A stretch of 64,000 nucleotides of DNA, taken from assembly GCA_021777535.1 (NCBI GenBank), contig JAJYDN010000004.1, positions 1 to 64,000 of the forward strand. Direction: 5' to 3'. The notes under the pieces are model-generated. The model saw nothing but the letters and a program-made list of their open reading frames with translations, ran no database searches and had not been told where the DNA came from. This document shows, in pieces, positions 1 to 64,000 of this stretch (its first letter is position 1; every line of letters begins with the position of its first letter). The position numbers and the translations under genes were made by a program. The stretch is from Pseudomonadota bacterium. Lineage in GTDB: Bacteria > Pseudomonadota > Gammaproteobacteria > Acidiferrobacterales > Acidiferrobacteraceae.

Positions 1-129
1 TCTTTAGCCGACATCCCTTGCGGGTTGCCGACTGGTCTTTCATGAAGACCCGGCTCGACAAAAGCGCCCACACAAATTACTTGATCCGATTTTTTAAAGA
101 ACGCTTCCAGTCATCTGGAAGAAGCGCGC
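1..129 (-). ncRNA. rRNA operon leader (boxB-boxA-boxC antitermination region), partial
   Basis: Read on the minus strand, a small hairpin (arms CTTCCAG/CTGGAAG, 104-121) is followed by a boxA-like GTTCTTTAAAA (93-103) and a boxC-like TTTGTGTGGGCG (about 65-77). This order is the one found in leaders of gammaproteobacterial 16S rRNA transcripts, where NusB/S10-dependent antitermination assembles. The 16S gene itself must lie to the left of the window. In Pseudomonas aeruginosa tyrS also borders an rrn operon, which supports the reading. The rRNA is not visible, so this is inferred from the leader alone. Confidence 0.8.
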
Positions 130-157
130 ATTATACGCAGTTGCTTTGGTCCGTCAA
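130..157 (-). promoter_or_regulatory. Strong sigma70 rRNA-type promoter
   Basis: On the minus strand TTGACG (152-157) is separated by 16 bp from a perfect TATAAT (130-135). The bases after the -10 are GCGCGC, the GC-rich discriminator typical of stringently controlled rRNA promoters. Upstream (161-190) is AT-rich, like an UP element, and this segment is also the last codons of tyrS. The predicted start is near 123, just before the boxB hairpin. Confidence 0.85.
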
Positions 158-160
158 GCG

Positions 161-1366
161 TTATTTTTCACAAAACTGCAATCGCAAAAAACGTCGCTTG
201 CCGATCTGCACCAACCGCTCCGAGCCGGCCAGAAACACCATCGACTCGGTAGCACGCTCGCCGTCGACCTTCACCCCACCTTGGCGGAGAAGTCGCAGCG
301 CCTCCGATGTGGTCGCCACGAGCTCGGCCGCTTTCAGCGCCCGGGCTATTGGTAACCCCTCAGGAGGGACGCCAAGTCTACGCTCATCGATCGTGCTTGG
401 TAAAGCCCCCCGACTAAAAACATCGAGGAATTGCTGCCGGCTTTGATCCGCTGCCTCGGCACAATGAAACCGCGCCACCAGCTCATGGGCTAGTGCGAGT
501 TTCACATCCCGTGGATTGCCGCCATTATTCACGAATTGATGCAGGTCGTCCAGCTCTGCCGGCGGGCGCATCGACAAAAGCGCGAAATAACGCCACATCA
601 CGGGATCCGGCAGGGACATGATCTTCCCGAACATGGCGGCGGGTTCGTCCATGACGCCGATCGCGTTATTCAACGATTTGGACATCTTTTGCACCCCGTC
701 CGTTCCCTCCAGGATCGGCAGGGTGATGACGACCTGGGGCTCCTGGCCATAGTCCCGCTGGAGCTCTCGCCCGACAAGCAGATTGAAGCGCTGGTCCGTG
801 CCGCCCAGCTCGACATCGGCATGCAGGGCAACGGAGTCATATCCCTGGATGAGCGGATAAAGGAACTCGTGGACCGCAATGGGCTGGCCTGCCTCGTAGC
901 GCTTCTCGAAATCGTCGCGCTCCAGGAGGCGGGCCACCGTATAATGCGAGGCAAGCCGCACGAGATCGTAGGCGCTCATCGGGCCCATCCACTCAGAATT
1001 GAAGACGACCTCGGTGCGCGCCCGGTCGAGAACCTTGAAAACCTGCGCCTCGTAGCTTTGCGCGTTACGCGCCACGTCTTCCGCGGAGAGCGGCGGCCTG
1101 GTCACATTCTTCCCGGTTGGATCGCCTATACGGCCCGTGAAATCGCCAATCAAGAACAATACCGTATGCCCAAGATCCTGGAATTGACGCAACTTGCGCA
1201 GCAGCACCGTATGACCGAGATGCAGATCAGGGGCTGTCGGATCAAATCCGGCCTTGATGCGTAACGGGCGACCGAGCGCGAGCTTTGTGCGCAATTCGCC
1301 CTCTGAAACGATTGCCGCGGTCCCCTGGCGGATGACCGCCAGGGCGGCCTCGATGGATTCACTCAA
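161..1366 (-). CDS. tyrS: Tyrosine-tRNA ligase
   Basis: Charges tRNA-Tyr with tyrosine in the cytoplasm. The class I signatures are present: HLGH in the N-terminal Rossmann domain and KMSKS about two-thirds along, followed by a C-terminal S4-like RNA-binding segment ([10 protein letters not shown]). A longer frame to 1390 exists, but a good Shine-Dalgarno (AAGGAGGA) sits 7-8 nt before a TTG at 1366, giving 401 aa, the normal length for the TyrZ-like type. It is divergent from anmK. Its 3' end carries the UP element of the adjacent rRNA promoter. Confidence 0.95.
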
Positions 1367-1429
1367 CGTCCTATCCTCCTTAGCAGCCACAAGGTTAACA
1401 TAGCCGCATCGCTTTCACGGATGGACGAC

Positions 1430-2551
1430 ATGGCGAAACATTTCATTGGGCTGATGTCCGGAACCAGTGCCGACGGAGTCGATGCCGTGGTGGCGCGCTT
1501 TGGAGATCATCCACGGCTGCGTATCCTCGCGCACCACCACGAGCCCTACGGCGCCCCACTGCGGGAACGCATTCTGGGACTGATGACGCCGGGGGCCGAT
1601 GAAATAGACCGCATGGGGCCGCTCGAAATCGAGCTCGCCGAGATCTTTGCCGCTGCCGCCAACAGGGTACGGCGCGCGGCGGGCCTGTCGCCAGGCGCCA
1701 TCTCCGCCATCGGATCCCACGGCCAGACGATCCGGCACCGTCCGGGCGGCCCGCTCGCCTTCACCCTGCAGATTGGTGACCCAAGCCGCATTGCCGAACG
1801 CACAGGCATCACGACCATCGGCGATTTCCGGCGGCGGGACATGGCGGCAGGTGGCCAGGGCGCACCGCTGGTGCCTGCCTTTCATCGCTGGCTTTTCTGG
1901 GACAAGGAGCACGATCGCGCCATTGTCAACATCGGCGGGATCGCCAACGTAACATGCATAAGCCGCGATCCGTCGGCGCCCGTTGCCGGCTTTGATACCG
2001 GCCCCGGCAACGCGCTCCTCGACGGCTTCATCCGGCGCACTTTGGGGCTTGCGCGCGACGAGGCCGGTGCGTGGGCTGCGCGCGGGCACCTCCATGCGCC
2101 ACTCCTCGTAACCCTCCTCGAGGAGCCTTATTTCTCGACACCGCCCCCGAAAAGCACCGGGCGCGAACACTTCTCGCTCGCGTGGCTCGACGAGCGGCTC
2201 GCTCACCACCCGGATGTGCCGGCTGAAGACATCCAGGCGACGTTGACGCGCCTCACCGCTGCAACCATCGTGACGGCCGTGCGGGAGACGCATGCGGACC
2301 AACTGTTCGTGTGTGGCGGCGGATCCGCCAATGACAGTCTGATGCGGGAATTGCGCGCGCTGTTCGACGGGACCGTCGACACGACGGCGGCCCTGGGGCT
2401 TGCGCCGGACCTCGTGGAGGCTACCGCCTTTGCCTGGCTTGCCGCCCAGACCCTGGCGGGACAGCCGGGAAATCTGCCGAGCGCGACAGGCGCAGCCCAT
2501 GCAGCCGTCCTGGGGGGTATCTATCCGGCTACCGGAACCGCCCGCCCCTGA
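1430..2551 (+). CDS. anmK: Anhydro-N-acetylmuramic acid kinase
   Basis: Phosphorylates 1,6-anhydro-N-acetylmuramic acid to MurNAc-6-phosphate during recycling of peptidoglycan turnover products. The N-terminus IGLMSGTSADGVD is the family hallmark. The ATPase-fold phosphate loops NIGGIANV and GFDTGPGNALLD follow, then a C-terminal VCGGGSANDSLM. Two in-frame ATGs (1421 and 1430) are possible. Neither has a strong ribosome site, and the second gives the usual short N-terminus (373 aa). It neighbours tyrS as in Pseudomonas and converges on erpA. Confidence 0.93.
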   Translation: MAKHFIGLMSGTSADGVDAVVARFGDHPRLRILAHHHEPYGAPLRERILGLMTPGADEIDRMGPLEIELAEIFAAAANRVRRAAGLSPGAISAIGSHGQTIRHRPGGPLAFTLQIGDPSRIAERTGITTIGDFRRRDMAAGGQGAPLVPAFHRWLFWDKEHDRAIVNIGGIANVTCISRDPSAPVAGFDTGPGNALLDGFIRRTLGLARDEAGAWAARGHLHAPLLVTLLEEPYFSTPPPKSTGREHFSLAWLDERLAHHPDVPAEDIQATLTRLTAATIVTAVRETHADQLFVCGGGSANDSLMRELRALFDGTVDTTAALGLAPDLVEATAFAWLAAQTLAGQPGNLPSATGAAHAAVLGGIYPATGTARP

Positions 2552-2570
2552 ACCGGCCCGGGGCGAGCGT

Positions 2571-2585
2571 CAGCCATGCTGGCTG
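2571..2585. terminator. Short hairpin between convergent anmK and erpA
   Basis: CAGCCA-TGC-TGGCTG forms a perfect 6-bp stem in the 42-bp gap between two convergent genes. No T-run follows on either strand, so it is at best a weak or Rho-assisted termination point. Confidence 0.3.
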
Positions 2586-2593
2586 CGGTTGCC

Positions 2594-2956
2594 TTATACG
2601 GAGAAGGAAGAGCCGCACCCGCAGGTGGTCTTCGCCTGCGGGTTCTTGATGACGAACTGCGCCCCATCGAGGCCTTCCGTGTAGTCGATCTCGGCGCCCG
2701 CCAGATACTGGAAGCTCATCGGATCAACAAGCAGCGTCACACCGTCCTTGTTGATGCGCGAATCGTCTTCGTTGGCATGTTCATCAAAGGTGAATCCGTA
2801 CTGAAATCCCGAGCAACCCCCACCCGAAACGAAGACGCGCAGCATGAGCGCCGGGTTGTTTTCCTCGTCAATCAGTTCTTTGACCTTGCGGGCAGCGCTA
2901 TCCGTCAAAATCAGCGCGCTGGGTATCTCCATCACTTCTGTCTCGCTTGCGCTCAT
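2594..2956 (-). CDS. erpA: Iron-sulfur cluster insertion protein ErpA
   Basis: A-type Fe-S carrier that passes clusters to apo-proteins. Its three conserved cysteines are visible in [12 protein letters not shown] and in the C-terminal CGCGSSF. The start at 2956 is chosen because GGAGG lies 5 nt upstream; an in-frame codon at 2968 would place that ribosome site inside the gene. The resulting 120 aa match the family. The gene lies between anmK and a bactofilin gene, an arrangement shared with other gammaproteobacteria. Confidence 0.93.
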
Positions 2957-3023
2957 ACGAACCTCCACATGATGGGAGCATTATCCGCCCGCCGGGGCCA
3001 CACCGTCAAACCACACCCGGACG

Positions 3024-3446
3024 CTAGGAAATAATCGGCTCCACCCCGCCAATGGCCTTGAGCCGGGGCGCTTCCTTGTCTGCCTCATGCACAAGATTGC
3101 CGTTGAGCGTCGCGCCCAGCGCCATCTCCAGGCTCTTGTACACCATATCGCCGGTGATCTCGGCCTTGGCCTGCAGTTCGATGCGGCCATTCGAGCGGAC
3201 GTTGCCCTTGATGGTACCGTTGATGATGAGGTGCGGAACCTGCACGTTGCCCGTTATATGTCCACGCTCACTCAGGATGAGGGTGCTCCCCTCGGCCTGG
3301 GCGGTCACATTGCCCTGGATCTTGCCGTCGACGCGCAGGCCACCGTTAAAGACGACATCGCCCTTGATTTCCGTTTGCTCGCCAATGAGCGTGTCGATGG
3401 TGTTGCAGGCCTTGTCGTTCGATTTCTTCCCGATCTTGTCCAACAT
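3024..3446 (-). CDS. Bactofilin (cytoskeletal polymer protein)
   Basis: Bactofilins (DUF583) are small beta-helical proteins that self-assemble into filaments and help position cell-envelope enzymes. Here a short N-terminal tail is followed by repeats of hydrophobic-glycine turns (IKGDVVFNGGLRVDGKIQGNV, then GHITGNV, GTIKGNV, AEITGDM, ATLNGN) typical of the triangular beta-helix. The start at 3446 is preceded by AGAGGG at 6 nt and gives 140 aa. It follows the coiled-coil membrane protein gene by 14 nt, so the two are probably co-transcribed and may act together at the envelope (inference). Confidence 0.85.
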   Translation of the reverse strand: MLDKIGKKSNDKACNTIDTLIGEQTEIKGDVVFNGGLRVDGKIQGNVTAQAEGSTLILSERGHITGNVQVPHLIINGTIKGNVRSNGRIELQAKAEITGDMVYKSLEMALGATLNGNLVHEADKEAPRLKAIGGVEPIIS

Positions 3447-3460
3447 AAGGGACCCTCTGT

Positions 3461-4168
3461 TCATGGAGTGGCAGTCGCCGCCGCCCACCCGTAGGTTCGT
3501 TTCTGCATCCCTGCGCCGGATGCGACTTGCACGGTGATTTGCGACGGCACAAAACCCGCAGGGAGCGCGAAGCGACCGTGCATATCACCAAAGTATTTAA
3601 AGTGGACGTAAAGCGGTCTGTCAACAAGGCTCGGGTCGGACCAAACTGATGGACGGCCTTGGGTTGTCCCCCGAACGGTCAACCGCACCGCCGCGTCGAG
3701 CGGGCGGTGGAAGGCAAAAGATTGAATGAGCACCAGATGATAGCGATAACCATTGGCCACCGGACGCACACTGAAGTGGTTGATCTGGACCCCGTGCCGT
3801 GGTGGCGCATCGAGCACGTCCTGATAAAAACCGACCTGCTCCTGCAATTTGGCGATTTTGCTGTTCGACTCCTTTAGCGCATCCGTAAGCTGACTGTAGG
3901 CCGCCGCGTCCGCGACGATGGTGTCGTGCGCGGCAGCGAGGCGCGATGCCAGTTTTTTCCGCTTGTCCTGCAGTTTCTCGATGTGCTGGTGAAGCCGGCT
4001 CACCTGGTCCCGCGCGGCAACGGCGTTGAATCCGGCCCTGTGCTCACCGTAGGTATAAAGGCCATAGGCCCCCCCGACCACAAAGACGACCACGGCAGCC
4101 GCAAGGCCGTAACGCAACTTTGCGGCCATACGCCGCCTTACGACAAGTTCGCTGGTCTGTTTGCGCAC
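3461..4168 (-). CDS. Single-pass membrane coiled-coil protein, DUF6776-like
   Basis: About 235 aa. A basic N-terminus precedes one transmembrane segment (LAAAVVVFVVGGAYGLYTYG, roughly residues 22-41). Next come about 70 residues of heptad-like coiled coil rich in Lys, Gln and Leu, then a C-terminal beta-rich domain ending near GMQKRTYGW. The layout matches the uncharacterised family that sits beside bactofilin and erpA in many gammaproteobacteria. The GTG at 4168 has AGGGAG 6 nt upstream and is preferred to a TTG at 4183. Function is unknown; tethering or scaffolding of the neighbouring bactofilin is only an inference. Confidence 0.7.
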   Translation of the reverse strand: MRKQTSELVVRRRMAAKLRYGLAAAVVVFVVGGAYGLYTYGEHRAGFNAVAARDQVSRLHQHIEKLQDKRKKLASRLAAAHDTIVADAAAYSQLTDALKESNSKIAKLQEQVGFYQDVLDAPPRHGVQINHFSVRPVANGYRYHLVLIQSFAFHRPLDAAVRLTVRGTTQGRPSVWSDPSLVDRPLYVHFKYFGDMHGRFALPAGFVPSQITVQVASGAGMQKRTYGWAAATATP

Positions 4169-4189
4169 ACCTTGCTCCCTCAAATGCCG

Positions 4190-4197
4190 TGATTATA
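4190..4197 (-). promoter_or_regulatory. Possible -10 element upstream of the coiled-coil protein gene
   Basis: The minus strand reads TTTATAAT in the gap after argC. A matching -35 is not convincing, so only the -10-like box is noted. Confidence 0.3.
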
Positions 4198-4270
4198 AAT
4201 TGGGCTTGGCACCCGCGAAGACCGGTCCTCCCGTCAACGCTACCGCTGAGCTCCAGGAACAAAATCTTCC

Positions 4271-5302
4271 TCAAGGGAAGAGTGCGATATCCGCAAGACC
4301 GAGCGTTTCGGGGAAACCGCACATCAAGTTGAAGTTCTGCACCGCCTGGCCGCTTGCACCCTTCACCAGATTGTCGATGGTCACGAGAACCACCAGACGA
4401 TCGGGCAGCGGCTGATGCAAGGCAATGTGGCAGACGTTGGTCCCGCGCACCATCCGGGTGTCCGGATGCGCCCCCGCCGGCAGCACATCGACAAAAGGTT
4501 CGCTCCGGTAACGCTCCTCATACAGCGCCTGGATATCGAGATCACTGCGCAAAAGCCGCAGGGTCAGTGTGGCATGCATACCCCGGATAAGAGGGGCCAC
4601 ATGCGGCACGAAGACGAGATCGAGCGGCCCCCCGGCGGCCGCCGAGAGCCCTTGGGCAATCTCCGGCCGGTGACGGTGACCGCTCACATTGTAGGCCCTG
4701 ACCGACTCCGACGCCTCGCAAAACAGCATCGGCACATGCGCGCCGCGCCCCGCTCCGCTGAGACCGGAGACCGCGCTTGCCACCAGCGTACCGGGATCGG
4801 CCAGGCCTGCCTCGATGACCGGCAGAAAACCCAGCTGCACAGCGGTTGGGTAGCAGCCAGGATTGGCAACCAGCCGCGCCTTGCGAATCCGTTCGCGATG
4901 CACTTCCGGCAACCCATAAACCGCGTCTGCCACCAGTTCCGGACAGGGGTGCTTCATCCCGTACCAGCGCTCCCACACCGCGATGTCCTGTAAACGGAAA
5001 TCCGCTGCGATGTCGATCAGCCGCACACCTCGGCGAAGCAGGGCGGGCGCATGGGTGGCGGCCACGCCATTGGGGGTTGCGCTGAACACGACGTCACAAC
5101 CGGCAAGCGCCTGCTCGTCGGAGGGGTCGCTGAAAACGAGGTTCGTATGGCCACGCAGGCTCGGAAACAGGGCTGCAACCGGCTTGCCGGTTTCAGCGCG
5201 GGACGTGATGGCTGTCACCTCGGCCTCGGGATGCCGCAACAAGAGGCGCAATAGCTCGGAGCCCGTATAACCCGTCCCGCCGATGATTCCCACCTTGACC
5301 AT
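4271..5302 (-). CDS. argC: N-acetyl-gamma-glutamyl-phosphate reductase
   Basis: Third step of arginine synthesis: NADPH-dependent reduction of N-acetylglutamyl phosphate to the semialdehyde. The N-terminal dinucleotide motif [17 protein letters not shown] and the catalytic cysteine in NPGCYPTA are intact. The start at 5302 has GGAGGGG 5 nt upstream and gives 343 aa, the usual length; the longer frame to 5341 is disfavoured. It lies downstream of a divergent intergenic region and precedes the bactofilin pair. Confidence 0.95.
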
Positions 5303-5480
5303 GCCGCCCCTCCAAAGGGCGCCATTGTAGTAGCGCAGCACCCCCCTGACAACGCGGCCGCAAACGCCCGCAGGTGATCTTTTCAGGAACTATACTCACT
5401 ATAAGTCAGGAAAGACCTGCCCCCTGGACTCCGCCAGAAAGACGAGTGGATTGTGGCCACGCGGGATACCCCCGATCGTC

Positions 5481-5513
5481 GAGTTCCCCGTGACCTCTGT
5501 TGACGGGAAACTC
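5481..5513. repeat. Inverted repeat upstream of the c-di-GMP enzyme gene
   Basis: Arms GAGTTCCCCGT (5481-5491) and ACGGGAAACTC (5503-5513) pair at 10 of 11 positions around an 11-nt loop. It lies about 50 bp before the start codon in the 260-bp divergent gap after argC, and could be an operator or a leader hairpin. The rest of the gap holds a TATACT/TATAAG-rich stretch near 5390-5402 but no clear -35. Confidence 0.4.
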
Positions 5514-5562
5514 CCCCGGCCTAACCGGTGGCCCATCCGAACGGATCTGAAGGAGAGCAGAA

Positions 5563-8500
5563 ATGAGGAGACACGCCACGGCCGCCTCCCTCAAGGAGGG
5601 GGGGCCGCCGCAGACGAACCAACCGGGGCATGGGAACAACGGTTCGGCCGGATCGGCGCGCGCAGCCCTGATGCGTTGTGCGCAGACGGAGGCCGCGAAC
5701 CCGTCGCCCGCCCTGATGCCCCGGCTAATCCGCAGATTCTGGACCATCTTCGTGATCGGTATTCTTGCCGCCGCGGCGGCCTTCGTCATCACCACCTGGA
5801 ACGACCTCGACCGCTCGGCAACGCGCCATCTCGCATTCGCCGCCTCCATGGCCGCGCGACAGGAGTCGGCCTATCTGTACACGCTCGCAGGCCAGCTATC
5901 CCGCCTGCGCACCGCCGTGGCGCACAGGCGCCTACAAGCCCGCATACAGGCCTTGCTCACCGGATACCACACGCGTCACCCGCAAGACGCGGTAGCGGTC
6001 ATAAAAGATCGCCTGCAGACCGACTCCGCCGGCATGCACTGGACGGCCGCCACCAGGGCCGCCCTCGGGCCCATCGACGAGTGCGCGCAACATGCGCATA
6101 CATGCCTGTCGATCCCCATCATCCAGGGGCGCGAACCTGCCGTATGGCTGGCGCAATCTCTCGGGCCGGACCGCATTCTGCTGCTCGTAGAACCGCTCGC
6201 CGCCGGACCAGGCCTGGATACCTTCTGGCATTTCGCGCCGCCAGGGACCCGCCTCTTTCTCCTGAATCCCGCGCAGGATGATGCATTCCCCCTGGGGGCC
6301 ACGGCGCCGGCCCTGTCAAGGCCGCTCGCGATAGCCGGCAAAGGCCCCCTGGGGCGCGCCCTTAAAAGCCATCCGCACCATCCAGCCGGCATCTTCCAGG
6401 ATCTCACGGGCCGGCCGGATTACTGGCGGCTGGGCGCCTATCACCGCAGCGCCTATGGGTTTGTCGTGGCGGCCAGCGTTCCCCTCCGGACGCTGCTGGC
6501 GACGCTCGCGCACCGTCTGGAGATTCCCCTGACATTGATCGCCCTTCTGCTCGCAATGGGCACCCTCTATCACCGCTCCGCGGGCATTGAGCTCCATCGC
6601 GCCCAGACGGCGCGCACACGGGCAAACGAACAGCTGCGCATAGAGCGCGCCTTTGCCGAACAGCAGCAGGATTTCTACCAGGCATTGAGCGAGCTCACGC
6701 GGCTTATCGCCCATGATCCGGCACCCGGCGACCTCTTTTGCAGCGCATGCAGAATCATCATCGCCTACACGGACCTCTTGTTCGTATGGGCAGGCGAGGT
6801 AGAGCCATCCGGTCATATTCGTGTAGTGAGCTACGCGGAGAAAGAGGCGCTCGGCGTCGACTGGTCGCACCTCTATTTCAGCAGCGACCCCACGCGGCCG
6901 GAAGGCCAGGGACCGGCGGGACGCTGCGTGCGCAGTGGACAGATAGAAATATCTGAAAATATGCGAAAGGACAGGGCGTTTACCTCCTGGCGGGGAATTC
7001 ATGACACGATCGGCACCGGCTCGGCCGCCGCCGTACCCATTCTGCGCAAAGGCCGCGTGACCGCCATGCTCGCCTTCGGTTCGAGACAGCCCTCCATGTT
7101 CTCGCCGCTCATCCACCTGCTGGACCGCCTGGCGAAAAACATTGAGTTTTCGCTGGACAACTATGAGCGCGCGCAAACCCTGCGGTACCAGACACATCAT
7201 GATGTACTCACGGGGCTCTACAACCGCAGCTACTTTTATGGCGAACTAGCCCGCCACCTCTCCGAAACGCCCGATGTACCGCTTGCGATCGCGATTTTTG
7301 ATCTCGACAACTTCAAGATCACGAACGACCAGTACGGTCACCAGATCGGCGACCAGGTTCTGCAACAAATCAGCCAGCGCCTACGCGCCCTGCTGCCACC
7401 TCAGGCTCTCGCGGCACGGTTGGGCGGCGACGAATTCGCCGTCATCCTGCGCGGCATGGCGACCCGCCAGGAAATCCTCGATACCCTGGACACCATGCGC
7501 GGGAGCCTCGAGCCTCCTTACGCCATCGGCGGCAACAAGACGGTCCGGTTGACGGCGACAATCGGTCTTGCCATCCACCCCGACGACGGCGCCGTCGCCA
7601 CCGATCTCATCCGGCGCGCAGATCTCGCCCTCTACAATGCCAAAACCCTTGGACACAATTCCCTCGTGCCGTTTCGTTCGGAATTCGAGCGGCAACTGGT
7701 CGAGCACCGCGAACTTCAGGAGCGGTTCCTGCGGGATCTCGAACAACAGCGCCTGACCCTTCACTTCCAGCCGCAGGTGGAGATCGCCACCGGCCATGTC
7801 CGCAGCGCCGAGGCACTGATCCGCTGGCCCCAACCGGACGGCGCGATCTGGGTACCGGGCCGCTATTTCGCGGCAATCACGCACAACATGCCATTGATGC
7901 GGGCGCTCGACCTTTTCGTCGTACGGGAAACTCTGGCGGCGATCGGCACACTCGGCCACAACGGCTACCCGCTGCCCATAGCCGCCAACATCCACAGCGA
8001 GAACCTGCTGCATGCCGGTTTTGCGCAGGATCTGTGCGAGATTCTCGCGGCCCACCCGGACTTGAGCCGTGCGCTCGAGATCGAGGTCACCGAGAGCAGC
8101 CAGATCGTGGATCTCGAGAGCGCAAGCCGGACGCTTGCCGCCTGCCGAGGCCTTGGCGTCACCATCGCCCTGGATGATTTCGGGACCGGCTACGCCTCGC
8201 TCAACTACCTGCAGAAGTTGCCCTGCGACTACATCAAGATAGACCGCACCTTCGTCGACAGCATGGCCAGTGAAGTACGCAACTTTGCGATCGTCTCAAG
8301 CACCATCGCCGCCGCCGCAGTCCTTGGCATACCGACCGTGGCAGAAGGCGTCGAGAGTGTCGAACAGGGGCTTTTGCTGCGCGACCTGGGTTGCCGCTAC
8401 GCCCAGGGTTACGTCATCAGCAGGCCTTTGCCGTTGGCGGACCTGCAGACGTGGATTGCGGCCTGGCGCGCACCCGCGGAATGGACAGAGCACGACCGTG

Positions 8501-8832
8501 GACCAGGCCACGCCGGATTATGGCGTGCGCGCGCCGGCCATAGTTCCATGATAAACGCCGCCCGCCGGGACCTCGAGCAGGGAAACCCGGCCCGCCCGCC
8601 CGCATCGGCCTGCGATTGCCCTCTCGACGGCTGGTTGTCCGCCCACGTACCGGGCTCCCTCCTTGCGAGCGAACATATTCGCGCCCATGTGGCACTCGCC
8701 GCCGCGTGCAGGGCAGAGACACCCGAACTGCCAAAGGCTCTCGAGGGATTGAGGCGCGCCGAAGAGGACTTGAATGAATTACTCCTTGGCCTGCTTTCCA
8801 CGCACAAGGCCGGCACGGACGGTGGCCCATGA
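5563..8832 (+). CDS. Membrane GAF-GGDEF-EAL c-di-GMP enzyme with C-terminal CZB-like domain
   Basis: 1089-aa protein expected to make and/or degrade cyclic di-GMP. Order: TM helix (about 57-77); a periplasmic sensor of about 240 residues; a second TM (about 320-340); a GAF-like domain (about 360-530); a GGDEF domain with intact LGGDEF (about 621) but no RxxD inhibitory site just before it; an EAL domain starting at EALIRW (about 750). The EAL domain keeps the EVTES, DDFGTGY, IKID and AEGVE motifs, so phosphodiesterase activity is expected. The last 100 residues contain H993, C1019 in CPLDGWL, H1038 and H1042, resembling the 3His/1Cys zinc core of CZB domains. GAAGGAG lies 7 nt before the ATG. 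Ligand unknown. Confidence 0.9.
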   Translation: MRRHATAASLKEGGPPQTNQPGHGNNGSAGSARAALMRCAQTEAANPSPALMPRLIRRFWTIFVIGILAAAAAFVITTWNDLDRSATRHLAFAASMAARQESAYLYTLAGQLSRLRTAVAHRRLQARIQALLTGYHTRHPQDAVAVIKDRLQTDSAGMHWTAATRAALGPIDECAQHAHTCLSIPIIQGREPAVWLAQSLGPDRILLLVEPLAAGPGLDTFWHFAPPGTRLFLLNPAQDDAFPLGATAPALSRPLAIAGKGPLGRALKSHPHHPAGIFQDLTGRPDYWRLGAYHRSAYGFVVAASVPLRTLLATLAHRLEIPLTLIALLLAMGTLYHRSAGIELHRAQTARTRANEQLRIERAFAEQQQDFYQALSELTRLIAHDPAPGDLFCSACRIIIAYTDLLFVWAGEVEPSGHIRVVSYAEKEALGVDWSHLYFSSDPTRPEGQGPAGRCVRSGQIEISENMRKDRAFTSWRGIHDTIGTGSAAAVPILRKGRVTAMLAFGSRQPSMFSPLIHLLDRLAKNIEFSLDNYERAQTLRYQTHHDVLTGLYNRSYFYGELARHLSETPDVPLAIAIFDLDNFKITNDQYGHQIGDQVLQQISQRLRALLPPQALAARLGGDEFAVILRGMATRQEILDTLDTMRGSLEPPYAIGGNKTVRLTATIGLAIHPDDGAVATDLIRRADLALYNAKTLGHNSLVPFRSEFERQLVEHRELQERFLRDLEQQRLTLHFQPQVEIATGHVRSAEALIRWPQPDGAIWVPGRYFAAITHNMPLMRALDLFVVRETLAAIGTLGHNGYPLPIAANIHSENLLHAGFAQDLCEILAAHPDLSRALEIEVTESSQIVDLESASRTLAACRGLGVTIALDDFGTGYASLNYLQKLPCDYIKIDRTFVDSMASEVRNFAIVSSTIAAAAVLGIPTVAEGVESVEQGLLLRDLGCRYAQGYVISRPLPLADLQTWIAAWRAPAEWTEHDRGPGHAGLWRARAGHSSMINAARRDLEQGNPARPPASACDCPLDGWLSAHVPGSLLASEHIRAHVALAAACRAETPELPKALEGLRRAEEDLNELLLGLLSTHKAGTDGGP

Positions 8833-8985
8833 CGGCACCGCCGTGGCCAGGAGCGCGGCAAGGATGCGCCCCGGCGAAACGAACCGCATCTTTGGCGCCG
8901 GCTGGTAACGGTCTTTCCGGTCTTCGGGAACCGGGTCGGCCGCCAGGAAGCCTGGCCCGCCCGTAGCGCGTCTTGCGCACCGAAA

Positions 8986-9014
8986 GAAAAGGGCCCGGGT
9001 TTGCGCCCGGGCCC
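8986..9014 (-). terminator. Rho-independent terminator of rplM-rpsI-tRNA-Gln
   Basis: A perfect 9-bp GC stem (GGGCCCGGG 8991-8999 with CCCGGGCCC 9006-9014, 6-nt loop). On the minus strand it is followed by TTTTCTTTC. It sits about 15 nt after the tRNA 3' end and closes the ribosomal-protein/tRNA operon. Confidence 0.88.
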
Positions 9015-9028
9015 TCGGTCGATTTCTA

Positions 9029-9102
9029 TGGCTGGGGGACGAGGATTCGAACCTCGGTTAACGGAGTCAGAGTCCGCTGTCCTACCACTAGACGATCCCC
9101 CA
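9029..9102 (-). tRNA. tRNA-Gln (anticodon CTG)
   Basis: 74 nt including an encoded 3' CCA. The acceptor stem TGGGGGA/TCCCCCA has the U1-A72 pair characteristic of glutamine tRNA. The anticodon loop CTCTGAC gives CTG, reading CAG. The T-arm GAGGTTCGAATCCTC is canonical. It begins only 7 nt after the rpsI stop codon with no room for a promoter, so it is probably cut from the rplM-rpsI transcript. Confidence 0.95.
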
Positions 9103-9109
9103 AAACGGA

Positions 9110-9502
9110 TTAGCGCTTGGAGTACTGCGGGCGCTTGCGCGCCTTGTGGAGGCCAACCTTCTTGCGCTCCACCTCGCGGGCATCACGGGTCAGAAACCCG
9201 GCCCGGCGCAGCGGTAAACGGAGGGACTCGTCATAAGCAAGCAGCGCACGGGCAATACCATGCAGGACCGCGCCCGCCTGGCCGCTGGGCCCGCCGCCCC
9301 GCACATTGACCTGCACATCAAAGCGATCGGCGGTTTCGGTTACGGCAAAGGGCTGACGGACCAGTGTACGCGCCGTTTCGCGCCCGAAATATTCGTCGAC
9401 CGGGCGATTGTTGACCAGGAAGTTGCCCTTGCCCTTGCTGAGATAGACTCGCGCATTGGCGGACTTGCGGCGCCCTGTACCGTAATGCTTGGCTTCGGCC
9501 AT
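9110..9502 (-). CDS. rpsI: 30S ribosomal protein S9
   Basis: 130-aa small-subunit protein whose C-terminal tail reaches the P-site t[16 protein letters not shown] at the N-terminus and the basic C-terminus [11 protein letters not shown] are diagnostic. It lies 16 nt downstream of rplM, the universal L13-S9 pair, and directly upstream of the tRNA-Gln gene. Confidence 0.98.
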
Positions 9503-9518
9503 AGTTCGTTACGCTCTC

Positions 9519-9947
9519 TTAAAGTTCCAACGGCTTGGGTTGCTGGGCCGCATGCTCGTGCTGGGCGCCCGTATAGATCTTCAGCTTGCGGAGCATCTGT
9601 CGGCCCAGGGGGCCCTTCGGCAACATCCCGCGCACGGCTGTCTCCAGGACACTTTCCGGTGCCCGGCCCTTCAGTTCCGTGAAGGTATAGGTCTTCAACC
9701 CGCTTTGGTAGCCGGAATAATGATGATAAAGCTTATGCTCCGCCTTGCGCCCGGTTACCTGAACCTTCTCGGCATTAATGACCACGATATAGTCGCCCGT
9801 GTCGACATGGGGCGTGAATTCAGGCTTGTGCTTGCCACGCAAACGCCTGGCGATCTCGCTGGCGAGGCGCCCGAGCACCTTGTTGGAGGCATCGACCACA
9901 TACCAGTCGCGCCGGACAGTTTCTGATTTGGCCGAGAACGTCGTCAT
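9519..9947 (-). CDS. rplM: 50S ribosomal protein L13
   Basis: 142-aa early-assembly protein of the large subunit. The motifs [29 protein letters not shown] and [19 protein letters not shown] are typical. An open frame runs upstream to 10238 but covers non-coding DNA. The ATG at 9947 has a GGAA-type ribosome site and sits about 27 nt after the predicted transcription start. It is first in the rplM-rpsI-tRNA-Gln operon. Confidence 0.97.
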
Positions 9948-9980
9948 GAGGGTTCCGAGGCATGAATTTCGAAGGGCCGC

Positions 9981-10009
9981 ATAGTACGGAGGACGGGCGG
10001 CGCTGTCAA
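9981..10009 (-). promoter_or_regulatory. rplM operon promoter
   Basis: On the minus strand TTGACA (10004-10009), a 17-bp spacer and TACTAT (9981-9986). It gives a short leader of about 27 nt before rplM. It lies downstream of the terminator at 10062-10096, so the small RNA unit and rplM are separate transcripts. Confidence 0.8.
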
Positions 10010-10061
10010 CCGGGCCCAAGTAAGCCTTGACCGCCTGCGCGCAATTAAGATATATAGGCGG

Positions 10062-10096
10062 AGAAAAAAAGAAGGCGTGGGGTTTAGCCACGCCTT
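10062..10096 (-). terminator. Rho-independent terminator of the candidate small RNA
   Basis: AAGGCGTGG (10088-10096 on the minus strand) pairs perfectly with CCACGCCTT (10072-10080) around a 7-nt loop and is followed by CTTTTTTTC. It could also end transcripts that read through from the upstream ferredoxin gene. Confidence 0.88.
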
Positions 10097-10167
10097 GAAC
10101 CACCACTAGGAGGATGGAGGAGTCTTTAGCTGCGGGAGGGGCCCAAATCCCCTCACCACTAAAGCAT
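10062..10167 (-). ncRNA. Candidate small regulatory RNA with tandem anti-Shine-Dalgarno motifs
   Basis: A free-standing unit of about 105 nt: near-consensus promoter (10174-10202), a 5' stem-loop whose outer arms CUUUAG/CUAAAG (10159-10164 and 10124-10129) enclose a GAGGGG/CCCCUC stem, a pyrimidine-rich linker CUCCUCCAUCCUCCU (10108-10122), and a terminator hairpin with a U-run. No ORF of useful length exists. The linker is complementary to ribosome-binding sites, as in some riboregulators, so translational control is a reasonable inference. The 8-nt motif UAGUGGUG occurs twice. I do not recognise a known family. Confidence 0.65.
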
Positions 10168-10173
10168 ATAATT

Positions 10174-10202
10174 ATTATCTTATATAGAGGGGAATATGTC
10201 AA
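10174..10202 (-). promoter_or_regulatory. Near-consensus sigma70 promoter of the candidate small RNA
   Basis: Minus strand: perfect TTGACA (10197-10202), 17-bp spacer, GATAAT (10174-10179). The predicted start near 10167 is immediately before the first hairpin. The surrounding sequence is unusually AT-rich for this genome. Confidence 0.8.
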
Positions 10203-10234
10203 GAGACATCCCCCTCTTTGTTTTTGGGCCCCAT

Positions 10235-10555
10235 TCAAGGGGTATCGCGGCCGAGCCGGAGACGCTCGACGATGCGCCCGCCCACCAGATGTTCCTGCAC
10301 GATCTCCTCGATGTCCTCCTCATCGACGTAGGTGTACCATACACCCTCGGGATAGACGACGAGCACCGGCCCTTCTTCACAGCGATCCATGCATCCGGCC
10401 GTATTGATGCGCACCTTGCCAGGACCCGCAAGACCCAGGGCCTTGATACGCGCCTTGGCATAATCCCGCAGATCCTGCGCCCCATGCTGCTGACAGCAGG
10501 GGCGATCACCCTCGCGCTGATTCGTACAGAAAAACACATGATGGCGGTAATACAT
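10235..10555 (-). CDS. Thioredoxin-fold [2Fe-2S] ferredoxin
   Basis: About 106 aa. The N-terminal [14 protein letters not shown], then the cysteine pattern CC at 20-21 and [17 protein letters not shown], matches the (2Fe-2S) ferredoxins of thioredoxin-like fold related to NuoE. These carry electrons in the cytoplasm; the partner is unknown. The start is the ATG at 10555, with AGGAG 11 nt upstream. That ATG overlaps the ATG of the divergent glcF-like gene in a shared CATG, so each gene's ribosome site lies in the other's coding sequence. Confidence 0.85.
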
Positions 10556-11783
10556 GACGCTTCTTGCTCCTGATGCAGACAAGACCGGCGCGCATCATAC
10601 ACGCGCCCGGCGGATTATCGCGAATAGCGATCGCTGTGTGGCCTGTGGTCTGTGCCTGCCCGGCTGCCCCACTTATCAGCGCGCGGCCGACGAAAGCGAA
10701 TCACCCCGTGGGCGGATCGCCCTCATGCGCGCCTACGCACTGGGGCAACTGAAGTCCACGCCGACTTTACGGGCGCACATCGACCACTGCCTCGGCTGCC
10801 AGGCGTGCGAGGCCGCCTGCCCAAGTCAGGTGCCATACGACACCCTGCTGACCGATACCCGCGCCCTCCTGGCTGCAGATGCATCGCACCCTTTTGGTCA
10901 TCATACGCTTCTTCGCGCGACCCAATCGCCGCGCCTGCTCGCCGCTCTCTACGACGCTGCCCGCGCCGGGACGCAGACGGGTCTTATCCGCCTTCTGCCT
11001 TATCCCTTGCGGGCACTGCCGCGCCTGCCGCCGCGGCCCGCCTATCACCGGCCGCGGCCCGTTGCAGGCCGCCATGCGGTGAGCCTGTTTCTCGGCTGCA
11101 GCCAGCGCCTCGAGGGCGACGCGCTCGCGGCGACCCTTGCCATCCTGCGCTACCACAGATTCGCGGTATCCATTCCGCGCCGGCAAGGCTGTTGCGGCGC
11201 GCTGGCACGGCACGCCGGAGACGCCCACCTCGCCGCGCGCCAGGAAGCGCAGAACCGGCAGGCATTCGCCGACGGTCCCGGCCCGGTCATCGGTTTCACC
11301 AGCGGCTGCGTGGCGGCGCTACGGGCCGATCGTCAAAATGGCGATCCGCAGTTTTTGCAAGAAGTACAGGATGTCCATCAATTCCTCGCCGAAAGGGTAC
11401 CAGCTGCCGACTGGCGCCTGACGCGCCTGCCGAAGGTCGTTGCCGTGCACGAGCCCTGCTCGCTGCGCAACGCGCTGAAGACAACCGAAGCGGTGTATGC
11501 GCTCTTGCGGCACATCCCCGATGCGCAGATCGTCCCTTTGCCCGAAAATAAAATCTGCTGCGGCGGCGCTGGCGATTATTTTCTGCGCGAACCGGTCATC
11601 GCGGCGGAACTGCGGACGGCAAAACAGAAGGTCATGTCGGACCTTAAGCCCGACCTGGTCGTATCGGCCAACATCGGCTGCCGCCTGCAGCTTCGCATGG
11701 GTGACGCGTCACCCATTCCGATCATCCATCCCCTTGTGCTCCTTGCCCGGCAACTGGGGAGCGCATCCACTATGTTAGACTGA
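10554..11783 (+). CDS. GlcF-like (Fe-S)-binding oxidoreductase subunit
   Basis: 409 aa. Two [4Fe-4S] motifs at the N-terminus (CVACGLCLPGCP and CLGCQACEAACP) are followed by two CCG domains (CCGALARHAG and CCGGAGDYFL). This is the layout and length of GlcF, the iron-sulfur subunit of glycolate oxidase. The GlcD/GlcE flavin subunits are not nearby. Glycolate oxidation would fit an autotroph that makes phosphoglycolate, and gph is in this window, but another 2-hydroxyacid or quinone-linked role is possible. No other in-frame start precedes the first cysteine motif. Confidence 0.8.
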   Translation: MTLLAPDADKTGAHHTRARRIIANSDRCVACGLCLPGCPTYQRAADESESPRGRIALMRAYALGQLKSTPTLRAHIDHCLGCQACEAACPSQVPYDTLLTDTRALLAADASHPFGHHTLLRATQSPRLLAALYDAARAGTQTGLIRLLPYPLRALPRLPPRPAYHRPRPVAGRHAVSLFLGCSQRLEGDALAATLAILRYHRFAVSIPRRQGCCGALARHAGDAHLAARQEAQNRQAFADGPGPVIGFTSGCVAALRADRQNGDPQFLQEVQDVHQFLAERVPAADWRLTRLPKVVAVHEPCSLRNALKTTEAVYALLRHIPDAQIVPLPENKICCGGAGDYFLREPVIAAELRTAKQKVMSDLKPDLVVSANIGCRLQLRMGDASPIPIIHPLVLLARQLGSASTMLD

Positions 11784-11787
11784 GGTC

Positions 11788-12423
11788 ATGAAGGCGTTTT
11801 CGTTCACAGACCGGATCATCGATCAGCTCGATCAAATGCTGCGTACCTTCACGCAGCCGATAACCGGCGACCCCTATCCTGGCAGCGTCCCGAAGACCAC
11901 GGATACCCTGGACGACCCGGACCGGCGGGAAGTTGCACGCCTCATGCGCGTCAACCATGCCGGTGAAATGGCGGCCCAGGCCCTCTACCACGGCCACGCG
12001 CTGTGCGCCTCGGGTACCACCGTGCATGAGAGCATGCGGGCCGCGGCACGTGATGAACTCGCGCACCTGCACTGGACCACGGCGCGCCTGCGGGAACTGA
12101 AGGGACACCGCAGCTACCTCACGCCCGTTTGGTATCTCGGCTCCTTCGTGATCGGTACCGGCACGGCCCTCATGGGCGACAGCCTGAGCCTTGGATTCGT
12201 CGCCGAAACCGAGCGGCAGGTCGTCGCCCACCTGCAGGGCCACCTGCAGCGGCTGCCTGCGCGCGACCACAAGAGCCGCGCCATACTGGAACAGATGATC
12301 GACGACGAAGGCCGGCATGCGACACAGGCGGTAGAAGCGGGGGGCGTGCGCCCGAACTGGCTCTCGCGCACGGCCATGCGGTTTGCGGCCCGGGTCATGA
12401 CGACAACGGCCTATTGGCTTTGA
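11788..12423 (+). CDS. coq7: 2-polyprenyl-3-methyl-6-methoxy-1,4-benzoquinol hydroxylase (Coq7)
   Basis: Di-iron monooxygenase of ubiquinone synthesis. The repeated ferritin-like ligand motifs are present: NHAGEMAAQ, RDELAHLHW, ETERQVVAHL and DDEGRHA. 211 aa is normal. It starts 4 nt after the glcF-like gene, so the two are likely co-transcribed. Its 3' end overlaps the convergent VOC gene by 13 bp. Confidence 0.93.
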   Translation: MKAFSFTDRIIDQLDQMLRTFTQPITGDPYPGSVPKTTDTLDDPDRREVARLMRVNHAGEMAAQALYHGHALCASGTTVHESMRAAARDELAHLHWTTARLRELKGHRSYLTPVWYLGSFVIGTGTALMGDSLSLGFVAETERQVVAHLQGHLQRLPARDHKSRAILEQMIDDEGRHATQAVEAGGVRPNWLSRTAMRFAARVMTTTAYWL

Positions 12424-12782
12424 CCAGTGGCCTCCGGCACCCAGAGAATCTGCACGACATTCCCGTCCGGGTCGCGGCAATAGAGACTGCGCGCCCCATC
12501 CCGATGTGTCCGCGGCGACGCATCGATCGTCACACCGGCCTGCGCCAGATGCTCCGCCCACTCATCAACCGCAGCCGGCGTATCGACCATGAAACCCAGA
12601 TGGTCGAGTGCGCCGCGGCCAGCCCGCGGGCCACGATGGAGGGCCAGATTGTCCGCACCAAAGGACAGGTAGACATTGTCCGGATCCGGCTGCCAGACAA
12701 CACGCATGCCGAGGATCCGGCCATAAAAATCGACCGCCGCCTCCAGATTCTGCACGGTGAGCGCCAGATGGCTTAGCCGCAT
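12411..12782 (-). CDS. VOC (glyoxalase/dioxygenase superfamily) protein
   Basis: 123 aa with two beta-alpha-beta-beta-beta units: SHLALTVQNLEAAVDFY at the start and ALDHLGFMV plus CRDPDGNVVQILW in the second half. The last position is usually a metal-binding Glu and here is Gln (VVQILW), so metal binding may be altered. The substrate cannot be told. It is the last gene of the apparent trpGDC-osmC-VOC run. Confidence 0.8.
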   Translation of the reverse strand: MRLSHLALTVQNLEAAVDFYGRILGMRVVWQPDPDNVYLSFGADNLALHRGPRAGRGALDHLGFMVDTPAAVDEWAEHLAQAGVTIDASPRTHRDGARSLYCRDPDGNVVQILWVPEATGQSQ

Positions 12783-12792
12783 GGGTTTCTCC

Positions 12793-13212
12793 TCAATCGC
12801 CCTCGGCGATTTCGAAAGAGTGCGTAATCTCCGCGGTCTTCTCCAGCATGATCGACACGGAACAGTATTTCTCGGCCGAGAGGCGAATGGCGCGCTCTAC
12901 CGCGGCCTCGCCCAGATTGTGGCCGGTCACCACGAAATGAATGTGGATCCGGACAAACACCTTCGGATCCTCGGCCGCCCGTTCCGCGTCGATCTGCGCG
13001 GTGCACCCGCGGATCTCGTGGCGCCCCTTGCGCAGAATATGTACGACATCGAAAGACGTGCATCCGCCCATGCCGATCAGCACGAGTTCGGTCGGCCGTG
13101 GTCCACTATCGCGCCCGCCCAGATCGGGCGGACCGTCCATACGCACCACATGGCCGCTTGCAGTTTCTCCACTAAAGGCTGCGCCCCCTTCCCACCGCAC
13201 CACTGCCTTCAT
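12793..13212 (-). CDS. OsmC/YhfA family redox protein
   Basis: 139 aa. The two peroxidatic-type cysteines of the family are present in GMGGCTSFD and EKYCSVS, which suggests thiol-dependent reduction of organic hydroperoxides or a related YhfA function. The ATG overlaps the trpC stop by 4 nt (ATGA), so translation is probably coupled to the tryptophan genes. Confidence 0.85.
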   Translation of the reverse strand: MKAVVRWEGGAAFSGETASGHVVRMDGPPDLGGRDSGPRPTELVLIGMGGCTSFDVVHILRKGRHEIRGCTAQIDAERAAEDPKVFVRIHIHFVVTGHNLGEAAVERAIRLSAEKYCSVSIMLEKTAEITHSFEIAEGD

Positions 13213-14006
13213 GATAAATAGCCCTCGAACACTTGCGCCAACCGCATACCGGGATCATCCGCCACCATGAACGCTTCGCCTACCAGGAACCCCCTGACAC
13301 CTGCCGCCACCAGACGCGCCACGTCCGCCGGTTCCCGGATGCCGCTTTCCGTCACCACAAAGCGCCCGGCCGGCACATCGGCACGCAGATCCAGAGTGGT
13401 CTCGACACGCGTCACGAAATCCCGCAGATTGCGGTTGTTGATGCCGATCAGGCCGCCCGGCAACCGCGACGCGCGCTTGAGTTCGGCCTCGTCGTGAACC
13501 TCGACCAATACATCGAGCCCCTGCTCACAGGCCGCCGCATAGAGTTCCTGGAGCCGTCCGTCATCAAGCGCCGCGACGATCAAGAGGATGCAATCGGCCC
13601 CCATCGCCCGGCTTTCCACCACCTGATAGGGGTCGATCATGAAATCCTTGCGCAACACGGGCAACCCGCAGGCCGCCCGCGCCGCGCGCAGATCATCTGC
13701 GCTGCCGCCAAAATATTCGCGATCCGTAAGCACCGACAGGGCGGCCGCCCCGGCCCGTTCATAGCTTCTGGCACAGGCCGCGGGATCCAGATCCGCCCGC
13801 ATCACCCCGCGGCTGGGTGATGCGCGCTTGATCTCGGCAATGACCCCCACGCCCTTGAGTGCATGCTGCACGAGCGCCTGCGCAAACGGGCGCCGTGGAG
13901 CGGCATTTTTTGCATCAGCAAGAAGCCTCGCCAGCGGATACGCGCGCTGACACATCGCCACCTCGACCGCCTTGGTCCTCAGGATTCTCGCGAGAATGTC
14001 CGTCAT
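13209..14006 (-). CDS. trpC: Indole-3-glycerol phosphate synthase
   Basis: Closes the indole ring in tryptophan synthesis. It is a TIM barrel with VIAEIKRASPSRG at strand 1, LRKDFMIDPYQV and GINNRNLRDF in the middle, and TESGI near the end. 265 aa, the stand-alone form without TrpF. It overlaps trpD by 4 nt and is the third gene of the separated trpGDC half-operon. Confidence 0.96.
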   Translation of the reverse strand: MTDILARILRTKAVEVAMCQRAYPLARLLADAKNAAPRRPFAQALVQHALKGVGVIAEIKRASPSRGVMRADLDPAACARSYERAGAAALSVLTDREYFGGSADDLRAARAACGLPVLRKDFMIDPYQVVESRAMGADCILLIVAALDDGRLQELYAAACEQGLDVLVEVHDEAELKRASRLPGGLIGINNRNLRDFVTRVETTLDLRADVPAGRFVVTESGIREPADVARLVAAGVRGFLVGEAFMVADDPGMRLAQVFEGYLS

Positions 14007-15028
14007 GCGGCGGCTCTCGTGAAGGCCACGAATTCTGCGAGCTTGGCGGCCGCCGCGCCGCTTTTCAGGATCGCGCGGGCCTGCTCCACCGCCGCCTGCC
14101 AGTCTGCAGCGAGTCCGGCCACGTAGATGGCCGCCGCCCCATTCAGGATGACCGCCGTCGCCGCCGTGCCGTCGGTGCCCGCAAATACAGAGCGCAGAAT
14201 CGAAAGACTGCTGGCGGCACTCCCCACCTGCAATTCCTCGATGCGGCCCTCCGGCAGACCCAATTCCTGCGGGGTGACCCGGTAACGGCGGATCACCCCG
14301 TCTCGCAGCTCCGCCACGTCCGTGGGCGCCGCCGGACTGATCTCATCCAACCCATCGGCCGACCGCACCACCAGCGCACACTCACTTCCCAGTGCCCGCA
14401 GGACCTGCGCAAAGACATCGAGCAGGTGAGGACTGAAAACACCTACGACCTGGCGGCGCGCACCCGCTGGATTGGTCAGCGGCCCCAGCATGTTGAATAC
14501 CGTTCGTACGGCAAGCTCCTTGCGGGCAGCGCTCGCATGGCGCATGGCCTCGTGATGGCGGGGCGCAAAGAGAAATCCGATACCGACCGTCTGGATGCAC
14601 TGCGCCACCCGTGCCGGTGACAGATCGAGCGTCACGCCGGCCGCCTCGAGCACATCGGCACTGCCGGACCGGCTGGATACCGACCGGTTGCCATGCTTGG
14701 CCACCTTGGCGCCGGCACAGGCCGCGACGATCGCCGCCGCAGTCGAGATATTGAAGGTCGATGCACCATCCCCGCCCGTGCCGCAGGTGTCGACCAGCCG
14801 GCTCGTGTCCTGGATTTGGACCGGCACCGACAGCTCCCGCATCACCTTCGCCGCCGCCACCAGCTCATCGACGGTTTCGCCCTTGACCCGCAGACCCATC
14901 AGTAGCGCGCCAATCTGCGCCTGCGTGGATTCCCCCGTCATGACGGTCGTCAGCGCCCGGCGCATCAGGTCCGCCGTGAGATCCTTACCCTCGGCAAGGA
15001 CACGGATAGCCTCCTGAACCGCCTCCAT
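14003..15028 (-). CDS. trpD: Anthranilate phosphoribosyltransferase
   Basis: Joins anthranilate to PRPP. The PRPP-binding CGTGGDG and KHGNRSVSS motifs are intact. A much longer open frame extends upstream over trpG, but the ATG at 15028 overlaps the trpG stop as TGATG, giving 341 aa, the family length. This overlap suggests translational coupling. Confidence 0.96.
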   Translation of the reverse strand: MEAVQEAIRVLAEGKDLTADLMRRALTTVMTGESTQAQIGALLMGLRVKGETVDELVAAAKVMRELSVPVQIQDTSRLVDTCGTGGDGASTFNISTAAAIVAACAGAKVAKHGNRSVSSRSGSADVLEAAGVTLDLSPARVAQCIQTVGIGFLFAPRHHEAMRHASAARKELAVRTVFNMLGPLTNPAGARRQVVGVFSPHLLDVFAQVLRALGSECALVVRSADGLDEISPAAPTDVAELRDGVIRRYRVTPQELGLPEGRIEELQVGSAASSLSILRSVFAGTDGTAATAVILNGAAAIYVAGLAADWQAAVEQARAILKSGAAAAKLAEFVAFTRAAA

Positions 15029-15603
15029 CACGCGCGCCCGTTTTGCAGGAAATTCTGCAAAAGCTTGTGACCGTGTTCGCTCAGGATCGACTCCGGATGA
15101 AACTGCACGCCCTCCACGGGCCAGGTCTTGTGACGCAGCCCCATGATCTCGTTGTCGTCTTCGCTCCAGGCGGTAATCTCGAGGCAGTCCGGCAGATCTT
15201 CGCGCGCCACGACGAGAGAGTGGTAGCGCGTCGCCGTGAACGGGCTCGGCAGATTGGCAAAGACCCCCTGCCCGGTGTGCACGATGGCAGACGTCTTGCC
15301 ATGCATGACCCGCTGCGCCCGTATGACCTGGCCGCCGAACGCCTGGCCAATGCTCTGGTGGCCCAGACACACGCCCAAAATGGGGATCTCCGCGCCAAAG
15401 CGGAGAATCAGGTCGAGCGAGATGCCGGCCTCGTTCGGTGTGCAGGGGCCAGGCGAGATCACGATACGCTCCGGATGCAGCCGCGCGATTTCCTCGAGCG
15501 CAATCTGGTCATTGCGCACCACCTTCACATCTTCGCCCAGCTGACCCAGGTACTGCACCAGGTTGTAGGTAAACGAGTCGTAATTATCGATCATCAGCAG
15601 CAT
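15028..15603 (-). CDS. trpG: Anthranilate/aminodeoxychorismate synthase glutaminase subunit
   Basis: Class I glutamine amidotransferase of 191 aa that delivers ammonia to TrpE (and possibly PabB). [13 protein letters not shown] at the N-terminus, the catalytic Cys in GVCLGHQ and the His-Glu pair in FHPES are present. In most relatives trpE lies directly upstream. Here trpE is 4.2 kb away beyond an oppositely oriented hcp module. Confidence 0.95.
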
Positions 15604-16396
15604 ATTGGGTCTATCCCCTTGATTCTGCTGGGTATCTAAGCTGATTGTGCATCATGATACCCGCTTATATACCCGCTTTTTAAGTTCCTTGGCCGACTTC
15701 AGCCATGATATTTTTTGCCCGAGACCCGGGCGATGCGGTGCCATCAGATCGTCGGCTTGCGCCAGCGCCAGCGGCTTGCGTATTGGGCGGGTTGGAGATG
15801 GATCAACATAGCGGCTGATTATTTCACAACGCGCGTCCGTCCTGCTAGCGTTGGCGGCTTCCTGACAAACACGCGGTTCAGACCAGGCCAGGCACCGCGA
15901 TCGCAACCGCCTCGCTTCCCGCCAGTAAGCGCGAACCTCCCGTGGCAAGAACGCTCCACGAAGACTGTCCGTCACTTGGGGTCACGCCAAGCCGTTGACG
16001 GGCACCCAGGAAGCACACGTCTCATCGGCCCTCCCTCATGGCGCGCGTCGGAACTCACACCGTTCCCGCAGTTGCCGGGCACTCCACTGGACAACGATCC
16101 CGTCTGTGCCACCGGCATAGCTGCGGTGGGGCTAACGATCATGGCGGAGGTTGCCGCCACCGCGGACGATGAAAGAGATCTCCAGGCGAATGGAGGCCGA
16201 TAGAGGTCGTGAGTGTTTTTTGGCGGCCTGACTCCGCCCCTTGGTGACCCGCCGGGCGGACTCGCACCGCGGATTGCCGCCTTGAAAAGAGTGTACGCCA
16301 AACACGCCGACGACAGACTTGTCGCCTTCAGGCCGCTTCAGCACCGGCACCACCCCTTCCGCTTCGCGGCCAAGCCGGCGGGCAGACAGGGAACTG
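15604..16396. other. Gene-poor stretch with decayed sequence
   Basis: No gene is convincing in these 790 bp. Several short open frames exist on both strands, but none shows a recognisable complete domain. The segment next to trpG must hold its promoter; a 10-bp direct repeat (ATACCCGCTT at 15657-15666 and 15669-15678) is there. A short IS66-like peptide match is listed separately. The stretch reads as a mobile-element scar. Confidence 0.5.
16039..16098 (+). pseudogene. Possible IS66-type transposase C-terminal fragment
   Basis: One frame gives ELTPFPQLPGTPLDND, which resembles the short signature (roughly FL-x-PGAPLDNN) preceding the conserved C-terminus of IS66-family TnpC. Homology stops at once on both sides. 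The match is short, so this is a weak suggestion only. Confidence 0.25.
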
Positions 16397-16740
16397 GTGA
16401 CACCGTACAAGCGCGTCATCGGTCTCGACATCCATCACGCGCAGATCACAACCTGTGCCTTCATGGCGCAATCCGATGGCGCGACGCACATGAAGCAACA
16501 GCAGTTCGGGGTGCTCAAGCCAGACCGGCGGGTCCTGGCGGCGTGGGCCGCGGCCTTAAAAGGCCCCCGACGGCGTGGTGACGGAGAGAACATGGGCATC
16601 TACTGGAAGGGTTCATATGCGGTGCTGGAGGCGGCTGGCATTCGCGCGCAGGCGGTGGGCGCGGCATGTGCAGAACATGCCGGGACGCAAGATGGACGTG
16701 GGCGATGCCCCGCGGTTCGCCATGGGGCATCCCGTCTGTT
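16397..16740 (+). pseudogene. IS110-family transposase remnant (N-terminal, frameshifted)
   Basis: The frame from GTG 16397 reads YKRVIGLDIHHAQITTCAF and later ENMGIYWKGSYAVLEAAGIRA. These match the DEDD catalytic N-terminal domain of IS110 transposases (the GLDVH aspartate and the ESTGIYWK glutamate positions). Near 16657 one extra base shifts the frame, and the homology resumes as ARHVQNMPGRKMDVGDA in another frame, then ends. The C-terminal Tnp20 domain is absent. It is a dead fragment lying between trpG and hcp. Confidence 0.8.
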
Positions 16741-16743
16741 CGC

Positions 16744-16757
16744 TTGACCGCAGTCAA
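16744..16757 (+). promoter_or_regulatory. FNR/DNR-type palindromic operator upstream of hcp
   Basis: TTGAC-CGCA-GTCAA is a perfect palindrome of the FNR/DNR/CRP class. Its centre (16750.5) would be at about -41.5 for a start near 16792, the position used by class II activators, with a weak GAATAT -10 at 16781-16786. hcp genes elsewhere are activated by FNR- or DNR-type regulators under anoxia or NO, so the site makes sense. Confidence 0.65.
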
Positions 16758-16819
16758 GGATACAGATCATGCAAACATTCGAATATCGCCACATGCTAAT
16801 CGGTGAGAAAGGAACAATC

Positions 16820-18469
16820 ATGTTTTGCTATCAATGTGAACAGACCGCAACACATTCCGGCAAGGCTGGCTGCGTCACGGTCGGCACTTGCGGAAAAAAT
16901 GCAACGACCGCCGCACTTCAGGACGTGCTCGTCCATCAGGCGAAGGGTATCGCCCAGTATGCACGCCGGGCGCGCGCCCTCGGGGTCGCCGACAGGGATC
17001 TCGACGGATTTCTGCTGTTCGCCGTGTTCACGACCCTCACCAACGTGAACTTCAATGCCGCGCGCCTCCAGCAACTGATAATGGAAGCGGCCGGATGGCG
17101 CGATACGATCCGCAGCCGCTACGAGCAGGCCGCTTGCGCACACGGAGTACCAGTAGACACGCTGTCTGGCGCAGCGGCGTTTGCACCGGCCGCGGACCTC
17201 GCCGGACTCCTCGCTCAGGCAGAGACGCTGCCGCCGACCGGCAATCCTCTCGCAGGTCCCGATGAACAGGGCCTGCGCGCGGTGATCCTGTACGGCATGA
17301 AGGGCGTGGCCGCATACGCCCACCATGCACGCCGTCTGGGACATCAGGACGACACGATTGATGGGGACATCGAGGCGATATTCGATTATCTGGCTTGCGA
17401 TCCCACGGACCGCGAGGAGTTGTTTGCGCGCGCGCTCGATGTTGGCCGCCTCAATGTGCGCGTGATGGCACTTCTAGACGCCGCCAACACCGGACGGTTC
17501 GGCAACCAGGAGATCACGTCCGTGCGCATCTCCCCCGTCAAAGGCAAGGCAATCTTGGTGAGCGGTCATGATTTTGAGGATCTGGCCCGGCTCCTCGAAG
17601 ATACGAAAGACCTTGGCATCCACGTGTATACGCACGGGGAGATGCTGCCCGCGCATGCCTATCCGGCGCTGAAGACACACGCCCATCTCGCTGGAAATTG
17701 GGGTGGCGCATGGCAGGACCAGCAACGGGACTTCGCAGCGTTCCCCGGGCCCATCCTGATGACCTCCAACTGCCTCATCGAGCCCGCGCGCGCCTACCGC
17801 AACCGCATCTTCACCACCGGGCCTGTAGGATGGCCCGGCGTACGCCACCTGGAGCATGGCGATTTCGCGCCGGTCATCGCGGCGGCAGAGGCCTCATCCG
17901 GTTTTCAGGAGGACGGTGATGACAAGCGCATCACCGTCGGTTTTGGCCACCACACACTTCTCGGTGTTGCCGATCAGGTCGTGGCTGCCGTAAAGAACGG
18001 TGACATCAGTCACTTTTTCCTCGTCGGCGGGTGCGACGGGGCGGCCCCTGCGCGCAGCTACTTCACCGACGTCGCCACAAAGGCCCCCAAGGACGCCGTG
18101 ATCATAACCTTGGGCTGCGGGAAGTACCGCTTCAACAAAGAGGCATTCGGAGACATCGGCGGTATTCCGCGTCTTCTCGACGTCGGCCAGTGCAGTGATG
18201 CGTACTCGGCCATCCAGATCGCCGCGGCGCTCGCCGAGGCCTTTGGTTGCGGCCTGAACGACCTGCCATTGTCTTACATGATCTCGTGGTTCGAACAGAA
18301 GGCCACTGCTGTGCTGTTGTCACTGCTCGCACTCGGTATCAAGGGTATCCACTGGGGACCGACACTCCCGGGTTATATGACGCCAAACCTTGTACAGGAA
18401 TTCAGGGCGCGCTTTGATCTGCGGCTCATTGGTGACGCTGATAACGACCTGAAGGCCGTCCGCGCCTGA
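16820..18469 (+). CDS. hcp: Hydroxylamine reductase / hybrid-cluster protein
   Basis: 549 aa. Hybrid-cluster proteins reduce NO or hydroxylamine and protect against nitrosative stress. The N-terminal cysteines are spaced CX2CX11CX5C (C3, C6, C18, C24). The hybrid-cluster ligands are recognisable in [43 protein letters not shown] and WFEQKA. The frame is open back to 16769, but the ATG at 16820 has AAAGGA 6 nt upstream and begins the conserved MFCYQCEQT. It is probably transcribed with the reductase gene 32 nt downstream. Confidence 0.96.
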
Positions 18470-18501
18470 GAAGACCTGGATCGTGCCAGAAGGATAATCC
18501 G

Positions 18502-19524
18502 ATGACGGAATTTGCCATCACAGCTTATACCCGCGACGGACAGGTGCTGTCGTTTCCCTGCAGCCGGGACGAGAGCCTGCTGGCGGCCGCGCAACGCCAG
18601 GACATCATCCTGCCCTCGCAATGCCGCAATGGCAGTTGCGGTGCCTGTACCGCGCAGGTGCGCACAGGCACGGTTGCGGCAAACGCCCCGGCGACGGATG
18701 ATCGGCCTCTATCCAAAGCGGCGGCGAGGAACGTCCTTTTGTGTCAAGCGACGCCGCGATCGGCATTGATTATCGACTTGCCTTACGACCACACCTTCGT
18801 GCGTTTCGAGCCAGTCCCGGAACGCCTTGCCGAGATCACCGCGCTCGATGTGGTGGCGCCGGGCACGTACCATTTGCGGCTTTCTCTGGTGCGGGACGCC
18901 TACGGCTGTGCCGCCGAATTCGAGGCGGGCCAGTACATGGAGATCCTCGTGCCCGGCACGACGCAGTGGCGGGCCTACTCCCTTATGAACATCACAAACT
19001 GGGAGGGATGCCTCGAATTCGTCATCGCACGGCGCCCCGAAGGTCTTTTCGGACGCTATCTCGAAACGGCCTCCCTCGGTGACCGCCTGCGCGTGAAAGG
19101 CCCGCTCGGCGTATTCACTCTGCAGGAAAACGGCCTGCATCCGCGCTGGTTCATCGGTGGCCATACGGGAATCGCGCCGCTACTGTCCATGTTACGGCGC
19201 ATGGCCGACTGGGGCGAAGGCCATCCCGTACGCGTGTACTTTGCCGTACACGACGAACAGGACCTGTTTTTGATGGATACACTCGAAGACCTGCGCCAGC
19301 GATTACCCGCGCTCGAGGTAAAAACCTGCGTGTCTGCGCCCGCCACCCGGGGGGCACACCAGGGCAACGTGATCGATACGCTCGACGCCGATCTCGCAAC
19401 GGCCCCGGTACCGCCCGACTGCTACGTCTGCGGTTCACCCCGCCTCGTACAGGGTGTCATGGACCGGGTCACCGCACACGGCGTTCCGCGTGAACGCGTT
19501 TACTTTGAACGCTTTTCCGTCTGA
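18502..19524 (+). CDS. Ferredoxin-FAD-NAD oxidoreductase, likely electron donor to Hcp
   Basis: 340 aa. An N-terminal plant-type 2Fe-2S domain (CRNGSCGAC, then LLCQA) is followed by an FAD-binding domain (RAYSLMN) and an NAD(P)H domain (IGGHTGIAPLLSML, then YVCGSP). Hcr, the usual Hcp reductase, carries its ferredoxin domain at the C-terminus. This order is instead that of oxygenase reductases such as MmoC and DmpP. Position behind hcp argues that it works as the Hcp reductase. An Hcr-like annotation is therefore by context, not by architecture. Confidence 0.88.
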   Translation: MTEFAITAYTRDGQVLSFPCSRDESLLAAAQRQDIILPSQCRNGSCGACTAQVRTGTVAANAPATDDRPLSKAAARNVLLCQATPRSALIIDLPYDHTFVRFEPVPERLAEITALDVVAPGTYHLRLSLVRDAYGCAAEFEAGQYMEILVPGTTQWRAYSLMNITNWEGCLEFVIARRPEGLFGRYLETASLGDRLRVKGPLGVFTLQENGLHPRWFIGGHTGIAPLLSMLRRMADWGEGHPVRVYFAVHDEQDLFLMDTLEDLRQRLPALEVKTCVSAPATRGAHQGNVIDTLDADLATAPVPPDCYVCGSPRLVQGVMDRVTAHGVPRERVYFERFSV

Positions 19525-19533
19525 GGTTGCCTT

Positions 19534-19740
19534 TTGGATACGGTCATCAAATGGTTTTTCGGATTCCGGCCGATCTGCGGTTTTCATGGAACCGGACCGC
19601 AGGGCCCGGCGGGATCGGGCAGGCAGAACGGCACACACCAGGTGGTGACGGAATGGACAAACGGCGCCGGATCGCCATGCTCCTTTTCGATCATCCATGG
19701 CATGGGACACCTGGCCTGTCCGTACCACCCCGTCTGGTGA
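19534..19740 (+). CDS. Possible small Cys/His-containing protein after the hcp reductase
   Basis: A 68-aa frame starting at TTG 19534. GAGG overlapping the upstream stop codon lies about 8 nt before it, so translation could be coupled to the reductase gene. It begins MDTVIKWFFGF and ends GMGHLACPYHPVW, with three Cys and several His. I recognise no family. The 240-bp gap to the convergent trpE holds nothing else, so it may also be chance coding. Confidence 0.3.
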   Translation: MDTVIKWFFGFRPICGFHGTGPQGPAGSGRQNGTHQVVTEWTNGAGSPCSFSIIHGMGHLACPYHPVW

Positions 19741-19764
19741 TGTGGATCCGAACACCTCGCGCAT

Positions 19765-21255
19765 TCAGCGCGGCGAGCGGCTGCCATGCAGGCCATTTGC
19801 CGCCAACTGGGCTGCGCGGATCATGGCCCGTGCCTTGTTGATGGTTTCCTCCCACTCACTGGCCGCCACCGAGTCGGCGACGATACCGGCGCCGACTTGC
19901 AGATACAGGCGGCCGTTGCGGATAACGGCCGTCCTGATCGCAATCGCCATGTCCATGTTGCCGTTCCAGCCGATATAGCCCACCGCCCCGGCATAGACAC
20001 CGCGCTTGACGGGCTCGAGTTCGTCGATGATCTCCATGGCCCGCACTTTCGGTGCGCCCGTCAAAGTGCCGGCCGGGAAGGTCGCGCGGAGCACATCGAA
20101 GGCATCGAGGCCCGGACGCAGACGCCCGGTGACGTTCGACACGATATGCATGACATGCGAGTAGCGCTCGATGGTCATCTGATCGGTCACTTTCACGGAA
20201 CCCACCACCGAGACGCGCCCCAGGTCATTGCGGCCCAGATCGACGAGCATGACGTGTTCAGCGATCTCCTTCGGATCGGCCAGCAGCTCGCGGGCCAGCA
20301 TCTCATCTTCCTGCGGATCCTGGCTGCGCCGACGCGTGCCCGCGATGGGGCGCACGACAATCTCGTCGCCATTACGCTGGGCGAGAATTTCCGGTGATGA
20401 GCCAACCACCTGAAATTCCCCGAAATTCAACAGATACATATAGGGCGACGGATTGATGCGGCGCAACGCGCGATACAGATCGAGCGACGTGAATTCGGCC
20501 GGCGCCGACAGGCGCTGCGAAAGCGCAACCTGCATGACGTCACCCGCACGGATATATTCGCGGCACCGTTCCACTGCCGCTTCGAATCCCGCGCGCGTAA
20601 ATCCGGAGACGAAATCCTCCTCTGCAACCGGCCCCACCGGCACCGACCGCGGAGGCGCGAACGGTTCGCGCAGACGCCGCTCCAGCTCATCAAGCCGCTG
20701 CTGCGCGCGCGCACGGCCCGCGTCACCGCTCAATACATCGACATAGACGATGAGGGACAGCGTGCCCCGCAGGTTATCGAAAATGACGACTTCGTCGGTC
20801 AGCATGAAAAGCGCGTCGGGAACGCCGCTTTCGTCGGGCTTGCGGCTCTCGCCGAGGCTTGGCTCGATCTGCCGCACCATTTCATACCCGAAGTAGCCGA
20901 CGATCCCGCCATGAAAGCGCGGCAACGCCGGATCATGGGCGACCGAAAACCGGTCCAGGAAATCGCGTACCGCCCCGAGCATGTCGTCCGTCTGGAAGCG
21001 CTCGGCCACCACGCCGTCACGCTCTACTTCGATGCGGTCACCCGTCACGCGCAGACAGACGCGAGCTGGTAGTCCGATCAGGGAGTAGCGTCCCCATTTC
21101 TCGCCGCCCTGAACCGACTCCAGAAGATAGGAATACCGGCCCTGCGCGAGCTTCAGGTAGCAACTAAGGGGGGTATCGAGGTCGGCGAGTACCTCCCGGA
21201 CAACCGGGACGCGCGTGCCGCCAACTTCAGACTGTGTTTGCGTGTACTCTGTCAT
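19765..21255 (-). CDS. trpE: Anthranilate synthase component I
   Basis: Makes anthranilate from chorismate with TrpG. 496 aa. The tryptophan-feedback element LLES is near residue 45, NPSPYMYLL in the middle, and the chorismate-binding core (GSSPE, RPIAGTRRR, DLGRNDLGR, PAGTLTGAPK) is intact. A good ribosome site (GAAGGA) precedes the ATG. It follows gph by 63 nt, giving the common rpe-gph-trpE order, but trpG is not next. Confidence 0.96.
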   Translation of the reverse strand: MTEYTQTQSEVGGTRVPVVREVLADLDTPLSCYLKLAQGRYSYLLESVQGGEKWGRYSLIGLPARVCLRVTGDRIEVERDGVVAERFQTDDMLGAVRDFLDRFSVAHDPALPRFHGGIVGYFGYEMVRQIEPSLGESRKPDESGVPDALFMLTDEVVIFDNLRGTLSLIVYVDVLSGDAGRARAQQRLDELERRLREPFAPPRSVPVGPVAEEDFVSGFTRAGFEAAVERCREYIRAGDVMQVALSQRLSAPAEFTSLDLYRALRRINPSPYMYLLNFGEFQVVGSSPEILAQRNGDEIVVRPIAGTRRRSQDPQEDEMLARELLADPKEIAEHVMLVDLGRNDLGRVSVVGSVKVTDQMTIERYSHVMHIVSNVTGRLRPGLDAFDVLRATFPAGTLTGAPKVRAMEIIDELEPVKRGVYAGAVGYIGWNGNMDMAIAIRTAVIRNGRLYLQVGAGIVADSVAASEWEETINKARAMIRAAQLAANGLHGSRSPR

Positions 21256-21318
21256 GATGATCCTTCCTCAAGGGACAATGGGCTCGTTCATATCCCCCAA
21301 GGCACCATCGTTCCATCA

Positions 21319-22023
21319 TCATGACAAAGCCCTCTGTGTCGCCGAGCCGCCATCATAACGTAAAAGATCCACCAGGCGCGCCATATCGTGCAGAGTCGCA
21401 ACCGGTCCCAGCGTGGCGAGATCGACGCCATGGTTATAGCCATAACGGACACCGATCGCGCGCATGCCGGCCGCCTTGGCGGCCTTCATGTCATTAGCCG
21501 AATCACCGACCAAAACGGCATCGGCCACACCGATGCCCAGGCGCTCGCAGGCGATGAAAACCGGCAACGGATCCGGCTTGACCCGCGCCACCGCATCACC
21601 GCCAAGTACCACGTCGAAATAGCCGCGTAGCGCCAATGCGGTCAAAAGCGGCTCGGTGAAGCGCGCAGCCTTATTGGTCACACAGGCCAGCCGGAAACCG
21701 GTCGCCTTGAGATTTTTCAAAGTCGCCGCGACATTCGGATAGGGCTGGCTGAAATCGGCCACATGCTCCTCGTAGACATCCCCGAACACGACCTCCGCTT
21801 CGCGGAAGAGCCTTTCGTCGGGTTCCGCGAAGCGCTCGCCGGTAAGGGCGCGCTTGATGAGGCGCGGAATGCCGTCGCCGATCCAGCCGGCCACGGTCGC
21901 CTCGTCGAAGGTCGCCCGGCCCAGGGTCACGAGCATGGCATTGGCCGCCTTCGTGATGTCGGCGGCGGTGTCAACGAGCGTTCCGTCGAGGTCGAACAGA
22001 ACTGCGGCAGCGGAGATGCTCAT
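21319..22023 (-). CDS. gph: Phosphoglycolate phosphatase
   Basis: HAD-family enzyme of 234 aa; [11 protein letters not shown] provides the nucleophilic aspartate, and [15 protein letters not shown] the acidic loop. It removes phosphate from 2-phosphoglycolate, the oxygenase by-product of RuBisCO, so it matters in this autotroph. Its ATG overlaps the rpe stop by 4 nt. Confidence 0.93.
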
Positions 22024-22691
22024 GAGATCCGGGCGAGCTCGGCACGCATCTGGGCTATGGTCGCCCGGTAATCCGGCGTACTGAAGATGGCCGATCCCGC
22101 GACGAAGGTATCGGCGCCCGCAGCGGCGATCTCGCCGATGTTGTCGACCTTGACGCCACCGTCGATCTCCAGGCGGATCGGACGTCCGCTGGCGTCGATG
22201 CGCTCCCGGACCTGCTTCAACTTCGTCAGCGCGGAACGGATGAAGCTTTGCCCGCCGAAACCCGGGTTCACGGACATGATGAGGATCATGTCGACCTTAT
22301 CCATGACATAATCGAGATACGACAGGGGTGTTGCCGGGTTGAACACCAGGCCACACTTGCAGCCGCACGACTGCACGAGACTCAGGGACCGGTCGATATG
22401 CTCAGTCGCTTCCGGATGAAAGGTGATATAGGTTGCACCAGCCTTGGCGAAGTCCGGGATCAGGCGGTCGACGGGTTTGACCATGAGGTGCACGTCGATG
22501 TCGGCCGTTACCTTGTTCTTGCGCAGCGCTTCACAGACGAGCGGGCCAATCGTGAGATTCGGCACGTAGTGGTTGTCCATGACGTCGAAATGTATGATAT
22601 CGGCACCCGCCGCCAACACGTTATGGACCTCCTCGCCCAACCGCGCGAAGTCCGCCGACAGGATGGAGGGCGCAATCTTGAAGTCTCGCAT
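22020..22691 (-). CDS. rpe: Ribulose-phosphate 3-epimerase
   Basis: Interconverts ribulose-5-P and xylulose-5-P in the pentose-phosphate and Calvin cycles. 223-aa TIM barrel with [43 protein letters not shown] and EIDGGV, all metal and substrate residues present. AGGGGA lies 5 nt before the ATG. First gene of rpe-gph-trpE, divergent from gnd. Confidence 0.96.
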
Positions 22692-22822
22692 CTGGTTCCC
22701 CTGGCCAAAGCTGGCAATGTACCCGATCGAGGAGCGTTTTGCAGCACCCGTCTGCCATCGGGCAACAACGGCCCCATCCGGTGGTCTATAAAATAGAGTT
22801 TCCAGACAAGCGAGGACGACCC

Positions 22823-23716
22823 ATGCAGATAGGAATCATCGGTCTTGGCAAAATGGGCCTCAATATGGCCAAGCGGCTGCTGGCAGGGAATCATGACGTT
22901 GTCGGCCTCGACCACCATGCGGAACACCGCGCAGAGCTCGCCGCAGCCGGCGGACGCGGCGCAGAAACCCTCGATGAGCTCGTGGGCGCCCTCAGCGCTC
23001 CGCGCACCCTCTGGCTCATGATCCCGGCGGGCGCGCCGACCGAGGAAACCCTAAGCCTCCTGCAAAGCCGCCTCGGCCGCGGTGATCTCGTGATCGAGGG
23101 CGGCAATACCTTCTACAAGGATTCCATCCGGCGCGCCGAGACCTTCGCCGGCCTCGGCATCGATTATCTGGATACCGGCACCAGCGGGGGCGTATGGGGG
23201 CTCCAGGTCGGTTACTGCCTGATGGTGGGCGGGACGGAAGCGGCATTCCGCCGCGCAGAACCCTTGTTCTCGGCCCTGGCGCCGCCCGCGGGTTACCGGC
23301 ATGTCGGTCCGAGCGGCGCGGGCCACTTCACCAAGATGGTCCATAACGGCATTGAATACGGCCTTCTGCAGGCCTATGCCGAGGGCTTCGAGCTGCTGAA
23401 TGCGGCCCCCTTTCCGCTCGATCTGCCGGGCCTTGCCCATCTTTGGAACCAGGGCAGCGTGATCCGTTCCTGGCTCCTCGAGCTTTCGGAAAGCGCGCTT
23501 GCCGATCCGGGCTTTGCGGATATCGGCGACTACGTGGAGGATTCGGGGGAAGGGCGCTGGACGGTGGCGGAGGCCATCGAGCGCAATGTACCGGCACCGG
23601 TCATCACACTGTCACTGCTCACGCGGCTGCGTTCCCGGCAGTCACATGCGTTTTCCGGCCGCTTCATCGCCGCGCTGCGCCGCGAGTTCGGAGGGCATAA
23701 GGTGCACTCATCATGA
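22823..23716 (+). CDS. gnd: 6-phosphogluconate dehydrogenase, short NAD-type
   Basis: Oxidatively decarboxylates 6-phosphogluconate to ribulose-5-P. Only 297 aa, the short form, rather than the roughly 470-aa long form. [13 protein letters not shown] begins the Rossmann fold, and the second strand ends VVGLDHH. An acidic residue at this position normally favours NAD+ over NADP+. GTSGGVWG and the [10 protein letters not shown] catalytic stretch are intact. GAGG lies 7 nt upstream of 22823; the frame upstream is non-coding. It overlaps zwf by 4 nt. Confidence 0.93.
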
Positions 23717-25218
23717 GCAGCCAACCCGAACCCTGCGTGCTTCTGCTGTTTGGTGCCACGGGCGATCTCACGCGCCGCAAGCTGCTGCCGGCCTTGTTCC
23801 AGCTGCACCTGCGCGGGCAGCTGCCGCAGCACTTTGCGGTGCTCGGAGCAAGCCGCCAGCCACTCTCGAACGAACAGTTCCGCACCCTGATGCGGCAAGC
23901 CTGCATCGCGTTCTGCCCGGCGCCGCCCGATGATGCGCAGTGGAATGCCTTTGCCGAATACCTCTACTACGAGGCCGGCCACTTCAGCGACCCCACGCTC
24001 TTCCAGCGGCTCAACATGGCGCTGCGCGATATCGATCACCGCCACCACACGCGCGGCAACCGGCTCTTCTATCTCGCCACCTTGCCGAGCAGCTATCCCT
24101 TGCTCGTCAAGCAGTTGCGTGACGCGGAAATGGTAAACCGCGCCATCGGACACCCCTTCACCCGGCTGATGGTGGAAAAGCCCTTCGGGCGCGACCTCGC
24201 CTCGGCCATCGCCTTGAACGACGAGATCGCCGCCGTCTTCCGCGAGGACCAGGTCTACCGGATCGACCACTACCTCGGAAAGGAAACGGTACAGAACATC
24301 CTCGTTCTGCGCTTCGCCAATGCCATCTTCGAACCGCTGTGGAACCGCATCCATATCGACCACGTCCAGATTACCGCCGCGGAGAGTCTTGGCATCGAAG
24401 GCCGCGGGGCTTACTACGAAGAGACCGGGGTATTGAGCGACATGGTGCAAAACCATCTGCTGCAGGTGCTGAGCCTCGTGGCGATGGAACCCCCGCTGTC
24501 ATTTGACGCCGACGCGATCCGTGACAAGAAAACCGAGGTGTTCAAGTCATTGCGCCGCTTTTATGGCGCCGAGGACGTGCTCGCGGTCACCGCCCGCGGC
24601 CAATATGGACAGAGCCTCGACGGACACGTGCCTGGCTACCGGAACGAGCCCCTGGTGGATCCGCAGTCGCCCGTACCCACATTCGTCGCGCTCAAGGTAT
24701 TCATCGACAACTGGCGCTGGCAGGGAGTCCCCTTCTATATCCGCACGGGCAAGCGGCTCGCACAGGCAACCACGGAAGTCATCATTGCCTTCCGGCAGAT
24801 CCCCTTCTGCCTGTTTGGCCAGGATCAGGTGTGTTCCCGCATCGCGCCCAACCAGCTCATCTTGCGTATTCAGCCGCACGAAGGCGTAAGCCTCGCTTTC
24901 GGCGTCAAGGCGCCCGGCGCGGAAACGAGCGTGGACAGCGCCCACATGCGGTTTACTTATGGGACCCATTTCGACGGCGCCATGCCGCTTCCTTATGAGC
25001 GACTGCTCACAGACTCCATGCGCGGCTACGCAGCCCTCTTCGCCCGCCGCGACTCCGTTGAAGAAGCCTGGCGCTTCATTACGCCGATTCTGGAGACGTG
25101 GGCGAGCCATCCGCCCGCGGACTTCCCCAACTACGCCGCCGGCAGCGAAGGCCCCACATCGGCCTTCGACCTCCTGGCCCGGGGCGGGCGGGCCTGGCGG
25201 CCTCTCGGGGAGGGATGA
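23713..25218 (+). CDS. zwf: Glucose-6-phosphate 1-dehydrogenase
   Basis: First enzyme of the oxidative pentose-phosphate route. 501 aa with the coenzyme loop LFGATGDLTRRKL and the active-site RIDHYLGKETVQN. The ATG lies in the 3' end of gnd (ATGA), and pgl follows 1 nt after the stop, so the whole oxidative branch is one translationally coupled operon. Confidence 0.97.
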   Translation: MSSQPEPCVLLLFGATGDLTRRKLLPALFQLHLRGQLPQHFAVLGASRQPLSNEQFRTLMRQACIAFCPAPPDDAQWNAFAEYLYYEAGHFSDPTLFQRLNMALRDIDHRHHTRGNRLFYLATLPSSYPLLVKQLRDAEMVNRAIGHPFTRLMVEKPFGRDLASAIALNDEIAAVFREDQVYRIDHYLGKETVQNILVLRFANAIFEPLWNRIHIDHVQITAAESLGIEGRGAYYEETGVLSDMVQNHLLQVLSLVAMEPPLSFDADAIRDKKTEVFKSLRRFYGAEDVLAVTARGQYGQSLDGHVPGYRNEPLVDPQSPVPTFVALKVFIDNWRWQGVPFYIRTGKRLAQATTEVIIAFRQIPFCLFGQDQVCSRIAPNQLILRIQPHEGVSLAFGVKAPGAETSVDSAHMRFTYGTHFDGAMPLPYERLLTDSMRGYAALFARRDSVEEAWRFITPILETWASHPPADFPNYAAGSEGPTSAFDLLARGGRAWRPLGEG

Positions 25219-25219
25219 C

Positions 25220-25906
25220 GTGCCCCTTGTCATCGGCGACAGCGCCGAAGCACTGGCAGGGCTGCTCGCAGACCACTTTCTCTGCCGCCTGCAGGCGGCC
25301 GCCTTCCGGCGGCGGACGCTGCGCGTGGCGCTATCCGGCGGCCACACACCACAGGGTTTCTACCGGGAACTCGCCCGGCGCAACGCCGAGTGTCCCTGGT
25401 CGTCGATGGAGATCTTTTTCAGTGACGAGCGCGCCGTCGGTCCCGATCACCCCGACAGCAATTACGGCATGGCTTTCCGCACCTGGCTGCAGGCAGCCCC
25501 TGCCACGGCCGTCATCCACCGCATGGAAGGCGAGAGGGGCGCGAAAGAGGCGGCGCACGCGTACCGCCGCCTCCTGCCGGAGAATGAACCGCTGGATCTC
25601 GTTCTGCTCGGTCTCGGGCCCGACGGTCACACGGCCTCGCTGTTTCCCGCAGACGCCGGGTGGCGCACACCGGAACCGGTCTTGGCCGTACCCGCGCAGG
25701 GCAACCATGGTGCACGCATCTCGCTCGGACTTCCCACGCTGGTCGCGGCCCGTGAGCGGTGGCTGATCGCCCAGGGTGCCGACAAGATTCCTGCCTTGCG
25801 GGATGCCCTTGCGGGGGGTGGGCACACACCTGCCGCCGAACTCATGCGCAAAGCGCCCGTCACCGCCTGGATCGACCGGGCGCTCGCCCAGGGACTCTGT
25901 CCTTGA
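25220..25906 (+). CDS. pgl: 6-phosphogluconolactonase
   Basis: Hydrolyses 6-phosphogluconolactone. 228 aa, SugarP-isomerase fold, with ALSGGHTPQGFY, FFSDERAVG and GLGPDGHTASLFP. GTG at 25220 is chosen because GGGAGG lies 6 nt upstream and it follows the zwf stop directly; a longer open frame runs back inside zwf. Convergent with tonB, with only 13 bp between and no clear terminator. Confidence 0.93.
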   Translation: MPLVIGDSAEALAGLLADHFLCRLQAAAFRRRTLRVALSGGHTPQGFYRELARRNAECPWSSMEIFFSDERAVGPDHPDSNYGMAFRTWLQAAPATAVIHRMEGERGAKEAAHAYRRLLPENEPLDLVLLGLGPDGHTASLFPADAGWRTPEPVLAVPAQGNHGARISLGLPTLVAARERWLIAQGADKIPALRDALAGGGHTPAAELMRKAPVTAWIDRALAQGLCP

Positions 25907-25919
25907 AAAAAACCGGCGG

Positions 25920-26582
25920 TCAGTACTGATTTTGATCGTGCAGCGATACCGTCACGTCAAAGCGCAGTGCGTGGTGCGGCATGTGCTTGGTAAAAGGCGG
26001 ATAGAGCCGCTCCTGCACCGCTGCGAGGCAGGCCCGGTCGATCGGGCCAAAGCCGCTCGACCGCGCGACGCGGGCCCATAAAAGCCGGCCGCGTGGCGTG
26101 AGCTTGAAGGCGATGACCGCGCGGCCAGAAAGACCCAGGGCCCGCACCGCAGCCGGTACCCGCAATCCCTTCTGGATCCGCGTCCGGATCATCACGGCAT
26201 AGCGGTCGACCGCGGTAGCGGCCTGCTCGGGACTTGCGACCGGCATTGGGGGCGGCGGCTGTTTCGGTAGGGGCTTGGACCTTGCTACCGGCTTCTTGGG
26301 CACCGGCCGCGGAATGGGCACCACATGATGGACAATATGCGGGCGCGGCTTTACTACCGGTTTGGGACGCGGCCGGACGATGGGTTTTGGGTGGGGGGCG
26401 AGAATCACCATGTGGATCTGGATGGGTGCACGACGCAGCCCGGGAGCCGGTTGCGGCATGAAATAGCCATGCAGCAACCAGACCCCGACGGCCAGGATCT
26501 CCAGCAGCAGCGCAATACCGAGCGCCCGGCCGAAATGGGATCGGGGCATCGCATCGAAGGAGCCCGCGACGAAGGCGCTCAC
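25920..26582 (-). CDS. tonB: Energy transducer TonB
   Basis: 220 aa. N-terminal signal-anchor (about 20-41), a proline/lysine-rich periplasmic linker with many KP and RP repeats (about 65-120), and a C-terminal TonB domain with GRAVIAFKLTPRGRL and YPPF. It couples the ExbB/ExbD proton channel to outer-membrane receptors. The GTG start has AGGGGG 5 nt upstream. It is the last gene of exbB-exbD-tonB. No TonB-dependent receptor and no obvious Fur box are nearby. Confidence 0.88.
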   Translation of the reverse strand: MSAFVAGSFDAMPRSHFGRALGIALLLEILAVGVWLLHGYFMPQPAPGLRRAPIQIHMVILAPHPKPIVRPRPKPVVKPRPHIVHHVVPIPRPVPKKPVARSKPLPKQPPPPMPVASPEQAATAVDRYAVMIRTRIQKGLRVPAAVRALGLSGRAVIAFKLTPRGRLLWARVARSSGFGPIDRACLAAVQERLYPPFTKHMPHHALRFDVTVSLHDQNQY

Positions 26583-26591
26583 AATGGCCCC

Positions 26592-26990
26592 CTAGGCTTG
26601 CGGTTGAGTGGCAATACCGACGCCCGTGATGCCCGCCTTGCGGCAGGAATCCATCACGCGCACGAAATCCTGAAACGGCACGTTTTTCGCAGCCGCGATG
26701 GTGACTTCCGGCTTGCGGGCCGCCTGCGCCGCCAGATCCTGCTCGAGTGCCGCGCCGGTCAGGACGATCCCGCGGATGCGTATGGCACCGCTGCGGGACA
26801 GATCGACGAGGATCTTCGGCCGTGGCAGGGTCTTCGCCGTCGTCGACTGGGGCAGCGCCATGTGCATGCCCTGGTCGGGGATCATGCGCAACGTCAGGAT
26901 CATGAAAAACACAAGAAGGAAGAACATGACGTCGATCATCGGGATGAGTTCGATGCGACCCTTCCTGGTCTCGAAATAGCGAATCTTCAT
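26592..26990 (-). CDS. exbD: Biopolymer transport protein ExbD
   Basis: 132 aa with one transmembrane helix. IPMIDVMFFLLVFFM contains the proton-carrying aspartate. The rest is a periplasmic domain. It works with ExbB to energise TonB. Confidence 0.9.
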   Translation of the reverse strand: MKIRYFETRKGRIELIPMIDVMFFLLVFFMILTLRMIPDQGMHMALPQSTTAKTLPRPKILVDLSRSGAIRIRGIVLTGAALEQDLAAQAARKPEVTIAAAKNVPFQDFVRVMDSCRKAGITGVGIATQPQA

Positions 26991-27009
26991 GCGCGGTTCC
27001 TGGTCATCC

Positions 27010-27693
27010 TTACTGGGCGGTAGCCGTCTTGCGGGCCGATGCCGGGGCCGGACGGTCCTGTCCGCCGAGCAGCACCGGACCGCCGTCCTGGCGGTTTACC
27101 AGCATCGTCTGCACGAGATCGAGCTGATGCAGGATCACGCGCACCTTGTTGTTCAACGCATTGAAGGCGAGCAGGCCCAGCATGGCGACGAACAGGCCCG
27201 ACGCGGTGGCGATTAGCGCATCGGCGATGCCGCCGGTAACGGCAGTGGGCGCCTTGCCCGCAACCGACAATACCGAAAAAGCATGGAACATGCCGACAAT
27301 GGTGCCGAACAGGCCCAGCAGCGGCGCAAGCGTGACGATCGTGTCCAGTACCCACAACCGCCGGTCAAGGGTCGGCGCTATCCGCAACGTAGCCTCGTCG
27401 AGACGGGCGGCGAGCTGGGTCGTGGAAATCAGGCCGGCATGGCGGGCGGCCACCTCGAGCAGGCTGCCCTCGGGCAAGTCCGCGGCGTCGTCGGCAAGGC
27501 GCGCCAGATCGGCGCGCGTGGTCTCGCTGTGCGCACCCAGCGCCGCCACCACGCGGTCGCCGCCGAGCAATGTGCGGCGCAGATACCAGAAACGGTCGAT
27601 GATGACGGCCAGGGTCACCGTGAGGATGCCCAGCATGATATAGAGGACACCGTCTGAGTAATTCGCAAGATGAATGAGATAGCGCAGCGTCAT
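27010..27693 (-). CDS. exbB: ExbB/TolQ/MotA family proton channel
   Basis: 227 aa with three predicted membrane segments (about 15-32, 125-150 and 165-185). TLAPLLGLFGTIVGM and the LIATASGLFVAM stretch are the conserved channel helices. GGAGG precedes the ATG. First gene of exbB-exbD-tonB; TolQ is an alternative name, but the order with a TonB gene favours ExbB. Confidence 0.9.
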   Translation of the reverse strand: MTLRYLIHLANYSDGVLYIMLGILTVTLAVIIDRFWYLRRTLLGGDRVVAALGAHSETTRADLARLADDAADLPEGSLLEVAARHAGLISTTQLAARLDEATLRIAPTLDRRLWVLDTIVTLAPLLGLFGTIVGMFHAFSVLSVAGKAPTAVTGGIADALIATASGLFVAMLGLLAFNALNNKVRVILHQLDLVQTMLVNRQDGGPVLLGGQDRPAPASARKTATAQ

Positions 27694-27783
27694 GGCACAT
27701 CCTCCGCAGGTAATGGGCGCAGCCTAACGGCTACCCATGAACGGATGACGACGGGAACGTGACAGCAATGTGACAATCGGCAA

Positions 27784-27814
27784 TTGACAGCGGCCCCATG
27801 GAACGGATAGAACC
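27784..27814 (+). promoter_or_regulatory. Possible promoter of the CopD-like gene
   Basis: A consensus TTGACA at 27784-27789 is followed after about 18 bp by TAGAAC, a poor -10. It lies 55-60 bp before the start codon. Confidence 0.35.
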
Positions 27815-27844
27815 TTTCCGGACTGCAACCGGCAGGAGGGAATC

Positions 27845-28291
27845 ATGCCATTGGTCCTTGTCATCCATGTATTGGCGGCCGTCATCTGGGTGGGCGGCAT
27901 GTTCTTCGCGCACCAGATCATGCGGCCCGCCGTGCAATCTCTCGAGCCCGCCGTGCGATTACCTTTGTGGTCGCGGACCTTTGCGCGCTTTTTCCCATGG
28001 GTATGGGCGGCCGTCATCCTGCTGCCGGCCACCGGCTATTTTCTGATGGACCGCTGGTTCGGGTTTGCGCGGGCGCCACTTTTCGTGAACCTGATGCAGG
28101 CGGCCGGCATCGTGATGATTCTCATCTACCTGCATGTGTTCTTCGGGCCCTACGGACGCCTGAAGCGCGCGCTGGCCGCCAATGACCTGGCAGTCGGTGC
28201 CCGTGCGATCAGCCAGATCCGCGTTCTGGTTGGCACCAACACCGTGCTCGGCCTTGTCACGATTGCCATCGCAGTCGCCGGCGGCCACTAG
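27845..28291 (+). CDS. CopD-like four-helix membrane protein
   Basis: 148 aa with four hydrophobic helices. It starts VIHVLAAVIWVGGMFF and has a conserved-looking His in helix 3 (IYLHVFFGPYGRLK). This matches the small CopD-type family, related to copper resistance CopD and possibly haem- or copper-binding. No copper genes are near, so the role is unclear. AGGAGGG lies 5 nt before the ATG. Confidence 0.7.
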   Translation: MPLVLVIHVLAAVIWVGGMFFAHQIMRPAVQSLEPAVRLPLWSRTFARFFPWVWAAVILLPATGYFLMDRWFGFARAPLFVNLMQAAGIVMILIYLHVFFGPYGRLKRALAANDLAVGARAISQIRVLVGTNTVLGLVTIAIAVAGGH

Positions 28292-28344
28292 GGCGTAACC
28301 GGCCACCTCGCGCTATCATAGGCGTTTTTGCGTAGAAGGCGCCC

Positions 28345-29655
28345 ATGCGATCACGTGAACCCGCCATAGGCTTCGTCAGCCTCGGCTGCCCGAAGGCTGT
28401 CGTCGATGCCGAACACATCCTCACCCGCCTGCGGGCCGAGGGCTACCGCACGGTAGGCGATTATGGGGAGGCGGACCTCGTCATCATCAATACGTGCGGC
28501 TTCATCGACAGCGCGGTGGCCGAATCCATGGACGCCATCGGGGAAGCCGTACAGGCAAACGGACGGGTCATCGTGACGGGCTGCCTCGGCAGCCGTGCGC
28601 AGACCATTCGCGCGCGCTACCCCGAAGTGCTGGCCATCACGGGTCCCCACGATGATGAGGCCGTGATGGCGGCAGTCCACCGGCATCTGCCTAGACCCCA
28701 TGACCCCTTCCTCGATCTCGTGCCGGCGCAAGGGATCCGTCTTACGCCTGCCCATTACGCCTACCTGAAGATCTCGGAAGGCTGTAACCATCGGTGCCGG
28801 TTCTGCATTATTCCCGCGCTGCGCGGCCCCCTCGTAAGCCGTCCCCTGGGCGAGATCGTCAAGGAAGCGGAAGCACTGGTGCGCGCCGGTGTGCGCGAAA
28901 TCGTCATCGTCGCGCAGGACACAAGCGCCTATGGCATGGACCTGAAGCACCGCGTCGCTTTCGTTGGCGGCCGGGCCGTTCGCATGTCGTTTCTGGAGCT
29001 TGTCCGGGAACTGGGGCGCCTCGGCGTATGGGTGCGCCTGCACTATGTCTACCCGTATCCGGCGGTGGAAGATATCCTGCCCCTTCTCGATACAGAAGGG
29101 GTCTTGCCTTATCTGGACGTACCCTTCCAGCACGCGCATCCGCGCATCCTGCAGGCCATGCTGCGCCCGGCCGGGCAGGTGCACCCGCTGAAGTGCATCC
29201 AGTCGTGGCGGGCAATCCGTCCCGACCTCGTCATACGCAGCACATTCATCGTGGGCTTTCCCGGCGAGACAGAGGAGGAGTTCTCGGCGCTGCTCGATTT
29301 CGTCGGCGACGCCGGCATCGATCGTCTCGGCGCCTTCAGCTATTCACCCGTGGAGGGGGCAGCTGCCAACGCGCTGCCCGATGCCGTTCCGGAGGAAATA
29401 CGGGACGAGCGCCTGGGGCGCCTGATGCAGCACCAGGCCGCGATCAGCGCGGCCCGCCTCGCCGCCCGTGTCGGCCAGGACTACGATGTCCTCATCGACG
29501 CGGTCACGGACGACGGCCTCGCCGGGCGCAGCTACGCCGAAGCGCCCGACATCGACGGCATCATTTATGTGCAGGGAAAGGGGCGGCCCGGCGAGCGCGT
29601 GCGCGCACGCGTAACGGGCAGCGACACCCACGACCTTTTCGCGACCGCTCTCTAG
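28345..29655 (+). CDS. rimO: Ribosomal protein S12 methylthiotransferase RimO
   Basis: Radical-SAM enzyme that methylthiolates Asp88 of ribosomal protein S12. 436 aa. The N-terminal MTTase domain has cysteines in [16 protein letters not shown] and TGCLG. The radical-SAM cluster is in [12 protein letters not shown]. The TRAM domain is at the C-terminus. RimO rather than MiaB is indicated by [13 protein letters not shown] and GPLVSRP. Confidence 0.95.
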
Positions 29656-29690
29656 AGGGCGCCCAAGGGGCCGCCTGCAGCGCGGCGCGC

Positions 29691-30098
29691 CTAACCGAGG
29701 CTGTCGCGGACCTTTTCTAGCTTCTGGCGTACTTGCCAGCCGAGTTCGGTGACCTGCGGATTGCTGACAAGGGCCAACACCGACACGGGATCCATGAACG
29801 ACACCTTCGTCTTGCCGCCCGGCCGCTCCTGGACCACGACGTTGCAGGGCAGCAAGAGACCGATCTCCGGTTCGGCCGTGATGGCCTGGCTGGCGAGCGC
29901 CGGGTTGCAGGCGCCCAGAATGGAATAACGCGGCATCTCTTTGCCCAGTTTCGCCTTCAGGGTGGCGCTCACGTCGATCTCGGTCAGCACACCAAAGCCT
30001 TCTGTCTTCAGGGCGTCGACCACCTTCGCGCGAACGTCGTCGAAATTGCCGCTTACCGTCGTGTCAAAACCGTAGGCCACCTGATTTTCGTCGAGCAT
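29691..30098 (-). CDS. DUF302 family protein
   Basis: About 135 aa. Typical of the family are VAYGFDTTVSGNFDDV at the N-terminus, YSILGACNPALASQA in the centre and GLLLPCNVVVQE after it. The two cysteines may bind metal or act in redox. Common in sulfur- and iron-oxidising bacteria; function unknown. The start at 30098 is chosen for the GAGGTAAGG upstream; an ATG at 30116 is the alternative. Confidence 0.8.
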   Translation of the reverse strand: MLDENQVAYGFDTTVSGNFDDVRAKVVDALKTEGFGVLTEIDVSATLKAKLGKEMPRYSILGACNPALASQAITAEPEIGLLLPCNVVVQERPGGKTKVSFMDPVSVLALVSNPQVTELGWQVRQKLEKVRDSLG

Positions 30099-30129
30099 GT
30101 CCCTTACCTCATGCATTTTTGTTGTGTCA

Positions 30130-30525
30130 TTAATAACGATGGCCCGGCCACGGGATGGGAGGACCCTCACCCAATATGGCGGCGCCGAAACGATCACCAA
30201 GGGCCTGCTCCAGCGCGGCCGGGATCCGGCCCATCAGCAGCCCGGCATGAAAGTGGTAGAGGTGCAGCCGGCAGGCGACCGGCTCGTGCAGACCCCGGCC
30301 ACGGGATGCGAAGTCGACCCACGCCATCAATGGGAAATCGTTGATGAGTGAGCAGACGACCCATTGCTTGCGCTCGAGAATGACACGCACGCGCAGACCG
30401 GGCAACGGGATCTCACAAGGGTCTTTGAAGCGCCGGAGCGCGAGCCGCACGCTGTTGAAACAGCGCGCCTCAATCAGCTTCGGCATCGTCCTGATCGGCG
30501 TCACATCCGTGAGATCGAACGCCAT
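30130..30525 (-). CDS. Conserved-looking protein of unknown function
   Basis: 131 aa, starting at the ATG that has GAGG 5 nt upstream. It looks globular, with the striking stretches CSLINDFPLMAWVDFA and RLHLYHFHAGLLMGRIP rich in aromatics and His. No signal peptide or membrane segment. I do not recognise a family. It follows the Calvin operon and its hairpin on the same strand, and precedes the DUF302 gene, so it could be expressed by read-through. Confidence 0.6.
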   Translation of the reverse strand: MAFDLTDVTPIRTMPKLIEARCFNSVRLALRRFKDPCEIPLPGLRVRVILERKQWVVCSLINDFPLMAWVDFASRGRGLHEPVACRLHLYHFHAGLLMGRIPAALEQALGDRFGAAILGEGPPIPWPGHRY

Positions 30526-30607
30526 GAGCACCTCACTGCCTGCCTGCGTGATCCAGTATCCCACAAATCCACGGCGGCGGCGACGGACGTCAACGTGCCC
30601 TGCAAAC

Positions 30608-30635
30608 GATAACGCCGCCCGGAGGCGGCGTTATC
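30608..30635 (-). terminator. Hairpin terminator at the end of the Calvin-cycle operon
   Basis: A perfect 12-bp stem (GATAACGCCGCC 30608-30619 with GGCGGCGTTATC 30624-30635, 4-nt loop) lies 20 nt after the fba stop. The following minus-strand bases (CGTTTGC) are only weakly T-rich, so termination may be partial. Confidence 0.6.
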
Positions 30636-30654
30636 TGGTCCCTGATGGCCGGGA

Positions 30655-31719
30655 TCAATTGACGCGCGGATTGAGCTCCCCGCGCGCATAGCGCTTGGTC
30701 ATCTCTTCGAGACTTATCACGCGGATCTTCGAGGCCTGCCCGGCGCAACCGAAGGCCTCATAGCGGGCCTTGCAGATGTCCTTGCCGGCCTGCACGGAAT
30801 CCTTCATGAACTTCCGTGGATCGAAGTTCTTCGGGTTCTTTGCCAGGTTGCGGCGGATCGCGCCGGTGATCGCCAGACGCAGATCGGTGTCGATGTTCAC
30901 CTTGCGCACACCGTACTTGATGCCCTCCTGGATCTCCTTCACCGGGACACCATAGGTCTCGCCGATGTCGCCACCGAACTCATGGATGATCTTCAGCCAC
31001 TCCTGCGGCACCGAGGAGGAACCGTGCATGACCAGATGCGTATCCGGGATCCGGGCGTGAATCTCCTTGATGCGGTTGATGGCAAGGATATCTCCCGTCG
31101 GCGGCCGCGAGAACTTGTAGGCGCCATGGCTCGTGCCGATCGCGATGGCGAGCGCATCGACGCGGGTTTTCTTGACGAAATCAGCCGCCTGTTCCGGATC
31201 GGTAAGGAGCTGGTCGTGAGAGAGCTTGCCCTCCGCACCTGAACCATCCTCTTCGCCCGCCATGCCCGACTCCAGCGACCCCAGGCAACCCAGTTCGCCT
31301 TCCACGGACACGCCGACGGCGTGCGCCATGTCCACCACGCGCGAGGTCACATCGACATTGTACTGGTAGGTCGAGGGGGTTTTCATGTCGTCTTTCAGCG
31401 AACCGTCCATCATGACGGAGCTGAAGCCCGAACGGATGGAGCGCTGGCACACCGCCGGGCTCGCGCCGTGGTCCTGGTGCATGACGATCGGAATGTTCGG
31501 ATATTCCTCCAGCGCGGCGAGGATCAGGTGGCGCAAGAACGGTTCACCCGCGTAGCTGCGGGCACCAGCCGACGCCTGCACGATGACCGGGCTATCGGTC
31601 TCTGCGGCGGCCTGCATGATGGACTGGATTTGCTCCATGTTGTTGACGTTGAACGCGGGCACACCGTAACCGTGTTCCGCCGCGTGGTCCAACAACTGAC
31701 GCAGGGATACCATGGGCAT
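30655..31719 (-). CDS. fba: Fructose-bisphosphate aldolase class II, Calvin-cycle subtype
   Basis: 354-aa zinc aldolase. The zinc histidines and substrate residues are in [22 protein letters not shown] and MHGSSSVP. It condenses triose phosphates in the Calvin cycle and glycolysis/gluconeogenesis. AAGGAGAG lies before the ATG. Last gene of prk-tkt-gap-pgk-pyk-fba. Confidence 0.96.
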
Positions 31720-31761
31720 GTTGCTCTCCTTAAACTTTTCTCTCGGTAGTGATAGGTAAGC

Positions 31762-33204
31762 TCAGTCGCTCGCGGCAAATTCTCCAACACGAACAATCTT
31801 CATCGTGTTCGTTCCGCCCGGCTTGGCCAGCGGTTCGCCAATGCTCAGGATGGCAAGATCGCCGTCGCGAACCGCCCCGCGCCTGCGGAGCTCATCGATC
31901 GCTTCGGTCATGATCCGCATCGGATCGGAGGATGTCAGTGAAAAACCCACCGGATAAACACCCCGGTAGAGAGTCACCTTTCTACGGGTTTCCACGTGCG
32001 GCGTCAAGGCATAGATCGGTACGGCGGAACTGACGCGGGACATCCACAGTGCCGTCGATCCGGACTCCGTCAGCGCCGCAATGGCGCGCACGGGCAGGTG
32101 GTTCGCGCTGTACATGACCGCCATGGCGATGGCCTGATCGACGCGCTCGAAATGGTTGGCCAGGCCGTGCATGGAGTAAATCGCCTCGTCTTCTTTCTCG
32201 GCCTCCCGGCACACCCGGTCCATGGCTGCCACGGCTGCCACGGGGTGTTTGCCGCTTGCCGTCTCCGCCGAAAGCATCACCGCATCGGTGCCATCGAGGA
32301 CGGCGTTCGCGACGTCGGACACCTCGGCACGCGTCGGAATGGCGTTTTCGATCATGGACTCCATCATCTGGGTCGCCGTGATCACCACCTTGTTCATCTT
32401 CCGGGCCAGTTTGATGATGCGCTTTTGAACGGGTGGCAAAGCGGCGTCACCGATCTCGACACCGAGATCGCCGCGTGCAAGCATGACGACATCCGAGACG
32501 TGGATGATTTCCTCGATGGCCTCGACCGCTTCGGCGCGCTCGATCTTCGCGCAGATCCCGCCGCTACCACCCGCGGCCCGTAGCAGCGCGCGCGCCTCCT
32601 CGACATCCTGCGCATTCCGTGGAAAGGAGATCGCCAGATAATCCGCCTGCAACTGGGCGGCCCACTTGATGTCCCCGCGGTCTTTATCGGTGAGGGCTTC
32701 GGCGGACAGTCCGCCACCCTGGCGATTCACGCCTTTGCTGTCGGAAAGCTCGCCCCCGACGACGACGCGGCAGATGATCTGGTTGCCGGTCACCTCGTCG
32801 ACCCAGAGTACGACCCGTCCATCATCGAGGAGAAGGGTTGCGCCCCGCGCCACATCATTCGGCAGGGCCTTGTACGTGACGCCGACACGGTTTTCATCGC
32901 CTTCCTTCAGCGACATGTCCGCATCGATGACGAAGCGCTGCCCTTCTTCCAGGCGGATGCGCTTGTTCTTGAACCGGCCAATCCGGATCTTCGGACCCTG
33001 CAGGTCGACGAGGACCCCGATCTGGCGCCCGTGCGCATTGGCGCGGTCGCGGATCATTTCGACCCTGCGGGCATGCACCTCGGGCAAATCATGGGAGAAG
33101 TTCAGACGGACGACATCGACACCCGCGACAATCAGCTTATCGAGTACCTTAGGATCATCCGTTGCAGGACCGAGCGTGGCGACAATCTTGGTTCGACGTT
33201 GCAT
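31762..33204 (-). CDS. pyk: Pyruvate kinase
   Basis: 480 aa. MQRRTKIVATLGPATDD begins the protein, with RLNFSHD, LQGPKIRIG and the active-site lysine in CAKIERAEAVE. The frame is open to 33291, but the first 29 codons precede the conserved start and contain a hairpin region. Its presence inside a carbon-fixation operon lets fixed carbon leave as pyruvate for biosynthesis. Confidence 0.95.
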   Translation of the reverse strand: MQRRTKIVATLGPATDDPKVLDKLIVAGVDVVRLNFSHDLPEVHARRVEMIRDRANAHGRQIGVLVDLQGPKIRIGRFKNKRIRLEEGQRFVIDADMSLKEGDENRVGVTYKALPNDVARGATLLLDDGRVVLWVDEVTGNQIICRVVVGGELSDSKGVNRQGGGLSAEALTDKDRGDIKWAAQLQADYLAISFPRNAQDVEEARALLRAAGGSGGICAKIERAEAVEAIEEIIHVSDVVMLARGDLGVEIGDAALPPVQKRIIKLARKMNKVVITATQMMESMIENAIPTRAEVSDVANAVLDGTDAVMLSAETASGKHPVAAVAAMDRVCREAEKEDEAIYSMHGLANHFERVDQAIAMAVMYSANHLPVRAIAALTESGSTALWMSRVSSAVPIYALTPHVETRRKVTLYRGVYPVGFSLTSSDPMRIMTEAIDELRRRGAVRDGDLAILSIGEPLAKPGGTNTMKIVRVGEFAASD

Positions 33205-33265
33205 ATCGGTTACGCACCGCCGTTGGCGGCGCGCACTACAAAGGCCTGGCTCATACCATCTCCAC

Positions 33266-33287
33266 GCCGGCGCGTTGCCGCGCCGGC
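33266..33287 (-). repeat. Hairpin in the pgk-pyk gap
   Basis: GCCGGCGCG (33266-33274) and CGCGCCGGC (33279-33287) form a perfect 9-bp GC stem with a TTGC loop. There is no T-run on the minus strand, so it may stabilise or process mRNA, or attenuate, between pgk and pyk. Confidence 0.6.
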
Positions 33288-33316
33288 ACACTTCTACACA
33301 TTACCCTGCCTGCGCG

Positions 33317-34498
33317 TCAGTCCTGGGCTCGTTCTTCCAGGATCGCGACAGCGGGCAAGACTTTGCCTTCCAGAAATTCCAGGAATGCACCACCGCCGGT
33401 GGAAATATAGGAGATCTTTTCACCGACGCCATACTTGCTCACAGCCGCCAGCGTGTCGCCGCCTCCTGCGATCGAGAACGCCGGACTCGCGGCGATCGCC
33501 TGGGACAACGCCTTGGTGCCGGCACCGAACTGATCGAACTCGAACACGCCCACCGGGCCGTTCCAGACGATCGTCCCCGCCTTCTTCAGAAGCTCCGCGA
33601 AGGCCTGCGATGTCTTGGGGCCGACATCGAAGATCATGTCATCGGCAACCACACTCCTGGCATCCTTCAGCGTGGCCTGCGCGGTGGCGGAGAATTCCTT
33701 GCCGCACACCACGTCGACCGGGATGGGAATGGATGCGCCGCGCGCGGCCATGTCCTGCATGAGTTTCTTCGCGGTGTCGATGAGGTCGAGCTCCGCCAGG
33801 GATTTGCCGATTGGCAGGCCTGCCGCAGCCATGAAGGTGTTGGCGATGCCGCCCCCGACGATCAACTGATCCACCCGCTTGGCAAGGCTTTCCAGCACGA
33901 CGAGTTTCGTCGAGACCTTGGAGCCGCCGACAATGGCAACGAGAGGCCGCTTCGGATTTTGCAGCGCCTTGCCGAGTGCGTCGAGTTCGGCCGCGAGCAA
34001 CGGGCCGGCGCACGCGATCTTCGCGTACCTGGCGACACCATGCGTCGAGGCCTGTGCACGATGCGCGGTGCCGAACGCGTCCATGACGAACACGTCACAC
34101 AGAGCGGCCATCTTGCGCGCCAGATCCTCGTTATTCTTCTTTTCACCCTTGTTGAAGCGGACGTTCTCGCACAAAACGACGTCCCCATCCTTCATATCGG
34201 GTATGCCGTTTAGCCAGTCCGCCACCAGGCGGACTGGCTTGCCGAGAAGCTTGCCGAGATGATCCGCCACGGGCTTCAGTGAATACTTTTCGTCCGGCAC
34301 CCCTTCTTCAGGGCGGCCAAGGTGCGACATGAGCATCACGCGCGCACCCTGTGACTGGGCCATGCGGATCGTGGGCAAGCTCGCCTGAATGCGCGTGTCA
34401 TCGGCGACGGCGCCTTCCTTCAGGGGAACATTGAGATCTTCCCGGATCAGGACCCGCAGCCCCGCAAGTTTCAGATCCGCCATCTTTTTGATGCGCAT
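33317..34498 (-). CDS. pgk: Phosphoglycerate kinase
   Basis: 393 aa. [12 protein letters not shown] and [10 protein letters not shown] form the phosphoglycerate site. [18 protein letters not shown] and [14 protein letters not shown] complete the nucleotide domain. In the Calvin direction it makes 1,3-bisphosphoglycerate. An alternative ATG lies 15 nt downstream. Confidence 0.97.
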
Positions 34499-34508
34499 CG
34501 GACGCCCC

Positions 34509-35522
34509 CTAGCGCGCCTGCATGAGCGCGACAGTCGTGTCGAGCATGCGGTTCGAGAAGCCCCACTCGTTGTCGTACCACGCGAGGACCTTGACCAAGG
34601 TGCCTTCCATGACCTTCGTGAGGCTCGCCTCGTAGATCGACGAGGCCGGATTGTGATTGAAGTCGATCGACACCAGAGGCTTGTCGTTGTACGCGAGAAT
34701 GTTCTTCAGTTCGCCGTTCGACGCATCCTTCATGATGCCGTGGATCTCTTCCTTGGTCGTGGTCCGCTTGGCCGTGAAGGTGAGATCGACGAGCGACACG
34801 TTGATGGTCGGGACGCGCACGGCAAAGCCGTCGAGCTTGCCGTTCAGCTCGGGCAGCACGAGGCCGACAGCGGCCGCAGCACCCGTCTTCGTCGGGATCA
34901 TGGAGTGAGTGGCCGAGCGCGCGCGGCGCAGGTCGCTGTGATACACGTCGGTCAGCACCTGGTCGTTCGTGTACGAGTGCACGGTTGTCATCAGGCCGTG
35001 CACGATGCCGATCTTGTCATTCAGCGGCTTCACAAGCGGCGCGAGACAGTTGGTCGTGCACGAGGCATTCGAGATGATCGTGTCGCCGCTCTTCAGAGCC
35101 TTGTGATTGACGCCGTAGACGATGGTGGCGTCGATGTCCTTGCCGCCGGGCGCCGAAATGATCACTTTCTTGGCACCGGCCTGCAGGTGCGCGGAGGCCT
35201 TTTCCTTGGTGGTAAAGAACCCCGTGCACTCATGGACCACGTCAACCTTCAGCTCCTTCCAGGGCAGCTGCGCGGGATCGCGGTTCGACAGGACACGGAT
35301 CTTGTCGCCATTGACGATCATGTACTCGCCCTCGACGCTGACCGTGCCCTGGAAGCGGCCGTGGACCGTATCGTACTGCGTCAGGTGCGCATTGATTTCC
35401 GGGCTCCCCAGATCGTTGATCGCAACGATCTCGATCTCCTTGTTGCGGCCCGCTTCGTAGATGGCGCGCAACACGTTGCGCCCGATCCGACCATAGCCAT
35501 TAATCGCAACTCGAATTGCCAT
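34509..35522 (-). CDS. gap: Glyceraldehyde-3-phosphate dehydrogenase
   Basis: 337 aa. The Rossmann motif [14 protein letters not shown] and the catalytic cysteine in [11 protein letters not shown] are intact. The frame extends to 35594 but the conserved start is the ATG at 35522 with GGGAG upstream. It starts 72 nt after tkt, and a hairpin lies in the gap. Confidence 0.97.
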
Positions 35523-35562
35523 TCCCACATCTCCCGATAAATAAGAAATTCGTGTGAAGAAG

Positions 35563-35591
35563 TGGCGACCGGGTGGAATCCGGCCGCCACG
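35563..35591 (-). repeat. Hairpin in the tkt-gap intergenic region
   Basis: Imperfect GC-rich arms (GTGGCG-CCGG and CCGG-CGCCAC) fold around GTGGAAT, immediately after the tkt stop. A short CTTCTTC tract follows on the minus strand, so partial termination between tkt and gap is possible. Confidence 0.45.
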
Positions 35592-35594
35592 CAA

Positions 35595-37634
35595 TCATTT
35601 CAGCAGCGTCTGCACGGTCTCGGTGACGCGCTCGACCGTCAGGCCGAAGTGCTCGAACAACGCCTCTGCCGGCGCCGATTCACCAAAGCGATCGATGCCG
35701 ATAACCCGGCCCTCGAGACCAACGTACTTGCGCCAGTACGCCGTCACACCTGCCTCGACGGCGACACGCTTGCGCACGGAGGTGGGCAACACGCTCTCCC
35801 GGTAGGCTGGATCCTGGGCGTCGAAGACTTCGGCGCATGGCATGGAAACGACGCGGACCTTGTGACCGCCCGCCGTCAACTTTTCGAAGGCCGCCATCGC
35901 GAGCCCGATCTCCGAGCCCGTAGCGATGAGGATGGCGGCCGGGGTGCCCTGGCAGTCCGCCAAAACGTAGCCGCCGCGGCTGATTGCCTTCACGGTGTCC
36001 GCAGACCGCTTCTGATGGGCCAGCTTTTGCCGCGAAAAAACGAGCGACGTCGGCCCATTGCGGCGCACGAGCGCCTCCCTCCAGGCCACGGCGGACTCGA
36101 CCGCATCCGCTGGACGCCAGACCGCCATGTTGGGAATCATGCGAAGGGTCGCGATCTGTTCAATCGGCTGGTGAGTGGGACCGTCCTCACCAAGACCGAT
36201 GGAGTCGTGGGTATAGACAAACACCACGCGTTGTTTCATCAGAGCCGCCATGCGCAAGGCATTGCGCGCATACTCCGAGAACATGAGGAAGGTACCGCCG
36301 TAGGGGATGAAGCCGCCATGCAGCGCAATGCCGTTCATGATGGCGGACATGCCGAACTCGCGCACACCATAGAAAAGGTAGTTTCCGCCCGGATTCTCGC
36401 TGGAAACACCCTTGCAGCCACTCCACATGGTGAGGTTCGAGCCGGCCAGATCCGCACCGCCGCCCATCAATTCCGGCAGATGGGGCCCGAAAGCGTTGAG
36501 CGTATTCTGCGAGGCATTGCGCGAGGCGATGCTCGGAGCCTTGGCGTCGGTGTCGCGGACGAAATCTTGCGCCATCTGCTCGAAACTGACAGGCAGATCG
36601 CCGGCCATGCGGCGCAGGAACTCCGTGGCAAGTTCGCCGTGTTCTTTGCGGTAGGCCTCGAAACGGGTCGACCAGGCCTGTTCTGCCTTGGCCCCACGGG
36701 CACGCGCATCCCATCCGGCATAGATCTCGGCCGGAATCTCGAAGGGCCCGTACGGCCAGCCCAGGCGCTCACGGGCTGCAGCAACTTCCTTGTCGCCCAA
36801 GGGGGCGCCATGGCTGATTTCCTTGCCTTCCTTGTTCGGCGCGCCCAAACCGATGATCGTCTGACAGCAGATCAGTGACGGCTTGTCGGTTACCGCACGC
36901 GCCGCTTCGACAGCGGCGCGGATGGCCTCCGGATTGTGGCCATCGACCACCGGCACGACATGCCAGCCATAGGCCTCGAAACGCTTGGGTGTGTCATCGG
37001 TGAACCAGCCGTGCACCTCGCCATCGATGGAGATCCCGTTGTCGTCATAGAAACCAATCAGCTTGCCAAGCCCGAGGGTGCCGGCCAGCGAACAGGCCTC
37101 ATGTGAAATGCCTTCCATCAGGCAGCCGTCGCCCATGAACACATAGGTGTAATGGTCGACCATCGTGTGCCCGGGGCGATTGAACTGCGCCGCCAGCGCG
37201 CGCTCGGCAATGGCCATGCCAACCGCGTTGGCGAGCCCCTGGCCGAGCGGCCCCGTCGTCGTCTCGACGCCCGGCGTATACCCATGCTCGGGATGTCCGG
37301 GAGTCTTCGATCCCAGCTGCCGGAACCGCTTCAGCTCATCGATAGATAAATCGTAGCCGGTCAGATGCAGGAGACTGTAGAGGAGCATCGAGGCATGGCC
37401 GTTCGACAGCACGAAGCGATCGCGGTCCGCCCAGGATGGATTGGCGGGATTGTGCTTTAGATAGTCATTCCACAGCACTTCCGCGATATCGGCCATGCCC
37501 ATCGGCGCACCCGGATGCCCCGAGTTGGCCTTCTGGACCGCGTCCATGCTCAGGGCTCGGATGGCGTTGGCAAATTCGCGGCGACGGGCGTCCGTCTTCG
37601 CCGCCTTCGAGTGGCTTTCAGGCTTTACTGACAT
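35595..37634 (-). CDS. tkt: Transketolase
   Basis: 679-aa thiamine-diphosphate enzyme of the Calvin and pentose-phosphate cycles. Visible are [19 protein letters not shown], the TPP motif [11 protein letters not shown], and [19 protein letters not shown] in the pyrimidine domain. GAGG lies 7 nt before the ATG. It follows prk by 27 nt. Confidence 0.97.
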
Positions 37635-37661
37635 GATGGATCCTCAGAAAAACTCAATCCT

Positions 37662-38588
37662 TTACTCGTAGTGACCCGACGCTGCCTTCAGCAGGTGGTA
37701 GGCCACGAGCAACTGCGTTAGCGCAAGTGGATGGGATCTCAGGCGCTCGCCCGTGGTCCCCGTAATGTCGCCGATGCCTTCGTGACGCAAATGATGGTGC
37801 TCGCCCGGGATGTGTTTCCACAAGAGGTCTTCGAGCTGCTTGGCCTTGCTGTCGCTGATGGTGCCGTCGATCTCGAGCCGGTCGACGGGCAGGCCCATGT
37901 CGCGGTCCAGTTCGAGATGGATGCCGTTACCGCTGCCATGCTCAAGAACTTCCGACAGATCCGGATGCGGCAGGGTTGGCCGCAGGATCAGGGAGACGTT
38001 CAGGTGCGCACCGGTTTCTTCCTTCTTGTCCGCAGGCGGCCAGAAGCAAATCACCATGTCGGCCCACTTGCGCTGCGGCCGGATGAAAGCTTCCGAATCC
38101 GGCTCGCGCATCTTCATTTCCTTGGCGACGGCCTCGGCGGTATGACCACGCTTTTGCGTATCCCGCTTCATTTTCCACTGGTAACGCAAGTCTTCCGGCG
38201 GTGCCAGATACAGCTTCACGTCGTAGGAATCGCGCATCGCCTTCGTCGTGTAGCCGAGCAACCCTTCCACGATGATGAACTCTTTCGGCTCGACATAGCT
38301 CGGCGGATCGAAATCGCCGGTGGCGTGGTTGTAATGCGGCTTCAGAATGGGCCTGCCAGCCTTCAAAAGCTCCAGATGCTGCTCGATGATGTCGAGGTAG
38401 TTGCAATCCGGATGCAAAGCCGTGATCTTCTTCTCGGCGCGCTGGACGCGGTTGTAACGGTGGTAATCATCGGTGCAGATCGTCGTGCACCTGTCTTCGC
38501 CAATAACCTTGGCGATACCCCGAGTAATAGTCGTCTTACCGGCGGCTGAATCGCCGACGATCCCTAGGAGGATCGGTCTTTTACGCAT
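37662..38588 (-). CDS. prk: Phosphoribulokinase
   Basis: Makes ribulose-1,5-bisphosphate, the RuBisCO substrate, so it is diagnostic for the Calvin cycle. 308 aa. The P-loop GDSAAGKTT, CTDDYHRYNR and IVEGLLGY motifs are present. This is the proteobacterial, allosteric NADH-activated class by length. The ATG at 38588 is preferred to the GTG before it, with GAGGAG 7 nt upstream. First gene of the operon. I could not find a clear promoter or CbbR site upstream. Confidence 0.97.
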   Translation of the reverse strand: MRKRPILLGIVGDSAAGKTTITRGIAKVIGEDRCTTICTDDYHRYNRVQRAEKKITALHPDCNYLDIIEQHLELLKAGRPILKPHYNHATGDFDPPSYVEPKEFIIVEGLLGYTTKAMRDSYDVKLYLAPPEDLRYQWKMKRDTQKRGHTAEAVAKEMKMREPDSEAFIRPQRKWADMVICFWPPADKKEETGAHLNVSLILRPTLPHPDLSEVLEHGSGNGIHLELDRDMGLPVDRLEIDGTISDSKAKQLEDLLWKHIPGEHHHLRHEGIGDITGTTGERLRSHPLALTQLLVAYHLLKAASGHYE

Positions 38589-38723
38589 CACACTGCTCCT
38601 CGATGAGGTCGAGACGCCACGGCGGGCACCCGCTATGCCCCCATGGTGGCCATCCCACCGCGCACCGTCTGCATTGAATCAAAGTTGTCACCGGCCCTAG
38701 AGTCACGGGACCGCGCAACGATA

Positions 38724-38765
38724 TAAAAAAACCCTTTGGCTGGCAAAGCGCACTCGCCAAGGGGT
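38724..38765 (-). terminator. Rho-independent terminator after the inositol-phosphatase-like gene
   Basis: Minus strand: ACCCCTTGGC and GCCAAAGGGT pair with one mismatch or wobble around a 15-22 nt loop, followed by seven T (TTTTTTTATA). It separates the gene at 38871-39689 from the Calvin operon, so prk must have its own promoter in the 135 bp between. Confidence 0.85.
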
Positions 38766-38870
38766 ACGGGTTCGTAAGCCACGCGCACAAGGCCGCGGGC
38801 CCAAGATAGCTCCTGAGCCGTTCATTTTCGCTCACCCGTGCCCGTTGGGCAATAGCCCCGTCTGCAAACC

Positions 38871-39689
38871 TCAGGCATTGTGCGCAATCCAGGCCCGCCA
38901 GCTTTCGTACAGATCCGGATCCTTGGCCGCGACGGCAGAGCAGCTCGAAAGACGATCGTAAGGGATAGGCTGGGCAGCCAGGGTCTCCGCGACGCCGCCT
39001 GCCTCTGCCAGAATGAGACTGCCAGCCGCGTAATCCCAAAGCTTCTGGCCTCCGTGTAGATACAGATGGAGCCGGCCGGCCGCAAGCCAGCACCAATCGA
39101 GCGCACAGGCGCCGAGGCTGCGCTGGGAGGCATAGGGCGGATCAACGCCAAGGCGCCCGGCCAGGCGCGGCGCAAGACGCTTGAAATCGACCGCGGCGAC
39201 CGACCGCCGCAGCGCACGGTCACCGCGGTTCGTGGCCAGCTCTGCGCCGTTTAGCCAGGCCCCGCCGCCACGGATGGCGGTGAAACATTCGCGCCGGTTC
39301 GGATCATAGACGATGCCCAAGGTGGGTTGGCCGTCTTGCAAAAGAGCCAGGGACACCGCGAAGAATGGCAGCCCGTTGACGAAATTGGTCGTACCGTCGA
39401 CCGGGTCGAGACACCACACGCCGGCTGGCGAGGCCAGCATCTCCGCCTGCATGTCGGCGGTCATCTCCTCGCCCAGGAAGGCGAATTGCGGCCAGCGCCC
39501 GCCCAGCTCGGCACCAAGGCGCGCCTGCACCGCCGTATCCGCAGCGGTCACGAGGCTGCCATCCTCCTTGACAGAGAGCTTTGCGCGGCCGAAGCGCGGC
39601 AGAATTTCCTGATCTGCCGCGTCCATGATGATCTCCCGCAAGAGACGCAGGGCAGGAATGGGCTCGAAGTGCCCGGCAGGCGTAGCCAT
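38871..39689 (-). CDS. Inositol monophosphatase family phosphatase
   Basis: 272 aa. The metal-binding motifs are intact: GEEMTAD, CLDPVDGTTNFVNG and WDYAAGSLILAEAGG. Members dephosphorylate inositol phosphate, 3'-phosphoadenosine nucleotides (CysQ) or sugar bisphosphates; the sequence alone does not decide. The ATG overlaps the upstream stop as TGATG, indicating coupling to the redoxin gene. Confidence 0.85.
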   Translation of the reverse strand: MATPAGHFEPIPALRLLREIIMDAADQEILPRFGRAKLSVKEDGSLVTAADTAVQARLGAELGGRWPQFAFLGEEMTADMQAEMLASPAGVWCLDPVDGTTNFVNGLPFFAVSLALLQDGQPTLGIVYDPNRRECFTAIRGGGAWLNGAELATNRGDRALRRSVAAVDFKRLAPRLAGRLGVDPPYASQRSLGACALDWCWLAAGRLHLYLHGGQKLWDYAAGSLILAEAGGVAETLAAQPIPYDRLSSCSAVAAKDPDLYESWRAWIAHNA

Positions 39690-40252
39690 CAGTGCGCGGC
39701 TTCGCTCGCCCACTTGATCGAACAGCCCATGCTCGGCACCTGCTCTCGGGGACCCTGACCCGTCTCAGCCACCTGCTTCATGGCCTCGAACAGGTCGCGG
39801 CGTGCGCCGGGTACGGCTTCCTTGCGGCTCGCGTCGAGCCGCCCTCTGTACTGAAGCTGAAGGTCTGCATTGAAACCAAAAAAGTCGGGCGTGCAGACCG
39901 CGCCGTAGCTGCGCGCCACTTCCTGCGAAGCGTCGTAGAGATAAGGGAAGGGATAGTGATACTGGGCCGCAATCCGCTTCATGTTATCGAACGAGTCTTC
40001 CTCGTAGTCGGTCGGGTCGTTCGACATGATGGCCACACTGGCGACCCCAAGCGCCCGCAGTTCACGGGTATCGCGGATCAACCTGTCCCGGATGGCCTTC
40101 ACATAGGGGCAGTGATTGCAGATAAACATGACCAGCAGCCCGCGGGGGCCCCGCACATCCGCCAGCCGCGTGATGCGCCCGTCCGTGCTCGGGAGCGCAA
40201 AATCGGGTGCGGACCAGCCGAAATCGCACACCGGTGTTTGCGTACTGACCAT
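39689..40252 (-). CDS. Thioredoxin-fold redoxin (AhpC/TSA-like)
   Basis: 187 aa, no signal peptide. The motif ICNHCPYVKAIRDRL supplies a CxxC, followed by SNDPTDYEEDSFDNM and the cis-Pro region VCTPDFFGFN. This matches small cytoplasmic redoxins of the AhpC/TSA superfamily whose substrates are unknown. Coupled with the downstream phosphatase-like gene. Confidence 0.85.
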   Translation of the reverse strand: MVSTQTPVCDFGWSAPDFALPSTDGRITRLADVRGPRGLLVMFICNHCPYVKAIRDRLIRDTRELRALGVASVAIMSNDPTDYEEDSFDNMKRIAAQYHYPFPYLYDASQEVARSYGAVCTPDFFGFNADLQLQYRGRLDASRKEAVPGARRDLFEAMKQVAETGQGPREQVPSMGCSIKWASEAAH

Positions 40253-40324
40253 ATGACCTCACTTCCGGACTCAAAAACAGCGCTGCATTATGGCACATTC
40301 GCACAGGGCGCTGTCTATACCGCA

Positions 40325-40361
40325 ATCGGGCCTTTGACCTCTTCTATCAAGCGGAAAGGCC
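40325..40361 (-). terminator. Hairpin downstream of the chemosensory operon
   Basis: CGGGCCTTT and AAAGGCCCG pair perfectly over 9 bp with a 19-nt loop, 26 nt after the last CheW-like stop. No T-run follows, so it may act with Rho or only protect the 3' end. Confidence 0.4.
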
Positions 40362-40386
40362 CGTACGGACGCCGCGGCGCGGATCC

Positions 40387-40845
40387 TCATGTCGTCTTGG
40401 CGGGATAGAAAAGTTCGCGGATGGTGGTGAGATTGGGTATCGCGGCAGGGCGGCCATCCAGCACCAGAGTCACCGAAAAGAGCGGATTTTCGTTTCCGGT
40501 ATTCGTCATCAGCGCCATCGCGTCATCCAATACCCGCGGCTGCGGTTCGGCGCTTGTCAAAATGGCGAAGAACTCTCCGGCGTTGCGGCCGGCCAGCGGA
40601 TAAAACACCGCGACCCTCGAGCGGCTGTTCGCTTCGATGCCTTCGCTCCAGAGTTTCGTGATATCGCATACAGTAACCGGCCGTGAACGCCAGTTGATGA
40701 GGCCGGTGATCCACGGCGGCGCAAGCGGCTGCTCGACGACATCCCGCAGCGTGATGATTTCAGCCACGAGCGCGCTCGGCAACAGCAGGGACCGCTCGCC
40801 TATCGGCAGCAGCAGACCATGTACACGGTCATTGCGCATGGCCAT
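40387..40845 (-). CDS. CheW-like protein (ChpC-type)
   Basis: 152 aa with a CheW fold: LLLPIGERSLLLPSALVAEIITL at the N-terminus and WITGLINWRSRPVTVCDI in the centre. It corresponds in position to ChpC, which lies downstream of ChpA in Pseudomonas. It probably links the ChpA kinase to receptors or branches of the pathway. Its start overlaps the upstream CheW-like stop. Confidence 0.78.
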   Translation of the reverse strand: MAMRNDRVHGLLLPIGERSLLLPSALVAEIITLRDVVEQPLAPPWITGLINWRSRPVTVCDITKLWSEGIEANSRSRVAVFYPLAGRNAGEFFAILTSAEPQPRVLDDAMALMTNTGNENPLFSVTLVLDGRPAAIPNLTTIRELFYPAKTT

Positions 40846-41293
40846 GGCGGCGCTCCTCGTAAAGAAGATGGGCGATCAGGCCCCTTGTGGAAAACACCAG
40901 TGTCAGCGTCCCCGTCTCCATTGCGGCCGCGTCAAAGAGTGGCTCGCCACCAGGCGGCAACGGCCCCAGGGGGAAAAACGGCTCGACACGAAGATGATCG
41001 ACCGGCACGAGCCGCAAGTCGTCCACCAGAATGCCGACACCGTGTTCAGCAGTGTTCAGGAAGATCGCGCGCGTCCACGGAGCATCGGCGACCGGTTCCA
41101 TATCCGCATCGAGGGAAAACGCTGGCCATGCCACCCCCTGGACGACACGCTGCGCAGCCGCAAGCCCGACCGGCTTCACCAGCATATTCTCCCTGGGCTC
41201 GATCACAAGCAGCGGTGTATTGGCGAGGAAAAACGTGCTGCTGCCCATACGCAGCTCGATATAGTGACGGATCGGCGCGCCAGGTGGGTTCAT
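40829..41293 (-). CDS. Divergent CheW-like protein downstream of ChpA
   Basis: 154 aa. RHYIELRMGSSTFFLANTPLL at the N-terminus and GILVDDLRLVPVD later resemble CheW subdomains, but the signature is weak. Its ATG overlaps the chpA stop by 4 nt. It takes the place where the CheB-like ChpB lies in Pseudomonas, but it has no methylesterase motif. Confidence 0.55.
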   Translation of the reverse strand: MNPPGAPIRHYIELRMGSSTFFLANTPLLVIEPRENMLVKPVGLAAAQRVVQGVAWPAFSLDADMEPVADAPWTRAIFLNTAEHGVGILVDDLRLVPVDHLRVEPFFPLGPLPPGGEPLFDAAAMETGTLTLVFSTRGLIAHLLYEERRHGHAQ

Positions 41294-44200
41294 GCGCGGC
41301 CCCTTTCCAGAAGTTCATTGATGTGTCTGCATACATCGTCTTCCTGGTAGGGCTTGCCCAGGTAAAGATCCACACCGAGACTCAGTGCCCGCTCACGGTG
41401 TTTATCGCCTGAACGGGAGGTAATCATGATGATCGGAATATGCCGCATTTGCGCGTCCCCGCGCACGCGCGTGGTGAATTCGTAGCCGTCCATGCGGGGC
41501 ATTTCGATGTCGACCAGCATGATATCGGCAGGATGCTCGCGCAACTGCTCGAGTGCATCGACGCCGTCTTTCGCCGTCATCACATCGAAGCCCTGTTTCT
41601 GCAGGAACCGGCTCGTCACTTTGCGTACCGTGAGCGAGTCATCCACGACCAGCACAACACGGCGGCGGACCTGTTCGGCGGCTTCTGGTTCCACCGGTAC
41701 CGGTACCATCTTCACGACATCTTCGTCGACCCAGAGTCCCGGAATATCCAGAATCAGGATGACCCGCCCGTCGCCGAGGATGGTCGCGCCGAGCAATCCA
41801 CGAATTTCGGCGAGCTGCGGCCCAAGCGACTTGACCACCACTTCGCGCGTGCCGAACAAGGCACTGACGGCCACCGCGACTTCGCGGTTATCGAGACGCA
41901 GGAGAAGAACGGGCACCTTGCGCTGCACGAGCGATGCCGATGCCACACCAAGGCGCAGACCCAGATCCATGAAGGGGTAATCCTGTCCGCCATAGCGCAG
42001 GGTCTTCTGGGCTCCGGTCATGGCGTCCTCTATGGCAGAGCTTGGCGCTTCGACGATATTGACGATCGCGGCCAATGGAATGGCGAACATCTGGTCGCCG
42101 CATCCCACCATCAGGGCCTGCGTGATCGACAGCGTGAGGGGCAGGCGGATGGTGAACGTCGTGCCCCGGCCTTTGTGCGTTTCGACCGTAATGGCGCCGC
42201 CAAGTTTTTTCACCTCATTGTGTACGACGTCCATGCCCACACCGCGCCCGGACAAATGCGTGATGGTGGCCGCCGTGGAGAACCCGGGCAACAGGATGAA
42301 CTGGACGATCTGTTCGTCCGTGAGAACGGCATCCACGGGCATCAGTTCGCGCTCGATCGCCTTCGTGCGTATGCGCTCGACGTTCAGGCCCTGCCCATCG
42401 TCGCTGAAGCGGATCACGATCTCGCCGCTTTCATGCAACGTCTCGATGCGGATGGTGCCGGCGGGTGGCTTGCCGAGACGCGCCCGCTCGGCGACCCCTT
42501 CGAGACCGTGGTCTAAGGCATTGCGGACCATATGCTCGAAAGGTCCGATCATGCGCTCGAGCAGGTGCCGGTCGAGCTCGACTTCCGCCCCCGACAATAC
42601 AAGCTCGGCCTTCTTGTTGAGTTCCTGCGCGGTCTGCCGGACGATCTGGCGCAGCCTATGTGCCTGCGTCGCGAAGCTGACCATCCGCGTACGCATCAGA
42701 CCTTCCTGCAGTTCGGTGTTCACGCGCGCCTGCTGCTGCAGTACCACTTCCGCCTGACTTACCACCGCATCGAGAGTCCCATGCACGGTGATCAAGTCGT
42801 GCATGTTTTCCGTGAGACCGCGCGTAAGCTGCTGCAACCGGGTATACCGGTCGAACTCCAGAGGATCAAAATCGGCTAATTGGATGTTCTCGCCGACAGC
42901 CGCCCGGAAACCGATCTGCGATTCCGCCTGGATTTCGAGTTCGCGGATCTGGTCGCGAAAGCGCCTCACGTTTCCACTCATCTCCGCCAGATGCTCGCGC
43001 AGGCGGAAAATCTGCTGCTCCATGCGCGATCGGGCGATACTGACCTCGCCCGCATAATTGACGAGCCGATCGAGCAGCGCGGTCTTTACGCGGACCTGGC
43101 TCGTCGTATCCGGACGGAATACCTCTTCGTCCGGCGCCGCAGCCGGCGCCGTGGTGGGCGCCGCCGCGGCACCGGCCGGGCTTTCGTTCAACTGGGAGAG
43201 CAGGTTTCGTTCGCGATCGACATCGGCTGGCGGCCGTTTGTCGATAAACGCCTGATAGAGATCGTCGAGACGCGCGACCGCTTCGTCCAGTACATCCATG
43301 AGACGCTCATCGCGGTTGACGCTGCCGTCTTCCACGCGCCGCAAGAGATCCTCAGTGGCGTGACTGACCTCACCGACCGTGATGGCCCCCGCCATGCGGG
43401 CAGCGCCTTTCAGGGTGTGCAAGATGCGCTTTAGGTCGCTCAGATGCAAATCGTTGGAGACGTTGCTGCGCCACAACGCAAGGGCAGAGCCCAGATTGTC
43501 GAGCAGATCGCGGGCCTCGTCCCTGAAAATCTCGCGCAGCTCCGGATCGATTTCCTGTGCATCCTGGACGCTCGACGGGATCTCGGGCAGAAGCGGCGCC
43601 AGAGCCGGCTTTTCGGCCGCGGGCGCTGTTGGCGCCTCCTGGACGGCGCCCCCTGGCTCCGCACCGGCCTCGGAGAATCCTGAATCCTTTTGCTGCCACC
43701 AGGTAATGGATCGATCAGCAGCGCCCGCGCCGACGAGGCGCTCGAGACGCGCCTCGAGAGACAAGAACTCCGTTCTCAACGGCGTCTCCTGCAAATCCGC
43801 CAGGAAACGGGTCACGAGCTCCACAAACGCCGCAATGGTGGCGATCCCCTCGCGATCGAGGACTTCATCGCGCGATGCCACGGCCTGGAAGTAGCGTTCG
43901 AGCGCGGCGCCGCTGTCGGCCATTGCGAGCAGGGCCACCGACCGGGCACTTCCATGCAATGTATGCGCGGCCCGCAAAAGCGGCGCCGTGACAGGACTCC
44001 CCTCGCCCTGCTCGGCTGCAGCCTGCAGAATGGCGAGGTGATCGCGCATTTCGGTGACAAAGATATCCCGCAGCAGCGGATCGTTATCGAGAATGGAGCT
44101 CGCGCCCGATGGTACCGGCACGGTGGCCGTCGCGGCGGCAGCCGGCTCCTCGAGGGTACCCGCCTTATCAAGCGGTTCACGCGCAGACTTGGGCGCACTT

Positions 44201-46422
44201 TCCAAAACGCTTATCAGATCTTCGGGCGGCGCCTTTGCAGACACAGAGATGGGGCTTGCGGCAACCGGCTCCAGCGGCACCGGCCGATTGTCGGCAAGGG
44301 CCTGCAGTCCGGCGCGCAGGCTCGCCATTTCGGGCATGGGACCATCGTGCTCGAGCGCATCCACCCAATGCTGAACACAGGCATGCGCGAATCCCACCCA
44401 GCGGACGATGTCGTCGGTCGACGCCAACTGGCGGGCACGCACCCGGTTCAACAGAGATTCGGCATCGAAGGCGAGCTCGGCGATCTCACCGGCCTCGACC
44501 ATGCGGCCACTACCCTTCAGGGTATGGAAGGCGCGTCGCGCCACGATCACTGCCTCTTCGTTGTCGCGCTGCGCCTGCCACTGCGGCATGCTCTCGTCGA
44601 GCTGGCGGAGCGCTTCGTGGGCATCCTCCAGAAACACCGGGAGGATCTCCGGGTCGATCGGGGGACGCGCACCGGCTGCGGCCCGCGCCGACACGGGCAC
44701 CGAACCTGCAGGCGGCGCCGTATCGGGCCCCATGGCCGCTTGCAGACTTGCCACCACCGCCGCGAGCCTCTCCGCAGGCAAGGGGTGGCCGCGCTCGAGG
44801 CCGGTCACCTGTGCCTCCAGCGCACCGACACCAATCGCCACCGCCTCGGCGCGCGCAGGCGACAGCGGCACGTCTCCGGTCGCCAACCGCGCAAGCAGCT
44901 CACCCAGATGCTGGGCCACGCCGGCGGCCGGCGGATCACCGGCAACCTGGAACGCGGCCCCCACCTGACCCGCGAGCGCCGGCAAACTCTCGATCAGCGA
45001 AAACTGTCCGGCGTCAGCCAGGAAGGCCGTAAACTGTGTCTCCAGGCTCTGGAGGTTGACGCGTATCTCCGCACCAAGGGATCCGATGAGGCGCTGCATC
45101 TCGTACTCGCTGAGCGTGCCTTCGGATATCTCGATACCGCCCATGTCGGCCGGCACCGCATAGAGGGCCTGCAGGGCGCGCCGGCGGTCTTCCACCGGTC
45201 CCCGCCAGCCCACCCGCCCCGTTGGAATCTCGTGGATGGCGGATTCGACCTGCAGAAGCGCCTGCGCCATGGTCATGGCGGCAAGGGAGGATCTGTCTAC
45301 ATGACCTTCATCCAGCGCGCGGCAAAGATCCCGAAGATCGCCAGCCAAATCTTGCAGCGGAGCGATGCTGAGCGTCCCGAAGGTTTTGGCCATCTTGTCC
45401 AGCCGCTGCGCGAGTTGCTCGGCAATCGCGTGACCGTCCTTGGCATCGAAATAACCTGACAGCAGTTCCTGGGCGAGGTGGACCTCCTGCTCAAGCGCGC
45501 TCGTCACGGAACGCAGCGCATCGAGGGCCGCCACCGGATAGGCGTCTTCCGCAATCGTGAGGCCAAACGCCTCGCGGATGGCATCCGCATCCGCCCCCGT
45601 TGCCGTACTCTGACTGATCGCGAACAGCATTTCCCGGCTGAGCCGTTCGTAGGTTGCGCGGGCGCTTGCCTTGTCCTGACCGTCTGCACTGCGTTTGAGC
45701 TGCTGGTCGAGGCGCCCGAACATCTTCTTGTGCTCAAGCGCAGGCGGATTCTCTGCGGCCACGATGTCAACGAAGGCGGTGGCGATCCACAGGCACTGGG
45801 CTGCGGGCATGAAGGCCGCTTGCGCACCCCAACTGGCGAAATAAGGCTTCAATTGCGCAAGTACCGCCGCATCGGCCTTCTTTAGCCACTGCACGAGAAG
45901 CGCCTGAAATGCCGCACGCTGCTCGAGGAAGGCGTGCCCGAGCGCCGCCTCGTCGGTAACTGCCGGGCGCGGCGAGCGGACATCGAGGTTTGGGGAGAAA
46001 ATAGAAAACATGTCTGCCGGGGGCAACCCGCGCGCGGCGCGCAGGTCATTCAGAAGCGGCAGGCAGATTTGGGCGAGAACACCCCGCCGGGATTGCGCGG
46101 CGTCGAGCACATCGGGCATCGACAGAACGAACCTGACCAGCGGCTCGAGACGCGCCGGGCTCGGTGCGTCGGCGCTCGCGAGCAGCTCCTCCGCCAAGGC
46201 CTCGGCTTCACCGATCAGTTCGGCCAGGTTGTCGAACTCGACCATCTTCAGGGTGCCAGCTATCTGGTGCAGATAGCTGGCACAGAGCCGGAGCCTCGCA
46301 TCGTCGGCGCGGTTTTCCGTGAAGGCCTCAAGCGCCTGGCGCGCCTTTTTCAGAGTCTCATCGATCTCCTCTTTGACCCAGCCGAGAGTCCCCAGATCGA
46401 CGCTGCTTGTGGTGGCCATCAT
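41290..46422 (-). CDS. chpA: Hybrid chemosensory histidine kinase ChpA/PilL
   Basis: 1710 aa. Four histidine-phosphotransfer-like modules are visible: HQIAGTLKM near the N-terminus, HTLKGSGRM, HTLHGSARS and HTLKGAARM. Next are a CheA dimerisation region and an ATPase domain (MVRNALDHGLE, FSDDGQGL, GRGVGMDVV), a CheW domain, and a C-terminal receiver (VLVVDDSLTVRK, LVDIEMPRMDG). It relays signals from PilJ to PilG and PilH to control type IV pilus extension and retraction. Shorter than Pseudomonas ChpA, with fewer Hpt modules. Confidence 0.94.
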   Translation of the reverse strand: MMATTSSVDLGTLGWVKEEIDETLKKARQALEAFTENRADDARLRLCASYLHQIAGTLKMVEFDNLAELIGEAEALAEELLASADAPSPARLEPLVRFVLSMPDVLDAAQSRRGVLAQICLPLLNDLRAARGLPPADMFSIFSPNLDVRSPRPAVTDEAALGHAFLEQRAAFQALLVQWLKKADAAVLAQLKPYFASWGAQAAFMPAAQCLWIATAFVDIVAAENPPALEHKKMFGRLDQQLKRSADGQDKASARATYERLSREMLFAISQSTATGADADAIREAFGLTIAEDAYPVAALDALRSVTSALEQEVHLAQELLSGYFDAKDGHAIAEQLAQRLDKMAKTFGTLSIAPLQDLAGDLRDLCRALDEGHVDRSSLAAMTMAQALLQVESAIHEIPTGRVGWRGPVEDRRRALQALYAVPADMGGIEISEGTLSEYEMQRLIGSLGAEIRVNLQSLETQFTAFLADAGQFSLIESLPALAGQVGAAFQVAGDPPAAGVAQHLGELLARLATGDVPLSPARAEAVAIGVGALEAQVTGLERGHPLPAERLAAVVASLQAAMGPDTAPPAGSVPVSARAAAGARPPIDPEILPVFLEDAHEALRQLDESMPQWQAQRDNEEAVIVARRAFHTLKGSGRMVEAGEIAELAFDAESLLNRVRARQLASTDDIVRWVGFAHACVQHWVDALEHDGPMPEMASLRAGLQALADNRPVPLEPVAASPISVSAKAPPEDLISVLESAPKSAREPLDKAGTLEEPAAAATATVPVPSGASSILDNDPLLRDIFVTEMRDHLAILQAAAEQGEGSPVTAPLLRAAHTLHGSARSVALLAMADSGAALERYFQAVASRDEVLDREGIATIAAFVELVTRFLADLQETPLRTEFLSLEARLERLVGAGAADRSITWWQQKDSGFSEAGAEPGGAVQEAPTAPAAEKPALAPLLPEIPSSVQDAQEIDPELREIFRDEARDLLDNLGSALALWRSNVSNDLHLSDLKRILHTLKGAARMAGAITVGEVSHATEDLLRRVEDGSVNRDERLMDVLDEAVARLDDLYQAFIDKRPPADVDRERNLLSQLNESPAGAAAAPTTAPAAAPDEEVFRPDTTSQVRVKTALLDRLVNYAGEVSIARSRMEQQIFRLREHLAEMSGNVRRFRDQIRELEIQAESQIGFRAAVGENIQLADFDPLEFDRYTRLQQLTRGLTENMHDLITVHGTLDAVVSQAEVVLQQQARVNTELQEGLMRTRMVSFATQAHRLRQIVRQTAQELNKKAELVLSGAEVELDRHLLERMIGPFEHMVRNALDHGLEGVAERARLGKPPAGTIRIETLHESGEIVIRFSDDGQGLNVERIRTKAIERELMPVDAVLTDEQIVQFILLPGFSTAATITHLSGRGVGMDVVHNEVKKLGGAITVETHKGRGTTFTIRLPLTLSITQALMVGCGDQMFAIPLAAIVNIVEAPSSAIEDAMTGAQKTLRYGGQDYPFMDLGLRLGVASASLVQRKVPVLLLRLDNREVAVAVSALFGTREVVVKSLGPQLAEIRGLLGATILGDGRVILILDIPGLWVDEDVVKMVPVPVEPEAAEQVRRRVVLVVDDSLTVRKVTSRFLQKQGFDVMTAKDGVDALEQLREHPADIMLVDIEMPRMDGYEFTTRVRGDAQMRHIPIIMITSRSGDKHRERALSLGVDLYLGKPYQEDDVCRHINELLERGRA

Positions 46423-46443
46423 CCCCCCGGTCTAAGCCAGGTC

Positions 46444-48561
46444 TCAAACCGGCAACTTGAAGCCCGCCACCGATGCCTGCAACTCGCGAACGAGATCCGA
46501 CAGTTTCGTGATCGATTCGGCAGTCTGCTTGGTTCCTGTCGATGTCAGAGCCGTGGCTTCCTGAATGTCACCCATGCTATGGGACACCGTCGTTGCCGTT
46601 TCGGATTGGGTATGGGCATCCTTGGCGATACGCACGATTAGGCCGGACAGCTGTTCCGACACCGACTCGATTTGTCCCAGCGCCTGCCCGGCCGCATCGG
46701 CAAGACGCGTACCTTCGACCACGCCGTTAGTCGCCTTTTCCATCGACGCTACCGCCTCGTTGGTGTCGGCCTGAATCGTCTTCACCAGATCGGCGATCTG
46801 CTTGGTCGCCGCACCGGAACGCTCGGCAAGACGCTGCACTTCATCCGCCACCACCGCGAAACCGCGGCCCGCGTCTCCCGCCATGGCGGCCTGGATTGCC
46901 GCATTCAGCGAGAGGATGTTCGTCTGCTCCGCAATGTCATTGATGAGCTCGACGATTTCACCGATCTGCTGCGAGCTTTCACCCAGACGCTTGATGCGCT
47001 TGGCGGTCTCCTGAATCTGCTCGCGCATCTCATCCATGCCTTTGATGGTGTTTTGCACGGCCTCCGCGCCCCGCTTGGCGGTCAACACCGAGCCGCGCGC
47101 CACCTCCACCGATTGTCCGGCGCTTTGCGACATCTCTTCCATGGATTTGGCCATCGCACGCATGCGGTCGGTGGTCGCGAGAATCTGCTTTGCCTGCCGG
47201 TCCGCCGCTTCGTTCAGTTCGATAGCCGTCTTGCGGCTACGGTCGGACGCCATGGCCACTTCCTGCGCCGTCGCGTTGATGCGGTACACGACGTTGCGCA
47301 TTTCCTTCACGGCATAATTGATGGAGTCCGCGATTGCGCCCGTAATCTGCTCGGTTACCTGCGGCTGAATCGTCAGGTCACCATCCGCCAGATCGCCCAT
47401 CTCGTCGAGCAGCTTCAAAATCGCGTCCTGCGTTTCGCGGTTCTGGGCCGCGCTTGCCCGGGCACGCGCACGTTCGTCACCGACCAGTCGCGAGACCAGC
47501 AAGGCGAAGAAGACCAGCGCAAGACCGGTCGCCGCATAACCGACGAATTTCTCGAGCTGGCGCTGATGCGCGAGAGCGCCGTACGCGGCCACGAGCTTGC
47601 GGGCATCGGCAAGGTCATGGTTACTCTTGCGGATGATCATGGTGCCAGCGCGCTGCGCCACGAAGAGCGGCGTGGCATCGCCAAGGATGCCATGCACGGC
47701 TTCGTCCATGGCCTGGAAGGCCTGCTGGGCCTCGCCAAATTTCTTCGCTGCCGAGGGCGGCAGCTGCGGAGCGAGTTGCGTCTGCGTCTGCTTGAAGAGT
47801 TTGGCGTCTTCGCCGAATTCCTGGGCCGCGACGGCCGCGGAGCGGCCACCCTGGGCGAACAGGTTGACCTCCATGGTGATGCGCTGGCTCAGCATGCCCT
47901 GCCGCGAACCGAGATAGATAAGCTGCGGCGACATGTGGGCGCGCATCCCGGAGGTGACGATTTCATCCCACAAGGCAAGCAGAAGCGGCGCGGTCTGATT
48001 GACTGTGGCCACGTAGTCATGCATCTGCAGGGCGGGGTCTTCCTGCTTCAGGATGTGATCGACGCGTCGGCGCAGAATGGTCCACGACTTCGAAACGCGA
48101 TCGAGGGCCGGATGCACCGCCACCGGGGAAGGCGGCATGCCGATGGCGCCGTTGCCATCCTGCAGGCTCACGATGATGCGCTGGAATTCGTTACGCGAAT
48201 GGCGCAGGTCACTGAACGCATTCTCTTCGCCAAGCGTTGCGGCGGCCGCGTCCTTCGCGATGCGCTGAGACAACATGAGCAGCTGGCTTGACTGCTCGAT
48301 GTAGTTGGAGTCGCGACTGGTCTGCTGTGCCACGGTGTAGAAGAGAAACACCGCCGCGGCCAGCGCAACCACCAGGAGCGTCAGGATGACCGGGACCCCG
48401 GCAAAGTGGCCCAGATTGAGCTTTACCGCAAGCTTCTTGCGGACCGGCTTGGCCCGTCCCCTGGGCTGCATCTCGACGTATTGTTCGCCGCCGCCAACCG
48501 CCAACTCCTCGGTTGGCTGATCCAGAACGGCACCCTTCTTCTTTGAGAGTCTCGCCACCAT
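46444..48561 (-). CDS. pilJ: Type IV pilus chemoreceptor PilJ
   Basis: 705-aa methyl-accepting protein. Two TM helices (about 55-75 and 333-352) flank a periplasmic domain. The highly conserved receptor hairpin tip [31 protein letters not shown] is intact in the C-terminal coiled coil (residues spread over about 545-575). No C-terminal NWETF-like tether, so methyl-group adaptation may not apply. Receptor of the Pil/Chp pathway. Confidence 0.94.
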
Positions 48562-48634
48562 GTTCTCAACCCCTAGTAGATTTTGCGCTCATGTCGCACA
48601 CGATCCGCTGGCTGTGGCGCTATCCGCCGACGAT

Positions 48635-49180
48635 TCAGGCCGCGACGTGCTTGAAGGTCAGACTATCCGACAACGAGAGCAGATCAAACACACCCCATAA
48701 AACATTGTCCTGTAGATACGCCGTCTGGACATGCATCAAGACCGCATTATCCAGTCCGGCGATGTCGCGCCGATCCCGCTCGACATCGAAATGTTTCAAT
48801 CCCGAAACCTCGTTTACCAATAAACCGGTGCTGAGATCACCCACATGCATGACCAGCAGGCGCCCCTTGTCGTCGGCGGGCACCGGGGCCTTCCCGAAAA
48901 ACTCCGCGAGATCAATGATCGTCAGCAAAGTGCCGCGCACGTTGGCGACGCCCTTGACCCAGCGCTTTGTTCCCGGAACCCGCGTCACGGGAGGACGCGG
49001 CAGAATTTCTGCTATCTGGTCGAGAGAAACGAGCAGCAACGCGTCATCCAGCCGAAAGCTCAAACCCGTCCACAGGGGCGCCGCTTCGACCTGTTCGGGC
49101 AACCGCGGAGCGAGCGCACGGACCCGGTCTTGCATCTCGACAAGAAGGGTGAAGGCCTCGCGTTGCGTAACGTCGGTCAC
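48635..49180 (-). CDS. pilI: CheW-like adaptor PilI
   Basis: 181 aa. CheW fold with WTGLSFRLDDALLLVSLDQIAEI and WVKGVANVRGTLLTIIDLAEF. It bridges PilJ and ChpA. GTG at 49180 overlaps the pilH stop by 4 nt (GTGA), more convincing than the open frame back to 49261. Confidence 0.9.
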   Translation of the reverse strand: MTDVTQREAFTLLVEMQDRVRALAPRLPEQVEAAPLWTGLSFRLDDALLLVSLDQIAEILPRPPVTRVPGTKRWVKGVANVRGTLLTIIDLAEFFGKAPVPADDKGRLLVMHVGDLSTGLLVNEVSGLKHFDVERDRRDIAGLDNAVLMHVQTAYLQDNVLWGVFDLLSLSDSLTFKHVAA

Positions 49181-49539
49181 AACGCCCTGATCTTTTCCAG
49201 CAGCTGGCTTTCGGCAACCGGCTTGACGATGTAGTCGCGCGCCCCCTGGCGCAGACCCCAAGCCTTGTCGGTCTCCTGACCCTTGGTGGTACAGATAATC
49301 ACGGGAATGCCGCTGGTCGTGGGATTCTTCGTGATCGTACGGGTCGCCTCGAATCCGCTCATGCCCGGCATCACCACGTCCATCAGGATCAGGTCCGGAC
49401 GAAACGTCTTCAGTTTCTCGATACTCTCCTCACCGCTGCGGGCCGTGGTAATCGTAAACCCGTTCCGCGTCAGCATCTCCTGCAACAGATGCAGCTCTGT
49501 GGGCGAGTCGTCAACGACAAGAATGCTCTTTATGGTCAC
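49177..49539 (-). CDS. pilH: Twitching-motility response regulator PilH
   Basis: 120-aa single receiver domain: VVDDSPTELHLLQEM, the phosphorylated Asp in LILMDVVMPG, and TTKGQETD and KPV at the end. PilH tunes the output of the pathway, probably as a phosphate sink. GTG start with AGGGAG 6 nt upstream. Confidence 0.93.
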   Translation of the reverse strand: MTIKSILVVDDSPTELHLLQEMLTRNGFTITTARSGEESIEKLKTFRPDLILMDVVMPGMSGFEATRTITKNPTTSGIPVIICTTKGQETDKAWGLRQGARDYIVKPVAESQLLEKIRAL

Positions 49540-49594
49540 CTTCTACTCCCTTGGTCGTGCGAATCGGCCTCTGACCTGAGTTTGCGCTTGGCAT

Positions 49595-49960
49595 TTAATG
49601 TACGTACTTACTAATCACATCAATCAATTCTTCTTGCGTAAATGGCTTGTTGACGTGTTCCTCCGAACCCGCGATCTTGCCGCGGGCTTTGTCAAAGAGA
49701 CCGTCCTTGCTCGATAACATGATAACCGGAATGTGGCGAAATTCGCGGTTATTCTTTATAAGAAGGCATGTCTGATACCCGTCAAGCCGCGGCATCATGA
49801 TATCGACAAAGATGATATCGGGTCGCTGATCCGTGATGACAGACATGGCCTCGAAACCATCACCAGCCGTGTAGACCTCGTAACCGGCCTTTTTCAGTAA
49901 CGCCTCTGCAGTCCGCCGGATCGTATTGCTGTCATCAATGACCATGACCTTGATACCCAC
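49595..49960 (-). CDS. pilG: Twitching-motility response regulator PilG
   Basis: About 121-aa single receiver domain: KVMVIDDSNTIRRTAE, the phosphorylated Asp in IIFVDIMMPRLDGY, and NKPFTQEEL. PilG promotes pilus extension. The start is uncertain between GTG at 49966 and 49960; the second has GAGG 5 nt upstream. First gene of pilGHIJ-chpA. Confidence 0.93.
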   Translation of the reverse strand: MGIKVMVIDDSNTIRRTAEALLKKAGYEVYTAGDGFEAMSVITDQRPDIIFVDIMMPRLDGYQTCLLIKNNREFRHIPVIMLSSKDGLFDKARGKIAGSEEHVNKPFTQEELIDVISKYVH

Positions 49961-49996
49961 AGACACCTCACTTAAAGCCGGGCACCGAATCCGGCA

Positions 49997-50077
49997 TGCA
50001 ATTATTGCACCCTACTTGTTTTACTAGCATACAGACGCCGCGAAATCCAATTCAAACCCAGAATTGGTGTGAAATCC
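49997..50077. repeat. Palindromes in the pilG-gshA divergent region
   Basis: TGCAATTATTGCA (49997-50009) is a perfect palindrome about 35 bp before pilG. Farther upstream CCAATTC/GAATTGG (50047-50053, 50061-50067) is flanked by GAAATCC repeats (50042-50048, 50071-50077). These are candidate operators for pilG; no regulator is known from the sequence. Confidence 0.4.
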
Positions 50078-50165
50078 GACGGGGGGCAGGCTTACCGTGG
50101 ATTCTAGCCCACTACCGCGCCTTCACCAAACCAGCGCCCCCCGGCACGGAGCCGTTACGCATTGC

Positions 50166-50194
50166 TTGACCTTTCGGCAAACAGGTAGGATAAA
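50166..50194 (+). promoter_or_regulatory. Predicted gshA promoter
   Basis: TTGACC (50166-50171), 17-bp spacer, GATAAA (50189-50194). The predicted start is near 50201, leaving a leader of about 24 nt before gshA. Confidence 0.6.
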
Positions 50195-50224
50195 AACCTT
50201 CCCTAATCTGACGGGACCAAGCCC

Positions 50225-51532
50225 ATGGGCGCCGAACAACTTCAGGCCGTGCCGCACCTGACCACCGCGCTCACCGGCCCGCTTCTCGAAATCGAGGAAC
50301 GCCTGCTTGAGCGGGAGACCCCGATTGAGCAATGGTTTCACGAACGATGGCTGGCGACACCCGCGCCGTTTTACGCATCGGTCGATCTGCGCAATGCCGG
50401 TTTCAAGCTCGCGCCAGTCGACACCAATCTCTTTCCGGCCGGCTTCAATAACCTGAACCCGGCGTTCCATCCGCTCTGCATACAGGCGCTGCAGATCGCA
50501 GTCGAGCGCCTCTGCCCGAAGGCCTGCCGGATTCTGCTGGTTCCGGAAAATCACAGCCGCAACACCTTTTATTGGGAAAACATCGGCGCCCTGGTGGAAC
50601 TGCTCGAGCGCGCGGGCTATCAGGTGCGGGTTGGCTCGCTCCTGCCGGAACCGGCCGGCCGGCAATCCTTCAGCTTGAGCGGGGGGCGGACCATCTCGGT
50701 CGAGCCGATCGAGCGAACCGGAGACACGGTTACGGTGCAAGGCTACAAACCCTGCTTCGTGCTCCTGAACAATGACCTGTCGACAGGAGCGCCCGCCCTC
50801 CTGCAGGGCATCGCCCAGCCCGTCGTGCCGGCAACCGTCATGGGCTGGTGGAACCGCCTCAAATCCAATCACTTTACACACTACCGCGGGGTCGCGGCCG
50901 AATTTGGCGAGTTTGTCCAGATCGATCCGTGGCTGATCGATCCTGTGTTCCGCCGCTGCGGGCACATCGACTTCCAGAAACGCGAAGGCGAGGACTGCCT
51001 TGCCGAAAATGTCCACACGGTGCTTGAAGAAGTACGGCTCAAGTATCGCGAATATGGCATCACCCAGGAACCCTTCGTGATCGTCAAGGCCGACAGCGGC
51101 ACCTATGGAATGGGCATCATGACGGTTCGGGACGCAAACGACGTGCGGCAGCTAAACCGCAAACAGCGCAACAAGATGGCGGTCATCAAGGAAGGACAGA
51201 CCGTCCAGCAGGTTCTCGTCCAGGAGGGCGTCTACACCTTCGAGACGCTGGGCGATGCGCAGACGGTGGCCGAACCCGTCGTCTACATGGTGGACCGCTT
51301 CGTGGTCGGGGGCTTCTACCGCGTCCACACCGCCCGCGGTGCCGACGAAAACCTGAACGCCCCCGGCATGCAATTCCGGCCACTGGCGTTTGCGGATTCC
51401 TGCTCGTGTCCCGACAAGAAGCGCTCACCCGATGCAAGCCCCAACCGCTTCTATGCCTACGGCGTCCTCGGGCGGCTGGCAGCGCTTGCGGCCGCGCGCG
51501 AACTCCACGCTGCGATGGCCCCCAATCCATGA
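50225..51532 (+). CDS. gshA: Glutamate-cysteine ligase, Acidithiobacillus ferrooxidans-type
   Basis: First step of glutathione synthesis. 435 aa. It is unlike E. coli GshA but fits the separate family first recognised in Acidithiobacillus ferrooxidans, with NLFPAGFNNLNP, VPENHSRNTFYWENI, VKADSGTYGMGIMTV and RFVVGGFYRVH. It overlaps gshB by 4 nt, so both glutathione genes are coupled. The ribosome site is weak. Confidence 0.93.
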   Translation: MGAEQLQAVPHLTTALTGPLLEIEERLLERETPIEQWFHERWLATPAPFYASVDLRNAGFKLAPVDTNLFPAGFNNLNPAFHPLCIQALQIAVERLCPKACRILLVPENHSRNTFYWENIGALVELLERAGYQVRVGSLLPEPAGRQSFSLSGGRTISVEPIERTGDTVTVQGYKPCFVLLNNDLSTGAPALLQGIAQPVVPATVMGWWNRLKSNHFTHYRGVAAEFGEFVQIDPWLIDPVFRRCGHIDFQKREGEDCLAENVHTVLEEVRLKYREYGITQEPFVIVKADSGTYGMGIMTVRDANDVRQLNRKQRNKMAVIKEGQTVQQVLVQEGVYTFETLGDAQTVAEPVVYMVDRFVVGGFYRVHTARGADENLNAPGMQFRPLAFADSCSCPDKKRSPDASPNRFYAYGVLGRLAALAAARELHAAMAPNP

Positions 51533-52485
51533 GCCGCAGACTGGCCGTGATCATGGACCCGCTGGGCGGGATCAAGGGGTATAAAGACACGACTGTCGGC
51601 CTGCTTCGGGAAGCGGCCCGGCGGGGCTACGAAATATACTATGCTGAACCGGGCGATCTCAGCCTGCGTGACGGAAAGGTCCGCATCGCCGCGCGCAGCC
51701 TCGGGGTCGGCGCCGACGACCACGCCTGGTACACCCTGGGTGCGCCCGCGCACGTGACCGCGGAGGATCTCGATGTCGTTTTGATGCGCAAGGATCCGCC
51801 GTTCAACATGGAGTATGTCTATGCGACCTACCTGCTCGAATTGCTCGAACGCGATGGCGTGCTGGTAGTAAACCGGCCCCGCAGTCTGCGGGACGCCAAC
51901 GAAAAGCTCTTCACGGCCTGGTTTCCGGACGTGACGCCGCCGACACTCGTTACCCGCCGGCAGAAAGATCTGCGCGGTTTCCTCGCCGAACAGGCGGATA
52001 TCGTGCTGAAACCGCTCGATGGCATGGGGGGCGCCTCGATCTTCCGGGTAAGGGCAAACGACCCGAACACGACTGTCATTTTCGAAACCATGACCGCCCA
52101 CGAGGAACGCTTCGCCATGGCGCAACGGTACCTGCCGCAAATTGCCGAGGGCGACAAGCGCATCCTCGTCATCGACGGCGAGCCGGTGCCCTATGCGCTG
52201 GCACGCATCCCGGCGCCGGGCGAAAGCCGCGGCAATCTCGCCGCGGGCGGGCGTGGTGAAGGGCGCGCCCTGAGCGATGCCGACAAGCGGATCGCGGCGC
52301 GGGTCGGGCCCGTGCTGCGCGAAAAAGGGTTGCTGTTCGTCGGTCTCGACGTGATCGGTGACCACCTGACCGAGATCAATGTGACGAGCCCGACGGGTAT
52401 GCGCGAGCTGGACAAGGCATACGCTCTCAATATTGCCGCACGTCTATTTGACGCCATGGAAACCCGCCTGGGATCGGAACGCTAG
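51529..52485 (+). CDS. gshB: Glutathione synthetase
   Basis: ATP-grasp enzyme of 318 aa that adds glycine to gamma-glutamylcysteine. IMDPLGGIKGYKDTT at the N-terminus, MRKDPPFNMEY, LKPLDGMGGASIFRV and INVTSPTGMRE are typical. The start at 51529 lies in the gshA stop (ATGA); a longer open frame within gshA is discarded. Confidence 0.96.
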   Translation: MSRRLAVIMDPLGGIKGYKDTTVGLLREAARRGYEIYYAEPGDLSLRDGKVRIAARSLGVGADDHAWYTLGAPAHVTAEDLDVVLMRKDPPFNMEYVYATYLLELLERDGVLVVNRPRSLRDANEKLFTAWFPDVTPPTLVTRRQKDLRGFLAEQADIVLKPLDGMGGASIFRVRANDPNTTVIFETMTAHEERFAMAQRYLPQIAEGDKRILVIDGEPVPYALARIPAPGESRGNLAAGGRGEGRALSDADKRIAARVGPVLREKGLLFVGLDVIGDHLTEINVTSPTGMRELDKAYALNIAARLFDAMETRLGSER

Positions 52486-52488
52486 GCC

Positions 52489-53358
52489 ATGCGCGCGCAC
52501 CTGTCGGATCATGACCGTCTGGGGGTGGCCCTCTTCCTTGCCGGCCTCCTCCATGTCATCGTCGTCCTCGGCGTCCGCTTCCGTGACCACGTCACGGCGG
52601 CGCACGGCCGCAGGCTCGACGTGACTCTCGTGCAGGCCCGCAGCAACCGGGCACCCCGTCACGCAAAACGCCTGGCGCAGGTCAATGTGGCCGGCGGCGG
52701 CGGTCAGCACCGCCAGCATATGGCGCGCAGCCCATTTCGCGCCAAACGGCAAGGCGGCGGCGAGCTCGCCGCACACATCAGGCAGCAGAACACGACGCCG
52801 GACGCGCACTGGCACCTGATCGTAAGCCGCAACCAGCCGCTTGAGCTGCAGCTGGCCCCCGACCGCCCCTGGCAAATCAACGCGGCGCTCGCTGCCGATC
52901 TGGGCATGAACCGGCGGTTTCTTGCCGAACAGGCGCGGTTAAAGGCGGAGATCCGGCGGGATTGGCGGGCTTTCCGCGCCGCCGGCCGTGGCCGCGGCGG
53001 CGTTACGGCCCGCCAGTTCGCCTATGCAGGATACATCAGCCGCTGGACGGCCCACATGGAACGGATCAGCAACGGCCGCTACCGGCAGGTCCTGGTTGCG
53101 GCCCACGCGCACGGCACGCTCGTGCTCGACGTGGCCATCCGCGCCAACGGCACCCTGGAATCGGTACGGGTCGTGCGCCGGGGGCGCTCGCCCGTCCTGG
53201 CCCGCATTGCCAAAAGCCTCGTCCGTCAGGCGGCGCCTTTCGCCCCCCTGCCGAAAGTCGCAGGGCTGCCGCTGGCGGTGCTGCATGTCGTCGAAACCTG
53301 GCGTTTCCGCGGTCACCATATGACGAGCATGGAACCTGCGGTTTCGAGTGGGACGTAG
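52489..53358 (+). CDS. TonB-like protein (TonB2)
   Basis: 289 aa. One N-terminal TM (about 10-29), a long linker rich in His, Arg and Gln rather than the Pro-Lys repeats of classical TonB, and a C-terminal TonB-type domain (VLDVAIRANGTLESVRVVRRG). It starts 3 nt after gshB, as in Pseudomonas, where a tonB3 gene involved in twitching motility lies in this place. Whether it uses the ExbB/ExbD in this window is unknown. Confidence 0.75.
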   Translation: MRAHLSDHDRLGVALFLAGLLHVIVVLGVRFRDHVTAAHGRRLDVTLVQARSNRAPRHAKRLAQVNVAGGGGQHRQHMARSPFRAKRQGGGELAAHIRQQNTTPDAHWHLIVSRNQPLELQLAPDRPWQINAALAADLGMNRRFLAEQARLKAEIRRDWRAFRAAGRGRGGVTARQFAYAGYISRWTAHMERISNGRYRQVLVAAHAHGTLVLDVAIRANGTLESVRVVRRGRSPVLARIAKSLVRQAAPFAPLPKVAGLPLAVLHVVETWRFRGHHMTSMEPAVSSGT

Positions 53359-53405
53359 ACAAGGGTCGCCTTGAAAGGTCAGGGCGCCTCCCTGATACTA
53401 GCCCC

Positions 53406-53969
53406 ATGTTCGAAACCGAGACGCTTGTCAACCATTTCCTGATCGCCATGCCGAATCTTGGCGACCCCAATTTTTTCCGGACCGTGACGTTCGTCTGCGA
53501 ACACGGCATCGAGGGCGCCATGGGTATCGTCATAAACCGGCCGATTGACCTCACGTTTCGCGAAGTCTTTAGCCAGCTCGGCATCGAGGCCGATTCCTGT
53601 GCGCGGCTCGACGACCATGTCTACCTGGGCGGCCCCGTGCAAAGCAACCGCGGATTCGTCCTCCACGAACCGCTCGGCGCATGGGAATCCACGCTCGCCG
53701 TGAGCCCAACGCTCGGCGTGTCGACTTCGCGCGACATCCTGGCCGCGATCGCCCGCAACGAGGGCCCGAGCCATTGCCTGCTGGCGCTCGGCTATGCCGG
53801 ATGGGGACCGGGGCAGCTCGAGAAGGAGATGGCGGAGAACGCCTGGCTGAGCGGACCCGCGAACCCCGAGATCCTTTTCCGGACGCCGACCGACGCCCGC
53901 TGGGCATCGGCAGCCCATCTGCTGGGCGTCGACCTCGCCAATCTCTCAGGCGAATCCGGCCACGCGTGA
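53406..53969 (+). CDS. yqgE: YqgE/AlgH family protein (UPF0301)
   Basis: 187 aa with MPNLGDPNFFRTVTFVCEH, GAMGIVINRP and VYLGGPVQSNRGFVLH. Function is not established; in many proteobacteria the gene lies beside ruvX as here. It overlaps ruvX by 4 nt (GTGA). Confidence 0.93.
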   Translation: MFETETLVNHFLIAMPNLGDPNFFRTVTFVCEHGIEGAMGIVINRPIDLTFREVFSQLGIEADSCARLDDHVYLGGPVQSNRGFVLHEPLGAWESTLAVSPTLGVSTSRDILAAIARNEGPSHCLLALGYAGWGPGQLEKEMAENAWLSGPANPEILFRTPTDARWASAAHLLGVDLANLSGESGHA

Positions 53970-54421
53970 AGCCAAAGACCTACCTGGCCTTCGACTACGG
54001 CACCCGCGTCATTGGCATTGCGGTCGGGCGCTATCCCCCGGGGCGGGCGGAAGGCGCCGGAACGGTGAGCGGGCTTGCCAACGGCCCCGACTGGCGCGCC
54101 ATCGAACGCCTGATCGGCACATGGGAACCGGACAGCCTGGTCGTGGGGCTACCCCTTAACATGGATGGCTCCGACAACGAGATGACAGTCGCTGCACGCC
54201 GTTTCGGCCGGCGCTTGGACGGACGCTACCATATCCCGGTATACTGGGCGGACGAACGGCTGACAACGGCAAGCGCGCGCGATCAGGTCCTGGCCACGGG
54301 CGTCCCGCGGGGACGCCGGAAGGCCGCCCTCGACACGCTGGCCGCGGTCACTATATTGCAGGCCTATTTCGATGACCTGCCACACACGAGCCCGGATCAC
54401 CGAGGCCCGATAAAAGAATGA
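53966..54421 (+). CDS. ruvX: RuvX/YqgF, Holliday-junction resolvase-like nuclease
   Basis: 151 aa, RNase H fold. [14 protein letters not shown] carries the first catalytic Asp; [16 protein letters not shown] and DERLTTASA carry the others. Linked to 16S rRNA 5' maturation. The GTG start lies in the yqgE stop; the longer open frame upstream is a shadow. Confidence 0.92.
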
Positions 54422-54909
54422 CTGTTGATATAGAAGATGCCCTCGCGCGCATGGCGGACGGCCTGCGGACCCTCACCCCGCGGCGGCCGCTACTGATTGG
54501 CGTGCATACAGGAGGTACATGGGTAGCCGAATGGTTGCACCGGCGACTCGGCCTCGCCGAGCCCCTCGGCAGCCTCGACATATCCTTTTACCGCGATGAC
54601 TTCAGCCGGGTCGGCATGAACCCTCAAGTCAAGACCTCGCATCTGCCCGTAAGCATCGATGACCGTCATCTCGTGCTGATCGACGACGTTCTCCATACAG
54701 GCCGTACCGTACGGGCAGCCCTGAATGAATTGTTCGACTACGGGCGGCCGGCGTCCATTGCGCTCGCCGTGCTGATCGAACGGGACGGGCGCGAGTTACC
54801 CATCCAGCCCGACATCGTCGGCGCCCGCATCAGGCTCAAGGCGAATGAGCATGTAAAGCTCACAGGGCCGGACCCGCTCGGCATCAAGATCATGGAGAAA
54901 AGCGATTGA
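54418..54909 (+). CDS. pyrR: PyrR bifunctional regulator / uracil phosphoribosyltransferase
   Basis: 163 aa. The PRPP loop [16 protein letters not shown] and RDDFSRVG are intact. In firmicutes PyrR controls pyr mRNA attenuation; its role in gammaproteobacteria is less clear. It is joined to ruvX (ATGA) and pyrB (TTGA) by overlaps, so no leader RNA is available between it and pyrB. Confidence 0.93.
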
Positions 54910-55880
54910 TCGGTGACATTCAGATCGACGCAGAGGGGCGGCGACGCCACTTTTTGACCACCGAAGGCATGCCGGCGGAAACCATCCTCGGCATCCTCGA
55001 TACCGCCGAATCGTTCATCAGTGTCGGCGAACGCGAGATCAAGAAAGTGCCGCTCTTGCGCGGCAAGACCGTCGTCAACCTCTTCTTCGAATCCAGCACA
55101 CGCACACGCACGACCTTTGAGATCGCCGGCAAGCGTCTGTCGGCCGATGTCATCAATATCAATACCTCGGTGTCGGCGACGCAGAAAGGCGAGAGCCTGC
55201 TCGATACCGTGCGCAATCTCGAGGCCATGCACATCGACCTCTTCGTCGTACGGCATCCTTTGAGCGGCGCAGCCGACCTCATTGCGCGTTCGGTGCCAGA
55301 GCATGTACATGTCGTCAACGCCGGCGACGGACGCCATGCCCATCCCACCCAGGGCCTGCTCGACATGTTCACGATCCGCCGCTACAAGGGGGATTTCCGG
55401 CAGCTCAAGGTGGCGATCGTGGGCGATATCCTGCACTCACGGGTTGCCCGGTCGCAGATCCATGCCCTCACGGCCCTTGGCACCCGGGAAGTACGCGTGA
55501 TCGGCCCCCGCCCGCTGTTGCCGACGGCTGTCGAGCGCCTCGGCGTCCAGGCATTCACCGACTTCGACGAAGGGCTGCGCGGCGTCGACGTCATCATCAT
55601 GTTGCGCTTGCAGCGGGAACGCATGTGCAGTGCGCTCATCCCCAGTGCACGCGAATATTTCGACCTTTACGGACTTACGCCCAGACGGCTGCGGCAGGCT
55701 GCGCCTGAGGCCATTGTCATGCACCCCGGCCCCATGAACCGCGGCATCGAGATCGATTCGGCGGTGGCCGATGGACCACAGTCCGTGATCCTGCCGCAGG
55801 TGACCAACGGGATCGCCGTGCGCATGGCGATCCTGGCCCGTCTGGCGGGAGCCACACAACCGGAGCCGAAGACACCGTGA
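54906..55880 (+). CDS. pyrB: Aspartate carbamoyltransferase catalytic subunit
   Basis: 324 aa. [13 protein letters not shown] is the carbamoyl-phosphate site; [11 protein letters not shown] and HPGPMNRG are also present. It starts with TTG overlapping the pyrR stop. The N-terminus is slightly extended, as in the class A ATCases that form a dodecamer with a dihydroorotase-like partner. Confidence 0.95.
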
Positions 55881-57169
55881 GCCTACGCCTGAAGGGTGGC
55901 CGCCTCATTGATCCCGCAAGCGGCCGTGACGAAGTCGCCGATCTCCTGATCCGCGATGGCCGGATCGTTCCGGACAGCGCCCCGCAAGCCACGGATCGCG
56001 TCATCGACGTGAGCGGCCTTGTCGTATGCCCCGGACTCATCGACCTGCGCGCCCGGCCGCGCGAACCGGGCGCGGAACACAAAGCCACGCTCGAAAGCGA
56101 GACGGCGGCCGCCCTCGCAGGCGGTATCACCATGTTCTGCTGTCCGCCAGACACGGACCCTCCGGTCGATACACCGGCTACTGCACAATGGATGACCGAC
56201 CGGGCCCGTGCCTTGGGTGGGGCCCGGGTAGTCCCGATCGGCGCGCTCACCAAGGGGCTTGGCGGCACGGCGCTTGCCGACATGGCGGCGCTGAAACGCG
56301 TCGGTTGCTGCGGCATGAGCAATGGTGCGCTGCCGGTCAGGGACTCACGGGTGCTGCGCCATGCGCTCGAATATGCGGCAGGCCTTGGCATCACCGTGTT
56401 TCTGCAACCGCAGGATCCCTGGCTTGCCGACGGGGGGGTCGCCCACGAAGGTGAAGTGGCGACCCGTCTGGGGCTTGCCGGCATTCCGGTAACGGCGGAA
56501 ACCGTCACGCTTGCGCGTGACCTCCTGCTGATCGAGCAGACGGGCGTGCGCGCCCACATCATGGGACTATCGGCGGCGCAGTCCCTGATGCTACTGAAGG
56601 ATGCGCAGGCGCGCGGCGTCGCGGTCACGGCCGATACCGCGGCCCACCAGCTGCACCTGACCGACGAGAACATCGGTTTTTTCGACACGAACTGCCATGT
56701 GCGGCCGCCGCTGCGCAGCGCACGAGATCGCGCCGCCTTGCGGGAAGCGGTCAGGGACGGCTCACTCTCGGTCATCTGCTCGGATCATCAACCCCATGAA
56801 GCGGACGCCAAACAGGCCGCCTTCAGTGACTCGGAGCCGGGCATCAGCGGCCTCGAAACCCTGCTGGCGCTTAGCCTGCGGCTGGTACACGAAGGCGTGC
56901 TGCCGCTTTCGCATGCCCTGCATCGCCTGACGGCCGGACCTGCGGCCGTCCTCGGACTCACCGGACATGGCCTTGCGGCCGGCCATGTTGCCGACATCTG
57001 CGTGCTCGATCCGGCGGCCGAATGGGTGCCTTCTGCGCAGACCCTGAAAAGTCAGGGCCTCAATACACCCTTTCTCGGCCAGACCCTGCGCGGGCGCGCG
57101 ATCCTTACCGTGGTCGGCGGCGAAGTCCGCTACACGCAACGGAAACTTTCAGGAAACGCGGGCGCATGA
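55877..57169 (+). CDS. pyrX: Inactive dihydroorotase-like subunit of ATCase (PyrX/PyrC')
   Basis: 430 aa with an amidohydrolase fold. The metal-binding DxHxH of true dihydroorotase is replaced ([11 protein letters not shown], both His lost). The MPNT motif is PPDT, and the later His is Gln (FLQPQDPW). ICSDHQPH remains. In Pseudomonas such a pseudo-enzyme is required to assemble active ATCase. An active pyrC must therefore lie elsewhere. GTG start overlaps pyrB by 4 nt. Confidence 0.93.
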
Positions 57170-58236
57170 GGCGGTTCTGGAGTCCGGCGTTCCAGGAGAT
57201 GCGCCCGTATGTGGCTGGCGAGCAACTGGCGATCCCGGGCCTCGTCAAGCTGAACACCAACGAAAACCCCTACCCGCCCTCGCCGAGGGTCCTCGCGGCG
57301 ATCCGCGCGGCCGCCAACGCGGACTTGCGGCTTTATCCCGACCCGGAAGGCCAGCCACTAAAGCAAGCGCTTGCCAAGCGCCACGGTCTTGCGGTCGATG
57401 AAGTGTTTGTCGGCAACGGGTCGGATGAGGTGCTGGCACTCGCGTTTCTGGGGCTTTTGCGCCAGCCGCGCCCGATTCTGTTTCCGGACATCACCTACAG
57501 CTTCTATCCGGTGTATTGCCAGCTGTTCGGTATCGCCTACGACAATCCGCCGCTTGGCGCCGGTTTCGAGATCCGCATCGAGGATTACCGGCGCGACAAT
57601 GGCGGCATCGTACTGGCGAACCCCAATGCGCCGACCGGGCGCGCCCTCGACCGGACAGCACTGCGCCGGCTCCTTCAGCACAACACCGAGTCCGTCATTA
57701 TCGTCGACGAGGCCTACGTCGACTTTGGCGCCGACAGCGTCGTCCCGTGGATTCGTGAGTTCCCGCATCTGCTCGTGATCCAGACCCTGTCGAAATCACG
57801 CGCCCTGGCCGGACTCAGGGTCGGTTTTGCCTTTGGCGACTCCAACCTGATCGATGCGCTGCGGGTGGCCAAGGATTCCTTCAATTCCTACCTGCTCGAC
57901 CGTCTTGCCATCGTGGGTGCCGTTGCGGCCATTGAAGACGAGGACTATTTCGAGGAGACGCGCCAGCGTATCATCGCAAGCCGCGCGCGCCTGACCCGGG
58001 AACTCGAAGTCCTCGGCTTTTCCGTGATTCCCTCGTGCACCAATTTCGTTTTCGCCACGCACCCGCGGCATGACGGCGCCAAGTTGCAGGCTGAACTCAG
58101 GCGGCGCCACGTACTCGTCCGTCACTTTGCCAAACCGCGCATCGACCAGCACCTGCGCATATCCGTCGGCACGGACGCCGAGTGCGATACGCTTCTAAAG
58201 CATCTTGCCGACATCCTAAAAGGCATCAGCCCGTAA
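57166..58236 (+). CDS. hisC: Histidinol-phosphate aminotransferase
   Basis: 356-aa fold type I PLP aminotransferase. LNTNENPYPPSP, ANPNAPTGRAL, DEAYVDFG and the PLP lysine in TLSKSRALAGLRVGFA are present. It overlaps pyrX by 4 nt, an unusual operon partner. It may serve histidine or aromatic amino acids. The 3' end overlaps the convergent glycosyltransferase-like gene by 11 bp. Confidence 0.92.
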   Translation: MRRFWSPAFQEMRPYVAGEQLAIPGLVKLNTNENPYPPSPRVLAAIRAAANADLRLYPDPEGQPLKQALAKRHGLAVDEVFVGNGSDEVLALAFLGLLRQPRPILFPDITYSFYPVYCQLFGIAYDNPPLGAGFEIRIEDYRRDNGGIVLANPNAPTGRALDRTALRRLLQHNTESVIIVDEAYVDFGADSVVPWIREFPHLLVIQTLSKSRALAGLRVGFAFGDSNLIDALRVAKDSFNSYLLDRLAIVGAVAAIEDEDYFEETRQRIIASRARLTRELEVLGFSVIPSCTNFVFATHPRHDGAKLQAELRRRHVLVRHFAKPRIDQHLRISVGTDAECDTLLKHLADILKGISP

Positions 58237-59281
58237 GGATATCCAGCACACGGGATCGTGCCGCTGGCTGCGCCTTAAGCCAGGCGCCGGCCGATGCCGC
58301 CAGCCGTGCGCGCAGGGCCGCATCGGCAAGCAGGCGCCGGCACTGCGCCACCAGACCTTCCTCGTCATCGCAGAGCTCGGCAATCCCGGCCCGGATCACC
58401 GCCTTGACAAGCGGATCCTGGCGATGTGGCCCGATGAGCAGCGGCCGCGCGGCCGCGAGCGCCGCCGCCACGTCGGTGGCGCCGCCCCGCAGGGTGCCTC
58501 CCACGACGATCAGGTCCGCACAGTCGTACATGGCGCGCCGCGCTGGCGCATCTTCGATGTAATAAACCCGCGTCTTTGGCGGCACTTCGGAGGTCAGGAG
58601 ACGCTGCTGGCGCGTGGTCTGCAGGTGGTATTTGATCGCGTCCCGATAAACCCCTTCATGGCGCGCCGGATCGGCGGGCGCCAGGGCCATGAGACCGCTG
58701 CCCGTCGCGGCAAGCTGCAAGAAAGCGCCGTAGGCAAGCGGCTCCTCCCCCTCCGTGGTGGCCGCAAAATAGAGGACCCAGCGGCCCGCTGCGCGCACCG
58801 CATCGAACCGCGCGCACAGGTCGGCCACAGGCACCGATGGCGCGGGAACGGAGTCGATCAGGGGGTCTCCGGTAACCTCTCCACCACCAATGCGCGCCTG
58901 CTGGACGGCGCTTGCCACCAGAACACGCCCGAGGACCTGCAGTTTAGCGCTTGCACCGTTGATCCAGATGGCCCGGTCCGGGCAGGTCGCCGCCAGCGCG
59001 CGCGTTCGCAGCGTATCCTCGAGCAGCACAAGCCGGCGGGGCTTCAAGCGGTGCACGACGCGGGAGGCGCCGATGCCCGGCATGCGCAACCAGGGAACCG
59101 TGCCCGCATACGGCGCCTCGTCCACGAGCACCAGACCAACCGGTGCACGCGCCTTCAGCGCGTCCAGAAACCCCTGCGCCTCGGTAGCCGCGGCGGCCGT
59201 TGCCACCACCCACAGCGCATCGGCAAGCGGGCTCCTGCCGGGCCAGAACCAACGATAGGCGGGCATCAGCGGCGCGGTCAT
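58226..59281 (-). CDS. Glycosyltransferase-like protein related to Kdo transferase C-domain
   Basis: About 351 aa. The second half resembles the nucleotide-sugar domain of Kdo transferase (WaaA): VVGGTLRGGATDVAAALAAARPLLIGPH, with the conserved GGTL and PLLIGPH. The N-terminal half is short and lacks the HGVSVGE motif and the membrane anchor of WaaA. The donor and acceptor are unknown; a lipid-linked or envelope sugar is likely. It starts 2 nt after the murI stop; a GTG at 59287 is an alternative. Confidence 0.55.
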   Translation of the reverse strand: MTAPLMPAYRWFWPGRSPLADALWVVATAAAATEAQGFLDALKARAPVGLVLVDEAPYAGTVPWLRMPGIGASRVVHRLKPRRLVLLEDTLRTRALAATCPDRAIWINGASAKLQVLGRVLVASAVQQARIGGGEVTGDPLIDSVPAPSVPVADLCARFDAVRAAGRWVLYFAATTEGEEPLAYGAFLQLAATGSGLMALAPADPARHEGVYRDAIKYHLQTTRQQRLLTSEVPPKTRVYYIEDAPARRAMYDCADLIVVGGTLRGGATDVAAALAAARPLLIGPHRQDPLVKAVIRAGIAELCDDEEGLVAQCRRLLADAALRARLAASAGAWLKAQPAARSRVLDILTG

Positions 59282-59283
59282 GG

Positions 59284-60090
59284 TCACCAATGGACGAGGT
59301 GGACGTCGGGCAGGGCGCGCCCCAGACAGAGTTCGCCGACTGCACGGAACCGCTGCGGGAAATCCGTGACATGGAACTCGTGATGCGCAAGCCTTTGTTC
59401 CACACAGGCAAGGTCCGATGCACGCAGCACCTCGTCCACTTCGGCGGCGGTGGTCGACGCGGAGTCGATCAGCGTCACCTGGTCACCGGCCAGCCGCCCG
59501 AGAACCGGCCTCAGCAAGGGATAATGGGTGCAACCGAGCACGATGGTGTCGACGGCCGCCGCCAACACGGGCGCCAGGTATTCGCGCGCCGTAAGGGCCG
59601 TCACCGGGTGATCGACCCACCCCTCCTCCACGAGCGGCACGAACAGGGGGCAGGCCTGTGAAACGATCGTCAGATCCTGACGGCAGGATTCGAGCGCCCG
59701 GACATAGGCGCCCGAATGCACGGTGGTGAGCGTGGCCAGGACGCCCACGCGGCGGTTACGGGTGGCACGGGCGGCCGCTGCCGCCCCGGCATCGAGCACA
59801 TTGATCACGGGCACCGGCGACATGTCCGTGATGACGTTCATGGCGACGGCCGCCATGGTATTGCAGGCGACCACCAGCATCTTCACGTCGCACTTCAAGA
59901 GAAAGTCCGTGATCTGCGCCGCATAGCCCGCCACGGTGGCAGACGACTTCACGCCATAGGGCACCCGGGCAGTGTCCCCGAAATAGACGATACGCTCATG
60001 CGGCAACGCCGCCATGAGCGCGCGGACGACCGTCAGGCCACCGACCCCCGAATCAAACACGCCGATCGGCCGATTGCGCGCCACCGACAA
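59284..60090 (-). CDS. murI: Glutamate racemase
   Basis: Makes D-glutamate for peptidoglycan. 268 aa. GVFDSGVGGLTV opens the protein; the two catalytic cysteines are in VVACNTMAAV and LGCTHYPLL. TTG start with AGGGGG 5 nt upstream; a GTG two codons on is possible. Confidence 0.95.
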   Translation of the reverse strand: MSVARNRPIGVFDSGVGGLTVVRALMAALPHERIVYFGDTARVPYGVKSSATVAGYAAQITDFLLKCDVKMLVVACNTMAAVAMNVITDMSPVPVINVLDAGAAAAARATRNRRVGVLATLTTVHSGAYVRALESCRQDLTIVSQACPLFVPLVEEGWVDHPVTALTAREYLAPVLAAAVDTIVLGCTHYPLLRPVLGRLAGDQVTLIDSASTTAAEVDEVLRASDLACVEQRLAHHEFHVTDFPQRFRAVGELCLGRALPDVHLVHW

Positions 60091-60189
60091 GGATACCCCC
60101 TAAAAAGCCGCCCGGAATGACCGGCACGGAATCCCGGACCGCCCCGGCTGCATTCGCCGGGACGAAAACCCGCTCGTCGCAATGAAATC

Positions 60190-60238
60190 GGGGTGACAGA
60201 AAAAGACCGCGCAGCGCCCGCACGGGGCGCCCTGGTCA
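60190..60238 (-). terminator. Possible terminator after pilU
   Basis: On the minus strand GCGCCC-CGTGC-GGGCGC forms a GC stem just after the pilU stop. After about 8 further bases comes TCTTTTTC. The spacing to the T-run is long, so this is tentative. The rest of the 150-bp gap before murI holds nothing recognisable. Confidence 0.4.
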
Positions 60239-61351
60239 TCAGAACGTGACGTTGCGCAGCGATTCTCCGAGCGCCCCTTCCTTGGCGTCCTTGCTGTGCA
60301 ACTTGATGCGCAGCCGCAGATCGTTTTGTGAGTCCGCATTGCGCATGGCCTCATCGTAATCGATCATGCCGCCCTCATACAACGCAAAGAGCGCCTGGTC
60401 GAACGTCTGCATGCCGGCCTCGGTCGATTTCGCCATCAGTTCCTTGATGCCGTGGATTTCCCCTTTGAGGATGAGGTCGGCAATGAGAGGGCTGTTCAGC
60501 ATCACCTCCACCGCCGCCGCCCGCCCACCCTTGTCCTTGCGCGGGATCAGCCGTTGGGAGATGACGGCCTTCAGGTTCAGCGACAAATCCATGAGAAGCT
60601 GTCCGCGGCGATCCTCCGGAAAGAAGTTGATGATACGGTCGAGTGCCTGATTGGCGCTGTTGGCATGCAAGGTCGTCAGGCACAGATGCCCGGTTTCGGC
60701 AAAAGCGATGGCATAATCCATCGTTTCGCGGCTGCGCACCTCGCCGATGAGGATCACGTCGGGGGCCTGGCGCAAGGTATTCTTCAGGGCCGTGTCGAAC
60801 GAATCGGTGTCGACGCCGACCTCGCGCTGGGTCACGATACAGTTCTTGTGCTCGTGCACGAACTCGATCGGATCCTCGATGGTAATGATGTGGCCGTTCG
60901 AATACTCGTTGCGATAGCCCACCATCGCTGCAAGCGATGTCGATTTACCGGATCCGGTGGCGCCCACGAAGATCACGAGCCCGCGCTTCGTGAGCGCGAT
61001 CTCCTTCAGGACGGGCGGCAGATTGAGCTCTTCGAAATGCGGTATGCGGGTCTCGATCTTGCGCAAGACCATGCCCACACGCTGCTGCTGCCGGAAGACG
61101 TTCACACGAAACCGGCCGACATTCTGCGGACTGATGGCGAAATTGCATTCGTTGGATTCCTCGAATTCCGCGCGCTGCTCTTCGTTCATGATGCTGTAGA
61201 CGAACTGCCGGGACTGATCGGCCGTGAGGGGCTGCCGCCCGACCGGCGTCAATTTGCCGTCGATGCGCAGGCTCGGCGCCACGCCCGCCGTAATGTAGAG
61301 GTCGGAGGCGTTCTTTTCCTTCATCAACCGCAATAAATCGAGGAAACCCAC
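60239..61351 (-). CDS. pilU: Type IV pilus retraction ATPase PilU
   Basis: 370 aa. The Walker A motif GATGSGKSTSLAAM, the Asp boxes ITIEDPIEF and HIITIEDP, and Walker B DVILIGEVRSRETM are intact. PilU assists PilT in retraction. The GTG start at 61351 has GGAGGT upstream, which overlaps the pilT stop; the longer frame to 61549 is a shadow. Confidence 0.95.
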   Translation of the reverse strand: MGFLDLLRLMKEKNASDLYITAGVAPSLRIDGKLTPVGRQPLTADQSRQFVYSIMNEEQRAEFEESNECNFAISPQNVGRFRVNVFRQQQRVGMVLRKIETRIPHFEELNLPPVLKEIALTKRGLVIFVGATGSGKSTSLAAMVGYRNEYSNGHIITIEDPIEFVHEHKNCIVTQREVGVDTDSFDTALKNTLRQAPDVILIGEVRSRETMDYAIAFAETGHLCLTTLHANSANQALDRIINFFPEDRRGQLLMDLSLNLKAVISQRLIPRKDKGGRAAAVEVMLNSPLIADLILKGEIHGIKELMAKSTEAGMQTFDQALFALYEGGMIDYDEAMRNADSQNDLRLRIKLHSKDAKEGALGESLRNVTF

Positions 61352-61352
61352 G

Positions 61353-62429
61353 CTACCTCCGGACCGCTGTCGTCGCGGTACCTGCCGCCTGTGTGGTGAA
61401 AGAGTCCTTGTTCGCCGCCTTCGTGCGCGCCTCGTCGACCGATATGGCGCGGCTGCGCACCAGGTCGAGCAGGCACTGATCGAGCGTCTGCATGCCCACC
61501 GACTGACTGGTCTGGATCGCCGAGTACATCTGCGGAATCTTGTTTTCACGGATCAGGTTGCGGATCGCCGGTGTCCCGATCATGATCTCGTGGGCCGCGA
61601 TGCGGCCGCCGCCTGTCTTCTTCAGCAGCGTCTGCGAAATGACTGCGCGCAGCGATTCCGACAGCATGGCGCGCACCATGTCTTTTTCGGCGGCCGGGAA
61701 TACATCGACCACGCGGTCGATGGTCTTTGCGGCTGAGCTCGTATGCAGGGTACCGAATACGAGATGGCCGGTTTCCGCCGCCGTCAGGGCGAGACGGATG
61801 GTCTCGAGATCACGCATTTCGCCGACCAGAATGACGTCCGGGTCTTCGCGCAACGCCGATCGCAGCGCGTTCTCGAAGCTCAGTGTGTCACGCTTGACCT
61901 CGCGCTGGTTGATAAGGCAGTTTTTGCTCGTATGGACGAACTCGATCGGATCCTCGATGGTCAGGATATGTTCATGACGCGTCTCGTTGACATGGTTGAC
62001 CATGCCCGCGAGCGTGGTCGACTTGCCGGAACCGGTGGGACCGGTGACGAGCACGATGCCGCGCGGCTGGTCGGCGATCTGCTTGAAAATCGCCGGCGCG
62101 TTCAGCTGTTCGAGGGTCAACACCTTGGATGGAATGGTCCGGAACACCGCCGCCGGCCCGCGATTCTGATTAAAGGCGTTGACACGGAAACGGGCGATAT
62201 TGGGCAGGTCGAAGGAGAAGTCGCATTCCAGCCGCTCTTCATATTCCTTCTGCTGCTTGTCGTTCATGATGTCGTAGACCATGTTGTGGACGAGCCGGTC
62301 GTCCAGCGGGTCTACGTTGATGCGCTTGACGTCCCCATCGACGCGGATGAGGGGCGGCAATCCGGCCGACAGATGAAGGTCGGAGGCGTTTTGCTTAAAA
62401 GCGAAAGCAAGCAGTTCAGCGATATCCAT
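61353..62429 (-). CDS. pilT: Type IV pilus retraction ATPase PilT
   Basis: 358-aa hexameric motor that depolymerises the pilus. MDIAELLAFAFKQNASDLHLSAG begins the protein. GPTGSGKSTTLAGMV is Walker A, DPDVILVGEMRDLETI Walker B, and AIRNLIRENKIPQM the retraction-linked AIRNLIRE motif. No clear ribosome site. It is 1 nt upstream of pilU. Confidence 0.96.
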   Translation of the reverse strand: MDIAELLAFAFKQNASDLHLSAGLPPLIRVDGDVKRINVDPLDDRLVHNMVYDIMNDKQQKEYEERLECDFSFDLPNIARFRVNAFNQNRGPAAVFRTIPSKVLTLEQLNAPAIFKQIADQPRGIVLVTGPTGSGKSTTLAGMVNHVNETRHEHILTIEDPIEFVHTSKNCLINQREVKRDTLSFENALRSALREDPDVILVGEMRDLETIRLALTAAETGHLVFGTLHTSSAAKTIDRVVDVFPAAEKDMVRAMLSESLRAVISQTLLKKTGGGRIAAHEIMIGTPAIRNLIRENKIPQMYSAIQTSQSVGMQTLDQCLLDLVRSRAISVDEARTKAANKDSFTTQAAGTATTAVRR

Positions 62430-62500
62430 TGTGTAACCATGCTGAATAAGGGAGGCTACTTGAAGTATAACGGCCACGCGCGCCGAGACAAGGCCGCCCT

Positions 62501-62528
62501 TTTACTCGCGGCCGTGCGGCCTTACACT
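62501..62528 (+). promoter_or_regulatory. Possible proC promoter
   Basis: TTTACT (62501-62506), 16-bp spacer, TACACT (62523-62528). The predicted start is only about 5 nt before the proC ATG, and no ribosome site is visible, so the mRNA may be nearly leaderless. Confidence 0.4.
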
Positions 62529-62539
62529 AGAGCGCTCGT

Positions 62540-63358
62540 ATGCACAACACGAATATCGGCATCATAGGCGCCGGCAATATGGGGCGCGCCCTCGCAGCAG
62601 GGCTGGCCGCGACGCCGGGGGCGCCGCGCGCGTGGCTTTACGACCAGAACGACGACACCCGGGCACTGGCGGCCGGGCAGGGCCTGACCGTAACCGCGAC
62701 GCTTGCCGAACTCGTAGCGCAAGCCGACGTCCTGGTGCTGGCGATCAAGCCCCAGCATGTTCCGGCGCTTGCCCGCGGCCTGGCACCCGGTCTGGCGGCC
62801 CGCAACCCGCTGATCCTGTCCGTGGCGGCGGGAATCCGCACGGGGGCGCTGCGTCACTGGCTGCAGAGCCCGCGGGTCGTGCGCGCCATGCCAAATACGC
62901 CCGCACTGATCCAGGCGGGCGCCACCGCCCTGTATGCTCCGGCCGACATCACACAAGAGGATCGGACCCGCATCGAGATGTTGCTGCGGCCGGTATCGGC
63001 GCTGTGGTGGGTCGACGACGAAGACCTCATGGATGCCGCAACCGCGGTATCCGGCAGCGGACCCGCCTATTTCTTCCTGGCCATCGAGGCGCTGACGGCG
63101 GCCGGCGTGCACGCCGGATTGCCGGAAACAATGGCAGGCGAACTCGCCACCGCCACCGCGCTTGGCGCCGCCCGCATGGCCGCTTCGGGCAACGCCCCAC
63201 CAGCGACGCTGCGCCGCCAGGTCACCTCCCCCAACGGAACCACGGAGCGCGCTATACATTCCTTTATGGATCAAGGATTTATGAAGATTTTTGAGGTCGC
63301 CGTAGAGGCCGCCCGCGCCCGCGCGGCCGAGCTCGGCCAGGAACTGGGCAAACTATGA
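62540..63358 (+). CDS. proC: Pyrroline-5-carboxylate reductase
   Basis: Last step of proline synthesis. 272 aa. IGIIGAGNMGRALAAGL is the NAD(P) fold, with MPNTPALI and SGSGPAYFFL. The yggS gene that usually separates pilT and proC in gammaproteobacteria is missing. It overlaps yggT by 4 nt. Confidence 0.95.
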   Translation: MHNTNIGIIGAGNMGRALAAGLAATPGAPRAWLYDQNDDTRALAAGQGLTVTATLAELVAQADVLVLAIKPQHVPALARGLAPGLAARNPLILSVAAGIRTGALRHWLQSPRVVRAMPNTPALIQAGATALYAPADITQEDRTRIEMLLRPVSALWWVDDEDLMDAATAVSGSGPAYFFLAIEALTAAGVHAGLPETMAGELATATALGAARMAASGNAPPATLRRQVTSPNGTTERAIHSFMDQGFMKIFEVAVEAARARAAELGQELGKL

Positions 63359-63924
63359 GCTATCTGAGCCAGGCACTGGCGTTTTTGATCGAGACGCTGT
63401 TTGGCATGTATATCTTCCTCGTGCTGCTGCGCTTCCTCCTGCAGCTCACCCATGCCGACTTCTACAATCCGTTTTCGCAGTTCGTGGTCCGCCTGACCAA
63501 CGCGCCGCTCTTGCCGCTGCGGCGGCTGATCCCGGGCTTCATGGGGATTGATCTCGCGTCGGCCGTGCTGCTGCTCATGCTGGAGGCCCTGAAAGTAGCG
63601 CTCTACGCGCTCGTCCAGGATGTGGTGCCCCACCTGAGCGGGCTGCTCATCTTGAGTTTCGCCGATCTCATCCGCATGACTCTCTACGTTCTCATCGGGG
63701 CGATCTTCGTGCGGGTCCTGCTCGGCTGGATCAATCCCTACGGGGAACATCCGCTCACCGACCTGACCGTTCATCTGACGGAACCGTTCATGCGGCCGGC
63801 GCGCAATCTGCTGCCCCTCATTTCCGGCATCGACCTGTCGCCGATCATCGTGGTCATCGTATTCGAGCTGGTGGACATCCTCGTCGTCGGCCCCCTGCAT
63901 CAGCTGGGCACCGCGCTACTCTGA
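63355..63924 (+). CDS. yggT: YggT family membrane protein
   Basis: 189 aa with two copies of the YGGT repeat, each holding a hydrophobic helix pair; VLLRFLLQLTHADFYNPFSQ and RVLLGWINPYGEHPL show the repeat. Function uncertain, linked to osmotic or membrane homeostasis. Its ATG lies in the proC stop. Confidence 0.92.
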   Translation: MSYLSQALAFLIETLFGMYIFLVLLRFLLQLTHADFYNPFSQFVVRLTNAPLLPLRRLIPGFMGIDLASAVLLLMLEALKVALYALVQDVVPHLSGLLILSFADLIRMTLYVLIGAIFVRVLLGWINPYGEHPLTDLTVHLTEPFMRPARNLLPLISGIDLSPIIVVIVFELVDILVVGPLHQLGTALL

Positions 63925-64000
63925 TGCGGCTGCGCCGGTTGGTCGGCGAACTGCTCCTCGGCGGCGCCCTGGTCTTCGGTCTCAACACCTACCTGGCCCG
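63924..64000 (+). CDS. Start of an unidentified ORF, truncated by the window edge
   Basis: ATG overlaps the yggT stop as TGATG. The 25 visible residues begin MRLRRLVGELLLGGALVFGL, a basic start followed by a hydrophobic run that could be a signal or anchor helix. Too short to name. Confidence 0.4.
   Translation, partial: MRLRRLVGELLLGGALVFGLNTYLA

Follow-up and report, generated by a model that had tools for sequence, protein, structure and literature searches.

Upstream of rplM, the minus strand of the window (the whole 64,000-nt stretch of DNA analysed here) carries at 10202-10064 a promoter, hairpins, the sequence CUCCUCCAUCCUCCU and a terminator. The question raised by this locus is whether these elements form a gene in their own right or the leader of the ribosomal protein genes that follow, and whether the RNA belongs to a known family. 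The original prediction proposed a free-standing small RNA (sRNA) gene that matched no named family.

The predicted transcript of ~105 nt is laid out as a stem-loop (SL1), a first anti-Shine-Dalgarno (anti-SD) segment, a stem-loop carrying a second anti-SD segment (SL2) and a terminator (Table 1). The near-consensus promoter, the strong terminator and the length of the unit were all confirmed as originally described, the terminator with nine stem pairs and a U run, and the proposed anti-SD architecture is supported by two CU-rich segments. The CU-rich stretch had been placed between the hairpins, which holds for its first half; the second half is the loop of SL2, a hairpin that had been overlooked when only the first and last were seen. 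Nor is the unit strictly free of open reading frames, as had been stated, given that a stop-free frame runs through it into rplM, but this frame is not conserved, since the distances to rplM in relatives differ by numbers of nucleotides that are not divisible by three. Folding of the 105-nt RNA gives -40 kcal/mol (z = -3.1), a stability equalled by two of 200 dinucleotide shuffles, and the 60-nt 3' part reaches z = -3.4 against shuffles. Two promoter-like sites occur in the 2.5 kb region as compared with 0.8 in shuffles, the second being that of rplM itself. The signal goes beyond chance because relatives retain the promoter, the core and the terminator.

Table 1. Positions in the window of the sRNA gene, its elements and neighbouring genes.
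Feature	Position	Strand	Basis or remark
rplM (ribosomal protein L13), then rpsI	9519..9947	-	ORF and tblastn synteny; locus anchor outside the sRNA
Separate promoter of rplM, TTGACA-N17-TACTAT	9981..10009	-	10/12 consensus matches
Stop-free frame with TTG start at 10238	9519-10238	-	Crosses the whole sRNA into rplM
sRNA promoter, sigma-70 type, TTGACA-N17-GATAAT	10174..10202	-	11/12 consensus matches
-35 element of sRNA promoter	10202-10197	-	
-10 element of sRNA promoter	10179-10174	-	
Predicted RNA start	~10167	-	Predicted end 10064
SL1, 5' stem-loop	10124..10164	-	MFE -19.9 kcal/mol, z -2.3
Anti-SD segment 1, CUCCUCC	10116..10122	-	Between SL1 and SL2, partly inside SL2 stem
CUCCUCCAUCCUCCU	10122-10108	-	
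SL2, middle stem-loop	10100..10120	-	Own fold and consensus fold; equals hairpin 1 of RF02278
Anti-SD segment 2, CCUCCUA	10113-10107	-	Forms SL2 loop
Rho-independent terminator	10064..10096	-	9-bp stem, 7-nt loop, U run
Terminator hairpin proper	10096-10072	-	
Seven U	10070-10064	-	
Region homologous to RF02278 (Betaproteobacteria toxic small RNA)	10066..10125	-	31.1 bits, E=1e-4, full model 1-64
coq7	11788-12423		

Of 96 relatives, 50 gave a BLAST match to the gene. These 50 include 15 of the 17 other members of its own family; the two members without a match (G002 and G017) are drafts of 77-80% completeness. The sRNA is single copy in its own genome, a 2.3-Mb draft in which no second copy was found. 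The 15 own-family genomes share one unchanged sequence from CUCCUCC to the end of the GGCGUGG stem while SL1 drifts, and the promoter (TTGACA/G-N17-GATAAT) is present in every one, a count taken from reading the aligned sequences, as a regular expression missed one. The anti-SD core shows almost no variation over 48 diverse rows; in the near-invariant arrangement CUCCUCCAUCCUCCU-N2-3-GGUGG it is accompanied by an SL1 and a terminator that change in sequence yet stay paired. All eight consensus terminator pairs show two-sided, pair-keeping changes in these rows, and the pairs of SL2 hardly vary, so that they hold no information on covariation. The hairpin of SL1 is kept despite its drift, the 40 nt before the core having a mean z of -2.4 in the own family (n=15) and of -2.7 in each of two larger groups (n=21, and n=112 among the matches listed), where upstream control segments average -0.2 and -0.1. 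The own-family control, at z -1.6, makes the contrast weaker there, and this segment probably overlaps a terminator-like hairpin after the ferredoxin-like gene. SL1 was not recovered in the consensus fold of the own-family alignment because its drifting sequence misaligns, but individual folds compared with shuffles did show it. The conservation of hairpins and CCUCC segment, on which the original prediction had made itself depend, was thus found.

A pattern scan of named genomes, which fixes the core by construction and gives breadth and no frequency, returned matches in Chromatiales, Thiotrichales, Acidiferrobacterales and others among the matches listed. Two or three tandem cores, 100-150 bases apart, were seen at L127 (5782-6024), G338:C3:141779-142057, G200:C83:5201-5393 and G232:C27:1129-1336. 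One exact pattern match outside Pseudomonadota, in an Oscillospiraceae MAG (L099), has no terminator and would be due to chance or contamination.

At the curated threshold, Rfam reports only a tRNA in the whole window, and matches to rli48 and suhB/mmgR (E about 2) were rejected as chance. At a permissive threshold applied to the 251-bp intergenic stretch, the RNA aligns to RF02278, a family that reportedly originated with Kimelman 2012 and is treated as betaproteobacterial by Rfam and by the papers found through it. The score falls 19 bits short of the curated gathering score of 50 bits, so the sRNA is not a formal member, only a homolog outside the boundary as drawn. The claim that no named family matches was therefore not upheld, as RF02278 does match and its betaproteobacterial members lie at the same locus. 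No match passes the curated cut-off in the own genome or in 145 relatives. At E<=0.1 the family is matched in 87 of the 145, and also in 5 of 14 control genomes, so only the stronger matches count. Similar sub-threshold matches occur in most of the order. At E<=1e-5, a wider sample of the class gives scores that grade from 38 to 48 bits, the latter reached in intermediate genomes; two further genomes exceed the cut-off, at 54 and 67 bits, and the controls gave no match.

The reciprocal comparison employed a model (R1) of 48 mainly gammaproteobacterial rows, two of which are RF02278-positive loci. R1 scores the window sRNA at 59 bits and, at the level of the phylum, recovers further RF02278-type genomes absent from the model. 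Five of the recovered loci (L230, L233, L236, L238, L239) lie between OsmC and rplM-rpsI, and others (L232, L234, L235, L237, L242) beside OsmC-coq7, giving a genomic slot common to the window sRNA and these loci; L230-L242 are called betaproteobacterium-like by inference, with the RF02278 score among the grounds.

That this likeness is convergence is very unlikely. It would mean that any terminator-ended sRNA that blocks ribosome-binding sites (RBSs) shows CUCCUCC in a loop, and the shortness of the conserved core, whose content is dictated by anti-SD function, accords with this, as does the 19-bit shortfall. Against it stand the full-length alignment to the RF02278 model, with the same order of CU-rich 5' segment, hairpin with CU-rich loop and terminator hairpin, the graded intermediates, the detection in both directions and the same slot in Betaproteobacteria. 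Taken together, the common slot, the structure shared over the full length and the graded sequence strongly favour common descent over convergence. The cut-off of Rfam leaves out this RF02278 homolog, which is concluded from these sequence comparisons to be the probable gammaproteobacterial ortholog of the rplM/OsmC-linked RF02278 copy. The family is also not restricted to Betaproteobacteria, the core being matched in gammaproteobacterial orders. Matches of 34-36 bits in genomes of 4-6 Mb (f166; L243, L244) were rejected as members because the core differs. In these and in G468 and G472 it reads UAUCUCCUCAUCAAGCUAAUCACGG, with a similar terminator and in some cases two copies in tandem, and it possibly belongs to a separate sRNA.

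The sRNA gene lies on the same strand as, and downstream of, a 2Fe-2S ferredoxin-like gene, from which a GlcF-like gene and coq7 diverge with OsmC farther on (names taken from the translations); rplM, rpsI and tRNA-Gln follow. Gammaproteobacterial copies sit in OsmC/coq7/ferredoxin/rplM neighbourhoods, with OsmC, coq7, sRNA and rplM in one stretch in several loci and the order coq7-ferredoxin-sRNA-rplM in the compact genomes G100 and G240. On the same strand and within 1 kb downstream, rplM is found in 15/15 own-family loci, 21/24 in the rest of the order, 22/29 RF02278 matches outside the order and 50/112 named pattern matches listed; some contigs of the remaining loci are too short. Among the matches listed, the 118 named loci divide into 59 beside rplM/coq7, 30 beside tgt/queA and 29 beside neither. 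The position upstream of rplM is probably the ancestral address of the sRNA. The tgt/queA site is a further location of this core RNA (L069, L083, L088 and others, from Thiocapsa, Thiodiazotropha and Sedimenticola), and the assemblies J047 and PL25a_bin.61 appear to hold an rplM-linked copy and another.

This address also invites a reading as a cis-acting leader or attenuator of rplM-rpsI, with conditional read-through of the terminator tuning ribosomal protein synthesis, as the element precedes rplM on the same strand by 153-949 nt in most tested loci of Beta- and Gammaproteobacteria. A leader role is nonetheless quite unlikely because rplM keeps its own promoter past the terminator (TTGACA-N17-TACYAT, 33-38 nt before the start codon) in 15/15 own-family genomes. 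Furthermore, the terminator is long, rich in GC and not accompanied by any evident antiterminator, rplM is without a GGAGG-type site, and about half of the testable named loci listed lie elsewhere, 30 of them beside tgt/queA, with the core unchanged. The original view of a free-standing sRNA gene is supported, and the conserved promoter of rplM argues against its being the rplM leader.

The control of this free-standing gene seems less constant than its product. Sites of the sigma-54 type (TGG[CT]NN[GA]N4TTGC) precede 18 of 24 loci in other families of the order at a similar distance, and neither the own family nor the RF02278 matches outside the order yielded any. Among the matches listed in the named scan there are five such sites (L107, L132, L151, L160, L181), all Acidiferrobacterales-like, and the Sulfuricaulis-type L151 shares both the sRNA and the sigma-54 site with G047, a genome of the order, which is therefore probably Acidiferrobacterales. 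The sRNA thereby appears, from promoter motifs, to be driven by sigma-54 type promoters in the sister families and by a sigma-70 type in its own. Loss of sigma-54 was rejected as an explanation of the own-family promoter, since rpoN is present both there and in the families with the sigma-54 site. In the form TGGC-N7-TTGC, this type of site was seen in most of L019-L033, L042, L043, L047, L051, L054 and L061, all from other families of the order.

It is considered likely that the locus encodes a free-standing sRNA of ~105 nt, orthologous to RF02278, whose anti-SD sites block the RBSs of several mRNAs, probably with Hfq. The analysis shows how the gene is built, that it is conserved, orthologous and present once, and that the genome has hfq; transcription, Hfq dependence, RBS blocking and a multi-target regulon would carry over from relatives. 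Transcription from ~10167 to 10064 would yield the free-standing RNA, SL1 would shield its 5' end, and the single-stranded CUCCUCC and the SL2 loop CCUCCUA would pair with purine-rich RBSs of several mRNAs, by which initiation of translation would be blocked, probably with Hfq. By analogy with S17 of Bordetella pertussis, RNase E may cleave the RNA between SL1 and the core. The blocking of several mRNAs is expected because such action is reported for Burkholderia NcS27, for S17 and, by architecture, for NmsR, and because hfq is present (G000:C24:63670, 104 bits); as in Hfq-type sRNAs, the RNA has a U-rich terminator tail. Pairing of the CU-rich parts with RBSs is predicted for NcS27 and its homologues, and NcS27 overexpression slows growth (PMC5688073, PMC10987360). 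S17 directly represses the RBS target BP2158 and binds Hfq (PMC11722255), and changing either anti-SD of NmsR abolished regulation of all targets but one (PMC5362039).

In a screen for the 15-mer complement with <=2 mismatches, no complementary site was kept throughout the family. With the sRNA itself set aside, sites were about twofold more numerous than for a reversed-pattern control, an excess that may reflect ordinary SD sequences. Single sites found at the starts of genes, such as that of a CarD-like regulator gene in G000:C75, were rejected as targets since they are not kept across the family. The sequence AGGACGATGGAGCAG, a near match to the anti-SD complement, recurs at several places in G007 and G008, perhaps as part of a repeat.

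Since its two anti-SD segments nearly equal that of 16S rRNA, the RNA could also act on the ribosome itself, mimicking the 16S 3' tail, sequestering SD sequences or a factor that binds the anti-SD and lowering translation globally. This is very unlikely: the association with a ribosomal protein operon and the reported toxicity of RF02278 members cloned in E. coli (PMC4603805) speak for it, but S17 alters a limited set of genes and leaves exponential growth of E. coli unimpaired (PMC11722255), and the growth effect of NcS27 is confined to some substrates (PMC10987360). A broader conception, doubtful at present, sees an ancestral beta/gammaproteobacterial riboregulator beside rplM-rpsI whose level would follow ribosome production and which would compete generally for strong SD sites, its promoter re-wired between sigma-70 and sigma-54 and its RNA frozen.

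The preferred reading, that of an RBS-blocking RF02278 ortholog, widens the RF02278-type family to a large part of the Gammaproteobacteria, including the sulfur oxidisers Thiocapsa, Thioalkalivibrio and Sedimenticola; no published account of the gammaproteobacterial gene was found in the part of the literature covered. Such deep conservation is uncommon for an sRNA of this kind and makes its regulon approachable by comparison. A switch of promoter type in the sister families, the RNA staying the same, would offer a clear example of re-wired control.

Among known systems, the ribosomal protein leaders, such as the L13 leader of Rfam, resemble the window sRNA in their position upstream of rplM, but no Rfam leader matches the window and the rplM promoter is separate. 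NmsRA and NmsRB of Neisseria meningitidis are alike in layout, with SL1, an exposed anti-SD1, SL2 with an anti-SD2 loop and a third stem-loop; they differ as a tandem pair between dsbB and lrp. In S17, sites 1 and 2 are the counterparts of the two anti-SD segments and the primary transcript is likewise longer, and its published neighbour is coq7 (PMC11722255), which is also in this window. S17 differs in that S17L is ~190 nt, is cut to ~67 nt and is regulated by BvgA. The double-hairpin RNAs of B. cenocepacia that constitute RF02278 (ncS03, ncS05, ncS27 and ncS62) share the CU-rich 5' site, the hairpin with a CU loop and the terminator. NcS27 is located between BCAL3348a and BCAL3349 (PMC4603805), and some betaproteobacterial copies occupy the OsmC/rplM slot. 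Compared with these, the window sRNA differs by a few bases in the loop and stem of SL2, scores under the gathering threshold, occurs as one copy in its own family as opposed to 3-5 in Burkholderia, and adds a 5' stem-loop with its own promoter.
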